From NCBI RefSeq assembly GCF_018408855.1, contig NZ_AP024322.1:310001-374000 (forward strand): DNA of 64,000 nucleotides. Reading direction: 5' to 3'. The DNA is from Caballeronia sp. NK8 (lineage in GTDB: Bacteria; Pseudomonadota; Gammaproteobacteria; Burkholderiales; Burkholderiaceae). The notes beneath the pieces are model-generated. The model was given only the letters and a program-made list of their open reading frames with translations, searched no databases and was not told the DNA's origin. Made by a program: the position numbers and the translations under genes. Below are positions 1 through 64,000 of this stretch, one piece after another. Within the stretch, counting starts at the first letter, position 1. Every line of letters starts with the position of its first letter.

Positions 1-100
1 CGGTCCAAGCCGGATGTGGCCTATGAGGGCACTCGCTACAGAGGCCACGGGTGAGGAGAAGGATACCCAAATTGCGTGTGACCGCGGGCGTATCGAGCTG

Positions 101-162
101 CTTTCTTTGGTTACTTTCTTTGCAGCAGCAAAGAAAGTGACTGCCGCCCCGCACAGGGGCAG
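101..162. repeat. Burkholderia-type dispersed palindromic repeat
   Basis: An 11-bp perfect inverted repeat (ACTTTCTTTGC at 113-123, GCAAAGAAAGT at 128-138) with a 4-nt loop is followed by a GC-rich block (about 140-165) containing CCGCCCCGCACAGGGGC. From memory, nearly the same TTACTTTCTTTG...CAAAGAAAGT...GCCGCCCCGCACAGGGGC string recurs in many intergenic regions of Burkholderia-group genomes. Copy number in this genome cannot be judged from one window. Confidence 0.55.
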
Positions 163-198
163 TGCTAATAGACCGACACGAACTCAGGATTCCGCGAA

Positions 199-250
199 AG
201 CGCAAGCAAACGACCAGCGCAAGCAAACGAACCAGCGCAAGCAAACGAAC
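199..250 (+). repeat. CA-rich tandem repeat in the leader of the beta-oxidation operon
   Basis: Three consecutive copies of a 17-18 bp unit (AGCGCAAGCAAACGAMCC) start at 199, 216 and 234. They are followed by a degenerate A/C-rich tail and a strong GGAGG ribosome-binding site (279-283), 7 nt before the ATG at 291. The block is almost free of U, so in RNA it would be single-stranded just upstream of the start codon. Confidence 0.8.
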
Positions 251-290
251 AACCGCGAAGCAAAACGAAACAAAAACCGGAGGCTAACCC

Positions 291-2720
291 ATGAGCACCC
301 TCAACATCAGCAAAGTCGCCGTGCTCGGCGCAGGCGTGATGGGAGCGCAGATCGCCGCGCATCTGATCAACGCCCGCGTGCCCGTCCTGCTCTTCGATCT
401 TCCCGCCAAGGAAGGCCCGAAGAACGGCATCGCGCTGAAGGCCATCGAGAATCTGAAGAAGCTGTCGCCCGCGCCTTTCGGCGTAAAGGACGACGCACAA
501 TACATCGAACCGGCGAATTACGAAGACGACATCGCGAAGCTCGCCGAGTGCGATCTCGTGATCGAAGCCATCGCCGAGCGCATGGACTGGAAGCACGATC
601 TCTACAAGAAAGTGTCGCCGCATCTCGCGCCGCACGCGATCTTCGCGAGCAACACATCGGGCCTCTCGATCACGGAACTGTCGAACGGCTTCTCCGATGA
701 ACTGAAATCGCGCTTCTGCGGCGTGCACTTCTTCAATCCGCCGCGCTACATGCATCTGGTCGAACTGATTCCGACCGCATCCACGAAGCCCGAGATTCTC
801 GATCAGCTCGAAACCTTCCTGACGAGCGTGATCGGCAAGGGCGTGGTGCGCGCGAAGGATACGCCGAATTTCATCGCAAACCGCGTCGGCGTGTTTTCGA
901 TTCTCGCGGTGATCGCCGAAGCAGAGAACTTCGGCCTGCGCTTCGACGAAGTGGACGATCTCACCGGCGCGCGACTCGGCCGCGCGAAGTCCGCGACGTT
1001 CCGCACGGCGGATGTCGTCGGACTCGATACGATGGCGCACGTCATCAAGACGATGCAGGACAACCTGCCCGACGATCCGTTCTTCTCCGTCTACAAGACG
1101 CCGCCCGTGCTCGAAGCCCTGGTAAAGGCGGGCGCGCTCGGCCAGAAAACCGGCGCGGGCTTCTATCGCAAGGAAGGCCGTGCGATCAAGGTGCTCGATC
1201 CGAAGACAGCGCAGTACGTCGACGGCGGCGCGAAGGCCGAAGAACTCATCGGCCGGATTCTGAAGCGTCCGCCCGCCGAGCGCTTCAAGCTCCTGCGCGA
1301 AACGGACAACAAGCAGGCGCAATTCCTGTGGGCGATCTTCCGCGACGTGTTCCACTACATCGCCGTGCACCTCGAATCGATCGCCGACAACGCGCGCGAT
1401 GTCGATCTCGCGATCCGCTGGGGCTTCGGCTGGAATCAGGGGCCGTTCGAAAGCTGGCAGGCGGCGGGCTGGCAACAGGTCGCGAAGTGGGTGCAGGAAG
1501 ACATCGATGCGGGCCGCGCGCTCTCGAACGCGCCGCTGCCCGCGTGGGTGCTCGACGGTCCTGTCGCCGAGAAGAACGGCGTGCACACGAACGAAGGCTC
1601 GTGGTCGCCGAAGTCGAAGCGCTTCGAGCCGCGCTCGACGCTGCCCGTCTACGAGAAGCAGGTGTTCCGCGCGCCGCTCGTCGGTGAAACGGGCGCCGAT
1701 CCGAAGACCTACGGCAAGACGCTGTTCGAAACCGAAAACGTGCGCGCGTGGCTCGACGACGACCAGGGCGATGTCGTGATCGTCTCGTTCAAGACGAAGA
1801 TGAACACCATCGGTCCGGGCGTGATCGATGGTCTCACGCAAGCCATCGAACTGGCCGAGAAGGAATATCGCGGCGTCGTGATCTGGCAGCCCACGTCACT
1901 GCAACTCGGCGCGCCGGGCGGCCCGTTCTCGGCGGGCGCGAATCTCGAAGAAGCGATGCCCGCGTTCATGATGGGCGGCGCGAAGGGCATCGAGCCGTTC
2001 GTGAAGAAGTTCCAGCAAGGCATGCTGCGCGTGAAGTACGCGAACGTGCCGGTGGTGTCGGCGGTATCGGGCATCGCGCTCGGCGGCGGCTGCGAATTGC
2101 TGCTGCAATCGGCGAAGCGCGTCGCGCATGTCGAGAGCTATATCGGTCTCGTGGAGGTGGGCGTCGGGCTCGTGCCGGCGGGCGGCGGGCTGAAAGAGGC
2201 CGCGTTGCGCGCGGCGGAAGCCGCAAGCGCCGTCAATGCAACGAGCGACCTGCTCAAGTTCCTGCAGAAGCCGTTCGAGAACGCGGCGATGGCAAAGGTC
2301 TCGTCGTCCGCATTCGATGCCCGCGCGATGGGCTATCTGAAGCCGTCCGACACGATCGTCTTCAACGTGCACGAACTGCTCGATATCGCGAAGAAGGAAG
2401 CGCGTGCGTTGAGCGCGTCGGGATACCGGCCGCCGTTGCGCGTGAAGCAGGTGCCGGTGGCGGGCCGCTCGGCGATCTCGACGATCAAGGCGTCGCTCGT
2501 GAACATGCGCGACGGGCGCTTCATCAGCGATCACGATTATCTGATCGCGAGCCGCATCGCGGAAGCGGTGTGCGGCGGCGATGTCGAAGCGGGCAGTCTC
2601 GTCGACGAGGAATGGCTGCTGGCGCTGGAGCGCCGCGCGTTCGTCGAACTGCTGGGCACGCAAAAGACGCAGGAACGGATCATGGGCATGTTGCAGACCG
2701 GCAAGCCGGTGCGTAACTAA
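291..2720 (+). CDS. FadN-type 3-hydroxyacyl-CoA dehydrogenase / enoyl-CoA hydratase
   Basis: Multifunctional beta-oxidation enzyme of 809 aa. The N-terminus is a 3-hydroxyacyl-CoA dehydrogenase with an NAD-binding fingerprint GAGVMGAQIAAHL (about residues 13-25). The dehydrogenase helical domain follows, and a C-terminal crotonase domain spans about 490-700 with the oxyanion-hole GGGCE segment near residue 597. This order (dehydrogenase first, hydratase last) is that of Bacillus FadN and the reverse of E. coli FadB. It should oxidise 3-hydroxyacyl-CoA and hydrate enoyl-CoA in the cytoplasm. The start is supported by GGAGG 7 nt upstream. A thiolase begins 14 nt downstream, so the two are almost certainly co-transcribed. 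Confidence 0.93.
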   Translation: MSTLNISKVAVLGAGVMGAQIAAHLINARVPVLLFDLPAKEGPKNGIALKAIENLKKLSPAPFGVKDDAQYIEPANYEDDIAKLAECDLVIEAIAERMDWKHDLYKKVSPHLAPHAIFASNTSGLSITELSNGFSDELKSRFCGVHFFNPPRYMHLVELIPTASTKPEILDQLETFLTSVIGKGVVRAKDTPNFIANRVGVFSILAVIAEAENFGLRFDEVDDLTGARLGRAKSATFRTADVVGLDTMAHVIKTMQDNLPDDPFFSVYKTPPVLEALVKAGALGQKTGAGFYRKEGRAIKVLDPKTAQYVDGGAKAEELIGRILKRPPAERFKLLRETDNKQAQFLWAIFRDVFHYIAVHLESIADNARDVDLAIRWGFGWNQGPFESWQAAGWQQVAKWVQEDIDAGRALSNAPLPAWVLDGPVAEKNGVHTNEGSWSPKSKRFEPRSTLPVYEKQVFRAPLVGETGADPKTYGKTLFETENVRAWLDDDQGDVVIVSFKTKMNTIGPGVIDGLTQAIELAEKEYRGVVIWQPTSLQLGAPGGPFSAGANLEEAMPAFMMGGAKGIEPFVKKFQQGMLRVKYANVPVVSAVSGIALGGGCELLLQSAKRVAHVESYIGLVEVGVGLVPAGGGLKEAALRAAEAASAVNATSDLLKFLQKPFENAAMAKVSSSAFDARAMGYLKPSDTIVFNVHELLDIAKKEARALSASGYRPPLRVKQVPVAGRSAISTIKASLVNMRDGRFISDHDYLIASRIAEAVCGGDVEAGSLVDEEWLLALERRAFVELLGTQKTQERIMGMLQTGKPVRN

Positions 2721-2734
2721 TCGCGGAGCAAGCA

Positions 2735-3931
2735 ATGAGCAAACAACTTCAAGACGCATACATCGTCGCCGCGAGCCGCACGCCGATCGGCAAGGCGCCG
2801 CGCGGCGTGTTCAGGAACACGCGCCCGGACGAACTGCTCGTCCACGCGATCAGATCGGCCGTCGCGCAGGTGCCGGGACTCGATACCAGCGTGATCGAAG
2901 ACGCGATCGTCGGCTGTGCGATTCCCGAAGCCGAGCAAGGGCTGAACGTCGCGCGCATGGGCGCGCTGCTGTCGGGCCTGCCGAACACGGTCGGCGGCGT
3001 GACGGTGAACCGCTTCTGCGCATCCGGGCTGACCGCGCTCGCGATGGCGGCGGACCGCATTCGCGTCGGCGAAGCGGATGCGATGATCGCAGGCGGTTGC
3101 GAATCGATGAGCATGGTGCCGATGATGGGCAACAAGCCGTCGCTGTCGCCGCATATCTTCGATCGCAATGAAGACGTGGGTATCGCATATGGCATGGGCC
3201 TGACGGCGGAAAGGGTCGCGGAACGCTGGAAGGTGAGCCGCGAGGCGCAGGACGCGTTCGCGGTGGAGTCGCATCGGCGCGCCTTGGCGGCGCAGCAGGC
3301 AGGCGAATTCGCCGATGAAATCGCCGCCTACACGCTCAACGAACGCTTCCCGGATCTCGCATCGGGCGAAGTGCGCGTGAATGCGCGCGAGATCGCGCTC
3401 GACGAAGGCCCGCGCGAAACGACGCTGGAAGGGCTGGCGAAGCTGCGTCCCGTGTTCGCGAACAAGGGCTCGGTCACGGCGGGCAACAGCTCGCAGACGT
3501 CGGACGGCGCGGGCGCGCTGATCGTCGTATCGGAAAAAATCCTGAAGCAGTTCAACCTCACGCCGCTCGCGCGCTTCGTGAGCTTCGCGGTGCGCGGCGT
3601 GCCGCCGGAGATCATGGGCATCGGACCGAAGGAAGCGATTCCGGCCGCGTTGAAGGCGGCAGGGCTGAAGCAGGACGACATCGACTGGTTCGAACTGAAC
3701 GAAGCCTTCGCGGCGCAGGCGCTCGCGGTGATCGGCGATCTCGGTCTCGATGCGTCGAAGGTCAATCCGCTCGGCGGCGCGATCGCGCTCGGTCATCCGC
3801 TTGGCGCGACCGGCGCGATCCGCGCATCGACGGTCGTGCACGGCCTGCGCCGGCGTAACCTGAAGTACGGCATGGTGACGATGTGCGTCGGCACCGGCAT
3901 GGGCGCGGCGGGCATCATCGAGCGGCTTTGA
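2735..3931 (+). CDS. fadA: Acetyl-CoA acyltransferase (thiolase)
   Basis: Thiolase of 398 aa that cleaves 3-ketoacyl-CoA with CoA, the last step of beta-oxidation. The nucleophilic Cys95 lies in NRFCASGL. His354 in GHPLGATGA and Cys384 in CVGTGMG complete the usual catalytic set. Length matches the family (about 390-400 aa). Its position 14 nt after the FadN-type gene indicates the degradative partner rather than a biosynthetic PhaA-type thiolase. The symbol fadA is by role; orthology to E. coli FadA is not implied. Confidence 0.93.
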   Translation: MSKQLQDAYIVAASRTPIGKAPRGVFRNTRPDELLVHAIRSAVAQVPGLDTSVIEDAIVGCAIPEAEQGLNVARMGALLSGLPNTVGGVTVNRFCASGLTALAMAADRIRVGEADAMIAGGCESMSMVPMMGNKPSLSPHIFDRNEDVGIAYGMGLTAERVAERWKVSREAQDAFAVESHRRALAAQQAGEFADEIAAYTLNERFPDLASGEVRVNAREIALDEGPRETTLEGLAKLRPVFANKGSVTAGNSSQTSDGAGALIVVSEKILKQFNLTPLARFVSFAVRGVPPEIMGIGPKEAIPAALKAAGLKQDDIDWFELNEAFAAQALAVIGDLGLDASKVNPLGGAIALGHPLGATGAIRASTVVHGLRRRNLKYGMVTMCVGTGMGAAGIIERL

Positions 3932-3986
3932 TGGCTGATGGTCCGCGAGTGTCATCGCTCGCGGACCGACTTGAAGGAGACAGCGG

Positions 3987-4751
3987 ATGGAGATTCAGAT
4001 CGAACGCGCGGACGGCGTGCTGAGCATCGTGCTTAATCGTCCGGAGAAGAAGAACGCGATCACCGCGCCGATGTATCAGGAAATGGCCGACGGCCTCTAC
4101 GAAGCCGAGATGGACCCGACCGTGCGGGCAGTGTTGATTCGCGCTAACGGCAGCACGTTCAGCGCGGGCAACGATCTCGACGACTTCCTGAACGATCCGC
4201 CCAAGGGACTCGACGCGCCCGTGTTCCAGTTCCTGCGGCGCATCAGCGCGTTTCCGAAGCCGATCGTGGCGGCGGTGGCGGGCGCGGCGGTGGGCATCGG
4301 CACGACCATGCTCCTGCACTGCGACATGGTCTACGCGAGTCCGAACGCGAAGTTCTCGTTGCCGTTCGCGCAACTGGGCCTGTGTCCGGAAGCGGCGTCG
4401 AGTCTGTTGCTGCCGCGCACGGCGGGGTATCAGCGCGCGGCGGAAAAGCTTCTGCTCGGCGAAGCGTTCAATGTGAACGAAGCGATCGGCATGGGCTTCG
4501 TGAATGGCGCGATCGACGCAACCGAGCTGGATGCGTACGCGTTCGACAAGGCAAAGCGGCTGGCGATGCTGCCGGCGTCATCCTTGCGCGTGACCAAGGC
4601 GCTGATGAAAGGCGCGCAGACGCATGAAGTGGCCGCGCGCATGGAAGACGAAGCCGCGCATTTCTCGCGGATGCTGATCGCGCCCGAAGCACGCGAAGCG
4701 TTTCAGGCGTTCTTCGAAAAGCGCAAGCCGAACTTCGGTCAGTTCGAATAA
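3987..4751 (+). CDS. Enoyl-CoA hydratase/isomerase family protein
   Basis: Single-domain crotonase of 254 aa. The N-terminus (MEIQIERADGVLSIVLNRPE) is typical of the family, SAGNDLDDFLND (about 61-72) forms the first oxyanion-hole region, and GAAVGIGTTMLLHCDMVYA (about 95-113) the second. It lacks the pair of Glu residues of classical hydratases in obvious form, so it could be an isomerase or act on unusual acyl-CoAs. An AAGGAGA ribosome-binding site lies about 8 nt before the ATG. It follows the thiolase by 55 nt on the same strand, fitting a three-gene operon. It converges on fdhD with a 6-nt gap. Confidence 0.88.
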   Translation: MEIQIERADGVLSIVLNRPEKKNAITAPMYQEMADGLYEAEMDPTVRAVLIRANGSTFSAGNDLDDFLNDPPKGLDAPVFQFLRRISAFPKPIVAAVAGAAVGIGTTMLLHCDMVYASPNAKFSLPFAQLGLCPEAASSLLLPRTAGYQRAAEKLLLGEAFNVNEAIGMGFVNGAIDATELDAYAFDKAKRLAMLPASSLRVTKALMKGAQTHEVAARMEDEAAHFSRMLIAPEAREAFQAFFEKRKPNFGQFE

Positions 4752-4757
4752 GCGGCG

Positions 4758-5585
4758 TCAGTCGACGTCGTATTCGACGAAGCCGTTCTCGCGCGCGAAG
4801 CTGACGAGCCGCAGGCCCGCCTGCTTCGCGATCGCGATGGCGAGCGAGGTCGGCGCGGAAATGGTCGCGACCATCGGCACGCCCATGCGCGCCGACTTGC
4901 GCACGAGTTCATAGCTCGCGCGGCTTGACAGAAACACGAAGCCTTGCGTCGTGTCCTCGCGGCGCAAAACCAAATGGCCGATGAGCTTGTCGAGCGCGTT
5001 ATGCCGCCCGACGTCCTCGAACGCGCAGCGCACCGCGCCGGTTTCATCGCACCAGGCGGCGGCGTGCAAGCCGCCGGTCAGCTTCGTCAGATGCTGATGC
5101 GCCGGCAGTTCGCGCGCGGCGCGCCCGATCGCGTCGGGCGCAAGGCGCGCGAGAAAACCGGTATCCGGCACGCGCTCGGCCTGAAGATCGAGCAACTCGA
5201 TGCTTTCGATGCCGCACACGCCGCAGCCCGTGCGCCCGGCGAGCGCGCGGCGCTTGTCCTTCAGCGACGCGAACGCCTGCTGCACGACTTGCAGATGCAC
5301 TTCGGCATGCGGCAGCGCGACGCCGTCATCGCGAAAGTAGACTTCGATATCGTGGATATCGCTGCCGCGCTCGACGATGCCTTCGCTCAGCGAAAAGCCC
5401 ACCGCGAACGCTTCGAGATCGCGCGGCGTACACATCATCACCGCGTGCGAGATGCCGTTGAAAACCAGCGCGACGGGCCATTCCTGGCCGATGTTGTCCG
5501 CGGTGACCGCGCTGTCGCTGTTCCGATGCCTGCGCACCTGCCGCTCGACATAGCCTGGCTGATCGTCGGTTTCGAGTTGATCCAC
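4758..5585 (-). CDS. fdhD: Formate dehydrogenase accessory sulfurtransferase FdhD
   Basis: FdhD (275 aa) carries sulfur from the cysteine desulfurase IscS to the molybdenum cofactor, which formate dehydrogenases need for activity. The two sulfur-transfer cysteines are present as C121 and C124 in TGCGVCGIE, the same numbering as the E. coli protein. The C-terminal segment with EDVGRHNALDKLIG is the conserved cofactor-binding region. No formate dehydrogenase subunit gene is in the window. The neighbouring divergent gene is NarM-like, so this is a small molybdoenzyme-maturation locus. Confidence 0.95.
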   Translation of the reverse strand: MDQLETDDQPGYVERQVRRHRNSDSAVTADNIGQEWPVALVFNGISHAVMMCTPRDLEAFAVGFSLSEGIVERGSDIHDIEVYFRDDGVALPHAEVHLQVVQQAFASLKDKRRALAGRTGCGVCGIESIELLDLQAERVPDTGFLARLAPDAIGRAARELPAHQHLTKLTGGLHAAAWCDETGAVRCAFEDVGRHNALDKLIGHLVLRREDTTQGFVFLSSRASYELVRKSARMGVPMVATISAPTSLAIAIAKQAGLRLVSFARENGFVEYDVD

Positions 5586-5775
5586 TTCAGTGCTCCTGAC
5601 CGCTCACTTCGAGTAAAGTCGGGTATGTGATTTGCTGGCTATCGTTGCTGTTCGTACGTATCGCGAGGCGAACAGCGGCTAGATTGCAATGGTTCCAGCC
5701 AGATTCAAGGCCCTACAATAACTTAAGCAGGCGATGCGCGTCGCGCACCCCCGCTCAATCCAACGAGGCTTCGCT

Positions 5776-6255
5776 ATGGGACTTTACGACGCCGCGCGTC
5801 TGTTCGGATTCGAAGTCGAATCCTCTGACAATCTTCGGTTCATTCCGCTTGCCGTGCGCTTCAACCTGGATCGCTTCGGCAAACGCATCACGCTCGATCA
5901 ATGGCAGCAGCTTCCATACGACGATCGCGCGTTGCTCGCGCGTTTCCCCGTCGAGGACGATGCCGAGCTTGAGAAGAACTTCGACCTCGCGCTCGAAGAG
6001 ATGATGAAGACTCACGTGAATGCCGCGCCCGAGCAGATCGAGCGCGAGCGCGATCCCGTCTGGATGCACGCGGACGCGGTGCCCGAAACCGTCATCCGGC
6101 AAAGCAGCCTCTCGGGTGTGAGCGCGCCGAGCCTCGATCGCTGGGGCGCGCTCGACCGCTTCCAGCGGTACGCGCTCGCCAAGCTGTCGCGCAACACGGA
6201 CAAGGTCAACCACGATTTCCTGCCCGCGATGAAAGAATTCGGTCTCGTCGAGTGA
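5776..6255 (+). CDS. NarM-like conserved nitrate reductase-associated protein
   Basis: Protein of 159 aa with the pattern F-x-F-E...LRFIPLAVRFNLD...ITLDQW...RALLARFPV at its N-terminus, which matches my memory of the Nitr_red_assoc family (cyanobacterial NarM). NarM is required for nitrate reductase activity in cyanobacteria; its biochemical role is unclear. I chose the ATG at 5776, where homology begins, over an in-frame upstream ATG at 5734. No nitrate reductase gene is present here, though a NarK-type transporter lies at 12167-13555. A TACAAT hexamer at 5714-5719 is a possible -10. Confidence 0.75.
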   Translation: MGLYDAARLFGFEVESSDNLRFIPLAVRFNLDRFGKRITLDQWQQLPYDDRALLARFPVEDDAELEKNFDLALEEMMKTHVNAAPEQIERERDPVWMHADAVPETVIRQSSLSGVSAPSLDRWGALDRFQRYALAKLSRNTDKVNHDFLPAMKEFGLVE

Positions 6256-6464
6256 GCGCCGGGTGCGCAAAGCGGGTCGCAAACGTTAAGCGCGCGCTTT
6301 AATCAGATTATTTGCAGGCAAGCCCTAAAGTCAGGGCGAGCGGTGCCGTTATTGGGCGTTATCCATCAATCGCGACGTGGGCGTAGTTCATGTCGCGCAT
6401 TCGCGTGGACGCGCATCGGCCCGGTGTGCATCCGACGCGCACCAAAGGATTCAGCCCGCCGCTC

Positions 6465-9400
6465 ATGACTCGATTCCTCTCCAGAGGCTTGCTCGTCAGC
6501 ATCACCGTGGTACTGGCTGCGCTTGGCGCGAACGCCTTCGTCGCCTGCGAGCAGTTCGGCGGACGGCGCGACAGCGATGCGCGCACGCTGCGCTCGATGA
6601 GCCTGCTGCGCGATCTGGCGGCGTATCGCGGCACGCTCGGCGAGTCGCTCACGCAACTGAGCCGTTTCGAAGCCACCGGCATCGCCGAAACCGAGGCGCG
6701 TCATCAGGAACGCGAGGCGCATCTCGATGCGCTCGAAAGCGGCCTGCGCGCGCAGATCGTGATGGAGCCCGGCATGACAGGCGCTTTCGAAGCGCTCGCC
6801 GCGCGCGCCGCCGAGATGCGCCACGACGCCAATCTCGCATTCGAGCGCGCGAAGCGCGCCGATCCCGCCGGTCCCGCAGAATCCCGCGCGTGGGCCGACG
6901 CCGCCTTCGTCACGCTCGGCGAAGACCAGCAGGCGGTCGATGAAGAACTCGCCGCCGTGCGCTCGCGCATCGATACCGCCACGATCAACGCGCTCGATCA
7001 GTCCGCGCAGACCTCGAGCGGCGCGATGCTGCTACTCGTCTTCACGATGCTCGCCGGCAGCGCCGTGCTGATCTGGCTGTTCGCGAGCCACGAGCGGCAA
7101 TCGCGCGAGAAGCTCGGCGTCGTGCGCGCGAGGCAGCGCAGCAACGAACGCTTTCGCGGCATGTTCGAGGCGCATCCGGTGCCGATGTGGATCGTCGATC
7201 GCGAGACGATGCGCTTCATCGCCGTGAATCACGCCGCGATCGAGCACTTCGGCTTCAACGAGCCGGAGTTCATGAACATGACACTGCGCGACCTGCATCA
7301 CGCGGACGACTTCGACAGCTTCGTCGCGCGGCTCGCGCGCAGCGGCGGCGAGACGGGCGAGCGTGCGGCATCGGGGCAGGGCGCGGTGGGCGTGTGGCGT
7401 TATCGCGGCAAGGACGGATCGATCGTCAGCGCGGATGTGTCGCATCACGCGCTCACCTATTCGAACCGTCCGGGCATCTTCATGCTGGCCAACGACGTGA
7501 CCGATCGCATCAACGCCGAAGCCGAGGCGCGCCGGTCGAACGAAATGCTCGAAGCGGTCATCGACAACATTCCGCAGCGCGTGTTCTGGAAGGACCGCGA
7601 CCTGCGTTATCTCGGCTGCAACAACGCGTTCGCGCGCGATGCGGGCCTGGCATACAACGAGCAGGTCATCGGCAAGACGGATTTCGAGTTGCCGTGGAGC
7701 GCGCTTGCGGAAGTCGTGCGCGCGGATGACGAAGAGGTCATCGTCACGACGGTGCCGAAGATGCATTTCGAGCGCGACATCGTGATGGGCGAGCAGCTGC
7801 GCACCGTGGTCACGAGCAAGCTGCCCTTGCTCGACGGCGAAGGGCAGACGATCGGCGTGCTCGGTTCGTATCACGACGTCACCGACCGCAAGCGCGCCGA
7901 ACTCGCGCTGCGTCTGCAAAGCCGCGCACTCGACGCGAGCGTGAACGCGATCCTGATCACGGGCGTGGTCGATGGCGCGAACGTGATCGAGTACGCGAAT
8001 CCGGCGTTCAAGCGCATCACGGGCTACGACCCGAGCGAGGTGATCGGGCAGGACTGCCGCTTCCTGCACGGCCCCGACGGCGATCAGGACGGGCTCATCG
8101 CGATTCGCCGCGCGCTCGCCGCGAATCTGGAGGCGAGCGTCGTGGTGCGCAACTATCGCAAGGACGGCGCGCTCTTCTGGAACCAGCTTTTCGTCGCCCC
8201 GGTGCCGAATGCACAGGGCATGACGACGCATCACATCGGCATCATCAACGACGTGACCGACCTGATGCGCTATCAGGAAGAGCTCGAATATCAGGCGAAT
8301 TACGACACGCTCACGCGCCTGCCGAACCGCAATCTGCTGCGCGACCGCTTGCAGCACGCGATCGAGACGGCGCGGCGGCGCGAGACGAAGATCGCCGTGG
8401 TGTTCATGGATCTCGATGGCTTCAAGAACGTCAACGACAGCCTCGGACACAGCGTCGGCGACCGGCTGCTCGCGGTGATCGCGGAGCGGCTCGCGCGCTC
8501 GGCGCGTTCGAGCGATACGGTGGCGCGTCACGGCGGCGACGAGTTCGTGGTCGTGTTGCCCGATCTCACCGACGAAGCCGGTCTCATCGCATGGATGGAG
8601 CGCACACGCGCGGCGATCTCGGAGCCGGTGTGGCTCGACGATACAGAGTTGTACGTCGGCTGCAGCATGGGCGCGAGTCTCTTTCCGCAGGACGGCGACG
8701 ACGCCGAAACCGTGATGAAGAAGGCCGATCTCGCGATGTACCGCGCGAAGGACATGGGCCGCAACACGTATCAGTTCTATCAGCCGGAGATGAACGCGAG
8801 CGTCGGCGCGCGCATGAATCTCGAACGCCGTTTGCGGCGCGCGCTGCGCGATGGCGAATTCCTGCTGCACTATCAGCCGCAGGTGGATATGACGACGCGC
8901 TCGATCGTCGGCATCGAGGCGCTGGTGCGCTGGAGCGATCCGGAGCAGGGGCTGGTGTCGCCGGCGTCGTTCATTCCGGTGGCGGAGGAGAGCGGCCTGA
9001 TCGGGCCGCTGTCGGAATGGGTGCTGCGCGAGGCGTGCCGCCAGAACAAGGCGTGGCAGGATGCCGGGCTGCCGCCGGCGCGCGTGTCGGTGAATCTGTC
9101 GGCGCGGCATTTCCAGCAGCGCGACATCGCGCGGCTCGTGACGTCGGTGCTCGAAGAGACCGGGCTGGAACCGCGCTATCTCGAACTCGAACTCACCGAA
9201 AGCGCGATCATGCGCAATGCCGAGGAAGCCATCACGATGCTGTCGGAGCTATCGGCGCTGGGCATCGGCATTGCGATCGACGACTTCGGCACGGGTTATT
9301 CGAGCCTGTCGTATCTCAAGCGCTTCCCGGTGCATCGGCTGAAGATCGATCGCTCGTTCGTCGCGGACATCGGCTCGTCGGGCGACGACGAAACCATCAC

Positions 9401-9587
9401 GGCGGCGATCATCGCGCTCGCGCATTCGCTGGAATTGCAGGTGATCGCGGAGGGCGTCGAAACGCACGCGCAGCACGATTTCCTGCGCGAGCGCGATTGC
9501 GACGAAATGCAGGGCTATCTGTTCTCGCGCCCGATGCCGCACGAAGCGATACCGGGCCTCTTGCAGCAGGGCGTGTTGCCCCACTGA
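6465..9587 (+). CDS. Membrane c-di-GMP enzyme: PAS-PAS-LOV-like-GGDEF-EAL
   Basis: Sensor of 1040 aa. A membrane anchor at about 5-28 and a second membrane helix at about 186-208 enclose a periplasmic region of about 155 aa. PAS domains follow at about 225-345 and 352-480. A third PAS (about 488-605) is LOV-like: GQDCRFLHG with Cys531, then NYRKDG and FWN. The GGDEF motif is intact (G690-F694) and preceded by an RxxD inhibitory site (RSSD then five residues). The EAL motif (GIEALVRW, E818) and the DDFGTGYSS segment are intact. Both diguanylate cyclase and phosphodiesterase activity are therefore possible. An upstream in-frame ATG at 6390 exists; 6465 is preferred because the membrane anchor starts there. 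Neither start has a good ribosome-binding site. Confidence 0.9.
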   Translation: MTRFLSRGLLVSITVVLAALGANAFVACEQFGGRRDSDARTLRSMSLLRDLAAYRGTLGESLTQLSRFEATGIAETEARHQEREAHLDALESGLRAQIVMEPGMTGAFEALAARAAEMRHDANLAFERAKRADPAGPAESRAWADAAFVTLGEDQQAVDEELAAVRSRIDTATINALDQSAQTSSGAMLLLVFTMLAGSAVLIWLFASHERQSREKLGVVRARQRSNERFRGMFEAHPVPMWIVDRETMRFIAVNHAAIEHFGFNEPEFMNMTLRDLHHADDFDSFVARLARSGGETGERAASGQGAVGVWRYRGKDGSIVSADVSHHALTYSNRPGIFMLANDVTDRINAEAEARRSNEMLEAVIDNIPQRVFWKDRDLRYLGCNNAFARDAGLAYNEQVIGKTDFELPWSALAEVVRADDEEVIVTTVPKMHFERDIVMGEQLRTVVTSKLPLLDGEGQTIGVLGSYHDVTDRKRAELALRLQSRALDASVNAILITGVVDGANVIEYANPAFKRITGYDPSEVIGQDCRFLHGPDGDQDGLIAIRRALAANLEASVVVRNYRKDGALFWNQLFVAPVPNAQGMTTHHIGIINDVTDLMRYQEELEYQANYDTLTRLPNRNLLRDRLQHAIETARRRETKIAVVFMDLDGFKNVNDSLGHSVGDRLLAVIAERLARSARSSDTVARHGGDEFVVVLPDLTDEAGLIAWMERTRAAISEPVWLDDTELYVGCSMGASLFPQDGDDAETVMKKADLAMYRAKDMGRNTYQFYQPEMNASVGARMNLERRLRRALRDGEFLLHYQPQVDMTTRSIVGIEALVRWSDPEQGLVSPASFIPVAEESGLIGPLSEWVLREACRQNKAWQDAGLPPARVSVNLSARHFQQRDIARLVTSVLEETGLEPRYLELELTESAIMRNAEEAITMLSELSALGIGIAIDDFGTGYSSLSYLKRFPVHRLKIDRSFVADIGSSGDDETITAAIIALAHSLELQVIAEGVETHAQHDFLRERDCDEMQGYLFSRPMPHEAIPGLLQQGVLPH

Positions 9588-9597
9588 TTGCGCGTCT

Positions 9598-9993
9598 TCA
9601 ATCGAGCGACGGCAGCACGCGCGGACGACGATCGCGGTCGGTCGCGACATAGGTGAGCGTCGCTTCCGTCACCTTGACGACTTCTTCGGCGAGGCTCAGG
9701 CGCTGCGCCCACACCTCGACCGACACGGTGACGGACGTGTTGCCCGTCTTGACGATATCGGCGTAGAAGCTCAGCAGGTCGCCGACGAACACCGGATGCT
9801 TGAACAGGAACGAATTCACCGCGACGGTCGCGACGCGGCCGTTCGCGCGCCGGCTCGCCGGAATGGAGCCGGCGATGTCCACCTGCGCCATGATCCATCC
9901 GCCGAAGACGTCGCCGTGGACGTTGGCGTCGGCGGGCTGCGGCACGACGCGCAGCGCGACGTGTTTTTCGGGAAGACTCGATTGGTCGGCCAT
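9598..9993 (-). CDS. Acyl-CoA thioesterase, hotdog fold (YciA type)
   Basis: Single hotdog-domain protein of 131 aa. The family signature HGDVFGGWIMAQVDIAG (about residues 28-44) holds the catalytic acidic residue, and VNSFLFKHPVFVGDLL follows at about 58-73. YciA-type enzymes hydrolyse acyl-CoA to free acid and CoA. The ATG at 9993 fits the homology start (MADQSS...); the reading frame extends upstream but without conserved sequence. It converges on the c-di-GMP gene with a 10-nt gap. Confidence 0.9.
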   Translation of the reverse strand: MADQSSLPEKHVALRVVPQPADANVHGDVFGGWIMAQVDIAGSIPASRRANGRVATVAVNSFLFKHPVFVGDLLSFYADIVKTGNTSVTVSVEVWAQRLSLAEEVVKVTEATLTYVATDRDRRPRVLPSLD

Positions 9994-10247
9994 GGGAGAG
10001 GTTCCGGTTTGCAAGGCGCCGGGAAGGCCGGCGGCCACGAGCGGCCACTTGAACCTTCTGCGACAATGCCTATTTATGGATGACCCCGTGGCGCGAGGCA
10101 ATGACCTCGATGGCGCCGGGGGCTTGCAGTAAATTGTACGGGAAAGCATGCCAGCGACGTGCTCCCGCTTCGACGATAAAAACGTCCCCCTGAAGGCCAC
10201 GCCGCGTCCGGTTCCGCTCGCGCGGCGCGCCTGAACGATACGAACTC

Positions 10248-12131
10248 ATGCGCCGCTTCCCGAACGCAGAGCCGGGCCCCATGGCTCAGGGCCCGCGCAA
10301 CGACTGGCAGACGATCCGCTCGCTGCTGCCTTATCTCACCACGTACAAATGGCGCGTCGCGTTCGCGCTCGCATGTCTGATCGGCGCGAAGGTCGCGAAC
10401 CTCGGCGTGCCAATCGTGATGAAGCGCATCGTCGATAGCCTCGCTTCCGTGCAGCATCTCACCGCGCTCGGACGCGCGAGCGATTCGCCGGGCATCGTGC
10501 TGATCGGCGGCATCGGGCTGCTCGTGATCGCGTACGCGGGCGCGCGGCTTTCCACTTCGCTCTTTACCGAGTTGCGCGAACTGCTGTTCGCGAAGGTCAC
10601 GGAAAGCGCCGTGCGGCAGCTCGCGCTGCAAGTGTTCCGCCATCTGCATTCGCTATCGCTGCGCTTTCATCTCGAGCGGCAGACAGGCGGCATGTCGCGT
10701 GACATCGAGCGCGGCACGCGCGGCATCCAGCAACTCGTTTCGTACTCGCTCTACAGCATTCTGCCGACGCTCGTCGAAGTCGGGCTCGTGCTCGCGTTCT
10801 TCGTGACGAAGTACGAAGCGTATTACGCGATCGTCACGCTCATCGCGCTCGTCACGTATATCGTGTTCACGGTGAAGGTGACGGAGTGGCGCACGCATTT
10901 CCGTCGCACGATGAACGATCTCGATTCGAAGGCGAACTCGCGCGCGATCGATTCGCTGCTCAACTACGAAACCGTGAAGTACTTCGGCAACGAAGAGTGG
11001 GAAACCCGCCGTTACGATGAGAACCTGCAACGCTATCGCGCGGCGGCGATCAAGTCGCAGCGCTCGCTGTCGATGCTCAACTTCGGGCAGCAGATGATCA
11101 TCGGCACCGGGCTCGTCTTCATTCTGTGGCGCGCGACGCAGGGCGTGATGGCGGGGCGTCTCACGCTCGGCGATCTCGTGCTCATCAACACGTTCATGTT
11201 GCAGCTCTACATCCCGCTGAATTTTCTGGGCGTCGTGTATCGCGAACTCAAGCAGGCGCTGACCGACATGGACCGCATGTTCACGCTGCTCGGCGCGGGC
11301 CGCGAAGTGCCGGATGCGCCGAACGCGCAGCCGCTTGCCGTGCGCGGCGGCGAAGTGCGTTTCGATGACGTGAGCTTCGCGTACGAGAAAGCGCGGCCGA
11401 TTCTGCATGGCGTCGATTTCACGATTCCGGCGGGCACGACGACGGCGGTGGTCGGACACAGCGGCTCGGGCAAGTCGACGCTCGGGCGGCTGCTGTTCCG
11501 CTTCTACGATCTCGATCGCGCGCAGGATGGCGGCATCCGGATAGATGGGCAGGATATTCGCGACATCACGCAGGATTCGTTGCGCGCGGCGATCGGCATC
11601 GTGCCGCAGGACACGGTGCTCTTCAACGATTCGATCTACTACAACATCGCGTATGGGCGTCCTTCCGCGAGCCGCGAGGAAGTGATCGCGGCGGCGCGCG
11701 CGGCGCATATCCACGACTTCATCGAGGCGTTGCCGGCGGGTTACGACACGCCTGTCGGCGAGCGTGGCCTGAAGCTCTCGGGTGGCGAGAAGCAGCGCGT
11801 GGCGATCGCGCGCACGCTGCTCAAGGACCCGCCGATCCTCATCTTCGACGAGGCCACCTCGGCGCTCGATTCGAAGTCCGAGCGCGCGATCCAGCACGAA
11901 CTCGACTCGATCGCGCGCGAGCGGACGACGCTCATCATCGCGCACCGGCTATCGACGGTCGTGCACGCGCAGCAGATCATCGTGATGGATCATGGGCGCA
12001 TCGTGGAGCGGGGGACGCACTCGGAGTTGCTGCGCGCGGGTGGGATGTTTGCGCAGATGTGGGCGTTGCAGCAGCAACGGGCGGAGGAGGCGGCGGTGGA
12101 TCAGCGGGATACCTCGACCATTCCCGAATAG
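10248..12131 (+). CDS. ABC exporter, Atm1/HMT1 type (permease-ATPase fusion)
   Basis: Half-transporter of 627 aa: about six membrane helices (residues about 35-320) fused to an ATPase domain. The Walker A motif GHSGSGKST is near residue 402, the signature LSGGEKQRVAIAR near 512, and Walker B ILIFDEATSALD near 533. The permease sequence resembles bacterial Atm1/ABCB7-class exporters, which move glutathione-linked sulfur or metal conjugates out of the cytoplasm. The start could instead be the in-frame ATG at 10281 (MAQGPRN); no ribosome-binding site favours either. It is a single gene, with 35 nt to the convergent narK-like gene. Confidence 0.9.
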   Translation: MRRFPNAEPGPMAQGPRNDWQTIRSLLPYLTTYKWRVAFALACLIGAKVANLGVPIVMKRIVDSLASVQHLTALGRASDSPGIVLIGGIGLLVIAYAGARLSTSLFTELRELLFAKVTESAVRQLALQVFRHLHSLSLRFHLERQTGGMSRDIERGTRGIQQLVSYSLYSILPTLVEVGLVLAFFVTKYEAYYAIVTLIALVTYIVFTVKVTEWRTHFRRTMNDLDSKANSRAIDSLLNYETVKYFGNEEWETRRYDENLQRYRAAAIKSQRSLSMLNFGQQMIIGTGLVFILWRATQGVMAGRLTLGDLVLINTFMLQLYIPLNFLGVVYRELKQALTDMDRMFTLLGAGREVPDAPNAQPLAVRGGEVRFDDVSFAYEKARPILHGVDFTIPAGTTTAVVGHSGSGKSTLGRLLFRFYDLDRAQDGGIRIDGQDIRDITQDSLRAAIGIVPQDTVLFNDSIYYNIAYGRPSASREEVIAAARAAHIHDFIEALPAGYDTPVGERGLKLSGGEKQRVAIARTLLKDPPILIFDEATSALDSKSERAIQHELDSIARERTTLIIAHRLSTVVHAQQIIVMDHGRIVERGTHSELLRAGGMFAQMWALQQQRAEEAAVDQRDTSTIPE

Positions 12132-12166
12132 GGCGACGACGCGAACGACGCCGCCCGGTCCTGGCG

Positions 12167-13555
12167 TCACTCCATCGCGTGCGCGCCACCGATGGCGACA
12201 GTCTCACGCCCTTGCGCCGCCGTCGACGACCACCGCAGCCACCGCCCGCGCAGCAGGAACAACGCGCCGAACGCGCAGATCGCGAGCACGCCGAAGGTCG
12301 CGAAGCCCATCTGATAGCTGCCCGTGCTTTCCTTCGCAATGCCCATGATCACCGGCAGATAAAACCCGCCGATGCCGCCCGCCGCGCCCACGATCCCCGA
12401 CAGCAAACCCGTCCTGCCCTTCCACCGATGCGGCACGAGCTGGAAGGTCGAGCCGTTGCCGAGACCGAACGCGACATACAGGCAGACGAGAATCGCGAGA
12501 CCGCCCGTGACCGGCGGCATCCAGATCGCGAACGCGAAGTCGCCGATGGCGATTGCCGCAAGCAATACGAGCAACGCACGCACGCCGGTCACGCGATCGG
12601 CGACATAGCCGCCGAACGGCCGCACGATCGCGCCGAGAAACGCGAGCAGCGACATGAATAGCCCTGCTTCGAGCTTGGGCATCTGATAGAGCGACGTCAG
12701 CAGGAGCGTCACATACGACGACATGCCGACGAACCCGCCGAACGTGATGCTGTAGATCAGCATGATGACCCACGTGTCGCGCTCGGCGAGCACCGACCGA
12801 TAGTGGCGCGGCAACACCGCGATGGCGATCAGCGCGCCGATCACCGGCAGGAGCAACACGCCCGCCCTGCCGCCGCCGAACACGCCGCCGTTCACCGCGA
12901 GCACCAGCACGATCAGGCTGACCAGCGTCACCGCGAAGCTGGACAGCGCGCGCATCGTGCTGCCGGATTTCTCGCCGGCGTCCGATGCCCATGCGAACAG
13001 CGCGACCGCCGTGATCGCAAGCAGCGGCAGCGCGGCGGCGGTCGACATCTGCCAGCCGAAGGCATCGGCGAGATGGGGAAACAGGAAGCCGTCGAGCACC
13101 GCGCCGATGTTGCCAGCGGCGGCGAGACCCAGCACCAGCCCTTGCACTTTCGGCGGATAGTTGCTGCCTGCCATCGGCAGCGCGACGGCGAAGCTCGCGC
13201 CGCCCATGCCGAGAAACACGCCCAGCACGAGCAACAACGCATACGAGGGCACGCCGGGCATGAGCGGCAGCACGATCGACGGAATCGATGACAGCACGAC
13301 GCCCATCAGCGCGACGCGCCGTCCATCGGTCGACTGATAGAGATTGCCGAGCGTCACGCGCAGGATGGCCGCGGCCAGCACCGGCACCGCGACGAGAAAG
13401 CCTTGCTGCGCGGCGGACATCGTCACGTCGCGGCCGATGAACGGCGCGAGCGGCCCATACAGCACCCAGACGGTGAAGCCCGTATCGAAATAAAGGAAGC
13501 AGGCGAGGAGCGAGCGCCAGTTGCCGCTCTTGAGCGATGCGAACAGGTTGGACAT
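12167..13555 (-). CDS. narK: NarK-type nitrate/nitrite MFS transporter
   Basis: Inner-membrane carrier of 462 aa with 12 predicted helices. It carries the two glycine-rich nitrate-signature segments of the NNP family: GLAAAGNIGAVLDG after helix 4, and GIVGAAGGIGGFYLP in the second half. The start at 13555 (MSNLFASLKSG) is where the family begins; the frame extends further upstream without conservation. It is divergent from a LysR gene, with 288 bp between them. No nitrate reductase operon is adjacent. Substrate (nitrate, nitrite or exchange) cannot be read from sequence. Confidence 0.85.
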   Translation of the reverse strand: MSNLFASLKSGNWRSLLACFLYFDTGFTVWVLYGPLAPFIGRDVTMSAAQQGFLVAVPVLAAAILRVTLGNLYQSTDGRRVALMGVVLSSIPSIVLPLMPGVPSYALLLVLGVFLGMGGASFAVALPMAGSNYPPKVQGLVLGLAAAGNIGAVLDGFLFPHLADAFGWQMSTAAALPLLAITAVALFAWASDAGEKSGSTMRALSSFAVTLVSLIVLVLAVNGGVFGGGRAGVLLLPVIGALIAIAVLPRHYRSVLAERDTWVIMLIYSITFGGFVGMSSYVTLLLTSLYQMPKLEAGLFMSLLAFLGAIVRPFGGYVADRVTGVRALLVLLAAIAIGDFAFAIWMPPVTGGLAILVCLYVAFGLGNGSTFQLVPHRWKGRTGLLSGIVGAAGGIGGFYLPVIMGIAKESTGSYQMGFATFGVLAICAFGALFLLRGRWLRWSSTAAQGRETVAIGGAHAME

Positions 13556-13633
13556 TGCGGGCTTTCCGTATACGCGCGTGCTGCCGGACGAGCACGCGAC
13601 GGGCCGGAAAACTGCAAGCATCATGCCAATGGA

Positions 13634-13654
13634 ATGCATATTTAATCGATGCAT
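13634..13654. promoter_or_regulatory. Paired ATGCAT repeat in the narK/LysR divergent region
   Basis: ATGCAT occurs at 13634-13639 and again at 13649-13654, 15 bp centre to centre, around an AT-rich core TTTAA. It lies about 80 bp upstream of the narK start and 190 bp upstream of the LysR gene. LysR proteins bind such spaced dyads. That this is the regulator's site is a guess from position. Confidence 0.35.
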
Positions 13655-13843
13655 CGCGTGGAGCCAGCGTGGGCGCGGCGTTCAAGCCCATGCGCGCGGC
13701 GTTGCGGGCCGGCATTCGCGCGTCGGGCGACGGCACCGCGCCCGTGCGCGACCGCATGCGAATGGTGCGTCGCGCCTTCGCTCGGTTCACGCGCCCGCTA
13801 GAATGCGCTTTTGCCGAACAAGCGCCGCTCGCGCACGAATTGC

Positions 13844-14815
13844 ATGGAACTGAAATGGCTCGAAGACTTCGTCTCGCTCGCGGAGACGCGCAGCTTCAGT
13901 CGCTCCGCTGAACTGCGGCACATCACGCAGCCTGCCTTCTCGCGACGCATTCAGGCGCTCGAGGCGTGGCTCGGCACGGAGCTCATCGACCGCTCGGTGT
14001 ATCCGACGCGGCTCACGCAAGCCGGCAATGTCTTCTACGAGCAGGCGCTCGCGATGCTTTCGCAGTTCCACGAAGCGCGCACGCTGCTGCGCGGGCAGGG
14101 CGGCGTGCCGTCGGCGACCATCGAATTCGCGGTGCCCCATACGCTTTCGCTCACCTACTTTCCGCGCTGGCTCGAACACATCGAGGCGCGGCTCGGGCGC
14201 ATCCGCACGCGGCTGCGCGCGCTGAACGTGCACGATGCGGTGCTGTCGCTCGTCGAAGGCGGCTGCGATCTCGTGATGGGCTATCACCATCCGAGTCATC
14301 CGGTCGCGCTCGATCCCGCGCGCTACGACATGCTCACGCTCGGCGCCGAACCGCTCAGCCCGTTCTCCGCCGTCACCAAGGGCGGGCGCGCGCGCTTCAC
14401 GCTGCCGGCGAGCGCCGAATCGCCGGTGCCGTATCTGTCGTACACGCCGAACGCGTATCTCGGGCGCATGACGGAAGTCATCATCGCGACGGCGCCCGCG
14501 CGGCTCTATCTCGACAAGGTCTATGAAACCGACATGGCCGAAGGCCTGAAAGCGATGGCGCTCGCCGGCCACGGCGTCGCGTTCCTGCCGCACAGCGCGG
14601 TCGAGGATGCGGTGGAGGAAGGGCGGCTCATCCGCCTCGATCGCGGCACACGCGGCACGCCCGCCGGCCAGTTCACGCTGACGATGGAAATCCGTCTGTA
14701 TCGCGACAAGCTCGCGGCACAAGGCGAAGAGCCGCGTCAGGCATTGATGCGCGCGCTCTGGGATGCGGTTGGTGAGGAATTGCTGAAGGCGCAGTCGGAG
14801 AGGCCCGCCGCGTAA
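13844..14815 (+). CDS. LysR-family regulator resembling HypT (YjiE)
   Basis: Regulator of 323 aa. The N-terminal winged helix-turn-helix contains FSRSAELRHITQPAFSRRI (about 18-36). The effector domain shares several segments with my memory of E. coli HypT, the hypochlorite-responsive LysR protein: LSLTYFPRWL, LSYTPNAYLGR and a MAEGLKAMALAGHGVAFLP block. HypT senses oxidation through methionines, but I cannot align those residues with confidence. The start at 13844 gives the standard LysR N-terminus (MELKWLEDFVSLAE). It is divergent from narK and 108 nt upstream of gdhA; the likely targets are itself and narK. Confidence 0.85.
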   Translation: MELKWLEDFVSLAETRSFSRSAELRHITQPAFSRRIQALEAWLGTELIDRSVYPTRLTQAGNVFYEQALAMLSQFHEARTLLRGQGGVPSATIEFAVPHTLSLTYFPRWLEHIEARLGRIRTRLRALNVHDAVLSLVEGGCDLVMGYHHPSHPVALDPARYDMLTLGAEPLSPFSAVTKGGRARFTLPASAESPVPYLSYTPNAYLGRMTEVIIATAPARLYLDKVYETDMAEGLKAMALAGHGVAFLPHSAVEDAVEEGRLIRLDRGTRGTPAGQFTLTMEIRLYRDKLAAQGEEPRQALMRALWDAVGEELLKAQSERPAA

Positions 14816-14923
14816 GGCTCCGCGACGTTATGCCGGATTTGCATGACGGGATAAGGAAACGGCATTGGATTTGGAAACGGCGTTTTTCGACAATGGGCGC
14901 ATTCCTTCAACGCTGGAGCCTCA

Positions 14924-16237
14924 ATGTCTGCCTCGAAGCAACCTGTGCAAGCGCCGGACGCAAAACACGCCATCCCGTCGTATCTCCACGCCGACGATCT
15001 CGGACCTTGGGGTAACTATCTGCAGCAGGTCGATCGCGTCGCGCCGTATCTCGGTTCTCTCTCCCGCTGGCTCGAAACCCTCAAGCGCCCCAAGCGCATT
15101 CTCATCGTCGACTGCCCGATCGAACTCGATAACGGCACTGTCGCGCACTTCGAAGGCTATCGCGTGCAGCACAACACGTCGCGCGGTCCCGGCAAGGGCG
15201 GCGTGCGTTACCACCAGGATGTGACGCTCTCCGAAGTGATGGCGCTGTCCGCGTGGATGTCGGTGAAGAACGCGGCGGTGAACGTGCCGTACGGCGGCGC
15301 GAAGGGCGGCATCCGCGTCGATCCGCGCACGCTGTCGCGCGGCGAACTCGAGCGCGTGACGCGCCGGTATACCAGCGAGATCGGCATCATCATCGGGCCG
15401 AACACGGATATTCCCGCGCCGGACGTCAATACCAACGAGCAGATCATGGCGTGGATGATGGACACCTACTCCATGAACCAGGGGCAGACGGCTACCGGCG
15501 TCGTGACCGGCAAGCCGATTTCGCTCGGCGGTTCGCTCGGCCGCAAGGAAGCGACCGGCCGCGGCGTGTTCGTCGCGGGCACGGAAGCGGCGCGGCGTAT
15601 CGGTATGGACATCGAAGGCGCGCGCATCGCGGTGCAGGGCTTCGGCAACGTCGGCGGCATCGCGGCCAAGCTGTTTCAGGAAGCGGGCGCGCGCGTGATC
15701 GCCGTGCAGGATCACACGGGCACGATTCACAATTCGAAAGGCATCGACACCGTCGCGTTGCTCGATCACGTCGCGAAGAACGGCGGCGTCGGCGGCTTCA
15801 CGGGCGCTGACCCCGTGCAGGCGGAAGAGTTCTGGATGATCGAAAGCGAGATCCTGATTCCGGCCGCGCTCGAAAACCAGATCACCGAGAAGAACGCGCC
15901 GAAGATTCGCACGAAGATCGTCGTCGAAGGCGCGAACGGCCCGACCACGACGGCAGCCGACGACATCCTGAACGACAAGGGCATCCTCGTCATTCCGGAC
16001 GTGATCGCCAACGCGGGCGGCGTGACCGTGTCGTACTTCGAATGGGTGCAGGACTTCTCCAGCTTCTTCTGGACCGAGGACGAGATCAATCAGCGTCTCG
16101 AGCGCGTGATGCGCGAAGCGTTCGCCGGCGTGTGGCAAGTCGCGAGCGAACACAAGGTGTCGGTGCGTACGGCGGCGTTCATCGTTGCGTGTACGCGGAT
16201 CCTGCAGGCGCGCGAAATGCGCGGTCTGTATCCCTGA
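14924..16237 (+). CDS. gdhA: Glutamate dehydrogenase (Glu/Leu/Phe/Val family)
   Basis: Enzyme of 437 aa interconverting glutamate with 2-oxoglutarate and ammonia. Substrate-binding lysines lie in [10 protein letters not shown] and in [13 protein letters not shown] (about 90-130); the nucleotide-binding fingerprint GFGNVGG is near residue 243. Length and sequence match the hexameric NAD-type glutamate dehydrogenases of beta-proteobacteria. Cofactor preference is inferred. A strong hairpin terminator follows at 16315-16357. The next genes import glutamate/aspartate, giving a uptake-and-oxidation neighbourhood. Confidence 0.93.
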
Positions 16238-16314
16238 TCCGATGCGACGGCGCGTTCGTCGGAACGAGCTTCGGGCAAGTGGTCCGCGGGAGGCGGGCCA
16301 TGTTCGCGCCCTTT

Positions 16315-16357
16315 AAAAAATGCGGGCGGCATTTCCCTGGAAATGCCGCCCGCATTT
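16315..16357. terminator. Long perfect hairpin terminator after gdhA
   Basis: A perfect 16-bp stem (16321-16336 with 16339-16354) is preceded by six A (16315-16320) and followed by TTT. The U-tract is better on the minus strand, so it may stop transcription both ways. It insulates gdhA from gltI. Confidence 0.8.
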
Positions 16358-16501
16358 GCATGAAAAATACATTAAGATGCGCGGTCTTACGGCGCTGCGC
16401 CGGACCGTCTCGCAAATAAGACGGAGTGGGTTAACAATCATTCTTTCAGAATAATTACCCTGCTAAACTTGCCCCGTTTTTCGCCACAGGAGATCGAACA
16501 C

Positions 16502-17395
16502 ATGAAGGTTAAAAAGGCTGCGCTGCTCGTCGCCGCGCTCGGGTTTCTCGCCACGGGCGCTTACGCTCAGGACGCCGGCACGCTGAAGAAAATCAAGGAC
16601 ACGGGTGTGATCTCGCTGGGGCATCGCGAATCGTCCATTCCGTTTTCCTATTATGACGACAAGCAGAATGTCGTCGGCTACTCGCACGAGTTCTCGCTGA
16701 AGGTCGTCGAGGCCGTCAAGCAGAAGCTCGGCATGCAGGATCTGAAGGTCAAGCTCACGCCGATCACCTCGCAGAACCGCATTCCGCTCGTGCAGAACGG
16801 CACGGTGGATATCGAGTGCGGCTCGACCACGAACAACGCCGAGCGCCAGCAGCAGGTTTCCTTCTCGAACACGATCTTCGTGATCGGCACGCGCCTCATG
16901 ACCAAGAAGGATTCGGGCGTGAAGGACTGGGCCGACCTGAAGGGCAAGACCGTCGTGACGACTGCCGGCACCACGTCCGAGCGCCTGCTTCGCAAGATGA
17001 ATCAGGACAAGAACATGGGCATGAACATCATCAGCGCGAAGGACCACGGCGAGTCGTTCCTGACGCTGTCGACCGGCCGCGCCGTCGCGTTCATGATGGA
17101 CGATGCGCTGCTCGCCGGCGAGCGCGCCAAGTCGAACAACCCGAACGATTTCGTGATCGTCGGCGCGCCGCAATCGCATGAAGCGTACGGCTGCATGATC
17201 CGCAAGAACGACCCCGAGTTCAAGAAGGTCGTCGACGACGCGATCGCCAAGGTCGAAACGTCGGGCGAAGCCGACAAGATCTACAAGAAGTGGTTCGAAA
17301 GCCCGATCCCGCCGAAGGGCCTCAACCTCAACTTCCCGGAAAGTGACGACATCAAGGCTCTCTACAAGAGCCCGAATGACAAGGCAATCGACTAA
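16502..17395 (+). CDS. gltI: Glutamate/aspartate ABC transporter substrate-binding protein
   Basis: Periplasmic binding protein of 297 aa. A signal peptide (two Lys, hydrophobic core, cleavage after AYAQ near residue 23) precedes the type 3 solute-binding fold. Segments such as GHRESSIPFSYYD and QNRIPLVQNGTVDIECG match GltI/DEBP. It captures glutamate and aspartate for the GltJKL complex. An AGGAGA ribosome-binding site precedes the ATG. A small dyad (ATTCT-TTC-AGAAT at 16440-16452) sits in the promoter region. A hairpin at 17418-17452 separates it from the permease genes. Confidence 0.95.
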   Translation: MKVKKAALLVAALGFLATGAYAQDAGTLKKIKDTGVISLGHRESSIPFSYYDDKQNVVGYSHEFSLKVVEAVKQKLGMQDLKVKLTPITSQNRIPLVQNGTVDIECGSTTNNAERQQQVSFSNTIFVIGTRLMTKKDSGVKDWADLKGKTVVTTAGTTSERLLRKMNQDKNMGMNIISAKDHGESFLTLSTGRAVAFMMDDALLAGERAKSNNPNDFVIVGAPQSHEAYGCMIRKNDPEFKKVVDDAIAKVETSGEADKIYKKWFESPIPPKGLNLNFPESDDIKALYKSPNDKAID

Positions 17396-17417
17396 CCGGT
17401 TCGAGTCTCGAACGAAC

Positions 17418-17452
17418 GAAACGGAAGGAGCTTGCTTCTTCCGTTTCTTTTT
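17418..17452 (+). terminator. Intercistronic attenuator between gltI and gltJ
   Basis: GAAACGGAAG (17418-17427) pairs with CTTCCGTTTC (17438-17447) over a 10-nt loop, followed by TTTTT. A second perfect dyad GTTCGAG-T-CTCGAAC (17399-17413) sits just before it. The arrangement suits partial termination so that the binding protein outnumbers the membrane subunits. Confidence 0.75.
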
Positions 17453-17463
17453 GGAGTGAGTCC

Positions 17464-18204
17464 ATGTCTTATCACTGGAACTGGGGCGTCCTGCTGAGTC
17501 CGGTTTCGACCGGCGAGCCCACCACCTATCTCGGCTGGCTGATCTCCGGCTTCTGGGTGACGATCACCGTGTCGCTCGCGGCCTGGGTGATCGCGCTCGT
17601 GGTCGGCTCGTTGTTCGGCATCTTGCGCACGGTCCCGAATCGCACGCTGGCGGGCATCGGCACCGTCTACGTCGCGATCTTCCGCAATATTCCGCTGATC
17701 GTGCAGTTCTTCATCTGGTATCTCGTGATACCGGAATTGCTGCCGCCTTCCATCGGCAACTGGTTCAAGCAACTGCCGCCCTCGGCGCAGTTCTTCTCGT
17801 CGTCGATCATCTGTCTCGGGCTGTTCACCGGCGCGCGCGTGTGCGAACAGGTGCGCTCGGGCATCAACGCGCTGCCGCCCGGACAGCGCAACGCGGGCCT
17901 CGCGATGGGCTTCACGCAATGGCAGACGTATCGATACGTGCTGATGCCGGTCGCGTACCGCATCATCGTGCCGCCGCTCACGTCGGAATTCCTCAACGTG
18001 TTCAAGAACTCGGCGGTGGCGTCGACCATCGGTCTGCTGGACTTGTCCGCGCAGGCGCGTCAGCTCGTCGACTATACGGCGCAGACGTACGAATCGTTCA
18101 TCGCGGTGACGATCGCCTACATGCTCATCAATCTGGTCGTGATGCAGCTGATGCGCTGGGTCGAAGCGAAAACCCGGCTGCCTGGCTACATCGGAGGCAA
18201 GTAA
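17464..18204 (+). CDS. gltJ: Glutamate/aspartate ABC transporter permease GltJ
   Basis: Inner-membrane permease of 246 aa with about five helices in the HisMQ/AAPT arrangement. The EAA-type loop for docking the ATPase is at [20 protein letters not shown] (about 140-160). With GltK it forms the channel. The start lies 8 nt after a GGAG site. Its TAA stop shares one base with the ATG of gltK, so the two are translationally coupled. Confidence 0.95.
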
Positions 18205-18881
18205 TGCATCAGTTCAACTGGAGTGACATCCTTGCGCAGTGGCCCACGCTGATGACGGGCGCCAGGATCACGTTGCAGATCACGGTGCTCGCCATCGTGG
18301 TCGGCATCGTGTGGGGCACCGTGCTCGCGCTGTTCCGTCTCTCGGGCGTCAAACCGCTGCAATGGTTCGCGAGCGCGTACGTCACGCTGTTCCGCTCGAT
18401 CCCGCTCGTGATGGTGCTGCTGTGGTTCTTCCTGATCGTGCCGCAGTTGCTGCAGAACGTGCTCGGGCTGTCGGCGGACATCGACATCCGTCTCGCTTCG
18501 GCGATGGTCGCGTTCTCGCTGTTCGAGGCCGCGTACTATTCGGAAATCATTCGCGCCGGCATTCAGGCGGTGCCGCGCGGGCAGGTGAACGCGGCGTTCG
18601 CGCTCGGCATGACCTATGGCCAGGCGATGAAGCTCGTCGTGCTGCCGCAGGCGTTCCGTGCGATGGTGCCGCTTCTGCTCACGCAGGCCATCGTCCTGTT
18701 TCAGGATACGTCGCTCGTCTACGTCATCAGTCTCGCGGACTTCTTCCGCACGGCGACGAACATCGGGGACCGCGACGGTACGACCGTCGAAATGGTCCTG
18801 TTCGCCGGAGCGTGTTATTTCGTGATCTGCGTGGTGGCGTCGGCGCTCGTCAAAAGTCTTCAGAAAAAGGTCGCAAGATGA
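18204..18881 (+). CDS. gltK: Glutamate/aspartate ABC transporter permease GltK
   Basis: Second permease subunit (225 aa), about five membrane helices. The ATPase-docking loop is [20 protein letters not shown] (about 129-148). The start overlaps the gltJ stop (TAATG), and an upstream in-frame extension runs inside gltJ and is not used. Its TGA overlaps the gltL start by 4 nt (ATGA), another coupling signal. Confidence 0.95.
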
Positions 18882-19603
18882 TCTCTATCAAGAATGTTTC
18901 CAAGTGGTACGGGCAGTTCCAGGTGCTGACGGACTGCACGACCGAAGTGAAGAAGGGCGAGGTCGTCGTGGTGTGCGGCCCGTCGGGCTCGGGCAAGTCG
19001 ACGCTCATCAAGACCGTGAACGGCCTGGAGCCGTTCCAGAAGGGCGAGATCACGATCAACGGGCAATCGCTCACCGACAAGAAGACCAATCTGTCGAAGC
19101 TGCGCTCGAAGGTCGGCATGGTGTTCCAGCACTTCGAGCTGTTTCCGCATCTGACGATCACGCAGAACCTGACGCTCGCGCAGGTGAAGGTGCTCGGCCG
19201 CTCGAACGAGGAAGCGGCGCAAAAGGGCATGAAGCTGCTCGATCGCGTCGGCCTGCGCGCGCATGCGGACAAGTTTCCGGGTCAGCTTTCGGGCGGTCAG
19301 CAGCAGCGCGTGGCGATCGCGCGCGCGCTGTCGATGGACCCGATCGCGATGCTCTTCGATGAGCCGACCTCCGCGCTCGACCCCGAGATGATCAACGAAG
19401 TGCTCGACGTGATGGTCGAGCTCGCGCAGGAAGGCATGACCATGATGTGCGTGACGCACGAAATGGGCTTCGCGAAGAAGGTGGCGAACCGCGTGATCTT
19501 CATGGATCGCGGGCTGATCGTGGAGGATGATCAGAAGGAAGCGTTCTTCGCGAATCCGAAATCGGATCGCGCGAAGGACTTTCTGGCGAAGATTCTGCAC
19601 TGA
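18878..19603 (+). CDS. gltL: Glutamate/aspartate ABC transporter ATPase GltL
   Basis: ATPase of 241 aa energising the GltIJK importer at the inner face of the membrane. Walker [10 protein letters not shown] (about 33-41), signature [15 protein letters not shown] (about 136-150), and Walker [12 protein letters not shown] (about 158-168) are all intact. The start overlaps gltK by 4 nt. The operon ends at the hairpin at 19614-19651. Confidence 0.96.
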
Positions 19604-19613
19604 CCTCGTCGCG

Positions 19614-19651
19614 AAAAAAAACGGCGCTTCCGAAACGAAGCGCCGTTTTTT
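19614..19651. terminator. Bidirectional terminator between gltL and yafJ-like gene
   Basis: ACGGCGCTTC (19621-19630) pairs with GAAGCGCCGT (19637-19646), with A-runs before and T-runs after. It can serve gltL on the plus strand and the amidotransferase on the minus strand, whose TAA stop (19650-19652) lies in the T-run. Confidence 0.85.
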
Positions 19652-20552
19652 ATTCGATCCCGAGTTCCGATTCCACCGCCGCCGTCGTCTGAATCTCACC
19701 GATCTTCAGTGCCGATCCGACGCACGCCTTGGCAAGCGGCTCGGCCGCCTTCTTCGCGATTTCCTCCGGCACCGGGATATTCACCGTGCGCGAGAGATCG
19801 CCTTTCTGGAACATCGCGAGATCGCCGGGTGCGAAGCGCGTCCAGGTTTCGTTGTCGGTGAGCGGCGACGTGGCGATCACGGCGACGCGATCTTCCGGCG
19901 TCGTGTACTTGGCGAAATCGATCGACATGTCCGCATCGATCAGATGTGCCGTCGAGAACGGCCAGCTACGCACCAGATAGTACAAATGCGTCGAGCAGTG
20001 CGAGAACAGCGCCTGCCCGTTCGACATCAGGAAATTGAAGACGCCGTACTGCGTGATGTCGCGGGTGAGTTCTGCGAGCGCCTCGAAGAGTTCGTCGAGC
20101 GGCGGCTGCGAGCAGGGAAACGCGCGGCGCAGGCCTTGCAGCAGCGCGCAGAACGCGAGTTCGCTGTCGGTGGTGCCGACCGGCTGATAGACGCCGGAGA
20201 GTTCGGGTGCGTAGCCTTTCAGATCGCCATTGTGCGCGAAGATCCAGTGGCGGCCCCACAGTTCGCGCATGAACGGATGACAGTTCTCGAGCAGGATATG
20301 CCCCTGCGTCGCCTTGCGGATATGCGCGATCGTGTTCTTTGACTTGATCGGATAGCGCTTCACCATGTCCGCGAGCGGCGAGCTGGCCGACGACTGATGA
20401 TCGATGAAAAGCCGGCAGGCCTTGTCCTCGAAGAACGCGATGCCCCAGCCGTCCGCATGATGATCCGTGACGCCACCGCGCGCCGCAAAGCCGGTGAACG
20501 AGAACGTCACGTCGGTCGGTTCGGCGCAATTCATTCCGAGAAGTTGGCACAT
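19650..20552 (-). CDS. Class II glutamine amidotransferase (YafJ type)
   Basis: Protein of 300 aa with an N-terminal nucleophile glutaminase fold. The catalytic Cys2 directly follows the initiator Met ([13 protein letters not shown]). The [13 protein letters not shown] segment (about 31-43) and the HNGDL motif (about 109-113) line the glutamine site. There is no fused synthase domain, so ammonia acceptance and the physiological product are unknown; YafJ itself is poorly characterised. It is divergent from pyrC, 180 bp away. Confidence 0.9.
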
Positions 20553-20732
20553 GATGCTGGGGCGGGCGGCTTATGGCCTGTTGTTACAATACGTCCGACA
20601 AGCATATCACCGAGGTCGGGCCGAAAAAATCGCGCAACCGCTCATAACCGTGCGCGTTGTGGAATTTCCACGGCGATTTTTCCCTGGCTTCGCGTGGACC
20701 TGCGCCATTCCAACGTTCCCCGTCATCACGCC

Positions 20733-21803
20733 ATGTCCGCTACCTCTTCCTCGCTCAATTCGCTCACGATCGCGCGCCCCGACGACTGGCATCTGCACGT
20801 GCGCGACGGCGCGACGCTCGCGGCCGTCCTGCCGCACACCGCGCGCCAGTTCGGCCGCGCGATCATCATGCCGAACCTGAAGCCGCCCGTGACGACGACG
20901 GAGCTGGCCGCGGCGTACCGCGAGCGCATTCTGGCGGCGCTGCCGAAAGACGGCGCGGCCGCGCGCTTCGAGCCGCTGATGACGCTCTATCTCACCGACA
21001 ACACGCCGCCCGACGAAATCCGCCGCGCGAAGGCGAGCGGCTTCGTGCACGGCGTGAAGCTGTATCCGGCAGGCGCGACGACCAATTCCGATGCGGGCGT
21101 GACCGACCTCGGCAAGTGCGCGAAAACGCTCGAAGCGATGCAGGAAACCGGCATGCCGCTCTTGGTGCACGGCGAAGTGACCGATGGCGACATCGACGTG
21201 TTCGATCGCGAAAAAGTGTTCATCGACCGCGTGATGACGCCGTTGCGCCGCGATTTTCCGGCGCTCAAGGTCGTGTTCGAGCACATTACGACGAAGGACG
21301 CGGCGGATTACGTGCGCGAAGCGCAAGGGCCGATCGGCGCAACGATCACCGCGCATCATCTGCTCTATAACCGCAACATCATGCTGGTCGGCGGCATGCG
21401 GCCGCATTACTACTGCCTGCCGGTGCTCAAGCGCGAGACGCATCGCGTGGCGCTCGTCGAAGCGGCGACGTCCGGCAATCCGCGCTATTTCCTCGGCACG
21501 GACAGCGCGCCGCATCCGAAGGGCCTGAAGGAGCATGCGTGCGGCTGCGCGGGTTGCTACACGGCGCTGCACGCGCTCGAGCTCTACGCCGAAGCCTTCG
21601 ACAAGGCCGGCGCGATCGACAAGCTCGAAGGCTTCGCGAGCTTCCACGGCGCGGACTTCTATGGTCTGCCGCGCAGCGCGGAACGGGTGACGCTGGAACG
21701 CGCATCGTGGACGCTGCCCGCCGAATTCACCGCCGGCGACGCGACGATCGTGCCGCTGCGCGGCGGCGAGTCGATCGGCTGGCGCTTCGCGGACGCGCAT
21801 TAA
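20733..21803 (+). CDS. pyrC: Dihydroorotase
   Basis: Third enzyme of pyrimidine synthesis, cyclising carbamoyl-aspartate to dihydroorotate. The 356-aa length and sequence match the E. coli-type (class II) enzyme. The HLH metal site is in [10 protein letters not shown] (about 15-24). The carbamylated lysine is expected in GVKLYPAG, and the catalytic Asp in LGTDSAPH. The ATG at 20733 is where the family starts; no ribosome-binding site is evident. A dyad GTGGAA-T-TTCCAC (20659-20671) lies in its 5' region. Confidence 0.94.
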
Positions 21804-21814
21804 GCCAGTCGCAC

Positions 21815-22621
21815 GTGAGCGCGGGTTTCGCCGATATCGACTGGGCGCGGCCCTGGCTCGCGCCGATCGAAACGCGCGGCAGGCGCTGGCAGGCGGCCGC
21901 GCTCAACGGTTACGCGGACTATCTCGCGGCGTTGAACGAAGACGCGCTCCACGCCGCGCTCGTTACGGGTCGTGGCGAGCGGCTCGCGTTCATCGCGCAG
22001 GAAGAGCTGCCGGCGGGCGCGTCCTACGAAGGCCACATCGCGCGGACTGGCCGCGTGCCGACGCGCCACAATCTCCACGATTTCTTCAACGGCTCGATGT
22101 GGTTCGCGTATCCGCGCATCAAGGCAGCGCTCAACGCCCGCCAGGCGCAACAGATCGATGCGCTCGGCATCGGTCCGACGCGCGGCGGCGTGCGCGACGC
22201 CCTCACGCTCTTCGATGAAAACGCGGTGCTCTTCGCCTGCGCGGATGCATCGCTCGCCGATGCGTTGCGCAGCTTCGACTGGCGCATGCTGTTCGTCGTC
22301 GAGCGCGCGGCGTGGGGCGCGCGTTGCGAAGCGCGCATCTTCGGACACGCGTTGCTGGAAAAGCTCGTCGCGCCGTACAAGGCGTGCACGGGTCACGCAT
22401 GGATCGTCGACGTCCCCGCCGACTATTTCTCACTCGACGATGCCGCCCGTCGCGCGCTGATCGACGAACGGGTGGCGCAACGGCTGAACACCGAACCGCT
22501 CGATAGCCGCGCGTTTGCGCCGCTGCCGGTGCTGGGAGTGCCGGGCTGGTGGCACGCGAACGCAGCGCCCGACTTTTACGACGATACGACCGTCTTCCGG
22601 CCGGGCCGCCGCAGCCGCTGA
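21815..22621 (+). CDS. DUF3025-family protein
   Basis: Protein of 268 aa, recognised as the DUF3025 family by HNLHDFFNGSMWFAYPRIKA (about 86-105) and its common position beside pyrC. Function is unknown. I place the start at GTG 21815 (VSAGFADIDWARPW), 11 nt after the pyrC stop; no ATG is near. The high-GC sequence is like its neighbours. Its stop codon overlaps the start of the rnpB promoter, so it may be the last gene of a pyrC operon. Confidence 0.82.
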   Translation: MSAGFADIDWARPWLAPIETRGRRWQAAALNGYADYLAALNEDALHAALVTGRGERLAFIAQEELPAGASYEGHIARTGRVPTRHNLHDFFNGSMWFAYPRIKAALNARQAQQIDALGIGPTRGGVRDALTLFDENAVLFACADASLADALRSFDWRMLFVVERAAWGARCEARIFGHALLEKLVAPYKACTGHAWIVDVPADYFSLDDAARRALIDERVAQRLNTEPLDSRAFAPLPVLGVPGWWHANAAPDFYDDTTVFRPGRRSR

Positions 22622-22630
22622 TGCTAGAAT
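22622..22630 (+). promoter_or_regulatory. Extended -10 promoter of rnpB
   Basis: TGCTAGAAT (22622-22630) is an extended -10 element 9 nt before the mature 5' end of RNase P RNA. The -35 region (about 22602-22607) is poor, which an extended -10 can offset. Confidence 0.6.
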
Positions 22631-22639
22631 CGATGCCGC

Positions 22640-23050
<411 letters not shown>

Positions 23051-23066
23051 GTCGTCATTCAAAAGA

Positions 23067-23101
23067 AAAGAGCCGGCGTCTCGCGACGTCGGCTCTTTTT
23101 G
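23067..23101 (+). terminator. Terminator after rnpB
   Basis: AGAGCCGGCGTC and GACGTCGGCTCT form an almost perfect stem with a TCGC loop, followed by TTTTT, starting about 17 nt after the RNA's 3' end. Confidence 0.85.
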
Positions 23102-23121
23102 TTTGGGCTTGGCGCCGCGTC

Positions 23122-23544
23122 TTACGCTTCGACGATCTCGAACGAATGTGTCAGCTCCGCCGACTTCGCCAGCATGATCGACGCCGAGCAATACTTGTCG
23201 TGCGACAGGTTGATCGCGCGCTCGACCGTCGCCGGATTCAGATTCTTGCCGGTCACCGTGAAATGAAAGTGGATCTTGGTGAAAACCTTCGGGTCCTCGC
23301 TCGCGCGATCCGCTTTCAGCGTGACCGAGCAGCCCTGGATTTCCTGACGGCTCTTTTTCAGGATCATCACGACGTCGTAGGCCGTGCAGCCGCCCGTGCC
23401 GAGCAGCACCATTTCCATCGGGCGCGGCGCGAGATTGCGGCCGCCGCCTTCCGGTGCGCCATCCATATTGACGAGATGGCCGCTTCCCGTTTCGGCGGCG
23501 AAGGCCATGCCGTCTTGTCCCATCCAGCTAACTTTGCATTCCAT
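23122..23544 (-). CDS. OsmC/YhfA-family protein
   Basis: Protein of 140 aa of the OsmC fold. The two conserved cysteines are in GTGGCTAYDV (about residue 53) and DKYCSAS (about 118). OsmC and Ohr use such cysteines to reduce organic peroxides. The sequence is closest in feel to YhfA-type members, whose role is not established. It is transcribed towards rnpB and starts at the edge of the long AT-rich intergenic region. Confidence 0.88.
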   Translation of the reverse strand: MECKVSWMGQDGMAFAAETGSGHLVNMDGAPEGGGRNLAPRPMEMVLLGTGGCTAYDVVMILKKSRQEIQGCSVTLKADRASEDPKVFTKIHFHFTVTGKNLNPATVERAINLSHDKYCSASIMLAKSAELTHSFEIVEA

Positions 23545-23784
23545 GCTCAGGCTCCAGCTGCTCAGCGCGTCGTTACAGAGGCTTCATTGTAGCGGCTCAG
23601 GAAGTTTCGATCCGCCGCTGCTTACGAGCATCTACCGGTTGACGAAGCGAAAATCGGCGCGTGGATTCGGTCGCGGTGGGTTGGAGGACACACTCTAGAT
23701 GCCCGTTTGACCGAAAATTCAGATAAACGAATAGGGTAACGTATTGATTTTGCTGTGGAAAATCCACGAAAAACTACCATATCA

Positions 23785-23805
23785 GAATTTCGAATTATGA
23801 AATTC
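23785..23805. promoter_or_regulatory. Perfect 7-bp dyad upstream of the sRNA promoter
   Basis: GAATTTC (23785-23791) and GAAATTC (23799-23805) are separated by GAATTAT. It ends 21 bp upstream of the -35 hexamer. This is the right spacing for an activator site or an UP-like element; no regulator is identified. Confidence 0.35.
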
Positions 23806-23826
23806 ATTTTCACCATGCAAATCTTC

Positions 23827-23855
23827 TTGCCTTGCAGCATGACCGTGCCTATACT
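23827..23855 (+). promoter_or_regulatory. Sigma-70 promoter of the anti-SD sRNA
   Basis: TTGCCT (23827-23832), a 17-bp spacer and TATACT (23850-23855) form a good housekeeping promoter. Predicted transcription start is about 23862. The upstream DNA is AT-rich, which would strengthen it. Confidence 0.65.
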
Positions 23856-23861
23856 CGTTCC

Positions 23862-23923
23862 TGTCTCCTCCACCTCCTCCTTGGTGGATTAAGCCCGAGC
23901 CACCGTTTGCTCGGGCTTTTTTT
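23862..23923 (+). ncRNA. Small RNA with an anti-Shine-Dalgarno loop
   Basis: Predicted transcript of about 62 nt. Hairpin 1: CCACC (23870-23874) pairs with GGTGG (23883-23887) and exposes an 8-nt loop TCCTCCTT, complementary to the AAGGAGGA ribosome-binding consensus and resembling the 3' tail of 16S rRNA. Hairpin 2: a 10-bp stem (23891-23900 with 23909-23918) followed by seven T is an intrinsic terminator. From memory, Rfam holds a 'Betaproteobacteria toxic small RNA' family with anti-SD motifs, found through clone toxicity; this may be a member, but I cannot run the search. The alternative reading, a 17-codon ORF from 23839, would start upstream of the predicted transcription start. Confidence 0.65.
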
Positions 23924-23950
23924 CGTCCATACGCCGCGTGAAGCAAAGCT

Positions 23951-23980
23951 TTGACGTCGCGCTCGAAATCCCTTTATAAT
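23951..23980 (+). promoter_or_regulatory. rplM-rpsI promoter
   Basis: TTGACG (23951-23956), an 18-bp spacer and a consensus TATAAT (23975-23980), with a leader of about 120 nt to the rplM ATG. A strong promoter fits a ribosomal protein operon. Confidence 0.75.
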
Positions 23981-24108
23981 TCAAAGTTCTCTTCGCCCTA
24001 CGCCCGCGGAGAGAAGCTTGTGAGAGCCTGCACGCGTCCTGAACGCACCCATATAAGCAGGGCCGAACAAGTCAAAGCTCAAGGGCAGATCAATTTTTTG
24101 GATCGATC

Positions 24109-24537
24109 ATGAAGACGTTTTCCGCAAAAGCCGAAGAGGTGACGCGCGAATGGTACGTGATTGACGCGACGGATAAGGTTCTCGGCCGTGTCGCCAGCGA
24201 AGTGGCACGCCGTCTTCGCGGCAAACACAAGCCTGAATTCACTCCGCACGTCGACACTGGTGATTTCATCATCATCGTCAATGCTGCCAAGCTGAAGGTC
24301 ACCGGCAACAAGACCACGGACAAGAAGTACTATCGTCACTCGGGCTACCCGGGCGGCATTTACGAAACGACGTTCGGCAAGATGCAAGAGCGCTTCCCGG
24401 GCCGCGCGCTCGAGAAGGCTGTCAAGGGCATGCTTCCGAAGGGTCCGCTCGGCTACGCGATGATCAAGAAGCTCAAGGTCTACGCCGAAGCAACGCATCC
24501 GCATACGGCTCAACAGCCTAAAGCGCTCGAGATCTAA
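24109..24537 (+). CDS. rplM: 50S ribosomal protein L13
   Basis: L13 (142 aa) binds 23S rRNA early in large-subunit assembly. Sequence and length match the bacterial family throughout ([48 protein letters not shown]). rpsI follows after 11 nt, the near-universal L13-S9 pair. The leader is about 120 nt with a possible hairpin (TTCTCT...AGAGAA), but I do not recognise a known L13 leader. The ribosome-binding site is weak. Confidence 0.98.
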
Positions 24538-24548
24538 GGGGAGCCCAC

Positions 24549-24941
24549 ATGATCGGTAACTGGAACTACGGTACGGGCCGCCGCAAGAGCGCCGTCGCTC
24601 GCGTCTTCATCAAGTCGGGCAAGGGCGAGATCATCGTCAATGGCAAGCCCATCGCCGACTATTTCTCGCGCGAAACGTCGCTGATGATCGTGCGTCAACC
24701 GCTGGAACTCACGAACCACGGCACCACGTTCGACATCAAGGTCAACGTGAATGGCGGCGGTGAAACGGGTCAGGCAGGCGCGGTTCGCCACGGCATCACG
24801 CGCGCGCTGATGGACTACGACGCAACGCTCAAGTCGCAACTGTCGAACGCTGGCTTCGTCACCCGCGACGCGCGTGAAGTGGAACGTAAGAAGGTCGGTT
24901 TCCACAAGGCACGCCGCAGGAAGCAATTCTCGAAGCGTTAA
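24549..24941 (+). CDS. rpsI: 30S ribosomal protein S9
   Basis: S9 (130 aa) sits in the small-subunit head; its basic C-terminal tail ([17 protein letters not shown]) ends in the conserved KR that reaches the P-site tRNA. The N-terminal [14 protein letters not shown] motif is also typical. It is the second gene of the rplM operon and is followed by a terminator at 24993-25026. Confidence 0.98.
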
Positions 24942-24992
24942 GCGCTTCGGTTTCGCCGCCCCGGGTCTCCCGGTTCGCTGGCGAAGCTGCTG

Positions 24993-25026
24993 CAAAAGCC
25001 GCCCGCACCTTGGTGCCGGCGGCTTT
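24993..25026 (+). terminator. Terminator after rpsI
   Basis: AAAAGCCGCC near 24994 pairs with GGCGGCTTTT near 25019 around an inner GCACC-TT-GGTGC stem, followed by TTTT. Confidence 0.85.
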
Positions 25027-25152
25027 TTCGCTTCGGCGCGGCGGAATCGGGGCATCTTGGATCTGCATATAGCCCATTGATTTTATGGACATTCGGCACG
25101 ATATTGAGATCAGCCCTACAATAGCGGTTAGAAGCTTAATTGGAGAGTTCGA

Positions 25153-25518
25153 ATGAGCGCTGTCAGCGACACCCCCACGACCGAAATGCCGATGCCGTTC
25201 GTCTTCACCGACGCGGCTGCGGAGAAGGTCAAGCAATTGATCGACGAAGAAGGCAATCCGGAACTGAAGCTGCGCGTGTTCGTGCAGGGCGGCGGATGCT
25301 CGGGATTCCAGTATGGCTTCACGTTCGACGAAGACGTCAACGAAGACGATACCGTGCTGGACAAGGCGGGCGTGCAACTGCTCGTCGACTCGATGAGCTA
25401 TCAGTATCTCGTCGGCGCGGAGATCGACTATAAGGACGACCTCAACGGCGCCCAGTTCGTCATCAAGAATCCGAACGCCACTACGACCTGCGGTTGCGGT
25501 TCGTCGTTCTCGGTCTGA
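25153..25518 (+). CDS. erpA: Iron-sulfur cluster insertion protein ErpA
   Basis: A-type Fe-S carrier of 121 aa that hands clusters to target enzymes. The three cluster-ligand cysteines are in [11 protein letters not shown] (about residue 49) and in [11 protein letters not shown] at the C-terminus. GGAG lies 7 nt before the ATG, and TACAAT at 25117-25122 is a plausible -10. It stands alone between terminators; position beside rplM-rpsI is common in beta-proteobacteria. Confidence 0.95.
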
Positions 25519-25542
25519 GCACGAATCAGTCGATGTAAGCGA

Positions 25543-25567
25543 AACGGAGCCTTCGGGCTCCGTTTTT
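25543..25567 (+). terminator. Terminator after erpA
   Basis: AACGGAGCC and GGCTCCGTT form a 9-bp stem on a TTCG tetraloop, followed by TTT. Confidence 0.88.
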
Positions 25568-25587
25568 GTTTGGTGCGCGGCCTAGTC

Positions 25588-26739
25588 CTAGTGCGGATAG
25601 ATCGCGCCGAGCACGCGCGCGCCCGACGCACCCGTCACCGTGGGCAGATTGCCCGGCTCACGCGCGACGCATCGCATCGCGAGCCATGCGAAAGCGAATG
25701 CTTCCACTTGCTGCGGCGGCACGCCGAGCGCCTCGGTGGTCATGACTGGCACGCCGGCGACGCCGCCATCCTCCAGCGCCTGCTGCAGCATCTTCATCAG
25801 CACCGGATTGCGCGCGCCGCCGCCGCACACGTACACGGCGCGCGCGTCCGATGCGTGACGCGCGATCTCGCGGGCGACCGTCGTCGCGGTGAGGGCGGTG
25901 AGCGTCGCCTGGACATCGGCGGGCGCGAGGTTCGGGAAGGCGGCGAGTTTCGCATCCATCCACGCGGGATTGAACAGGTCGCGGCCCGTGCTCTTCGGCG
26001 GCGTCAGGTCGAAAAACGGTTCGTCTAGCAGGGCGTCGAGCAGCGGCCGATGCACTGCGCCTTGTGCCGCGAATTGCCCGCCATCGTCGTAGGGTCTTTG
26101 CAGATGACGCAACGCCCATTCATCGATCAGCGCGTTCGCCGGGCCGCAATCGAAACCGCGCACCTCGCCGCTCGCCGACAGAATCGTGATGTTGCTGATG
26201 CCGCCGAGATTGCACACGACGCGCGTCTCGTTCGGCGCGCCGAACATCGTCGCGTGGAACGCGGGCACGAGCGGCGCGCCCTGACCGCCCGCGGCGACAT
26301 CGCGGCTGCGGAAATCAGCGACCACATCGATGCTGGTCATCTCCGCGAGCAGTGCGGGATTGTTGATCTGCCGCGTGAAGCCCTTTTCCGGCCGATGCCG
26401 CACCGTCTGCCCATGCACGCCGATCGCGCGCACCTTGGTCGACGAATAGCCGCTCATGCTCTGCAATTCGTGACAGCAGACCGCGTAGCGCGTGGCGAGC
26501 GCATTGGCCGCGAGCGCCGCGCGTTCGATCTCGTTGTCGCCGGGCGACTGCAATTCGAACAGCGCGTCGCGCAAGCCTTTCGAGAAGGACACATGCGCTT
26601 CGCCGAGCACAACCGGCGGCTTGCCCGTCGTGAACTGCACCGCGACGCCATCGACGCCGTCCATGCTGGTGCCGGACATCAAACCGAAGTACACGCCGTC
26701 CGCCTTGCCGGTTTCGATTGCTTCGGTCTTCTTTCCCAC
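25588..26739 (-). CDS. anmK: Anhydro-N-acetylmuramic acid kinase
   Basis: Kinase of 383 aa that phosphorylates and opens anhydro-MurNAc released in cell-wall recycling. The N-terminal [15 protein letters not shown] (about 19-33) is the family's phosphate-binding signature, and [11 protein letters not shown] and the C-terminal VCGGGARNP are further ATP-fold motifs. I place the start at GTG 26739 ([11 protein letters not shown]), which has GGAGAG 5-10 nt upstream; the frame extends further without conserved sequence. It is divergent from tyrS across 342 bp. Confidence 0.93.
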
Positions 26740-27081
26740 GCTGCTCTCCTCTTCGATGCGCCGTTGCCGGGTTTCGCCCAAGCGGCGATTATCCGCGTTA
26801 TGGACCGAATCGTTAAGATGCCTCTGAACGCTGTCCGTATCGCGCGGCACGTTCCGATGCGCCGAAAGCCGCGCAAAACGGCTCGAAACGACACGAAAAG
26901 GCGCGAGCGGCGACGTCATCGCGTAAAATCCTGAGCCTGAACAAGCAATTGCGCGCGATTTCGTCATTTTCCGCGCGCGCCGTCCCTGCCGGCCAGGCCG
27001 GACCGCAACGACGGCATCGAGGCCACACTGCGCCGCCGATCCGCCTGCCATCGAACCCTTTTGACTTCACAAGCCGCAAGC
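26740..27081. other. 342-bp divergent intergenic region, anmK/tyrS
   Basis: It must hold the promoters of both genes. A TAAAAT hexamer at 26924-26929 is a possible plus-strand -10, but without a convincing -35. I see no T-box, riboswitch or repeat; short frames here lack ribosome-binding sites. Confidence 0.5.
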
Positions 27082-28338
27082 ATGACCACTGATTCCAACG
27101 CTTCTTCCGCGCCCGCGGCGCAGAGCTTTCCGATCACCGACGACGTGAAGAACGCGCTCGCCATCGCAAAGCGCGGCTGCGACGAACTGCTGATCGAAGA
27201 CGAATTCGCGCAAAAGCTCGCGAGGAGCGCCGCGACGGGCAAACCGCTGCGCATCAAGCTCGGTCTCGATCCGACGGCGCCCGACATTCACATCGGCCAT
27301 ACGGTCGTGCTGAACAAGATGCGTCAGTTGCAGGACCTCGGCCATCAGGTGATTTTTCTGATCGGCGATTTCACGTCGCTGATCGGCGACCCGTCGGGGC
27401 GCAACGCGACGCGTCCGCCGCTTACGCGCGAGCAGATCGAAAACAACGCGAAGACCTATTTCGAGCAGGCGGCGCTCGTGCTGGATCGCGAGAAGACCGA
27501 AATTCGCTACAACAGCGAATGGTCGATGCCGCTCGGCGCCGACGGCATGATCAAGTTGGCGTCGCGCTACACGGTCGCGCGCATTCTGGAGCGCGAGGAC
27601 TTCACGAAGCGCTTTCAGGGCGGCGTGCCGATCTCCATCCACGAATTCCTGTATCCGCTGATGCAGGGCTACGACTCCGTCGCGCTGAACGCGGACCTCG
27701 AACTCGGCGGCACGGACCAGAAGTTCAACCTGCTCGTCGGCCGCGAATTGCAGAAGCAGTACGGCCAGGAACAGCAGTGCATCTTGACGATGCCGCTGCT
27801 CGAAGGTCTCGACGGCGTCGAGAAGATGTCGAAGTCGAAGCACAATTACGTGGGCATCAGCGAAAAGCCGACCGACATGTTCGGCAAGCTGATGAGCATT
27901 TCGGACGTGCTGATGTGGCGTTACTTCGAATTGCTGTCGTTCCGCAGTATCGAGGAGATCGCGCGTTTCAGGCAGGAAGCCGAAGGCGGCCGCAATCCGC
28001 GCGACTTCAAGGTGATGCTCGCGCAGGAGATCGTCGCGCGCTTCCACTCGTCGGCGGATGCCGAGCGCGCGCTCGACGACTTCAACCATCGCGCGAAGGG
28101 CGGCGTGCCCGAGGATATTCCTTCGGTGACGCTGGCTGGCGCGCCGATCGCGATCGGCCAGTTGCTCAAGCAGGCGGGTCTCGTGCCGTCGACGAGCGAG
28201 GCGCTGCGCAACATCGAGCAGGGCGGCGTGAAGATCGACGGCGCGACCGTCTCCGACAAGGGCCTGAAGATCGAGGCGGGCGAGTTCGTCGTGCAGGTGG
28301 GCAAGCGCCGCTTCGCGCGCGTCACGCTGACTGCCTGA
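27082..28338 (+). CDS. tyrS: Tyrosyl-tRNA synthetase
   Basis: Class I synthetase of 418 aa charging tRNA-Tyr. The HIGH signature is DIHIGHTV (about 67-74) and the KMSKS loop is KMSKSKHN (about 249-256). A C-terminal S4-type RNA-binding domain follows (about 355-415). It has the HIGH rather than the HVGH variant, so it is of the longer TyrZ-like branch seen in beta-proteobacteria. The ATG at 27082 is chosen over an upstream in-frame TTG. It heads a tight run: dtd starts 4 nt later. Confidence 0.95.
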
Positions 28339-28342
28339 CCCG

Positions 28343-28801
28343 ATGATCGCGCTCATTCAGCGTGTGAAGCGCGCCGATGTGCGTGTGGGCGAGCGCGTGA
28401 CCGGCGCGATCGACGCAGGCCTGCTCGCGCTGGTCTGCGCCGAGCGCGGCGACAACGAAGCCGCCGCCGACAAGCTCCTCGCGAAGATGCTCGCCTACCG
28501 CGTGTTCAGCGACGCCGCCGGCAAGATGAACCTGTCCGTGTCGAACATGGATGGCGCGGGTCGCGCGGGCGGCGTTCTGCTGGTATCGCAATTCACGCTC
28601 GCCGCCGATACATCGAGCGGCCTGCGTCCGAGCTTCACGCCCGCCGCGCCGCCCGACGAAGGCAAGCGGCTCTTCGACTACTTCGTCGGGCAGGCGCGTG
28701 CGAAGCATCCCATCGTAGAGACGGGCGAGTTCGGCGCGGAGATGCAGGTCTCTCTCGTGAACGACGGACCGGTCACTTTCTGGCTTCAGGTACGTCCATG
28801 A
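28343..28801 (+). CDS. dtd: D-aminoacyl-tRNA deacylase
   Basis: Proofreading enzyme of 152 aa that removes D-amino acids from mischarged tRNA such as D-Tyr-tRNA. The two active-site signatures are SQFTLAAD (about 76-83) and NDGPVTF (about 140-146). Location 4 nt after tyrS suits its job. Its TGA overlaps the next ATG by 4 nt. Confidence 0.96.
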
Positions 28802-29448
28802 CGACTCAGGTTCTTTTCATCCGGCACGGCGAAACCGACTGGAATCGCATCAAGCGCATTCAGGGGCATATCGACATTCCGTTGTCCGAGCATGGTTTCC
28901 TGCAAGCGGAACAACTCGGGCAACGCCTCGCGCGCGAAGGCCGGATCGATGCCGTGTATTCCAGCGATCTGCAACGCGCGCAGCAGACGGCGCGTCCTTT
29001 CGCGGATGCGCTCGGGCTCGAATTGCGTTTATCGGAAAGATTGCGCGAGCGGTTCTACGGCGCGTTTCAGGGCCACGACAGCGACGAGATCAACGACAAG
29101 TTTCCCGCCGAATATGTCGAATGGCAGACGCGCGATCCCGGTTTCGCACCGCCCGGCGACGGCGAATCGCAGCGCGTGTTCTATCACCGTGTAGTGCACG
29201 CGATGGAGCCGATCGTCGCCGCGCATCCGGGCGGACGTATCGCCGTGGTCGCGCATGGCGGCGTGCTTGACTGCATCTATCGGTTCGCGATGAAGCTGTC
29301 GCTGCACGAGCCGCGAAACTGGCCGCTGCTCAATTGCAGCGTCAATGTGGTGGACTACGCGGATGGTGGGGCAACGGTCGTGTCGTGGGGCGATGTCACG
29401 CATCTGTCCACGGATACCGACGACGACAATCTGCGCAAGCGCGCCTAG
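28798..29448 (+). CDS. Histidine phosphatase family protein (GpmB/CobC-like)
   Basis: Protein of 216 aa with the phosphohistidine signature [10 protein letters not shown] (catalytic His9) and the second catalytic His in VVAHGGVLD (about 149-157). The family covers phosphoglycerate mutases and many small-molecule phosphatases, so the substrate cannot be named. It is coupled to dtd by a 4-nt overlap. It converges on ruvB with a 4-nt overlap of the 3' ends. Confidence 0.9.
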
Positions 29449-30506
29449 CCGTTACTCGTATCCCAGAGATCGCGGATAGGACCCGCATCGGGCGCCGCGA
29501 TGCCGAAGTGCCGATACGTGAGCATCGTCGCGACGCGCCCGCGTGGCGTGCGCTGCAGGAAGCCTTGCTGGATCAGATACGGCTCCAGAACATCTTCGAT
29601 CGTATCGCGCTCCTCGCCGATGGCCGCAGCGAGATTGTCCACGCCGACCGGACCGCCATCGAACTTGTGCAGGATCGCTTCGAGCAGCTTGCGATCCATC
29701 AGGTCGAAGCCGACGGGATCGACGTCGAGCATCTTCAGCGCGCGGTCGGCGACATCGGCGGATATCGTGCCGTCCGCTTTCACTTCGGCGTAATCGCGCA
29801 CGCGGCGCAGCAGGCGGTTCGCGATCCGCGGCGTGCCGCGCGAACGCTTCGCGATTTCCAGCGCGCCTTCGGGCACGATTTCGGCCTTCAGCAGCGACGC
29901 CGAACGCGCCACGATGCGCGCCAGTTCACTCGCGTTATAAAACTCCAGCCGCGACACGATGCCGAAGCGATCGCGCAGCGGATTCGTCAGCATGCCCGCG
30001 CGCGTGGTCGCGCCGACGAGCGTGAACGGTTGCAGATCCAGCTTCACGCTGCGCGCGGCCGGCCCTTCGCCGATCATGATGTCGATCTGATAATCCTCGA
30101 GCGCCGGATACAGGATTTCCTCGACGACCGGCGAAAGCCGGTGAATTTCGTCGATGAACAGCACGTCGTTGGCTTCGAGATTGGTGAGCAGCGCGGCGAG
30201 ATCGCCTGCGCGCTCCAGCACCGGCCCCGATGTCTGCCGCAGATTCACGCCCATTTCCCGCGCGATGATATGCGCGAGTGTCGTCTTGCCGAGACCCGGC
30301 GGTCCGAACAGCAGCACGTGATCGAGCGCCTCCGAACGACGCTTCGCCGCTTCGATGAAGATTTCGAGCTGGCCGCGCGCCTTTTCCTGCCCGATGTATT
30401 CATCGAGCTTGTGCGGACGCAGCGCGCGCTCGAACGCTTCCTCGTTCGGCGAGACGGGCTTGGCCGTGATGACGCGTTCGGCGGCGAGTTTGTCGGTTTC
30501 GATCAT
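29445..30506 (-). CDS. ruvB: Holliday junction branch-migration ATPase RuvB
   Basis: Motor of 353 aa that drives branch migration with RuvA. Walker [10 protein letters not shown] (about 62-70), Walker [10 protein letters not shown] (about 114-122) and the C-terminal winged helix (FLQRTPRGR) are intact. Unlike the usual ruvAB arrangement it is separated from ruvA by an antisense gene and a terminator, so it needs its own promoter. The predicted -10 (30513-30518) lies so close to the ATG that the mRNA may be leaderless; no ribosome-binding site is visible. Confidence 0.97.
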
Positions 30507-30512
30507 GGGTCG

Positions 30513-30518
30513 ATTGTA
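30513..30518 (-). promoter_or_regulatory. ruvB -10 element
   Basis: TACAAT on the minus strand (30518 to 30513), 6 nt before the ATG. The expected start, 7 nt downstream, is the A of the ATG itself. The -35 region is weak. Confidence 0.45.
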
Positions 30519-30625
30519 CAGCGAGGTTTCGCGGGGAGAAGCTGGCCGAATGGGTGAATGGCGGGCAGTGCAAATGGGCGGCAGAGTCTGCACGTTCCAT
30601 ACGACGCTGCGCACAGCAACGAGAC

Positions 30626-31072
30626 ATGCCGCTCTACGACAACGGTTTATATCTGATCCAGGTGAATCTGGAGGAATTGCAACAGGGCCGGAGAGTATTG
30701 GCCGTTCCCATCGGTCGCTTGACCAGCGTGCAGCATCAAGCCGTCAATTCGCACAGGCTGGCTCACGAGTTGCCAAAATTGGGCGACCCGGAGATCGTTT
30801 TCATCGGCAGACATGTTCACGAGAGTCGTATCGTGCGGGACAGCTACAGCGTCGGCGACGTTCTCACGCAGATCACGAGCGCGCTGGACGCGGAATCGGT
30901 CGTCGTGTCGTCCCGGAAAATGACCGCGCTGGATGCGCCGGTGCTTCGAACGGATGGCTACGGGAACGAGGTGCGAGATCGGGCGATACTCGAACTGACC
31001 CAGCGCAAACCGCGCGCAGAGCTTTTCTCGGTCATTCCGAAGGGCGACATCCGCAAGCCGCCTGTGCGTTGA
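30626..31072 (+). CDS. Unidentified protein, antisense gene between ruvA and ruvB
   Basis: A 148-aa protein I do not recognise. It is soluble, with no signal peptide or membrane helix. The N-terminal half has alternating hydrophobic segments ([29 protein letters not shown]) like a beta-rich domain. The C-terminal third has a compact motif R-x-DGYGNEV-x-D-x-AI followed by [13 protein letters not shown]. Codon use (an ATA codon, lower GC) differs somewhat from ruvA and ruvB, hinting at later arrival. The start at ATG 30626 is uncertain; a GTG at 30554 is in frame and has GGAGAAG about 13 nt upstream. It is transcribed opposite to all ruv genes. Confidence 0.6.
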
Positions 31073-31102
31073 AAAAGAAAAAGGCCGCTCGAAAGCGGCC
31101 TT
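31072..31102 (-). terminator. Terminator downstream of ruvA (minus strand)
   Basis: AAGGCCGCT (31081-31089) pairs with AGCGGCCTT (31094-31102). Read on the minus strand it is followed by TTTTTCTTTTTC, so it ends ruvA transcription before the antisense gene. It directly abuts that gene's stop codon. Confidence 0.75.
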
Positions 31103-31194
31103 GAATGCTCTGAAGCGTTCGCCCGGGTAACTTGAAACCTCCGGCGCACCAACGCTCCAGGCCACTATCTTAGCATCGATTCGAACCGTACCGT

Positions 31195-31776
31195 TCACCC
31201 CTTCGAAAGCGCCTTCAACGCCATCTTGATGCCCTCGGACACACCGGTTCCCGCCGGCACGTTCTTGATCGCCGTGAGCGCTTCCTTCTCGGAATAGCCG
31301 AGCGCGAGCAGCGCATTGAGAATGTCGGACGCGTGATCCGACTGCGAGACCGTGCCCGCAATGGCGCCGAGATCCGCGCCGAGCTTGCCCTTCAGTTCCA
31401 GCAGCAGACGCTCCGCCGTTTTCTTGCCGATGCCCGGCACGCGCGTGAGGCGCGCGGCGTCCTGCGTCGTCACGGTCTGCGAGAGTTCATGCACGCTCAT
31501 GCCCGAGAGCACCGCCAGCGCCATGCGCGCGCCGATGCCGCTGATCTTCAGCAGCTCGCGGAACGTCGAGCGCTCCTGCGCGGTGAGAAAACCGTACAGC
31601 AGATGCGCGTCCTCGCGCACGATCAGTTGCGTGAGCAGCACGACCTTTTCGCCGGCATTCGGCAGGTTATAGAACGTGCTCATCGGCACGTCGATTTCGT
31701 AGCCGACGCCATTGCAGTCGACGAGCAGGTGCGGCGGATTTTTTTCCAGCAGAACGCCGGCGATACGACCGATCAT
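31195..31776 (-). CDS. ruvA: Holliday junction DNA-binding protein RuvA
   Basis: RuvA (193 aa) grips the four-way junction and loads RuvB. The OB-fold N-terminus [12 protein letters not shown], two helix-hairpin-helix segments ([29 protein letters not shown]) and the C-terminal RuvB-binding domain ([11 protein letters not shown]) are all present. It lies 30 nt after ruvC on the same strand, so ruvC-ruvA form one unit. Confidence 0.97.
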
Positions 31777-31806
31777 GTGTTCGAGCCAAAGAGAAGAGAA
31801 GTGTTG

Positions 31807-32349
31807 TTAGCCGATGAGCCGTCCGCGACGCACGCGCAAGCCTTTCTTCGCAAGCCCCGGCGCGATGCCGCCGAGCGCCGCGAGACCCGTGCCGCCGTGC
31901 GCGTGACAGATAGCCATGCCGAGCGCGTCGGCGGCGTCGGTGCTGGGCACGCCGGAGAGGCTCAGAAGCCGCACGACCATCTGCTGCATCTGCTCCTTCG
32001 TCGCGCGTCCGTAGCCGACGACAGCCTGCTTCAATTGCAACGCCGTGTACTCGGCCACCGGCACGCCGCTCGCGACGAGCCCGCAAATGGCCGCGCCGCG
32101 CGCCTGGCCGAGCAGCAACGTCGATTGCGGATTGACGTTGACGAAGACCTTTTCGATCGCGGCCTGATCCGGATTGTGCTGCGCGACCAGTGTCGAGATG
32201 CCGCTGAAGATCGTGTTGAGACGCGAAGGCAGATCCGCATCGGCCGTCTTGATGACGCCGCTCGTCACGTAATTGAGCGTGTGCCCCGTCTTGTCGATGA
32301 TGCCGAAGCCCGTCACGCGCAGGCCGGGGTCGATGCCTAGGATTCTCAT
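31807..32349 (-). CDS. ruvC: Holliday junction endonuclease RuvC
   Basis: Resolvase of 180 aa that cuts junctions symmetrically. The catalytic acidic residues are visible: Asp7 in [10 protein letters not shown], the Glu in AAIEKVFV (about 68), and the Asp pair in [14 protein letters not shown] (about 140-143). The C-terminus is slightly basic. It lies upstream of ruvA and 88 bp after purH, with the purH terminator between. Confidence 0.97.
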
Positions 32350-32375
32350 TCGTTCGCGATGCGCCTGTGCAAATC

Positions 32376-32414
32376 AAAAAGGCCTGCTTGCACCGCGTTC
32401 GGCGCAAACAGGCC
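32376..32414 (-). terminator. purH terminator
   Basis: GGCCTGCTTGC (32381-32391) pairs with GCAAACAGGCC (32404-32414), one wobble, and on the minus strand is followed by TTTTT. Confidence 0.8.
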
Positions 32415-32437
32415 AATCTTAAATGAACCCGCAGTGA

Positions 32438-34003
32438 TTAATGGCGGAAATGACGCGTGCCGGTGAGGATCATCGCGACATTGTGCTCGTCGGCGGCGGC
32501 GATCACTTCGTCGTCGCGCATCGAGCCGCCCGGCTGGATCACGCAGGTCGCGCCCGCGTTCACGACGACATCGAGGCCGTCACGGAACGGGAAGAACGCA
32601 TCCGACGCCACCGCAGAGCCGTTCAGCGTCAGGCCGGCGTTCTGCGCCTTGATGCCCGCGATGCGCGCCGAATCCACGCGGCTCATCTGGCCCGCGCCGA
32701 CGCCGAGCGTCATGCCGCCGCCGCAGAACACGATCGCGTTCGACTTGACGTACTTCGCCACGCGCCATGCGAACATCAGATCGTCCATTTCCTTGGGCGT
32801 CGGATGGCGCTTCGTCACGACGCGCAGTTCGTGCGGCTGCACGTTCTTCGCATCGAGCGACTGCACCAGCAGGCCGCCGCCGACGCGCTTCAGATCGAAC
32901 GCGTTGTGACCGTCGCCGAGCGCGATTTGCAGCAGACGCACGTTCTGCTTCGCCGTGAACACCGCGCGCGCGGCTTCGCTGAACGATGGTGCGATCAGCA
33001 CTTCGACGAACTGCTTCGCGACGGCCTGCGCGGTGGTTTCATCGACTTCACGATTGAACGCGATGATGCCGCCGAACGCGGAAGTGGGATCCGTCTGGAA
33101 CGCCTTCGCGTAAGCTTCGGCCGCATCCGCGCCCACTGCCACGCCGCACGGATTCGCGTGCTTGATGATGACGCAGGCGGGCGCATCGAACGTCTTCACG
33201 CATTCCCACGCGGCGTCCGAATCGGCGATGTTGTTGTACGACAGTTCCTTGCCTTGCAACTGTTCGTAGTTCGCGAGCGCGCCGGCGGGCACGGACAGGT
33301 CGCGGTAGAACGCCGCGCTCTGATGCGGGTTCTCGCCGTAGCGCAGGTCCTGCACCTTCTCGAACGCCATGTTGAAGGTCGCCGGATACGTGTTGCGGCT
33401 CGAATGCTGCAGCTCTTCGGTGAGGCTCGTCAGATAGTTCGTGATCGCGCCGTCGTATTGCGCGGTGTGCGCGAACACCTTGGTCGCGAGACGAAAGTTC
33501 GTCTTGTAGCCGACGGCGTTCTTGTTCGCGCGCATTTCGTCGAGCACGGCGGCGTAGTCAGCCGGATCGACGACGACCGTCACATCGCGATGATTCTTCG
33601 CCGCTGAGCGCAGCATCGTTGGCCCGCCGATATCGATGTTCTCGATCGCGTCTTCCAGCGAGCACTTCTCCTTCGACACCGTTTCGACGAACGGATACAG
33701 ATTCACGACCAGCAAGTCGATGGTCGGAATGTCGTGCTTCTCGAGCGCGGCCATGTGCTCGGGCAAATCGCGGCGCGCGAGGATGCCGCCGTGAACCTTC
33801 GGATGCAGCGTCTTCACGCGCCCGTCGAGCATTTCCGGAAAGCCGGTGTAGTCGGCGACCTCGGTCACGGGCAGGCCCGCGTCGGCGAGCAGTTTCGCGG
33901 TGCCGCCGGTCGAGAGGAGCTTGACGCCGAGCTCCGACAGCGATTTGGCGAAATCGACGATGCCGGATTTGTCGGAAACGGAGAGGAGCGCTTGCTTGAT
34001 CAT
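32438..34003 (-). CDS. purH: Bifunctional AICAR transformylase / IMP cyclohydrolase
   Basis: Enzyme of 521 aa for the last two steps of purine synthesis. The N-terminal MGS-like cyclohydrolase domain (about 1-190: [31 protein letters not shown]) precedes the AICAR transformylase domain ([11 protein letters not shown]; the C-terminal [12 protein letters not shown]). The start at 34003 gives [10 protein letters not shown], the usual N-terminus. It lies 64 nt downstream of fis, an arrangement (dusB-fis-purH) I recall as common in Burkholderia. Confidence 0.97.
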
Positions 34004-34067
34004 GATGAACACTGAAACCGAAAAGGGAACCCAGGCCGGACCGAGGCGCGTGCCCCGGTCCGATGAA

Positions 34068-34301
34068 TCAAATCAATCCATGCTGCTGAAGCTTCTTGCG
34101 TAACGTGTTGCGGTTGATGCCGAGATATTCGGCCGCGAGCGATTGGTTTCCGCCCGCCTGCTCGAGCACCACTTCGAGCAGAGGTTTTTCCACACACGAA
34201 ATCACCATGTCGTACACGTCGTGCGGGTTGGAGCCGTCCAGATCCTGAAAGTAGTTGTCGAGGCTCTGGCGGACGCATTGTTCGATGTTATGTCTGCTCA
34301 T
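34068..34301 (-). CDS. fis: DNA-binding protein Fis
   Basis: Nucleoid protein of 77 aa. The C-terminal helix-turn-helix ([19 protein letters not shown], about 53-71) is nearly the E. coli sequence; the N-terminus is shorter than the 98-aa E. coli protein, as in other beta-proteobacteria. It bends DNA and activates rRNA and other growth-linked promoters. Its ATG overlaps the dusB stop by 4 nt (ATGA), the conserved dusB-fis coupling. Confidence 0.96.
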
Positions 34302-35392
34302 GCGGCAATCAGTCGGTCTGTCGTGTTGTTGAGCGCGCCGCACGATTCTTCCCCGTCCGCGTCTTCGGCGTCACCGGACTCGTCTACGTAGACGAGACGG
34401 TCGGACAACGCCTTTTGTGCGTCGAAGAATTCGTTGACGGCGAGCAATTGTTCTTTGGTCGTGTCCAGCGTATTCATCCGGTGCCGAAAGGTGTTGGCGC
34501 CGGAAAGGCCGCGAGTGTACCAGCCGATGTGCTTGCGCGCAGTCCGAACGCCCGTGAATTCCCCGTAAAAGGCGTAGTGATCTTCGAGGTGTTCGTTCAT
34601 CACCTGCTGGATCTCGTCGATGCGCGGCGGCGGCAGGCGCTCGCCCGTCTTCAGAAAATGTTCGATCTCACGGAACAGCCACGGACGTCCCTGCGCCGCG
34701 CGGCCAATCATGATGGCGTCGGCGCCGGTCGCGGCGAGCACGTCGCGCGCTTTTTCGGGCGTCGTGATGTCGCCGTTCGCGACGACCGGAATCTTCACCG
34801 ACGCCTTCACGGCCGCGATGGTGTCGTACTCCGCGTCGCCCTTGTAGAGATCGGCGCGCGTGCGGCCGTGGACGGTGAGCATCGAAATGCCCGCGTCCTG
34901 CGCGATGCGTGCAATGGTCAGCGCGTTCTTGTTCTCGCGATTCCACCCCGTGCGAATCTTGAGCGTGACCGGCACCGCGTCCGGACCCACGCCGACCGCC
35001 TGCACCACGGCTTCCACGATGCGCGCGACGAGCGGCTCGTTCTGCAGCAGCGCCGAGCCCGCCGCGACGTTGCACACCTTCTTGGCCGGACAGCCCATGT
35101 TGATGTCGATGATCTGCGCGCCGTTCGCGACGTTGTGGCGCGCGGCTTCGGCGAGCATCTGCGGATCGGCGCCGGCGATCTGCACGGAGATCGGCTCGAC
35201 CTCGCCCGCGTGATTGGCGCGGCGCATGGTCTTCTCGCTTTTCCACAACTGCGCGTTCGACGCGACCATCTCCGACACCGCGTAGCCCGCGCCCATGCGC
35301 TTGCAGAGCTGCCGGAACGGGCGGTCGGTGACGCCTGCCATCGGAGCGACGAACAGGTTATTGCGCAGAACATGTGAACCGATGATGGGCAT
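34298..35392 (-). CDS. dusB: tRNA-dihydrouridine synthase B
   Basis: FMN-dependent enzyme of 364 aa reducing uridine in the tRNA D-loop. The barrel start VAPMAGVTDRPFRQ (about 16-29), the catalytic-cysteine segment INMGCPAKKVCN (about 97-108) and the ADAIMIGRAAQGRPW phosphate-binding segment are all present. It is the first gene of the dusB-fis pair. In the 213 bp upstream a TAAAAT hexamer on the minus strand near 35475 may be its -10. The C-terminal acidic tail (ESGDAEDADGEESCG) is longer than in E. coli DusB. Confidence 0.96.
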   Translation of the reverse strand: MPIIGSHVLRNNLFVAPMAGVTDRPFRQLCKRMGAGYAVSEMVASNAQLWKSEKTMRRANHAGEVEPISVQIAGADPQMLAEAARHNVANGAQIIDINMGCPAKKVCNVAAGSALLQNEPLVARIVEAVVQAVGVGPDAVPVTLKIRTGWNRENKNALTIARIAQDAGISMLTVHGRTRADLYKGDAEYDTIAAVKASVKIPVVANGDITTPEKARDVLAATGADAIMIGRAAQGRPWLFREIEHFLKTGERLPPPRIDEIQQVMNEHLEDHYAFYGEFTGVRTARKHIGWYTRGLSGANTFRHRMNTLDTTKEQLLAVNEFFDAQKALSDRLVYVDESGDAEDADGEESCGALNNTTDRLIAA

Positions 35393-35605
35393 GAAGGCTA
35401 AAGGACCCGCGCTGTCGGAAGTCGGCCGAAGCCGCGTCAGGCGGATGCAACGTTTCTGAAGGGGAAACCACTATTTTAACGCGAAGCGCGTGCTGAATTT
35501 AAGAGCAATCGCGTGCAAGTCTTTAAATCTTCTATGAAAGCGCGGGCGGTCGTAGAGGATAAGTTCATCGACTTGCCACTGACGATTGCCTTTTTCCAGG
35601 TCGAA

Positions 35606-36802
35606 TCAGCGTCGCTGGCCGAACATCATCTGGCGGGCGAGGGCGGTTTTTACCGGCGGCAGGAATTCGAGCGCGGTGAGCGCCAGTCCGCGCATCGCGG
35701 CCAGCGGCGGGAAGTCGATCGTGAAGAGGCGCGCGAGCGTGTCGGTGGCGGTGATCGTCAGACGCCGGTCGAGCGCGCGACGTTGCGCGAAGCGCGCGAG
35801 CGCGAGTGGGCGCGGGCCATCGGCGGACAGCGCGTCGGTGAGCGCGAGCGCGTCGCGCAGGCCGAGATTCAGCCCCTGTCCCGCCACCGGATGCAGCGTT
35901 TGCGCCGCATTGCCGATCGCGACGGTGCGCCGGTCCACGAGCACGTCGAGCGCGGTCAGCCCGAGCGGGAAGGCGGCGCGCGACGCGATGCGCGTGAAGC
36001 GGCCCATGCGCGTGCCGAAAGCCGCGCCGAGTTCGGCGAGGAACGTGTCGTCGTCGAGTTGCATGCGGCGCGCGGCTTCATCGGGCGAGCAGCACCAGAC
36101 GAGCGAATAGTCCGCGTGGCGCTGGCCGCCGCACGGCAGGAGCGCGATCGGCCCTTCGCTCGTGAAGCGCTCCCACGCGACATTCGCGCGCGGATCGGAC
36201 ACGCTCACCGTGCCGACGATGGCCGTCTGCCCGTAATCCCGCGCGCGGCGCTCGCCGGGCGCGGCGACATCGCGTTTCTGATAGAGACCGCCTTCGGCAT
36301 TCACCAGCACCTTCACGCGGATGGTGCGCTCGCCGCTCGCCGATTGCAGCGGCAAAGTGACGCCATCGTGATCCTGCAGCGGCGCGAGGGCGGATGTGTC
36401 GGTGAGCCAGTCGACATGAGTAGCGCGCACCGCGTGGGCCAATGCGCCGACCAGCGAGCCGTAGCGGGCCACGTAGCCCAGTTCGGGCAATTCGTGTTCG
36501 TCGTGCTCGATCAAGGTGCGCCCGAAATGCCCGCGCTGCGATACGTGAATGTGGCGGATCGGCGTGACGTCGGCGGGAAAGCCGAGCGGCTGGAGCATCA
36601 CGCGGCTGCCGTGCGACAGCGCGAGCGCGCGCGGATCGTTCACGGCGGCTTCGGGCGTGCGCGCATCGATCAGCGCGATCGAAAGCCGCGAAGTCGCGCT
36701 GCGGCGTGCGAGCCAGCCGGCCAGCGCGAGCCCGACCGGCCCCGCGCCGACGATGGCGATGTCATAGTCGAAATGCGGTTCGATGCCTTGAACGTCGCTC
36801 AT
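35606..36802 (-). CDS. ubiH: Ubiquinone biosynthesis hydroxylase, UbiH/COQ6 family
   Basis: FAD monooxygenase of 398 aa adding a hydroxyl in ubiquinone synthesis. The FAD dinucleotide fingerprint is AIVGAGPVGLALAG (about 16-29). The second FAD motif is GNAAQTLHPVAGQGLN, with Asn where most relatives have Asp; E. coli UbiH has the same GNAAQ form, which supports the symbol. The middle motif, usually ADG, reads NAEG here. It starts 2 nt after the pepP stop, mirroring the pepP-ubiH pair of enterobacteria. Confidence 0.85.
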   Translation of the reverse strand: MSDVQGIEPHFDYDIAIVGAGPVGLALAGWLARRSATSRLSIALIDARTPEAAVNDPRALALSHGSRVMLQPLGFPADVTPIRHIHVSQRGHFGRTLIEHDEHELPELGYVARYGSLVGALAHAVRATHVDWLTDTSALAPLQDHDGVTLPLQSASGERTIRVKVLVNAEGGLYQKRDVAAPGERRARDYGQTAIVGTVSVSDPRANVAWERFTSEGPIALLPCGGQRHADYSLVWCCSPDEAARRMQLDDDTFLAELGAAFGTRMGRFTRIASRAAFPLGLTALDVLVDRRTVAIGNAAQTLHPVAGQGLNLGLRDALALTDALSADGPRPLALARFAQRRALDRRLTITATDTLARLFTIDFPPLAAMRGLALTALEFLPPVKTALARQMMFGQRR

Positions 36803-36804
36803 GG

Positions 36805-38202
36805 TCAGTATGTGTTTGATTCGCGCATAAGCGCTTCGATCTCTTCGGCGGCGACGGGTACTTCACGCGTGAGCAGCTCGCAGCCGTCTTTCGTGACGAT
36901 GGCGTCGTCCTCGATGCGAATGCCGATGTTCCAGTACCGTTCGGGCACATCCTCGGCCGGGCGCACGTAGAGCCCCGGCTCGATTGTCAGCGCCATGCCG
37001 GGCACGAGCGTGCGCCACGGACGCGCGCCTTGCTCATCGAGCGGGCCGTCCGCCTCGCGATATTCGCCCGCGTCGTGCACGTCCATGCCGATCCAGTGTC
37101 CCGTGCGATGCATGTAGAAGCGCGCGTAGGCGTGTTGCGCGAGGACATCGTCGACGCTGCCGAATTTCGTCTTGTCGAGGATTCCGGTGTCGAGCAGGCC
37201 TTGCGACAGCACTTTGAGCGCGGCCTGATGCGGGGCATCGAAGCTGACACCGGCGCGTGTCGCGTCGACGGCAGCGGCCTGCGCGGCCAGCACGATGTCG
37301 TAGAGCTCGCGTTGCGCGGGCGTGAAGCGGCCGCTCGCGGGGAAGGTGCGCGTGATGTCGGAGGCGTAGCCGTCGAGTTCGCACGCGGCGTCGATGAGGA
37401 TCAGGTCGCCGTCGCGCGCGATCGCGTTGCCCGCCGGATAGTGCAGCACGCACGCGTTCGCGCCCGCCGCGACGATCGATCCGTACGCCGGCGCCTGCGC
37501 GCCGTGGCGGCGGAACGTGTAGAGCAACTCCGCTTCGATCTCGTATTCGCGCATGCCGGGACGGCACGCGCGCATCGCGCGCCGGTGCGCTTCGGCGGAA
37601 ATCGATGCGGCGCGGCGCATGATCGCGATCTCGTGGGCGTCTTTGACGAGGCGCATCTCGTCGAGGATCGGCAGCAGATGCTCTGCCTTCGCGGGCGCGC
37701 GCACGCCGCTACGGCTCTGCGCGCGCACGGCGGCGAGCCAGTCGCGCACCTGCGCGTCCAGTTCCGCCGATGTGCCGAGCGCGTAATGCAGCGCGGGCTT
37801 GCCGGCGATCAGGCGCGGCATTTCTGCGTCGAGTGCGTCGATGGGGAACGCCGCGTCGAGACCGAAGGCGTCGCGCGCGGCCTCGGGGCCGAAGCGAAAG
37901 CCTTCCCACGTCTCGCGCTCGACGTTCTTCTCACGGCAGAAGAGTATCGATGCGGGCGCGCCGTTCTGCGCGCTCGCGTCGAGCACGAGCGTCGCATCGG
38001 GTTCGTCGAAGCCCGTCAGATAGTAGAAGTAGCTGTCGTGACGGAAAGGGTAGTCCGTGTCGCGATTGCGCATGACTTCCGGCGCGGTCGGCACGATGGC
38101 GACGCCGCCGCCTTGCGCACGCAGCGCGGCGAGCACGCGCTCGCGACGCGCGCGGTAGATATCGACGGCGATAGGACTGGCGAGTTCGGTCGGTGAGTTC
38201 AT
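36805..38202 (-). CDS. pepP: Xaa-Pro aminopeptidase (PepP)
   Basis: Metallopeptidase of 465 aa releasing N-terminal residues next to proline. A substrate-gating N-terminal domain (about 1-180) is followed by the pita-bread fold. Metal ligands are visible in LILIDAACELDGYASDITR (two Asp), in HRTGHWIGMDVHD (His), and in TIEPGLY and GIRIEDD (two Glu). The ATG at 38202 (MNSPTELASP) is preferred over an upstream in-frame ATG. It lies upstream of and nearly touches ubiH. Confidence 0.94.
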   Translation of the reverse strand: MNSPTELASPIAVDIYRARRERVLAALRAQGGGVAIVPTAPEVMRNRDTDYPFRHDSYFYYLTGFDEPDATLVLDASAQNGAPASILFCREKNVERETWEGFRFGPEAARDAFGLDAAFPIDALDAEMPRLIAGKPALHYALGTSAELDAQVRDWLAAVRAQSRSGVRAPAKAEHLLPILDEMRLVKDAHEIAIMRRAASISAEAHRRAMRACRPGMREYEIEAELLYTFRRHGAQAPAYGSIVAAGANACVLHYPAGNAIARDGDLILIDAACELDGYASDITRTFPASGRFTPAQRELYDIVLAAQAAAVDATRAGVSFDAPHQAALKVLSQGLLDTGILDKTKFGSVDDVLAQHAYARFYMHRTGHWIGMDVHDAGEYREADGPLDEQGARPWRTLVPGMALTIEPGLYVRPAEDVPERYWNIGIRIEDDAIVTKDGCELLTREVPVAAEEIEALMRESNTY

Positions 38203-38283
38203 GCGCCGATTGTAGCGCCGGCTTGGCGATGACTGCACTCGGCCATTCGGCCTATTGCGCCGGCGCGCTCGCGCACGGCAAGC

Positions 38284-39588
38284 TTACTCGTCGGCCGGAC
38301 GATTGCGCACGCTGCCCGCGATCAGATCGAAGCGGAACAGGCGGCATTCGAGCGCACCATTGAAGAGCGGCGTCTTGGTGGATTCGCGCAGCCGCAGCAG
38401 GCCCGGCAGCTTGCGGTCGGACGTGAGCACGTAGGCGCGCCAGCCGGGAAACCGCTGCTTGAGCGCGTTGCCGAACGAGATGAAGAACTCGGTGTCGGCG
38501 GGATCGGGCTGCGCGCGGGCGAATGTGTCGTCGTCTTCGCGGCGGCTGCGCGCCGTATCGCGGATTTCGCCGCGCGGACCGCGCCCGCGCACTTCGATAC
38601 GCTCGCCGTATGGCGGATTCGCGAGCAGGATGCCGGGCGCGTCGGCCGGCGGCACCATATTGCGCGCGTCGACCTGCTTGAGCGACAGGTCCGTGATGCC
38701 CGCGCGGCTCAGGTTCGCGCGCGCCTTGTCGAGCATGTCGCCGGAGATGTCGCTGCCGAAGATGTTCAGCTCGGCCTGCGAGGCGCGCGCGGCGCGGCGT
38801 TGTTCGAGCGCGGCCGTCTTGAGCTTTTGCCACATGCCGGGGTGAAATGGCTTGAGCTTTTCGAAGCCGAAACGCCGATCGTTGCCCGGCGCGATATTGA
38901 GCGCCGTTTGCGCGGCTTCGGCGAGGAAGGTGCCGCTGCCGCACATCGGATCGAAGAGCGGCGTGCCGGGTGTCCAGCCGGTGAGGCGCAGAATGCCCGC
39001 CGCGAGATTCTCGCGCAGCGGCGCGGCGCCTTTGTCGAGACGCCAGCCGCGCTTGAAGAGCGGCTCGCCGGAAGTGTCGAGATAGAGCGTGCACTCGTTG
39101 ATCGTGAGGAACGCGAACACGCGCACGTCGGGCTGCGCGGTGTCGATGCTCGGACGCGCGCCGGCGACATCGCGCAGACGGTCGCAAACGGCGTCCTTCA
39201 CGCGCAGCGTAGTGAATTCGAGGCTCTTGAGCGGCGATTTGATCGCGGTGAGGTCGACGCGCATCGTCTGGCTCGGCGTGAACCATTGCTCCCAGCGCTG
39301 CCGATGCGTGAGTTCGTAGATGTCGTGCTCGTTGCGATACGGGCCGTGCGCGACCTTGAGCAGCGCGCGGCTCGCGATGCGCGAATGCAGGTTCGCCGCC
39401 ATGCCCGCGACCCAGCCGCCACGGAAATGCACGCCGCCGGGCACCTGCGCGCCGACGACCAGCGATCCGCCGCCCGACAGCGGCGCGCCGGCGACATGCC
39501 GTTCGCCGATCTCCGCGAGCTCGGCGGCAAGAGGTGCTTCAAGACCGCGCGGGCAGGGGACGAACCAGTCGAAGAGAGGGGAGGACAT
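38284..39588 (-). CDS. THUMP-domain SAM-dependent rRNA methyltransferase (RlmL-like)
   Basis: Protein of 434 aa. An N-terminal ferredoxin-like/THUMP region (about 1-170) is followed by a Rossmann methyltransferase with SAM motif FDPMCGSGTFLAEAA (about 211-225) and the catalytic NPPYGER (about 329-335). It corresponds to the N-terminal half of E. coli RlmKL, which makes m2G2445 in 23S rRNA, and lacks the RlmK half. The target is inferred from family; a related tRNA methyltransferase activity cannot be excluded. Confidence 0.88.
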   Translation of the reverse strand: MSSPLFDWFVPCPRGLEAPLAAELAEIGERHVAGAPLSGGGSLVVGAQVPGGVHFRGGWVAGMAANLHSRIASRALLKVAHGPYRNEHDIYELTHRQRWEQWFTPSQTMRVDLTAIKSPLKSLEFTTLRVKDAVCDRLRDVAGARPSIDTAQPDVRVFAFLTINECTLYLDTSGEPLFKRGWRLDKGAAPLRENLAAGILRLTGWTPGTPLFDPMCGSGTFLAEAAQTALNIAPGNDRRFGFEKLKPFHPGMWQKLKTAALEQRRAARASQAELNIFGSDISGDMLDKARANLSRAGITDLSLKQVDARNMVPPADAPGILLANPPYGERIEVRGRGPRGEIRDTARSRREDDDTFARAQPDPADTEFFISFGNALKQRFPGWRAYVLTSDRKLPGLLRLRESTKTPLFNGALECRLFRFDLIAGSVRNRPADE

Positions 39589-39663
39589 GAGAGGCGTTTC
39601 TGGCGTTCAAAGGCGGTATTGTACGCGGGCGGTCCGCTGGGCATGCTGCGCCGTTTCATCGTC

Positions 39664-39704
39664 GGAAAAAGAAAGCGCCAGCCTCCGCAGTGGGAGGCTG
39701 GCGC
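39664..39704 (-). terminator. Terminator of the pnt operon
   Basis: GCGCCAGCCTCC (39675-39686) pairs perfectly with GGAGGCTGGCGC (39693-39704), and the minus strand continues TTTCTTTTTCC. Confidence 0.85.
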
Positions 39705-39737
39705 GATCGGCCTAGCGGTGTACGAGCCGCGTAATGC

Positions 39738-41180
39738 TTACTCCACCGCCTTCATCATCTCCTCGACCACCTTTTTCGCATCGCCGAACACCATCATCGT
39801 CTTGTCCATATAGAACAGTTCGTTATCGAGACCGGCATAACCCGCCGCCATCGACCGCTTGTTCACGATGATCGTCCGCGCCTTGTACGCTTCGAGAATC
39901 GGCATGCCCGCGATCGGCGATTTCGGGTCGGTCTTCGCGGCCGGATTCACCACGTCGTTCGCCCCGAGCACCAGCACGACATCCGTCTGGCCGAATTCGC
40001 TGTTGATCTCGTCCATCTCCTGCACCATCTCGTACGGCACTTCGGCTTCGGCCAAGAGCACGTTCATGTGCCCCGGCATCCGTCCCGCGACCGGGTGAAT
40101 CGCGTACCGCACATCGATGCCCTTCTCGACGAGCTTGTCCGTCAGCTCCTTCAACGCGTGCTGCGCGCGCGCCACGGCAAGACCGTACCCCGGCACGATC
40201 ACCACGCTTTCCGCGTTGCCGAGCATGAACGCGGCATCGTCGGCGGAACCGGATTTGACCGGCCGCTGCTCCGTCGCACCGCCCACGGCCGCACCGCCAG
40301 CCTCGCCGCCGAAGCCGCCGAGAATCACGTTGAAGAACGAGCGGTTCATCGCCTTGCACATGATGTACGACAGAATCGCACCCGACGAACCCACCAGCGA
40401 ACCCGCGATGATCAGCATCGGATTGTTCAGCGAGAAGCCGATGCCCGCCGCCGCCCAGCCCGAGTACGAGTTCAGCATCGACACGACCACCGGCATGTCC
40501 GCGCCGCCGATCGGGATGATGATCAGCACGCCCAGCGCGAACGCGATGATCGTCATGATGATGAACGGCAGCCACGATTCGGTGAGCATGAAGATCACGC
40601 CGAAGCCGATCATCGCGATGGCGAGCAGCAGGTTGATCAGATGCTGGCCCGAATACGTGACCGGCGCGCCCTGAAACAGCCGGAACTTGTACTTGCCCGA
40701 CAGCTTGCCGAACGCGATGACCGAACCCGAGAACGTGATCGCGCCGACGAACGTGCCGATGAACAACTCGACGCGATTGCCATACGGAATCGGATCGCCG
40801 GGCGGCGCGAGTCCGAACGCAGCCGGCTCCGCAACCACGCCATACGCGATACACACCGCCGCGAGACCGATCAGCGAGTGCATGGCCGCGACGAGCTCGG
40901 GCATCTTGGTCATCTCGACCTTCGCCGCGATATACGCGCCTGCGCCGCCGCCGACGATCAGCGCGACGAACAGCAGCGACAGCCCGAGCGCCAGATTCGC
41001 TTCGAGATACGCGGCCTGCTTCACGATCAGCGCGAGCGTGGTGAGAATGGCGATCGCCATGCCCGTCATGCCGAACGTGTTGCCGATGCGCGCGGTCTTC
41101 GGATTGGACAAGCCCTTCAGCGCCTGGATGAAACACACCGAGGCGACGAGATAGAGGAGTGTGACGACGTTAAGGCTCAT
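39738..41180 (-). CDS. pntB: NAD(P) transhydrogenase subunit beta
   Basis: Membrane subunit of 480 aa of the proton-translocating transhydrogenase, which uses the proton gradient to make NADPH from NADH. About nine membrane helices (about 1-270) precede the NADP-binding domain III with VPGYGLAVARAQHAL (about 311-325) and VNKRSMAAGYAGLDN near the C-terminus. Its ATG shares a base with the stop of the small alpha subunit gene. It is the last gene of a three-gene operon ended by the hairpin at 39675-39704. Confidence 0.97.
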   Translation of the reverse strand: MSLNVVTLLYLVASVCFIQALKGLSNPKTARIGNTFGMTGMAIAILTTLALIVKQAAYLEANLALGLSLLFVALIVGGGAGAYIAAKVEMTKMPELVAAMHSLIGLAAVCIAYGVVAEPAAFGLAPPGDPIPYGNRVELFIGTFVGAITFSGSVIAFGKLSGKYKFRLFQGAPVTYSGQHLINLLLAIAMIGFGVIFMLTESWLPFIIMTIIAFALGVLIIIPIGGADMPVVVSMLNSYSGWAAAGIGFSLNNPMLIIAGSLVGSSGAILSYIMCKAMNRSFFNVILGGFGGEAGGAAVGGATEQRPVKSGSADDAAFMLGNAESVVIVPGYGLAVARAQHALKELTDKLVEKGIDVRYAIHPVAGRMPGHMNVLLAEAEVPYEMVQEMDEINSEFGQTDVVLVLGANDVVNPAAKTDPKSPIAGMPILEAYKARTIIVNKRSMAAGYAGLDNELFYMDKTMMVFGDAKKVVEEMMKAVE

Positions 41181-41500
41181 TACACGCCCTCCTTGCTGGC
41201 AATCTTCTTCGGCTCTTTCTTCTTGAACATCTCCAGCATTCGCCGTGTGACGAGAAAGCCGCCGAACACGTTCACCGCCGCGAGCAGCACGGCGAGCGTG
41301 CCGAAAAACTTGCCCGCCACGCCGACCGTCAGGCCGACCGCGAGCATCGCGCCGACGATCACGATCGCCGAGATCGCGTTGGTCACGGCCATCAGCGGCG
41401 TATGCAGCGCGGGCGTGACGTTCCACACCACGTGATAGCCGACATAAATGGCCAGCACGAAGATGATGAGGTTGATCACCGTGTGATTGATGACATCCAT
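41180..41500 (-). CDS. pntAB: NAD(P) transhydrogenase subunit alpha, part 2 (membrane)
   Basis: Short membrane piece of 106 aa with about three helices ([55 protein letters not shown]). In E. coli it is fused to the NAD-binding part; here alpha is split, as in Rhodospirillum and many other alpha- and beta-proteobacteria. The start at 41500 ([10 protein letters not shown]) follows pntAA by 19 nt. Confidence 0.95.
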
Positions 41501-41519
41501 GTGCGTCTCCGTATCGGCG

Positions 41520-42665
41520 TTAAGCGGCCGGACGCGTGACTTGTCCATCGCGGCACTGGAGCGTGGCCGCGACGATGTCGTCCGCGAGGTCGATGTTGAG
41601 CGTGCCTTCCTTGGTCAGGATCAGCTTCAGGAAGTCCAGAAGATTGCGGGCGTAGAGCGCGGAGGCATCGGCGCCGACCATCGAAGCGAGATTCGTATGG
41701 CCGACGATATGCACGCCGTGCTTCATCACCACCTGATCGACTTCGGTGAGCGGACAGTTGCCGCCTTTGCGTCCCTCGAACTCGGGACCGCGACCCGCGG
41801 CGAGATCGATGATCACGGAGCCCGGCTTCATGTGCTTGACCGTTTCGACGGAGATCAGCGTCGGCGCGGGGCGGCCGGGAATCAGCGCCGTTGAGATGAC
41901 GATGTCCGCCGCCTTCGCACGCTCGTGCACCTGCGCCGCTTGCCGCGCGAGCCAGCTTGCCGGCATCGGGCGCGCATAGCCGCCGACGCCAACCGCCGCC
42001 TCGCGTTCCTCGTCGGTTTCGAAAGGCACGTCGACGAACTTCCCGCCGAGCGACTCGATCTGCTCCTTCACGGCGGGACGCACGTCGGACGCTTCGACGA
42101 CCGCGCCGAGACGCTTGGCCGTCGCAATCGCCTGCAGGCCCGCTACACCCGCGCCGAGCACGAGCACGCGCGCCGCCTTCACGGTGCCGGCGGCGGTCAT
42201 CAGCATCGGCATGAAGCGCTGGTAATACTGGCAGGCCATCAGCACCGCCTTGTACCCGGCGATGTTCGCCTGCGACGAGAGCACGTCGAGGCTCTGCGCG
42301 CGCGTCGTGCGCGGCGCGGCTTCGAGCGCGAACGCGGTGACACCCGACGATGCGAGCCGCGCGGTGTTTTCAGTGTTGAATGGATCGAGCATGCCGATGA
42401 GCACGGCGCCCGGCTTGAGCATCGCCAGTTCACTTTCGCTCGGCGACTGCACCTTGAGGACGATCTCGGCGGAAAAGGCCGTGGCGGCATCGACGAGATC
42501 CGCGCCCGCTTGCGCGAAGGCATCGTCGATATAGCTTGCCGGCAAGCCCGCACCGCTCTGGACAGAAACGCGATGTCCTTGCGTGACGAGCTTTTTGACC
42601 GTTTCGGGCGTGGCGGCGACGCGCGCCTCGTTCGCCCGCGTTTCTGCAGGCACTCCAATGTGCAT
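41520..42665 (-). CDS. pntAA: NAD(P) transhydrogenase subunit alpha, part 1 (NAD-binding)
   Basis: Soluble domain I of 381 aa that binds NAD(H). The opening [17 protein letters not shown] resembles alanine dehydrogenase, and the nucleotide fold carries [20 protein letters not shown] (about 168-187). The [14 protein letters not shown] mobile loop is present. First gene of the pnt operon, divergent from nudJ across 223 bp. The start at 42665 is preferred over an in-frame ATG at 42698. Confidence 0.96.
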
Positions 42666-42888
42666 CTTCAATTCTCCTGTCTTTGTTGCCTTCGTCACCG
42701 GGCAAGGGCTTAGGAAGGCTTAAGGCTGAGTTTTTTATTTCAAATGCTGGAACTGACGGCTATCGCAACTGTAACCGAAGAATGCGCCCGCAAGAATGCG
42801 ATCCGGCACTCGTTCCGCATTCGACGCTCAGCGCTTACCCTTAGGACGGCCGGGCGGGAACGCCGCCGGGACGGTAAAATATCTGACC

Positions 42889-43371
42889 ATGAAATCAGAT
42901 ACTTGGGCCCCCCACGTTACGGTGGCCGCCGTCGTCGAGCGCGACGGGCGCTTTCTCGTCATCGAAGAGCACACGTCGGCAGGGCTGCGAATCAACCAAC
43001 CGGCCGGTCATCTCGAGGCGGGCGAAACGCTCGTCGAAGCGGTGATTCGCGAGACGCTCGAAGAAACGGCGCATCGCTTCGAACCCGAGGCGCTCGTCGG
43101 CGCGTACATGACGCATTTCACAGGGCCGGGGCGCGATGTCACGTATCTGCGATTCACGTTCTGCGGCAAGTCGTCGGGCGAAGAGAGCGGTCGTTCGCTC
43201 GACGAAGGCATCGTGCGCGCGATGTGGCTCACGGCCGACGAACTGCGCGCGTCGGCGGAGCGGCATCGCACGCCGCTCGTGATGAAGTGTGTCGACGATT
43301 ACTTGTCCGGGCGGCGCGTGCCGCTCGATTTCATTCATACGCATTCGGTCGCGCCGGTGGTGCGGGCGTGA
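42889..43371 (+). CDS. nudJ: Nudix hydrolase, NudJ-like phosphatase
   Basis: Hydrolase of 160 aa. The Nudix box runs from [14 protein letters not shown] through RETLEET (about 38-58), with all acidic metal ligands. E. coli NudJ hydrolyses thiamine pyrophosphate precursors and nucleoside di/triphosphates. As in E. coli, it sits directly upstream of mnmA (7-nt gap), which supports orthology. A TAAAAT hexamer (42875-42880) lies only 8 nt before the ATG with no ribosome-binding site between, suggesting a very short or absent leader. Confidence 0.85.
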
Positions 43372-43378
43372 TATCCCT

Positions 43379-44509
43379 ATGAGCAAGCGAAAGGTAGTGG
43401 TGGGCATGTCGGGCGGCGTGGATTCGTCCGTGACGGCATGGCTTCTGAAGGAGCAGGGCTACGACGTGGTCGGCCTCTTCATGAAGAACTGGGAAGACGA
43501 CGACGACGGCGAATACTGCTCGACGCGTCAGGACTGGATCGACGTGGTATCGGTCGCGGATCTGATTGGCATCGACGTCGAGGCGGTCAATTTCGCCGCC
43601 GAATACAAGGATCGCGTGTTCGCGGAATTCCTGCGCGAATACTCGGCCGGCCGCACGCCCAATCCCGACGTGCTGTGCAACGCCGAAATCAAGTTCAAGG
43701 CGTTCCTCGACCACGCGATGTCGCTCGGCGCGGAAACCATCGCGACGGGGCACTACGCGCGCGTACGCGAGCACGACGGGCTGTTCCAGTTGCTCAAGGC
43801 CACCGATTCGACCAAGGATCAGTCGTACTTCCTGCATCGGCTGAATCAGACGCAATTGTCGAAGACGCTGTTCCCGCTCGGCGAAATCCCGAAGACGAAA
43901 GTACGCGAGATCGCCGCGCAGATCGGCCTGCCGAACGCGAAGAAGAAGGATTCGACCGGCATCTGCTTCATCGGCGAACGGCCGTTCCGCGAATTCCTCA
44001 ACCGCTATCTGCCGACCAAGCCGGGCCCGATGAAGACGGCCGAAGGCAAGGTCGTCGGCGAGCATATCGGGCTTGCGTTCTATACGTTCGGGCAGCGCAA
44101 GGGCATCGGCATCGGCGGCGCGAAGGACGGCAGCGGCGAGCCGTGGTTCGTCGCCGGCAAGGATATGGCGAGCAACACGCTGTATGTCGTGCAGGGACAC
44201 GATCACCCGTGGCTGCTGTCGCCGACGCTCGTCGCGGGCAACACGAGCTGGGTCGCGGGTTTCGCGCCGGAAGAGGGCGCGGGGTGCGGCGCCAAGACGC
44301 GTTATCGGCAGCAGGACGCGGCGTGCCGCTTCGCCAATGCCGACGACGCCCGCTTCGCGCTCCATTTCGACGAAGCCCAGTGGGCGGTGACGCCCGGGCA
44401 ATCCGCCGTGCTGTATCAGGGCGACGTGTGTCTCGGCGGGGGCATCATCGAGCACGCGACGGTGGGGCAGGAATCGTCGCAGGCTGCGTTGCTTTCTGCC
44501 GCGCGCTGA
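43379..44509 (+). CDS. mnmA: tRNA-specific 2-thiouridylase MnmA
   Basis: Enzyme of 376 aa placing sulfur on U34 of Lys, Glu and Gln tRNAs. The PP-loop [10 protein letters not shown] (about 9-18) activates the uridine. The two catalytic cysteines are in LCNAEIKF (about 101) and [10 protein letters not shown] (about 198). The start at 43379 lies 7 nt after nudJ. A terminator follows at 44535-44560. Confidence 0.97.
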
Positions 44510-44534
44510 GGTCCGGCAGGTTGGTTCATCGGCG

Positions 44535-44560
44535 AGCCCCGGCTGTGTCCGGGGCTTTTC
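44535..44560 (+). terminator. Terminator after mnmA
   Basis: AGCCCCGG (44535-44542) pairs with CCGGGGCT (44549-44556), followed by TTTTCATTTT. Confidence 0.85.
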
Positions 44561-44603
44561 ATTTTCCCTATCGATCCGATAAAAGCTTTTTTGATACAAG
44601 CGC

Positions 44604-44632
44604 TTGACCGTCTATCTAGTGGTAGATAAATT
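44604..44632 (+). promoter_or_regulatory. tetR promoter with operator 1 in its spacer
   Basis: TTGACC (44604-44609) and TAAATT (44627-44632) are 17 bp apart. The spacer holds the perfect dyad TATCTA-GTGG-TAGATA (44613-44628). A repressor bound there would block RNA polymerase directly, so autorepression is likely. Confidence 0.65.
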
Positions 44633-44663
44633 ACGCACATCGAAGGCAGGGACAATCACACAA

Positions 44664-45221
44664 ATGGACAAGAACACGGTACGCGAAGCGCTGCTGGACC
44701 ATGCCCAGACGCTGCTGATGACGCGCGGCTACAACGGTTTCAGTTACCGCGACCTGTCCAATCTGGTCGGCGTGAAGACGTCCAGCATCCACTATTACTT
44801 TCCAACGAAGGAAGATCTCGCGCTCGAAGCCGTCAACGCGTACAGCGCGGACCTGATGTCGTCGATCTACGCGATCGACAGTTCCGCCCCAGCCGACAAG
44901 AAGCTGGACCGTTATGCCAGGCTGTTCGGGCGGATCATCGGCGGGGGCAATCAGATCTGCCTGTGCGGCATGCTGGCGTCCGATATCGAATCATTGCCGG
45001 AGAAAGTGCGATACGCGGTCCAGTCGTTCTACAGGGCCAACGAGAACTGGCTGGCGAAAGTGCTTGCCGAAGGCGAAGCGCAGGACACGCTCGATGCGGG
45101 CGGCAATCCCGAAGCCGCGGCCCGCAGGCTGTATGCGACATTTCAGGGCAGCCTGCTCGCGTGTCGCCTGTTCCAGACGCGCGCGCGGCTCGAAGAAGTC
45201 ACGGACGCCGTGCGCCGGTAG
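44664..45221 (+). CDS. TetR-family transcriptional regulator
   Basis: Regulator of 185 aa. The N-terminal helix-turn-helix domain holds GFSYRDLSNLVGVKTSSIHYYF (within about 25-46). The ligand domain contains an unusual Cys pair in QICLCGMLASDIE (about 96-108) that resembles redox- or electrophile-sensing members such as NemR. That parallel is inference. The ATG at 44664 is chosen because the upstream in-frame extension runs through the promoter. Three copies of one operator palindrome surround the gene (44613, 45271, 45422). The likely co-regulated gene is the convergent glutathione transferase or something lost. Confidence 0.88.
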   Translation: MDKNTVREALLDHAQTLLMTRGYNGFSYRDLSNLVGVKTSSIHYYFPTKEDLALEAVNAYSADLMSSIYAIDSSAPADKKLDRYARLFGRIIGGGNQICLCGMLASDIESLPEKVRYAVQSFYRANENWLAKVLAEGEAQDTLDAGGNPEAAARRLYATFQGSLLACRLFQTRARLEEVTDAVRR

Positions 45222-45270
45222 ATAACCCTGTGGATAACCGTGTGAAAAACCCGTGAATGGGCGTTCGATC

Positions 45271-45292
45271 ATCTATCTTTGAATAGATAGAT
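45271..45292. promoter_or_regulatory. TetR operator 2
   Basis: ATCTATCT-TTGAAT-AGATAGAT is a perfect 8-bp dyad around 6 bp. The TATCT-N6-AGATA core has the same spacing as operator 1. It lies 50 bp after the tetR stop, in convergent intergenic DNA. Confidence 0.6.
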
Positions 45293-45419
45293 TTTGGCGG
45301 AAAAAACCAGTTATTCGATCCGCGATGCGCCTGGTTCGTCGAAGTGGCCGGTCATACGACTTCACGCGAGGAAAACGCGAGCGCATCGCACGGTCATATG
45401 GTTCTACCGTAACCGACTG

Positions 45420-45437
45420 TCTATCTAGTCGTAGATG
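45420..45437. promoter_or_regulatory. TetR operator 3
   Basis: TCTATCTAGTCGTAGAT here differs by one base from the same stretch of operator 1, and a promoter-like context follows (GGAATT). It lies 16 bp from the end of the convergent glutathione transferase gene. Confidence 0.6.
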
Positions 45438-45452
45438 GAATTTGGTTTTACG

Positions 45453-46064
45453 TCAGACCGGAGCGGTATCCACGAACGACTGACGCTGCGAGATGCGTGC
45501 GTAGTACTTGTCGAGATTCGGATGCGCCTCGCGCCAGTTCACATCGGGCACGCGGAAGTCGAGATAGCCGAGCGCGCAGCCGCACGCGATATCCGCGAGC
45601 GTGAAGCGGTTCGCCGAACACCACTGCTTCGAGCCGATGCCGCGCGCCATCGCGCGCAAACCGTCGTCGATCTTGTGGCGCTGACGCGCGATCCACTTCT
45701 CGCTGCGATGCGCTTCCTCACGCAACACGCCTTCGAGACGCATCAGCACGGCGGCGTCGAGCATGCCGTCGGCGAGCGCTTCCCAGCAACGCACTTCGGT
45801 GCGCTCGCGGCGCTCCTGCGGCAGCAGCTTGCCGACAGGCGTGAGCGTGTCCACGTACTCGCAGATGACGCGCGAGTCGAACACCGCTTCGCCGTCGTCC
45901 AGAATGAGGCACGGCACCTTGCCGAGCGGGTTGTAGTCGTGGATCTTCGAATCGGATGCCCAAACGTCCTCGAGCACCAGTTCGCAGTCGATCTTCTTCT
46001 CCGCCATGACGATCCGTACCTTGCGGACGAACGGGCTGGGATGCGAACCGATCAGTTTCATCAT
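45453..46064 (-). CDS. Glutathione S-transferase (YibF-like)
   Basis: Protein of 203 aa. The thioredoxin-like N-terminal domain opens with MKLIGSHPSPFVRKVR (active-site region) and has the glutathione-binding cis-Pro segment GKVPCLILDDG (about 48-58) and the DSRVICEYVD helix. The C-terminal domain is all helical. It conjugates or removes glutathione; substrate unknown. It converges on the TetR gene, and operators 2 and 3 lie just beyond its 3' end, not upstream of it. Confidence 0.9.
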   Translation of the reverse strand: MMKLIGSHPSPFVRKVRIVMAEKKIDCELVLEDVWASDSKIHDYNPLGKVPCLILDDGEAVFDSRVICEYVDTLTPVGKLLPQERRERTEVRCWEALADGMLDAAVLMRLEGVLREEAHRSEKWIARQRHKIDDGLRAMARGIGSKQWCSANRFTLADIACGCALGYLDFRVPDVNWREAHPNLDKYYARISQRQSFVDTAPV

Positions 46065-46181
46065 CTAATTTTCACGGTTGATTCGGAATGCGGGCGACGA
46101 CGATCTTAACCGGGCGCGCACGAACCATCGGCAAATTAGAGATAGCGGTGTCGGACAATGTCGCCTGCGGACAACATCGGT

Positions 46182-46886
46182 TCATTGCGCGGCGGCAGTC
46201 GTCGCGGCGCTCGCGGACGGACACGGCAGGACCGGCGCGGCAGCGGGCTTCGTGATCGCGCCGCTTTTGCCCTTCGTGGACGCACCCGGCGCGCTCGCGT
46301 TCGCGTGCGGCAATGAACTCAGGCTGCGCACGCCTGCCGAGATCGCGGAGGCGAGCGCATCGACCGCCTTGCGATGACCATCGACCAGCGCGTCGTAGCC
46401 CGTGTCCACGCGCTCCTGCGCGACGGTCCGGCACGTCAGCACGGTATCCGATCCGGCGGCGCGCACGCTCCACACGGCGTCGATCACGGCCTGCGAGCCC
46501 GGCCACGATTCGAAGCGCTGCACGTTCACCTTGACGCGATACACCGGCACCGACTCCGGATGCGGCGTGCCGTAGACATCGATCGCGCCGAGCTGCTGCG
46601 TGAGATCGGCCGACAGCGCGCGGCGCACTTCGTCGCCGGGCAGCGACGCCCAGCGTTCCTCTTCGAGCACGCGCACCTGCGCGGGACTCGTCTGCACGAC
46701 CAACTGATTTTTGGCGACCTGCTGCGGCATGTCGACGGGCGCCAGCTCGAAATAGAACGAAGCGGGCGTGGACGGCACGGGACGCGCGTCGCTGCCGCCG
46801 AGCGTGTAGAACCGGCTCGACGGCGAGGCGCAGGCGGCGAGCATGGCCGCCGCGCTCAGGATCGATATCAACGAGCCGAACTTCAT
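46182..46886 (-). CDS. pqiC: PqiC outer-membrane lipoprotein
   Basis: Lipoprotein of 234 aa with a lipobox (MLAACASP, Cys at about 19). The DUF330/ABC-auxiliary fold is shown by FYFELAPVDMPQQVAKNQLV and the DVYGTPHPESVPVYRVKVNV segment. PqiC anchors the PqiB tunnel at the outer membrane in E. coli. The Ala/Ser-rich C-terminal tail is extra. It overlaps pqiB by 4 nt. Confidence 0.9.
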   Translation of the reverse strand: MKFGSLISILSAAAMLAACASPSSRFYTLGGSDARPVPSTPASFYFELAPVDMPQQVAKNQLVVQTSPAQVRVLEEERWASLPGDEVRRALSADLTQQLGAIDVYGTPHPESVPVYRVKVNVQRFESWPGSQAVIDAVWSVRAAGSDTVLTCRTVAQERVDTGYDALVDGHRKAVDALASAISAGVRSLSSLPHANASAPGASTKGKSGAITKPAAAPVLPCPSASAATTAAAQ

Positions 46887-48550
46887 GGTTTGTCTCCCGA
46901 TTTACCGCGAATCAGCGACTCCGGATGGCGTTCCAGATAGTCCGCGAGCGAGTTGAGCGATTGCAGCGTGCGGGTGAGTTCCTGCAACGCCTGATGCACG
47001 TCCGACTGAAGCGGCGAGTCCGATTGCAGCGTCGATTGCGCCTGGCCGAAGGTCTTCTTCGCCTGCGTGAGCGTGTCGCGCATTTCCGGCAGGACTTCCT
47101 TGTCCATCCGGTCGAACAGCGCGTTCGCATTCTTGAGCGAGCCGTTCAGGTTAGTGCCGATCTCGTCGAACGGAATCTTGTCGATCTTGCGCGCGATGTC
47201 CGCGATCTGCAGTTGCAGCTCGTCGAGCGTGTTCGGCACGGTCGGCAGTTCGAACGGATCGGCGTTGACGTTGACTTTCACGGGCGACGCCTTCGGGAAG
47301 AAGTCGAGCGCGATATACAACTGACTCGTCAGCAGGTTGCCGGTGCGCAACTGTCCGCGCAGGCCGCGATTGACGAGCATCTGCAGCATGTCCTGGCTCG
47401 CGGCGGAGCCTTGCTCCGGCAACGCGTGCTTCGAGCGCTTGCCAAGGCGATCCGGATAGACATCGATCGTCACCGGCATCATGAACGAACGCGATTTCGG
47501 ATCGTACTGCACGCCGATGCCCGTGACCTGTCCGAGCACGATGCCGCGAAAATCGACCGGCGCGCCGACCGACAGGCCGCGCAGCGACTGATTGAAGTTC
47601 ATCACGACGTGCACGGGCTGGCCGTCCGGATCGCGCATGGCGTCGGCCTGATCGCCGGCGAGACTGAAGGTCGCGTTGTTCTGCGCCTGCGGCCCCGACT
47701 GCTGGTTGGGCGGCGTCTGGAACGCGATGCCGCCGAGCACGACCGTCGCGAGCGACTGCGTGTTGAGCGTGAAGCCGCTCGAATCGAGCCGCAGGTCGAC
47801 GCCGCTCGCATGCCACCAGCGCGAGTTCGTGCCGACGTACTGATCGTAAGGCGCGGTGACGAACACCTGCAGCGTGACGCCGGTGCCGTCCTTGTCGAGC
47901 GAGAAGGCTACGACCTGCCCGACCTGCACGCGCCGGTAATAGACCGGCGAGCCGATATCGAGCGAGCCGAGCGATTCGCCATGCAACGTGAAGGTGTGGC
48001 CCTTCTGGTCGCCGGTCACGGCGGGCGGCGTCTCGAGACCGACGAAGTAGGTCTGGTCCTCGGTGGACCTGCCCGCGTCGACGCCGATATACGCACCCGA
48101 CAGCAGCGTCGACAGACCGGTCACGCCGCTCGCCGCCACGCGCGGACGCACGATCCAGAAGCGCGTGTCCTTCACGGCGAAATCGGTGGCTTCCTTGGTG
48201 AGCAAAACATCGACGAGCACGCGCGAATGATCCTTCGACAGCGTGATGGTCTTGACCGTGCCGATATCGACGTCCTTGAACTTCACCTTCGTCTTGCCGG
48301 GCTCGAGGCCTTCCGCGCTCACGAAGCTGATGGTCACGGTCGGTCCGCGACTCGACACCGTCTTCACGACGAGTATCACGCCGATCAGCGCCGCGACGAG
48401 CGGAATCACCCACACGAGCGAAGGCAGCCAGCGACTGCGCGGTTCGATCACGGGCTCGGGCAGATTCGGCGGCAGGCCGCCGTCGCCTTTGTCACCTGAG
48501 GACGGCGGCGCGGGCTGCTTCGGGTCGTTCGGACCTTGGGCACTAGTCAT
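46883..48550 (-). CDS. pqiB: PqiB, MCE-domain intermembrane transport protein
   Basis: Protein of 555 aa with one N-terminal membrane helix (about 40-62, LPSLVWVIPLVAALIGVILV) and three tandem MCE/MlaD domains (about 70-160, 185-280, 305-410). A long helical, coiled-coil-prone C-terminus follows. In E. coli PqiB hexamers form a needle-like channel spanning the periplasm for lipid traffic. It overlaps pqiA by 8 nt and pqiC by 4 nt. Confidence 0.95.
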   Translation of the reverse strand: MTSAQGPNDPKQPAPPSSGDKGDGGLPPNLPEPVIEPRSRWLPSLVWVIPLVAALIGVILVVKTVSSRGPTVTISFVSAEGLEPGKTKVKFKDVDIGTVKTITLSKDHSRVLVDVLLTKEATDFAVKDTRFWIVRPRVAASGVTGLSTLLSGAYIGVDAGRSTEDQTYFVGLETPPAVTGDQKGHTFTLHGESLGSLDIGSPVYYRRVQVGQVVAFSLDKDGTGVTLQVFVTAPYDQYVGTNSRWWHASGVDLRLDSSGFTLNTQSLATVVLGGIAFQTPPNQQSGPQAQNNATFSLAGDQADAMRDPDGQPVHVVMNFNQSLRGLSVGAPVDFRGIVLGQVTGIGVQYDPKSRSFMMPVTIDVYPDRLGKRSKHALPEQGSAASQDMLQMLVNRGLRGQLRTGNLLTSQLYIALDFFPKASPVKVNVNADPFELPTVPNTLDELQLQIADIARKIDKIPFDEIGTNLNGSLKNANALFDRMDKEVLPEMRDTLTQAKKTFGQAQSTLQSDSPLQSDVHQALQELTRTLQSLNSLADYLERHPESLIRGKSGDKP

Positions 48551-49223
48551 GTTTCTTTCCTGACGGTTCGATGTTGTCCCACATGAGGCGCGGGTCGAAT
48601 TGCATGGACGCGATCATCGTCAGCACGACGACCGACGCGAACGCCAGCGCGCCCGGCCCCGGCGTGATGACGGCGAGCGACTTGAAGCGCACCAGCGCGA
48701 TGGTCAGCGTGATCACGAAGATATCGAGCATCGACCAGCGGCCGATGCCCTCGACGAGGCGAAACAGCGTCGTGCGCTGGCGCAGTCGCCAGATCGAGCG
48801 CCGCTGCACGCTGATGACGAGAAAGCCGAGCGTGACGAGCTTTAACATCGGCACGAGAATGCTGGCGATGAAAATCACCGCGGCGAGCGGATAGTCGCCG
48901 TCGTTCCAGAAAAGCGCGACGCCGCTCATGATGGTGTCGTCCTCGGAGCCGAGAATCGACGACGTATGCATGATCGGAAAGAGATTCGCCGGGATATACA
49001 GAATCGCCGCGCTGATGAGCAGCGCCCAGGTGCGCGCGATGCTGTCCGGATGACGCCGGTGCACGACGGCATCGCAGCGCGTGCAGCGCTGCTTCTCGAC
49101 GGTGCGCGCGAGCGGCTGCACGAGCCCGCACGCGTGACAGCTCACGACGTGCGCGCGCGACGCTGTGGTGTAGTGCGTCTCGCTCGCTGGCTCGCCGGTG
49201 TTCGAATCGACTGAATCGTTCAC
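48543..49223 (-). CDS. pqiA: PqiA-type membrane protein, second copy
   Basis: Membrane protein of 226 aa. A zinc-ribbon-like CHAC...CTRC pair (about 29-52) precedes four membrane helices. E. coli PqiA is one 417-aa protein with two such halves; here each half is a separate gene, and this is the second. The start is GTG at 49223 (VNDSVDSNTG) with GAGG upstream; it overlaps the previous gene by 4 nt (GTGA). Confidence 0.9.
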   Translation of the reverse strand: MNDSVDSNTGEPASETHYTTASRAHVVSCHACGLVQPLARTVEKQRCTRCDAVVHRRHPDSIARTWALLISAAILYIPANLFPIMHTSSILGSEDDTIMSGVALFWNDGDYPLAAVIFIASILVPMLKLVTLGFLVISVQRRSIWRLRQRTTLFRLVEGIGRWSMLDIFVITLTIALVRFKSLAVITPGPGALAFASVVVLTMIASMQFDPRLMWDNIEPSGKKHD

Positions 49224-49900
49224 GATTTCTGCCTCGCGTCGGAGGGTAGGTGCTTCTGGCTGCCTGCTCGCCTCGGCTCGCCGCGCTGTCCGAGCTTTTC
49301 CGCGAGATCCCAGAGCGCGCGCGGATCGAAACTCACGACAACCGCGAACATGAGCGTCAGCGCGCCGAACGCGAACAGCGCCGCTTCGGGAATCACGCGC
49401 GCGATGCTGACCATCTTCACCAGCGTGACGAGCACGCCGAGCATGAACACTTCGATCATGCCCCACGGACGCACGAACTGAATGCCGCGCAACAGCGCGT
49501 TGAAGCCCGGCGGAACGTAGCCCGAGCGCATCGGAAGCAGTACGTAAAGCAGCGCGAGCAGCTCGCACAGGGGAAACAGAATGGTCGAGCAGAACACGAG
49601 CACGGCCATGATCTCCATCTGCTCGTTCCACAATGCGACGATCGCGCCGATGAGCGTGGTCTGCGACGTGAGACCGTTGGCGTCCAGCTCGACGATGGGA
49701 AAGCCCTGCGCGATCACGAAGGTGACGAGCGCGGCGAGTGTCATCGCGCAGATTTTGTCGAGGTTCGACGAGATGCTGCGATAAAGCAGCGATCCGCAGC
49801 GGTGGCATTTCGCCGAGCTTCGCTGAGGCAGCGCACGTTTGAGATAGAGCGCGTCGCATTCGTGACACGCGATGAGTTCTTCCGGATCGTTCGCGTTCAT
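49220..49900 (-). CDS. pqiA: PqiA-type membrane protein, first copy
   Basis: Membrane protein of 226 aa and first gene of the operon. It has a CHEC...CHRC zinc-ribbon pair (about 12-35) and about four membrane helices. It corresponds to the first half of E. coli PqiA, thought to be the inner-membrane partner of PqiB. The ATG at 49900 (MNANDPEE) matches the family start. A probable promoter lies about 62 bp upstream. Confidence 0.9.
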   Translation of the reverse strand: MNANDPEELIACHECDALYLKRALPQRSSAKCHRCGSLLYRSISSNLDKICAMTLAALVTFVIAQGFPIVELDANGLTSQTTLIGAIVALWNEQMEIMAVLVFCSTILFPLCELLALLYVLLPMRSGYVPPGFNALLRGIQFVRPWGMIEVFMLGVLVTLVKMVSIARVIPEAALFAFGALTLMFAVVVSFDPRALWDLAEKLGQRGEPRRAGSQKHLPSDARQKS

Positions 49901-50361
49901 GGTCGAGGCCCGAGACTGGTCGAGCGTATTTGTCGGGTGCCGCGAGTACCGGCTCCGACGGAGCATAGCAAGCTGCGGGCCAGCGCGAATGGTAGCAGCA
50001 TGGTATCAAATGGCGACTTGCCGACGTCATTGGGCGGGTCGCCTCGTCATGGACGGAATGAAATCGCTGCGTCGCGCGTTAATACATTGATGCCGGAATC
50101 CGTCGCGGTTGATGCCGCTTCTTCTTCGCGCCTTCATCGACCGTTGCACGCATGGAATAGTTCGTTGCACGCGCGGCACGCGAGGCGCGGGAATATGGCT
50201 CGATCGCCCGCAAAGCCACGCGGGGACTGGTTTTGCGGATTTCCGGCAGGCTTTTTTCACGCGCTGGCAAATCGTTGGCATTGAGGTAGCATGGCGGCCT
50301 TACATGCTTGTCGTCGGGCGACGGCAAGACGGGAAACATCGAACACCTGGGTGAAAGCAAT
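49901..50361. other. 461-bp divergent intergenic region, pqiA/cytochrome b561
   Basis: Besides the pqi promoter, a possible plus-strand promoter for the cytochrome gene is CTGGCA (50264-50269), 17 bp, TAGCAT (50287-50292). Short frames on both strands lack ribosome-binding sites and protein-like composition. I see no repeat or structured RNA. Confidence 0.45.
49962..49970 (-). promoter_or_regulatory. pqi operon extended -10
   Basis: TGCTATGCT on the minus strand (49970 to 49962). The -35 region is poor. Predicted leader is about 55 nt. Confidence 0.5.
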
Positions 50362-50931
50362 ATGGAAAGCAGCGCACGCATCGCGGCTACCGCGCCGGCG
50401 CAACGTTACAGCGCCACGGCGATCGGGCTGCACTGGCTGATCGCGTTGTTGATCGTAGGCGGCTTCTGGCTCGGCTGGATCATGACCGATATTCCCGGCA
50501 TCACGCCGACCAAGCTCAAGTACTTCTCGTGGCACAAGTGGATCGGCGTGACGGTGTTCGCGCTCGCGCTCCTGCGTCTCATCTGGCGCGCGACTCATGC
50601 GGCGCCGGCCATGCCCGATGGCATGCCGCAATGGCAGCAGCGCGCGGCGAATTTCGCACATTTCCTGCTCTACGCGCTGATGCTCATCATTCCGGCGTCG
50701 GGTTATCTCTACAGTTCGGCGGCGGGCATCCAGGTGGTCTATCTCGGCGTGCTGCCGCTGCCGACGATCATCGGTCCGGACAAGGCGCTGAAGGCGACGC
50801 TGCGCATCGTGCACGTCGCGCTGAACTACACGCTGCTGTTCTTCGTCGTGATGCATGTGCTCGCCGCGCTGAAGCATCACTTCGTCGATCGCGACGGCTT
50901 GCTCGGGCGCATGCTGCCTTTTCTCAGATGA
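50362..50931 (+). CDS. Cytochrome b561 (CybB/YceJ family)
   Basis: Inner-membrane dihaem cytochrome of 189 aa with four helices. Haem-ligand histidines are visible in GLHWLIALLIVGG (about 23), WHKWIGVTVF (about 57), FAHFLLYALMLIIP (about 103) and VMHVLAALKHHF (about 168). It moves electrons from the quinone pool, possibly to superoxide. It precedes two YceI genes, as yceJ precedes yceI in E. coli. The ATG at 50362 (MESSARIA) fits the family start. Confidence 0.9.
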   Translation: MESSARIAATAPAQRYSATAIGLHWLIALLIVGGFWLGWIMTDIPGITPTKLKYFSWHKWIGVTVFALALLRLIWRATHAAPAMPDGMPQWQQRAANFAHFLLYALMLIIPASGYLYSSAAGIQVVYLGVLPLPTIIGPDKALKATLRIVHVALNYTLLFFVVMHVLAALKHHFVDRDGLLGRMLPFLR

Positions 50932-51057
50932 CTCGGACAGGCGCATCGCATTGTTTCCTCGCCGTTGGCAGGACGTTTCCCCACGGCTGATTGTTCTCGC
51001 GTTCTTTTGATTTCCAATATTGGTTTGTTCGGTCGAACCGCTTGAAATAGGGCACAC

Positions 51058-51615
51058 ATGAAAGTGAAACTCAATCGCTGGATGCTGGTTACGGCCGCTT
51101 CGCTCGCGCTCGTCGCCGGCGCGCACGCGCAGGTGGACATGAGCAAGAGCACGGTGATCGCCACCTCGAAGCAGATGAACGTGCCCACCGACGGCAAGTT
51201 CAACAAGTTCACCGCGCAGATCGCGTTCGATCCGGCGAAGCCGGCGGCGGGCTCGGCGAACATCACGATCGACACCGGCAGCTACGACCTCGGCGACGAC
51301 GAGTACAACAAGCAGGTGCGCGGCGCGGAATGGTTCGACGCGGGCAAGTTCCCGAGCGCGACCTTCGTCTCCAGCGCGATCGCGCCCGCGGGCGCCAACA
51401 AGTACAACGTGACGGGCAAGATCACCATCAAGGGCAAGTCGCAGACGGTCACGGTGCCCGTGACGGTCACGCAGCAGGGCGCGACGGAAACCTTCGATGG
51501 CGCGTTGCCCATCAAGCGCACCCAGTTCGATGTCGGAACGGGTGAATGGAAAGACACGTCGATCGTCGCCGACGACGTCGTCATCAAGTTTCACATCGTC
51601 GCCGCGAAGAAGTGA
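51058..51615 (+). CDS. YceI-family periplasmic protein, first copy
   Basis: Protein of 185 aa. A signal peptide ends near AHAQ (about 24). The lipocalin-like YceI domain fills the rest, with [22 protein letters not shown] (within about 82-103) and [16 protein letters not shown]. Family members bind polyisoprenoid or quinone-like lipids. It lies 126 bp after the cytochrome and 56 bp before a second YceI gene, to which it is only distantly similar. Confidence 0.9.
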
Positions 51616-51671
51616 GCGGCACTTTCGTCACACACACGCATTCAGCGTATCTGGTTAGTCAGGAGAAGAAC

Positions 51672-52262
51672 TTGAAAAAGCTTTCGATCATCGCCGCGGG
51701 CGCGCTCGCACTGGGTCTGTCGTCCGTCGCTTCGGTGAGCGCTTTCGCCGCCGACACGTATCAACTCGACCCGAACCACACGTACCCGAGCTTCGAGGCC
51801 GACCACTTCGGCGGCGTCTCGACCTGGCGCGGCAAGTTCAACAAGAGCAGCGGCACCGTGGTGCTCGATCGCGCGGCGAAGACCGGCACGGTCGACGTGA
51901 CCATCGACGTGGCCTCGATCAATACCGGCAACGTGAAGCTGGACGAGCATCTGCAAAAGGCCGAGTTCTTCGATGCCGCGAAGTATCCGACGGCGGTGTA
52001 CAAGGGCACGTCGATCAAGTTCGACGGCGACAAGCCCTCGGAAGTGATCGGCACGCTGACGATGCATGGCGTGACGAAGCCGATCAACCTGAAGGTCGAG
52101 AACTTCAAGTGCTTCGTGAATCCGATGATGAAGAAGGAAGTGTGCGGCGTCGAAGCGACGACGACCTTCGATCGTGGCGACTTCGGGATGGACTACGGCA
52201 AGGCGTATGGTTTCAGCCTCAAGACAGTGCTGCATATTCAGGCCGAGGGCATCAAGCAGTAA
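51672..52262 (+). CDS. YceI-family periplasmic protein, second copy
   Basis: Protein of 196 aa with a signal peptide cut near AFAAD (about 25). The YceI domain has [19 protein letters not shown] (about 27-45) and [18 protein letters not shown]. The start must be TTG at 51672: AGGAGAAG (51661-51668) is 3-10 nt upstream, the signal peptide begins there (KKLSIIAAG) and no ATG is near. A bidirectional terminator follows. Confidence 0.9.
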
Positions 52263-52280
52263 GTTCGGCGCGCTGAAACA

Positions 52281-52316
52281 AAACGGCCGGTCTTTGCAGA
52301 CCGGCCGTTTTTTTAT
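52281..52316. terminator. Shared terminator of yceI and secF
   Basis: AACGGCCGGTCT and AGACCGGCCGTT form a 12-bp stem on a TTGC loop, followed by TTTTTT on the plus strand and TTTTG on the minus strand. It serves convergent transcripts. Confidence 0.88.
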
Positions 52317-52338
52317 GCTTGCTTGGAGCGCATGAAGC

Positions 52339-53289
52339 TCAAACCTGCGCGCCCGCATTCGGATCGTTCGGATCGAACTTGTCTTTCTTGTCCTTCACGA
52401 GATCCTCACGCTTCACGCCGAACCACATCGCGAGCGCGGCCGCGACGAACACCGACGAATAGATACCGAACAGAATACCGACGGTCAGCGCCAGCGCGAA
52501 GTAATGCAGCGTCGGGCCGCCGAAGAAGAACATCGACAGCACCATCATTTCCGTACAGCCGTGGGTGATGATGGTTCGCGACATCGTGCTCGTGATCGCG
52601 TGGTCGATCACTTCCTTCACGGTCATCTTGCGCTGCTTGCGGAACGTTTCGCGAATCCGGTCGAAGATAACCACCGACTCGTTCACCGAATAACCGAGCA
52701 CCGCGAGAATCGCCGCCAGCACGGACAGCGAGAACTCCCACTGGAAATACGCGAAGAAGCCGAGAATGATCACCACGTCGTGCAGGTTCGCGATGATGCC
52801 CGCCACTGCGTACTTCCATTCGAAGCGGAACGACAGGTAAATCACGATGCCGATCACCACGCACGCGAGCGCGAGCAGGCCGTTCGTCACGAGTTCCTTG
52901 CCGACCTGCGGGCCGACGAACTCGACGCGCTGCAGCTTCACCTGAGCGTTCTCGGTCTTGAGCGCGGTCATCACCTGATCGCTCTGCTGCGCGGACGTCA
53001 GGCCCTGCTTGAGCGGCAGACGGATCAGCACGTCCTGCGAGGTGCCGAAGTTCTGCACCTGCGCGTCGGGATAGCCGAGCTTCGCCATCGACGCGCGCAC
53101 CGGCTCGAGCTGCGCCGCCTGCGGATACTGCACTTCGACGACCGTGCCGCCGGTGAACTCCACCGACAGATGCAGGCCGCGATGCATCAGGAAAAATACG
53201 GCCACGAGGAACGTCACGAGCGAAATCACGTTGAAAATCAACGCGCGCTCCATGAACGGCAAGTCGCGGCGAATGCGGAAGAATTCCAT
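52339..53289 (-). CDS. secF: Protein translocase subunit SecF
   Basis: Membrane protein of 316 aa with six helices and a periplasmic P1-like loop. VEFTGGTVVEVQ (about 49-60) is the SecF equivalent of the substrate-handling region, and the RND-type helix 4 has VNESVVIFDRIRE. With SecD it uses the proton gradient to pull exported proteins through SecYEG. It follows secD by 26 nt. Confidence 0.97.
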   Translation of the reverse strand: MEFFRIRRDLPFMERALIFNVISLVTFLVAVFFLMHRGLHLSVEFTGGTVVEVQYPQAAQLEPVRASMAKLGYPDAQVQNFGTSQDVLIRLPLKQGLTSAQQSDQVMTALKTENAQVKLQRVEFVGPQVGKELVTNGLLALACVVIGIVIYLSFRFEWKYAVAGIIANLHDVVIILGFFAYFQWEFSLSVLAAILAVLGYSVNESVVIFDRIRETFRKQRKMTVKEVIDHAITSTMSRTIITHGCTEMMVLSMFFFGGPTLHYFALALTVGILFGIYSSVFVAAALAMWFGVKREDLVKDKKDKFDPNDPNAGAQV

Positions 53290-53315
53290 TGTCTAGTGCT
53301 CCGGACTCAGCGGTT

Positions 53316-55382
53316 TCAGCGGGACTCGCCCGGTTTCTGTTGATCGATGCCGGGGCCCGAGCGGCGGCGCACCGTCGGCTTGCCGGAGCGCGCAGGCGTT
53401 TGTGCCGCCGCGCGCGGCGCCGCCACGGCGGTCTTGGTCTTGCCCTTGGCGGTCTTCACGATCTCGTCGACAGGCGATTCGTCACCGCGTTGCGCCGCGA
53501 GATAGGCCGCCGCGGCCGCTTCGGCGTTCGAGCCTTCCGGACGCCACACCTGACCGATCGCGAGCGACTTCAGCTTCTTCTTGCCGCCGTACCACAGGTT
53601 CACGAGGCCGCGCGAGAAGAACACCGCCGAGAACATCGACGTCAGAATGCCGATACAGTGCACGACCGCGAAGCCGCGCACCGGGCCCGAACCGAACGCG
53701 AGCAGCGCGAGACCGGCGATCAGCGTGGTGACGTTCGAATCGAGAATGGTCGCCCAGGCGTGCTTGAAGCCTTCCTGGATCGCGGTCTGCGGCGGCGCGC
53801 CGTTGCGCAGTTCCTCGCGGATACGTTCGTTGATCAGCACGTTCGCGTCGATCGCCATGCCGAGCGCGAGCGCGATAGCCGCGATGCCCGGCAAGGTCAG
53901 CGTCGCCTGCAGCAGCGAAAGGATCGCGACCAGCAGCAGCAGGTTGACCGACAGCGACAGCATCGAGAACACGCCGAACAGCAGGTAGTACGCGATCATG
54001 AAGACAGCGATCGCGGCGAAACCGTAGGTGACCGAATCGAAACCCTTCTTGATGTTGTCCGCGCCGAGGCTCGGGCCGACCGTGCGTTCCTCGATGATGT
54101 CCATCGGTGCCGCGAGCGAGCCGGCGCGCAGCAGCAGCGCGAGGTCCGTGGCGGCCTGCGGCGTCGGCTGGCCGGTGATCGAGAAGCGGTCGCCGAGTTC
54201 GGACTGGATCGTCGCGACCGTCAGCACTTCACCCTTGCCCTTTTCGAACAGGACCATGGCCATCGGCTTGCCGATGTTGTCGCGCGACACCGCCGACACC
54301 GCGCGGCCGCCCGCCGAATCGAGGCGAATGTTGACCGACGGGCGCTGATGTTCATCGAAGCCCGCCGACGCATCGACGATGCGGTCGCCGGTGAAGATCA
54401 CCTGCTTGCGCAGCAGCACGGTGCGGTCGCCCTGCTTGAACGCTTCGTCGCCGGGCGGCACCGGCTCGTTCGGGCCGATGTAGGTGTTGACCGGATCGGC
54501 GAGGCGCGCTTCGAGCGTCGCCGTCCGGCCGATGATGTCCTTCGCCTTCGCGGTGTCCTGCACGCCGGGCAGTTCGACCACGATGCGGTCCGAGCCCTGC
54601 TGCTGGATCACCGGCTCCGCGACGCCGAGTTCGTTGACGCGGTTATGCAGCGTGGTGATGTTCTGCTTGAGCGCGCTGTCTTCGACGATCTTCTGCGCGC
54701 CCGGCGAGAACGTGCCGACCACCTGGAAGCCGTCGCCGCCCTGGCGCGTGACCCAGTTCAGCTCGGACACGCCTGTCTGGAGCAGGGTGCGCGCGTTGTC
54801 CGCGCCCGACTGATCCGAGAAGCTGACGACGACCGATTGCCCCACGCGGTTCACGCCGCCGTCGCGGATATTGCGGTCGCGCAGATAGGTGCGCGCGTCG
54901 GCGGCGTCGGAGTCGAGTTTCTTGTTGAGCGCGCCGGCCATGTCGACCTGCAGCAGGAAGTGCACGCCGCCGCGCAGGTCGAGACCGAGATACATCGGCA
55001 GCGCGTGCAGGGCCGTCAGCCAGCGCGGCGAGGCGCTCTGCAGGTTCAGCGCGACGATGTACTGCGGATCGCTCGGATCGGTGTTCAGCGACTTCGAGAG
55101 GAGATCCTTCACGTGCAATTGCGTGTCGGTGTCCTTCAGGCGCACACGGATGTTCGCGTTCAGTTGCGAATTGTCGAAGGTGACTTCGTCGGGCTTGATG
55201 TTGCTCGCGGCGAGCGCGGCCTCGACGTTCGAAAGCGTCGTGGAATCGAGCTTGACCGTCGCCTTGCCGCTCGACACCTGCACCGCGGGCGCTTCGCCGA
55301 AGAAGTTGGGGAGCGTGTACACGAGGCCGATGACGAGCGCCACCAGCATCACGACATACTTCCAGAGGGGATAACGATTCAT
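53316..55382 (-). CDS. secD: Protein translocase subunit SecD
   Basis: Membrane protein of 688 aa, longer than E. coli SecD (615) owing to a basic, Ala-rich C-terminal tail (about 630-688) that is probably cytoplasmic. One N-terminal helix is followed by a large periplasmic domain with LGLDLRGGVHFLLQVD (about 124-139), then five helices including GMAIDANVLINERIREEL. It works with SecF, and YajC is encoded just upstream. Confidence 0.97.
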   Translation of the reverse strand: MNRYPLWKYVVMLVALVIGLVYTLPNFFGEAPAVQVSSGKATVKLDSTTLSNVEAALAASNIKPDEVTFDNSQLNANIRVRLKDTDTQLHVKDLLSKSLNTDPSDPQYIVALNLQSASPRWLTALHALPMYLGLDLRGGVHFLLQVDMAGALNKKLDSDAADARTYLRDRNIRDGGVNRVGQSVVVSFSDQSGADNARTLLQTGVSELNWVTRQGGDGFQVVGTFSPGAQKIVEDSALKQNITTLHNRVNELGVAEPVIQQQGSDRIVVELPGVQDTAKAKDIIGRTATLEARLADPVNTYIGPNEPVPPGDEAFKQGDRTVLLRKQVIFTGDRIVDASAGFDEHQRPSVNIRLDSAGGRAVSAVSRDNIGKPMAMVLFEKGKGEVLTVATIQSELGDRFSITGQPTPQAATDLALLLRAGSLAAPMDIIEERTVGPSLGADNIKKGFDSVTYGFAAIAVFMIAYYLLFGVFSMLSLSVNLLLLVAILSLLQATLTLPGIAAIALALGMAIDANVLINERIREELRNGAPPQTAIQEGFKHAWATILDSNVTTLIAGLALLAFGSGPVRGFAVVHCIGILTSMFSAVFFSRGLVNLWYGGKKKLKSLAIGQVWRPEGSNAEAAAAAYLAAQRGDESPVDEIVKTAKGKTKTAVAAPRAAAQTPARSGKPTVRRRSGPGIDQQKPGESR

Positions 55383-55508
55383 GAGATGGCCGACCGGAAA
55401 GTTGGCTTCGGGGAAGAGGGCGTCCGGCGTTATGCGCGACGAGCCGGTGGATAAACCTGAGATGGCTCGATGAGCGAGGCCGCGCCGGACGCGGTGGAAC
55501 GAGTGGCC

Positions 55509-55838
55509 TTACAGCGACTTGATCGTGCCCTTCGGGAGAATGGTCGTCACGGCAGCCTTCTGGATGGTGATTTCCGTGCCTTCGGCGATTTCCACGCCGA
55601 CATAAGCGTCCGTCACCTTCGTGATCTTGCCGACGATACCGCCGTTCGTCACCACTTCGTCGCCCTTGGCCATCGCGGAGAGCATGTTGCGATGCTCCTT
55701 CTGACGCTTCATCTGCGGACGAATCATGATGAAGTACAGCACCGCGAACATCAGGATCAGCGGCAGGAAGCTCATCAGGCTCGATTCCGCGCCACCCGCG
55801 GTTGTGCCTTGTGCAAAGGCATTGGAAATGAACGACAC
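55509..55838 (-). CDS. yajC: Preprotein translocase accessory subunit YajC
   Basis: Small membrane protein of 109 aa. One N-terminal helix (SSLMSFLPLILMFAVLYFI, about 20-38) is followed by the MIRPQMKRQKEH motif typical of the family and a soluble domain. It joins SecDF. It lies 126 nt upstream of secD and 208 nt downstream of tgt. Confidence 0.97.
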   Translation of the reverse strand: MSFISNAFAQGTTAGGAESSLMSFLPLILMFAVLYFIMIRPQMKRQKEHRNMLSAMAKGDEVVTNGGIVGKITKVTDAYVGVEIAEGTEITIQKAAVTTILPKGTIKSL

Positions 55839-56046
55839 GTTGGTCTCTCCGTTAAAACGTCAGAAATACGTTCGAAAAACTCGAATGGAAATTAGCCCGC
55901 TATTCTACCACTCGCCCATGCCGCGACACTCCGGGAATGCGCTTTGTCATCAAGCCGTTACAGCGCAGTCCGCCCGCGTCCGACAGCATTTTCTCGAGCG
56001 ATAGAAAGGCGATTGTAATGCTGGATCGGCTGTTTCGACGTCGAAT

Positions 56047-57255
<1,209 letters not shown>

Positions 57256-58302
57256 CTAGTCGCGGCGCGTCAGAAGCATCGCGTCGCCATAGCTGAAAAA
57301 GCGGTACCGCTGCTCGATCGCGTGACGATACGCCTCGCGGATCGTGTCCATCCCGGCGAATGCCGACACGAGCATCAGCAGCGTCGACTTCGGCAGATGG
57401 AAGTTCGTCACCAGCCGGTCGACGACGCGAAACGCGTAGCCCGGCGTGATGAAGATATCGGTTTCGGCCTGCGTCGCGGCGAGCGGATGGCCGGCGTCGG
57501 CTGCATCGCGCGCGGCGGCTTCGAGCGCGCGCATCGATGTGGTGCCGACCGCGATCACCTTGTTGCCGCGCGCTTTCACCGCCGCGATGCGATCGACCAG
57601 CGATTGCGGCAGCTCGTACCACTCGCTGTGCATCCTGTGCTCGGCGATGTTCTCGACGCGCACCGGCTGGAACGTGCCCGCGCCGACGTGCAACGTCAGG
57701 GTCGCGCGCTCGACGCCGCGCGCATCGAGTTCGGCGAACAGCGCGTCGTCGAAATGCAGGCCCGCAGTCGGCGCGGCCACCGCGCCGGGATTGGCCGCAT
57801 AAACGGTCTGATAGCGCGTTTCGTCGTAGGCGTCGGCGTCGTGCTCGATATACGGCGGCAGCGGCAAGCGCCCGTATTGCTCGATGAGCGTCAGGCATTC
57901 GGCCGGAAAGTGCAGCGTGTAGAACGGCTCGACGCGCTCACCGACGGTCACGTCGAACGCATCCGCGAGCCGGATCGTGCTGCCTGCGGCCGGGCTCTTG
58001 CTCGCGCGGATCTGCGCGAGCGCCGTGGTCGCGCCGGTCAGGCGCTCGACCAGCACTTCGACGCGCCCGCCGCTGGCCTTCTGGCCAAGGAACCGCGCCT
58101 TGAGGACTTTGGTATCGTTGAACACCAGCAGATCGCCCGGTGCGATGAGCCCGGGCAGTTCGGCGAAGCGCCGGTCGACGAAGATGGCCGGCGTGGCGCG
58201 GTTGTCCACTTCGAGCAGACGGCTCGCGCTGCGCTCGGTGAGCGCGCTCTGCGCGATCAGCTCGGGCGGCAGATTAAAATCGAAATCGGAAAGCGTGAAC
58301 AT
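57256..58302 (-). CDS. queA: SAM:tRNA ribosyltransferase-isomerase QueA
   Basis: Enzyme of 348 aa that turns preQ1 into epoxyqueuosine using the ribosyl group of SAM. Family signatures include [12 protein letters not shown] at the N-terminus, [16 protein letters not shown] (about 55-70), and [10 protein letters not shown] with [10 protein letters not shown] in the middle. First gene of queA-tgt-yajC-secD-secF on this strand, divergent from recG with 85 bp between. Confidence 0.97.
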
Positions 58303-58387
58303 GGCGTGACTGAGTGACGCAACTTAGGCAGGAACGACACGAGAAACGCGCCGAACAAACCTCACATTGTACTTGCGAAGAGAGTCG

Positions 58388-60577
58388 ATGCCCTTGTCCG
58401 ACCGCCGCCCGGCTTCCCCGACCGATGCACTCCCGACCGCGGACGAAGCCGACGCCCCTGTCGCGCGCAAGCGGGCGAAGCCGGCCGAGAGCGCGGAGAA
58501 GAAAGTCAAACCGGTCGTGAAGACGGCCGACAAGCTCGCGAAGCTCGGCCTGAAGTCCGACATCGATCTCGTCCTGCACCTGCCGATGCGCTACGAGGAC
58601 GAAACCTCGCTCACGCCCATCGGCGAGCTGATTCCGGGCGATATCGCGCAGACCGAAGGCGTCGTGTTCGACAACGAGATCGCCTATCGGCCGCGCCGCC
58701 AGTTGCTCGTGAAAATCCACGACGACGCCGGCGACGAACTCACGCTGCGCTTTCTCAACTTCTACGGCTCGCAGGTCAAGCAGATGGCCATCGGCGTGCG
58801 CCTGCGCGTGCGCGGCGACGTGCGCGGCGGCTTCTTCGGCCTGGAGATGGTGCATCCGGCGGTGCGTCCCGTCGATGACGGCGCGCCGCTGCCGCAGGCG
58901 CTCACGCCGGTTTACCCGTCGACGGCGGGCATTTCGCAGGCGTACTTGCGCAAGGCGATCGATTCGGCCATTTCGCGCGTGTCGCTGCCGGAACTGCTGC
59001 CTGAGCCGATCGCGCGCGCGCATCTCGCGCCACTGAACGTGCCCGGACTGCTCGACGCCGTGAAGACGCTGCATCATCCGCACGCGGATTCGGATGAAAC
59101 CGCGCTCATCGACGGCACGCATCCGGCGTGGACGCGCATCAAGTTCGAGGAATTGCTCGCGCAGCAACTGTCGCTCAAGCGCGCGCACGAGGAACGGCGC
59201 ACGCGCGCCGCGCCCGCGATGCCGCGCCGTTCGCCCGACGACGAAACATCGCTCGTCGGGCGGCTGTTGCGCGCGCTGCCGTTCGCGCTGACCGGCGCGC
59301 AGCAACGCGTGGTCGCGGAGATCGCGGGCGAACTCACGCTCGCGCATCCGATGCAGCGTCTTTTGCAAGGCGATGTCGGCAGCGGCAAGACGATCGTCGC
59401 GGCGTTGGCGGCGGCGCAGGCCATCGACGCGGGCTATCAGGCCGCGCTCATGGCGCCGACCGAAATCCTCGCGGAGCAGCACGCGCGCAAGCTGCGCGGC
59501 TGGCTGGAGCCGCTGGGCGTCACCGTCGCGTGGCTCGCGGGCAGCCTGAAAGCGAAGGAAAAGCGCGCCGCGACCGAGGCGGCGGCGCTCGGCACGGCGA
59601 AGCTCGTCATCGGCACGCACGCGATCATTCAGGATGCGGTCGAGTTCGCGCGCCTGGGGCTGGTGATCGTCGATGAACAACATCGCTTCGGCGTCGCGCA
59701 GCGGCTCGCGTTGCGCGCAAAGGCGCTGAACGCGGCGGACGGCGCGCGGGACTTCCAGCCGCATCAACTGATGATGTCCGCGACGCCGATCCCGCGCACG
59801 CTCGCGATGACCTACTACGCCGATCTCGATGTCTCGACCATCGACGAATTGCCGCCCGGCCGCACGCCGATTCTCACCAAAGTGGTGTCGGACGGGCGCC
59901 GCGACGAGATCATCGGCCGCGTGCGCGAGGCGGCGCTGACCGGACGGCAGGTGTACTGGGTCTGTCCGCTGATCGAGGAAAGCGAGACGCTGCAGCTTCA
60001 GACCGCCGTCGAGACGTATGAAACGCTCGTCGCCGCGTTGCCGGAGTTGCGCGTCGGACTGGTTCACGGACGGCTTGCGCCCGCCGAGAAGGCCGGCGTG
60101 ATGGATGCGTTCTCGCGCAACGAAGTGCAACTGCTCGTCGCGACGACGGTGATCGAAGTCGGCGTGGACGTGCCGAACGCGTCGCTGATGGTGATCGAGC
60201 ACGCGGAGCGTTTCGGGCTCGCGCAGTTGCATCAGTTGCGCGGGCGCGTGGGGCGGGGCAGCGCGGCGTCCGTGTGCGTGCTGATGTATGCGAACCCGCT
60301 GTCGCAGACGGCGCGCGCGCGTCTGCAGACGATGCGCGAAACCACCGATGGCTTCGAGATCGCGCGTCGCGACCTGGAGATTCGCGGTCCCGGCGAGTTT
60401 CTCGGCGCGCGTCAATCGGGCGAAGCGATGCTGCGTTTTGCGAGCCTCGAAAACGACGGCTGGCTGATCGAACCCGCACGCGAAGCCGCCGATCAGATGC
60501 TCAAGGGCTTCCCCGAAGCGGTTACGCGTCATCTCGCGCGCTGGCTCGGCGCGCGGGAGCACTATTTGAAGGCCTGA
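58388..60577 (+). CDS. recG: ATP-dependent DNA helicase RecG
   Basis: Helicase of 729 aa that remodels stalled forks. A wedge/OB domain (about 45-250) is followed by superfamily 2 motifs: Walker A GDVGSGKT (about 324-331), DEQHRFG (about 429-435) and the C-terminal QLRGRVGRG (motif VI). A TRG-type hook follows. The N-terminus carries a Lys/Ala-rich extension of about 40 residues. The ATG at 58388 is used; the frame extends upstream without conserved sequence. oxyR follows after 130 bp. Confidence 0.96.
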   Translation: MPLSDRRPASPTDALPTADEADAPVARKRAKPAESAEKKVKPVVKTADKLAKLGLKSDIDLVLHLPMRYEDETSLTPIGELIPGDIAQTEGVVFDNEIAYRPRRQLLVKIHDDAGDELTLRFLNFYGSQVKQMAIGVRLRVRGDVRGGFFGLEMVHPAVRPVDDGAPLPQALTPVYPSTAGISQAYLRKAIDSAISRVSLPELLPEPIARAHLAPLNVPGLLDAVKTLHHPHADSDETALIDGTHPAWTRIKFEELLAQQLSLKRAHEERRTRAAPAMPRRSPDDETSLVGRLLRALPFALTGAQQRVVAEIAGELTLAHPMQRLLQGDVGSGKTIVAALAAAQAIDAGYQAALMAPTEILAEQHARKLRGWLEPLGVTVAWLAGSLKAKEKRAATEAAALGTAKLVIGTHAIIQDAVEFARLGLVIVDEQHRFGVAQRLALRAKALNAADGARDFQPHQLMMSATPIPRTLAMTYYADLDVSTIDELPPGRTPILTKVVSDGRRDEIIGRVREAALTGRQVYWVCPLIEESETLQLQTAVETYETLVAALPELRVGLVHGRLAPAEKAGVMDAFSRNEVQLLVATTVIEVGVDVPNASLMVIEHAERFGLAQLHQLRGRVGRGSAASVCVLMYANPLSQTARARLQTMRETTDGFEIARRDLEIRGPGEFLGARQSGEAMLRFASLENDGWLIEPAREAADQMLKGFPEAVTRHLARWLGAREHYLKA

Positions 60578-60707
60578 CTGAACTCGCGCTGGCTGCGTCG
60601 GTCCCTATTTAGGCGGCGCGGACGGGTGAATCGGCAAAAGTTGTCGAACCGCTACCTGCAGGTGTATAACTCAAACCTATCGAATCAATGCAATTCATTG
60701 GCCGCCA

Positions 60708-61667
60708 ATGACCCTTACTGAACTGAAGTACATCGTCGCGGTTGCGCGCGAGCGGCATTTCGGCCGCGCGGCCGAGGCGTGCTTCGTCAGCCAGCCGACG
60801 CTGTCGGTGGCGATCAAGAAGCTCGAAGACGAACTCAACGTGCAGATCTTCGAGCGCGGCACGAGCGAAGTCAGCGTGACGCCGATCGGTGAGCAGATCG
60901 TGACGCAGGCGCAGCGCGTGCTCGAACAGACGCTCGCCATCAAGGAGATTGCCAAGCAGGGCAAGGATCCGCTGGTCGGTCCGCTGCGTCTCGGCGTGAT
61001 CTACACGATCGGGCCGTATCTGCTGCCGACTCTGGTCAAGCAGATGATCAAGGCGGTCCCGCAGATGCCGCTGATGCTCCAGGAGAACTACACGCTCAAG
61101 CTGATCGAGCTTCTGAAGCAGGGCGAAATCGATGTCGCCATCATGGCGCTGCCGTTCCCAGAAACCGGGCTGATGGTGCGCGCGCTCTATGACGAGCCGT
61201 TCGTCGTCGCGATGCCTTCGGGCCATGCGTGGGAAAACCGCGCGAAGATCGATCCCGACGATCTCAAGCAGGAAACCATGCTGTTGCTCGGCAGCGGCCA
61301 TTGCTTCCGCGATCACGTGCTCGGCGTGTGCCCCGAACTCATGCGTTTCTCGCAGAACGCGGACGGCATCCAGAAGACCTTCGAAGGATCTTCGCTGGAG
61401 ACGATCCGGCATATGGTCGCGAGCGGCGTCGGCATCACGGTGCTGCCGCGCATGTCGGTGAGCGAGGTGAGGCCGCATGCGGGCGGCATCGATTCCGGTC
61501 TGCTCAGCTACGTGCCGTTCGACGAGCCGGTGCCGGATCGGCGCGTCGTGCTGGCGTGGCGCAAGAGCTTCACGCGCATGCCGGCCATCGACGCCATCTG
61601 CGAAGCGATCGCCAATTGCGATCTGCCGGGCGTGAGAAAGCTGGACATGCCCGTCGCAGTGAACTGA
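60708..61667 (+). CDS. oxyR: Peroxide-sensing regulator OxyR
   Basis: LysR regulator of 319 aa. The helix-turn-helix is FGRAAEACFVSQPTLSVAIK (about 18-37). The two redox cysteines fall at C199 (GSGHCFRD) and C208 (LGVCPEL), the same numbers as in E. coli OxyR, so a disulfide switch is expected. It probably controls katA and dps downstream. It is followed by a hairpin terminator and then the katA regulatory region. Confidence 0.95.
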   Translation: MTLTELKYIVAVARERHFGRAAEACFVSQPTLSVAIKKLEDELNVQIFERGTSEVSVTPIGEQIVTQAQRVLEQTLAIKEIAKQGKDPLVGPLRLGVIYTIGPYLLPTLVKQMIKAVPQMPLMLQENYTLKLIELLKQGEIDVAIMALPFPETGLMVRALYDEPFVVAMPSGHAWENRAKIDPDDLKQETMLLLGSGHCFRDHVLGVCPELMRFSQNADGIQKTFEGSSLETIRHMVASGVGITVLPRMSVSEVRPHAGGIDSGLLSYVPFDEPVPDRRVVLAWRKSFTRMPAIDAICEAIANCDLPGVRKLDMPVAVN

Positions 61668-61686
61668 TCACGCTTTCTATCTTGCG

Positions 61687-61722
61687 AACGCCGCGCTCTG
61701 GCAACGGAGCGCGGCGTTTCTG
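61687..61722 (+). terminator. Terminator after oxyR
   Basis: AACGCCGCGCTC (61687-61698) pairs with GAGCGCGGCGTT (61707-61718), followed by TCTGTTT. Confidence 0.75.
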
Positions 61723-61759
61723 TTTGTGGTGTCGCGCGCGGGCGAAACCAGCGCAAACC

Positions 61760-61817
61760 TTGACCTATCGCATATATAAATTTAATCGAATTATAAAAAT
61801 CGATAGCCTAAGTTAGG
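61760..61817 (+). promoter_or_regulatory. AT-rich katA control region
   Basis: TTGACC (61760-61765) overlaps CTATCG (61765-61770), which is matched by CGATAG (61801-61806) across an AT-rich stretch. CCTAA-G-TTAGG (61807-61817) is a further dyad. OxyR sites are loose ATAG-N7-CTAT arrays; the match here is partial, so OxyR binding is inferred mainly from position after oxyR. Confidence 0.45.
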
Positions 61818-61866
61818 ATCCTTTTCACGGTCGACGCTTAGCCGACCACGACGAAGAGAGGATTCC

Positions 61867-61944
61867 ATGAACTTCTTCCACCGCTGGACCAGCCTTCGCG
61901 ACATGGCGGTTTGCCTTCTCGCCGATCTCGCTGGCGTGGCCTGA
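61867..61944 (+). CDS. 25-aa ORF in the katA leader
   Basis: A 25-codon frame ([23 protein letters not shown] then VA) has GAGAGG 5 nt before its ATG, as good a ribosome-binding site as that of katA. It ends 49 nt before katA. The peptide has one Cys and a hydrophobic second half. It could be a leader peptide or a small protein; I know no family. Confidence 0.4.
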
Positions 61945-61993
61945 GCGCGCGCCCCACATCATCCAACGCAAACGCACAAGCAGGAGTATCACG

Positions 61994-63466
61994 ATGACGA
62001 CCCAACGACTCACGACCGCCGCAGGCGCACCCGTCGGCGACAACCAGAACGCGCAGACCGCGGGTCCGCGCGGCCCGGTCACGCTGCAGGATTTCTGGCT
62101 CGTCGAAAAGCTCGCGCATTTCGACCGCGAAGTGATTCCCGAGCGCCGCGTGCATGCGAAGGGCTCCGGCGCGTTCGGCACCTTCCGCGTGACGCACGAT
62201 ATCTCGCGCTATACGAAGGCGAAGCTGTTCGCCGACATCGGCAAGGAAACGCCGATCTTCATGCGCTTTTCGACGGTCGCAGGCGAGCGCGGCGCGGCCG
62301 ATGCCGAGCGCGACGTGCGCGGCTTCTCGATCAAGTTCTACACGGAAGAAGGCAACTGGGATGTCGTCGGCAATAACACGCCGGTGTTCTTCATCCGCGA
62401 CCCGCTGAAATTTCCCGACTTCATTCACACGCAAAAACGCGATCCGTACACGAACATGCGCAGCAACGTCGCGGCATGGGATTTCTGGTCGCGTCATCCG
62501 GAATCGCTGCATCAGGTGACGATACTGATGAGCGACCGCGGCATTCCGAAGAACTATCGGCAGATGCACGGCTTCGGCTCGCACACGTTCTCGTTCATCA
62601 ACGAGGACAACGAGCGCTTCTACGTGAAGTTCCACTTCAAGTCACAGCAGCCGCTCGAGAACTACACGGATGCCGAAGCGGCCGCCGTGGTCGCGAACGA
62701 TCGCGAAAGCGCGCAGCGCGATCTCGTCGGCAACATTGACGAGGGCAACTTTCCGCGCTGGAATTTCCGCATCCAGGTGATGACGGAAGAACAGGCCGCG
62801 CAGTCGAAGACGAATCCGTTCGACATCACGAAAGTGTGGCCGCACAAGGACTATCCGCTGATCGATGTCGGCGTGATCGAACTCAACCGCAACGCGCAGA
62901 ACTATTTCGCGGACGTGGAGCAGGCCGCGTTCACGCCCGCGAACGTGGTGCCGGGCATCGGCTTCTCGCCGGACCGGCTGTTGCAGGGCCGCCTGTTCTC
63001 GTATGGCGACACGCAGCGTTATCGCCTGGGCATCAACCATCACCAGATTCCGGTGAATGCGCCGCGCGCGCCGGTCGCCAATTCGTTTCATCGCGATGGC
63101 GCGATGCGTACCGACGGCAATCTCGGCGGCCGCGTGAACTACGAGCCGAACCGCTACGGCGAATTCGCACAGGACGCCAGCGTGAACGAGCCGCCGCTCG
63201 CGGGCGGCACGGTGTACCGCTACGACCATCGCGAGGACGACGATTACTACAGCCAGCCGGCGGCGCTGTTCCGGCTCTTCGACGACGCGCAGCGCGAACG
63301 CTTCTTCGGCAACATCGCGCGGCACATCCACGGCGTGCCGAACGAGATCGTGGCGCGGCAGATCGGGCACTTCCGCCGCATCGATCCGGCTTATGCGCAG
63401 GGCGTGACCGACGCGCTCGCGAAGCTCGGCCAGATCGTCGACGAGAAAGACACGGCCGCCGTCTGA
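61994..63466 (+). CDS. katA: Catalase KatA (monofunctional haem, small subunit)
   Basis: Catalase of 490 aa that splits hydrogen peroxide. The active-site His54 ([12 protein letters not shown]), distal Asn near 128 (GNNTPVFF) and proximal haem ligand Tyr337 ([11 protein letters not shown]) are all in place. Length places it in the small-subunit clade with NADPH binding. AGGAG lies about 8 nt before the ATG. It is downstream of oxyR and upstream of a small membrane protein and dps. Confidence 0.96.
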
Positions 63467-63485
63467 ACACACGGGAGAAAACATC

Positions 63486-63638
63486 ATGTCTCAAGCGCTG
63501 GATCACATCGCTCAGGCCGTCGGGCATATCGAGGCGACGAGCCGTCAGGCTTCGCGCGGGGTGCGCGTCGCGCTCGCATTCGGCATTGTCGCGGCGGGGT
63601 ATGGGCTGGTCGTCGCGAGCGGGATCGTCGGCGCCTGA
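63486..63638 (+). CDS. 50-aa membrane protein between katA and dps
   Basis: A 50-codon ORF with GGGAG 8 nt before its ATG, 19 nt after katA. The first half ([19 protein letters not shown]) is an amphipathic helix. The second half ([21 protein letters not shown]) is a single membrane helix with small residues. The signals for translation are good and codon use is like its neighbours. I do not recognise a family; a katA co-transcribed accessory membrane peptide is the simplest reading. Confidence 0.65.
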
Positions 63639-63730
63639 GCGCGGCATCAGGGCGCAGTGCAATGCGCTTTGAAGCCCCGTCGCGCAATGAGTCGTTCCCC
63701 GTTTCTACGGTAGACTGTCGGACGCTCGAA

Positions 63731-63761
63731 ACGCCGCGCGGCAACACGAAGCGCGCGGCGT
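63731..63761 (+). other. GC-rich hairpin in the dps 5' region
   Basis: ACGCCGCGCG (63731-63740) pairs with CGCGCGGCGT (63752-63761). There is no T-tract, so it is a weak terminator or a 5'-UTR structure. TAGACT at 63711-63716 may be a -10 that would place the hairpin in the dps leader. Confidence 0.5.
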
Positions 63762-63796
63762 CCGCACCGTTCGAATCACTCTCTCACGGAGTCATC

Positions 63797-64000
63797 ATGG
63801 CGAAGAAAGGCACTGCACCCGCCGTCAACATCGGCATCAGCGACAAGGACCGCAAGAAGATCGCCGAGGGGCTGTCCCGGCTGCTGGCCGATACCTACAC
63901 GCTGTATCTGAAGACGCACAACTTTCACTGGAACGTCACGGGTCCGATGTTCAACACGCTGCACCTGATGTTCGAGACTCAGTACAACGAACTCGCGCTC
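63797..64000 (+). CDS. dps: Dps-family DNA-protecting ferritin (5' part)
   Basis: The first 68 codons are present; the gene runs off the window. [21 protein letters not shown] (within about 28-48) contains the ferroxidase-site His and the conserved NFHWNV of Dps, and [16 protein letters not shown] continues the second helix. Dps oxidises iron with peroxide and coats DNA. Its place after oxyR and katA fits peroxide control. Confidence 0.9.

Follow-up and report, generated by a model that had tools for sequence, protein, structure and literature searches.

The closest described relatives of the locus discussed here are ncS27 and the other double-hairpin RNAs of Burkholderia cenocepacia, which fall under the same family model, form two hairpins with anti-Shine-Dalgarno (anti-SD) stretches and include a member at the same address, beside BCAL3349 (PMC5688073; PMC4603805). 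These RNAs are predicted to cover ribosome-binding sites, and ncS27, reported as a 92-nt RNA that can be processed to a short form, slows growth when overexpressed and speeds it when silenced (PMC5688073). Glucose medium raises ncS03, ncS05 and ncS27 8.0-, 6.9- and 4.3-fold, respectively (PMC5688073, Table 2), and NcS27 is reported to affect how the cell uses certain amino acids and sugars (PMC10987360). What regulates sRNA accumulation in B. cenocepacia is stated to be unknown (PMC5688073).

A second relative, S17 from Bordetella pertussis, has by its authors' account nearly the same 5′ anti-SD region and a -35 element reading TTGCAT, but it is cut by RNase E from a 190-nt precursor and has other neighbours, unlike the copy studied here (PMC11722255). 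S17 directly represses a sigma-54 activator, and in B. pertussis lacking it 92 genes go up, 70 of them with complementary sites near the ribosome-binding site; its authors postulate a repressor without naming one (PMC11722255). The NmsR RNAs of Neisseria (RF02877) likewise direct two CU stretches against ribosome-binding regions (PMC5688073). MmgR (alpha-r8) of Sinorhizobium meliloti is a small RNA repressed by PhaR/AniA through a site in its promoter (PMC12542648; PMC8401924), and belongs to another RNA family than RF02278.

The locus upstream of rplM and its family

The window, a 64,000-nt stretch of the genome of Caballeronia sp. NK8, holds between its OsmC-like gene and rplM the following features.

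23122..23544, minus strand: neighbouring gene for an OsmC-like protein (PF02566, 6.4e-19)
23785..23805, no strand: inverted repeat GAATTTC-N7-GAAATTC upstream of the promoter, many aligned orthologues sharing ATTTCACATTATGAAAT-type sequence
23827..23832, plus strand: -35 element TTGCCT (sequence and promoter scan), with TTGC at the same place in many orthologues
23827..23839, no strand: degraded PhaR-type site TTGCCTTGCAGCA, TGC-N3-GCA kept, with C in the centre instead of A/G
23850..23855, plus strand: -10 element TATACT, 17 bp after the -35 and 6 nt ahead of the RNA core
23862..23924, plus strand: RF02278 small RNA, ncS27 orthologue (covariance model, 68.5 bits), predicted 5′ end near 23862
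23864..23871, plus strand: first anti-SD stretch UCUCCUCC, its last three bases lying in the 5′ arm of hairpin 1
23869..23888, plus strand: hairpin 1, stem UCCACC/GGUGGA, arms 23869-23874 and 23883-23888 (folding)
23875..23882, plus strand: second anti-SD stretch, loop UCCUCCUU of hairpin 1 (folding)
23891..23923, plus strand: hairpin 2, an intrinsic terminator with a 10-bp stem and then a T run (folding and terminator scan)
23951..23980, plus strand: a second, separate promoter-like site, TTGACG-18-TATAAT, toward rplM (promoter scan)
24109..24537, plus strand: rplM, the neighbour at a conserved address (gene call)

The initial annotation, made from the letters alone, had proposed an Rfam search and pointed to a family named Betaproteobacteria toxic small RNA; that family, RF02278, scores 68.5 bits against 23862-23924, above its gathering cut-off of 50. 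NmsRb (NmsR, RF02877) was rejected at 27.5 bits against a cut-off of 52, as were anti-hemB/Burkholderia RNA 7 (RF02837), SorY (RF02651) and SorX (RF02784) at 26.2, 23.8 and 21.9 bits, all below cut-off; the weak matches of the last three models come through the CU stretch and the terminator. The 9.2-Mb source genome bears eight RF02278 matches, five of them above cut-off, and the family is found in 138 of 150 genomes of the same taxonomic family, in 60 of 90 genomes of the order and in none of 14 control genomes.

The promoter TTGCCT-17-TATACT, claimed to be of the sigma-70 type, is present in the sequence and in a promoter scan, which returns three such sites across 23540-24110 where shuffles predict 0.4. 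A terminator scan, with one found and 1.0 expected from shuffles, is by itself of little weight. Folding of 23860-23925 recovers both of the hairpins described earlier, the second being the intrinsic terminator, at -28.8 kcal/mol; 200 shuffled sequences give -12.4 ± 2.4, and not one folds as well (z = -6.8). The loop UCCUCCUU and the UCUCC of the 5′ stretch are unpaired in this fold, and the RNA pairs with AAGGAGGUGAUC, a 12-nt SD sequence, at -15.1 kcal/mol, which agrees with the anti-SD loop that had been claimed. The segment 23862-23924 is thus a genuine small RNA gene, belongs to a family known before, and has a predicted transcript of about 62 nt.

A match to RF02278 precedes rplM in 18 of 20 named relatives and in 14 of 20 wider relatives, a scan that took in 40 of the 80 retained rplM loci; the two misses among the first 20 are L022 and L025, whose locus has just 323 bases before rplM. 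The RplM protein encoded in the window shares 99% identity with its Caballeronia arvi counterpart. The copy in the window occupies the interval between the OsmC gene and rplM, which is also the address of ncS27 if BCAL3349 is the OsmC gene, as we take it to be. In B. cenocepacia, ncS27 sits between BCAL3348a and BCAL3349 (PMC4603805), and in L012-L014, which are Burkholderia orthologues, the 30-nt leader and the 62-nt core add up to 92 nt, matching the published ncS27 length. By the rplM address, the BCAL3348a/BCAL3349 table and this sum, the window copy is judged to be an orthologue of ncS27. The element itself is already known, and the general reading of it as an anti-SD RNA was right.

The remark that it sits beside the rplM operon holds as a conserved address, but the address is no evidence of ribosomal control, since rplM is parted from the terminator by the separate promoter-like site at 23951-23980. 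A class A RNase P RNA gene (22640-23054, plus strand) is found upstream of the OsmC gene and also opens the rplM loci of many relatives.

The leader between the -10 element and the core

In the Burkholderia and Paraburkholderia orthologues, TATAAT is followed by about 30 nt (ATTGGTTG... or similar) and then by the core. This leader is absent from the window copy, C. arvi, C. glebae and Ca. Paraburkholderia calva. Whereas ncS27 is a processable 92-nt primary RNA (PMC5688073), the window copy has its -10 element 6 nt from the core and lacks the leader of an ncS27-type precursor. Within the genus, 44 of 46 genomes searched, the source genome included, gave a match, and among the best 30 of the 44, which were made into loci, 22 are leaderless (own included; 21 of 29 genus-mates) and eight have a leader, a leaderless share that is biased upward by the leaderless query. 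On a tree of rplM-rpsI DNA from 29 of the 30 loci and three outgroups (L317, with no rplM start found, was dropped), the leader label changes four times, with at least two changes forced by supported branches. Judged from these sequences, the spacing between the -10 element and the mature 5′ end seems to have closed up on more than one occasion.

With the leader missing, transcription from this promoter should begin at the core and yield the mature RNA without processing. The earlier expectation of a 62-63-nt RNA straight from the promoter would thus apply only to part of the genus, while the primary transcript of Burkholderia and Paraburkholderia is longer. Inside the genus, L319 and L320 share a second, apparently separate leader loss. 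The loss in the window copy and its genus-mates is new here and, having occurred on at least two branches, provides natural pairs in which to ask what the processed leader does.

Operator-like motifs at RF02278 promoters

The -35 region of the other RF02278 copies mostly reads TTGC(G/A)NYGCANCA, and TGC-RNY-GCA is found ahead of the start codon in four of the five own-genome phasin loci. The looser pattern YGCRNYGCR occurs upstream in 26 of 32 phasin loci from the own genome and family, L159, read from a wrong start, being scored as a miss. An operator matrix built from 37 of the 39 TGC-N3-GCA phasin sites (the second site of L168 and that of L180 were dropped by eye) gives phasin sites scores of 9.8-23.1. 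In Herbaspirillum seropedicae, PhaR (PhbF) recognises TG[N]TGC[N]3GCAA, footprints its own promoter and binds eleven promoters (PMC3206438), and it represses both phasin promoters in Escherichia coli (PMC4873508); the PhaR core of S. meliloti, where PhaR represses the sRNA gene mmgR, is YGCRNYGCR (PMC12542648; PMC8401924). The phasin-promoter pattern agrees with both the footprinted motif and this core. As the site of R. eutropha PhaR is described as unrelated to that of P. denitrificans (PMC3206438, introduction), there is no consensus that all PhaR proteins share a single motif.

The hypothesis arose from the sRNA promoters, and the counting pattern was taken from the S. meliloti work (PMC12542648). 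Genome-wide, neither TTGCNNTGCANNA (109 occurrences against 99 for its reversal) nor the 13-base pattern TTGCRNYGCANCA (46 against 43) is clearly enriched, so the pattern alone proves nothing; two RF02278 copies and two phasin genes have one of the 46 matches in their promoters. Around the own-genome phaR, 3.2 kb contain six loose matches and no strict match. GC-rich coding DNA often holds the loose motif, with 129 occurrences in the window, and for that reason shuffles, the strict form TGCRNYGCA and flanking sequence served as controls.

The phaR gene (PF07879) is present in 64 of the 90 genomes of the order. The formal operator count covered the listed RF02278 hits down to E 6e-6, which amount to 69 hits in 44 genomes; the own genome and G213 were excluded, and 14 genomes of the order with weaker hits alone fell outside it. 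YGCRNYGCR lies within 200 nt upstream of the best hit in 29 of 32 genomes with phaR and in none of 12 without it (Fisher 2e-8), and 100 shuffles of the upstreams from genomes with phaR gave a mean of 4.25 and a maximum of 10 of 32. The strict form is found in 23 of 32 against 0 of 12 (shuffles: mean 1.28, maximum 7). The motif is missing at the best hit of the phaR-bearing genomes G232, G236 and G174, and from the 220 nt upstream of the weak hit of G213, also phaR-bearing, which if counted makes the figure 29 of 33. Over all hits, the operator stands at 39 of 52 in genomes with phaR and 1 of 17 in those without, the exception being a loose match at the second-best hit of G180. Twenty-nine loci of the order had been inspected by eye before this count; among the hits not inspected beforehand the figures are 19 of 31 and 1 of 9 (Fisher 0.02). 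In phaR-bearing genomes of the order, the loose motif occurs in 20 of 21 sRNA upstreams as against 18.7% of 273 flanking 200-mers, and the strict motif in 17 of 21 as against 5.5%. The own family gives 61 of 67 upstreams for the loose and 51 of 67 for the strict form, these loci being the 30 best-scoring and 37 hand-chosen, upstreams unseen, among the matches listed.

From these counts, RF02278 promoters appear to carry the operator of the phasin promoters, TGC-RNY-GCA, to which PhaR would bind, and this looks new: a word search of open-access papers naming RF02278 returned no link of these RNAs to PhaR or PHB, the subscription literature, including the primary paper on NcS27, lying outside its scope. 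On a 44-genome tree of RplM and RpsI, phaR changes about five times and the operator eight times, with one independent phaR/operator pair on supported branches and five on the best tree, too few for significance to be obtainable from independent contrasts. The co-occurrence may partly reflect shared ancestry, its phylogenetic independence being weak. This scarcity of independent contrasts, and the fact that in many copies TTGC is at once part of the site and the -35 element, give some substance to the alternative that TGC-RNY-GCA belongs to another regulator or is a mere extended -35 unrelated to PHB. We consider that alternative doubtful, though the most serious of those weighed here, in that the requirements of a core promoter do not account for GCANCA, which falls in the spacer, that the site stands at differing distances in other families (for instance -22 in L185, -75 in L188 and -133 in L183), and that it equals the phasin operators and is seen at no best hit of the 12 genomes without phaR.

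Sub-threshold relatives of RF02278 in G213 (40.0 bits) and G170 (33.1 bits) start 33 and 17 nt past the stop codon of a phasin gene (PF09361, 2.2e-19 and 1.1e-18, respectively), and both phasin genes are divergent from phaR, with two operators in between. These two and the relative in G218 all have a CU-rich 5′ end followed by a fold of two hairpins. Neither the weak hit of G170 nor that of G218 has the motif in its own upstream 220 nt, and the operators lie farther off. In two loci, L248 (31-96, minus strand) and L253 (1374-1452, plus strand), the anti-SD double hairpin thus makes up the 3′ UTR of the phasin gene that diverges from phaR. The G218 relative (31.9 bits; L254, 370-435, minus strand) lies between a phaB-like gene, presumably for an acetoacetyl-CoA reductase, and phaR, with two operators toward phaR, and no phasin gene was found in that locus. 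The 150 nt after 32 own-family phasin genes hold no CTCCTCC or CCTCCT, except in L163.

The site of the window copy is a degraded one. It has TGC-N3-GCA at the promoter, but its centre is CTT and does not fit the RNY of YGCRNYGCR, and its matrix score of 10.0, in the minus-strand reading, lies at the low end of the phasin range and is reached by 1.8% of 1168 control 200-mers. The sequence TTGCGTCGCACAAG occurs in seven of the eight Paraburkholderia-titled rplM loci that hold the sRNA. TTGC(C/T)T(T/C)GCAGCA recurs in many genus-mates, so the window-type site may be kept for some reason. Only two of the eight own-genome copies have the full site, L003 (22.6) and L001 (15.6), the other five scoring 7.7 or less. 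With its degraded operator and lost leader, the window copy is probably made directly at mature length and probably less, or differently, controlled by PhaR. The dyad at 23785-23805 belongs to a conserved upstream block, ATTTCACATTATGAAAT...ATTTCGCAATGCAAAT, and in several Paraburkholderia and Burkholderia loci its second half reads as a second, adjacent PhaR-type site (CGCAATGCA). The initial annotation had suggested that this dyad may control the RNA; the regulator site recovered at the -35 region of relatives, of PhaR type, is a different one.

Hairpins, targets and a proposed role in carbon storage

Positions G2-A11 of the core (GTCTCCTCCA) are invariant in all 33 rows of alignment A2, comprised of the window and 32 orthologues. 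A MAFFT alignment of the cores misaligns the stems, so its covariation count (three pairs with both sides changed) was set aside and 69 cores were folded singly instead, namely those of the window, 32 rplM-locus orthologues, seven own-genome copies and 29 loci of the order. Two hairpins form in 67 of the 69, and loop 1 holds CTCC or TCCTC in 51. The uninterrupted inner helix of stem 1 comes in 16 types, with UCCACC/GGUGGA in 35 cores and UCCAUGUC/GAUAUGGA, UCUAUUCU/AGGAUAGA and short ones among the others, and the terminator helices come in 48 types. The shape of the hairpins is kept while the stem sequences vary, and the conservation of loop and stems in relatives, on which the initial annotation had staked its case, is borne out. 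With the Rfam match and the fold, it supports an sRNA gene on the plus strand, and the locus is likely an anti-SD sRNA of the RF02278 family.

Loop 1 varies among the eight copies of the own genome, TCCTCC occurring there solely in the window copy and L001, and these differences suggest split target sets. The seven other matches (L001 and L003-L008) mostly keep the 5′ anti-SD stretch, with a divergent loop 1. The flanking ORFs of L001, L003, L004 and L005 (eight long ORFs, five without a Pfam match) show no shared theme. A local cluster of copies, three RF02278 matches inside about 4 kb, is seen in another genome at G155:C1:1642577-1646602.

The initial annotation had read the loop as a mimic of the 16S rRNA tail, which would titrate most SD sites and slow growth under stress. 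The -15.1 kcal/mol duplex with an SD sequence is of the kind such a global inhibitor would form, overexpressed ncS27 does slow B. cenocepacia and the family is named for inhibition of E. coli (PMC5688073), but the growth effect in B. cenocepacia came at more than 60-fold overexpression (PMC5688073), overexpressed NcS27 slowed growth on several substrates but had no such effect on others (PMC10987360), and overexpressed S17 left exponential growth of E. coli unimpaired, its loss from B. pertussis raising a set of 92 genes (PMC11722255). The variation of loop 1 among own-genome copies also speaks against it. On the published accounts of relatives, global inhibition is not supported and is unlikely, and repression would be selective. 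That the hairpins are instead the terminator or attenuator of a passing transcript, with no sRNA gene, is very improbable: hairpin 2 is indeed an intrinsic terminator and the distance from promoter to terminator is short, yet family members are known in print as discrete RNAs (PMC5688073; PMC4603805), the core is invariant over G2-A11 and the upstream OsmC gene points away. The reading of the minus-strand bases as ribosome-binding sites of a small gene, for which there are GGAGGAGG on that strand and overlapping mechanical ORFs of 54 and 83 codons, was rejected as negligible, since variable-length indels between promoter and core in orthologues would break the frames and no Rfam family comes near its cut-off on the minus strand at the core.

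Under the selective, PhaR-linked reading, the locus would yield a trans-acting sRNA of about 62 nt of the double-hairpin/RF02278 family, whose two CU stretches would pair with the SD regions of chosen mRNAs and lower their translation, as partly shown in relatives. The repressor PhaR, released from DNA by PHB, would sit on TGC-RNY-GCA at the sRNA promoters, so that as carbon overflows into PHB the RF02278 RNAs would rise and further uptake and catabolism would be damped. The induction of family members under carbon excess would fit such a release. We lean, by a modest degree, towards the anti-SD RNAs of Burkholderiales being a riboregulatory arm of the PHB sensor PhaR, in which stored PHB would draw PhaR from its operators and the RNAs, carried in some families in the 3′ end of the phasin mRNA, would shut down translation for carbon uptake and catabolism; the window would then represent a branch in which one copy is being freed from both leader processing and the operator. 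The PhaR operator gives the RF02278 RNAs a named candidate regulator and, if this proposal is true, a widespread anti-SD riboregulator would be tied to carbon storage.
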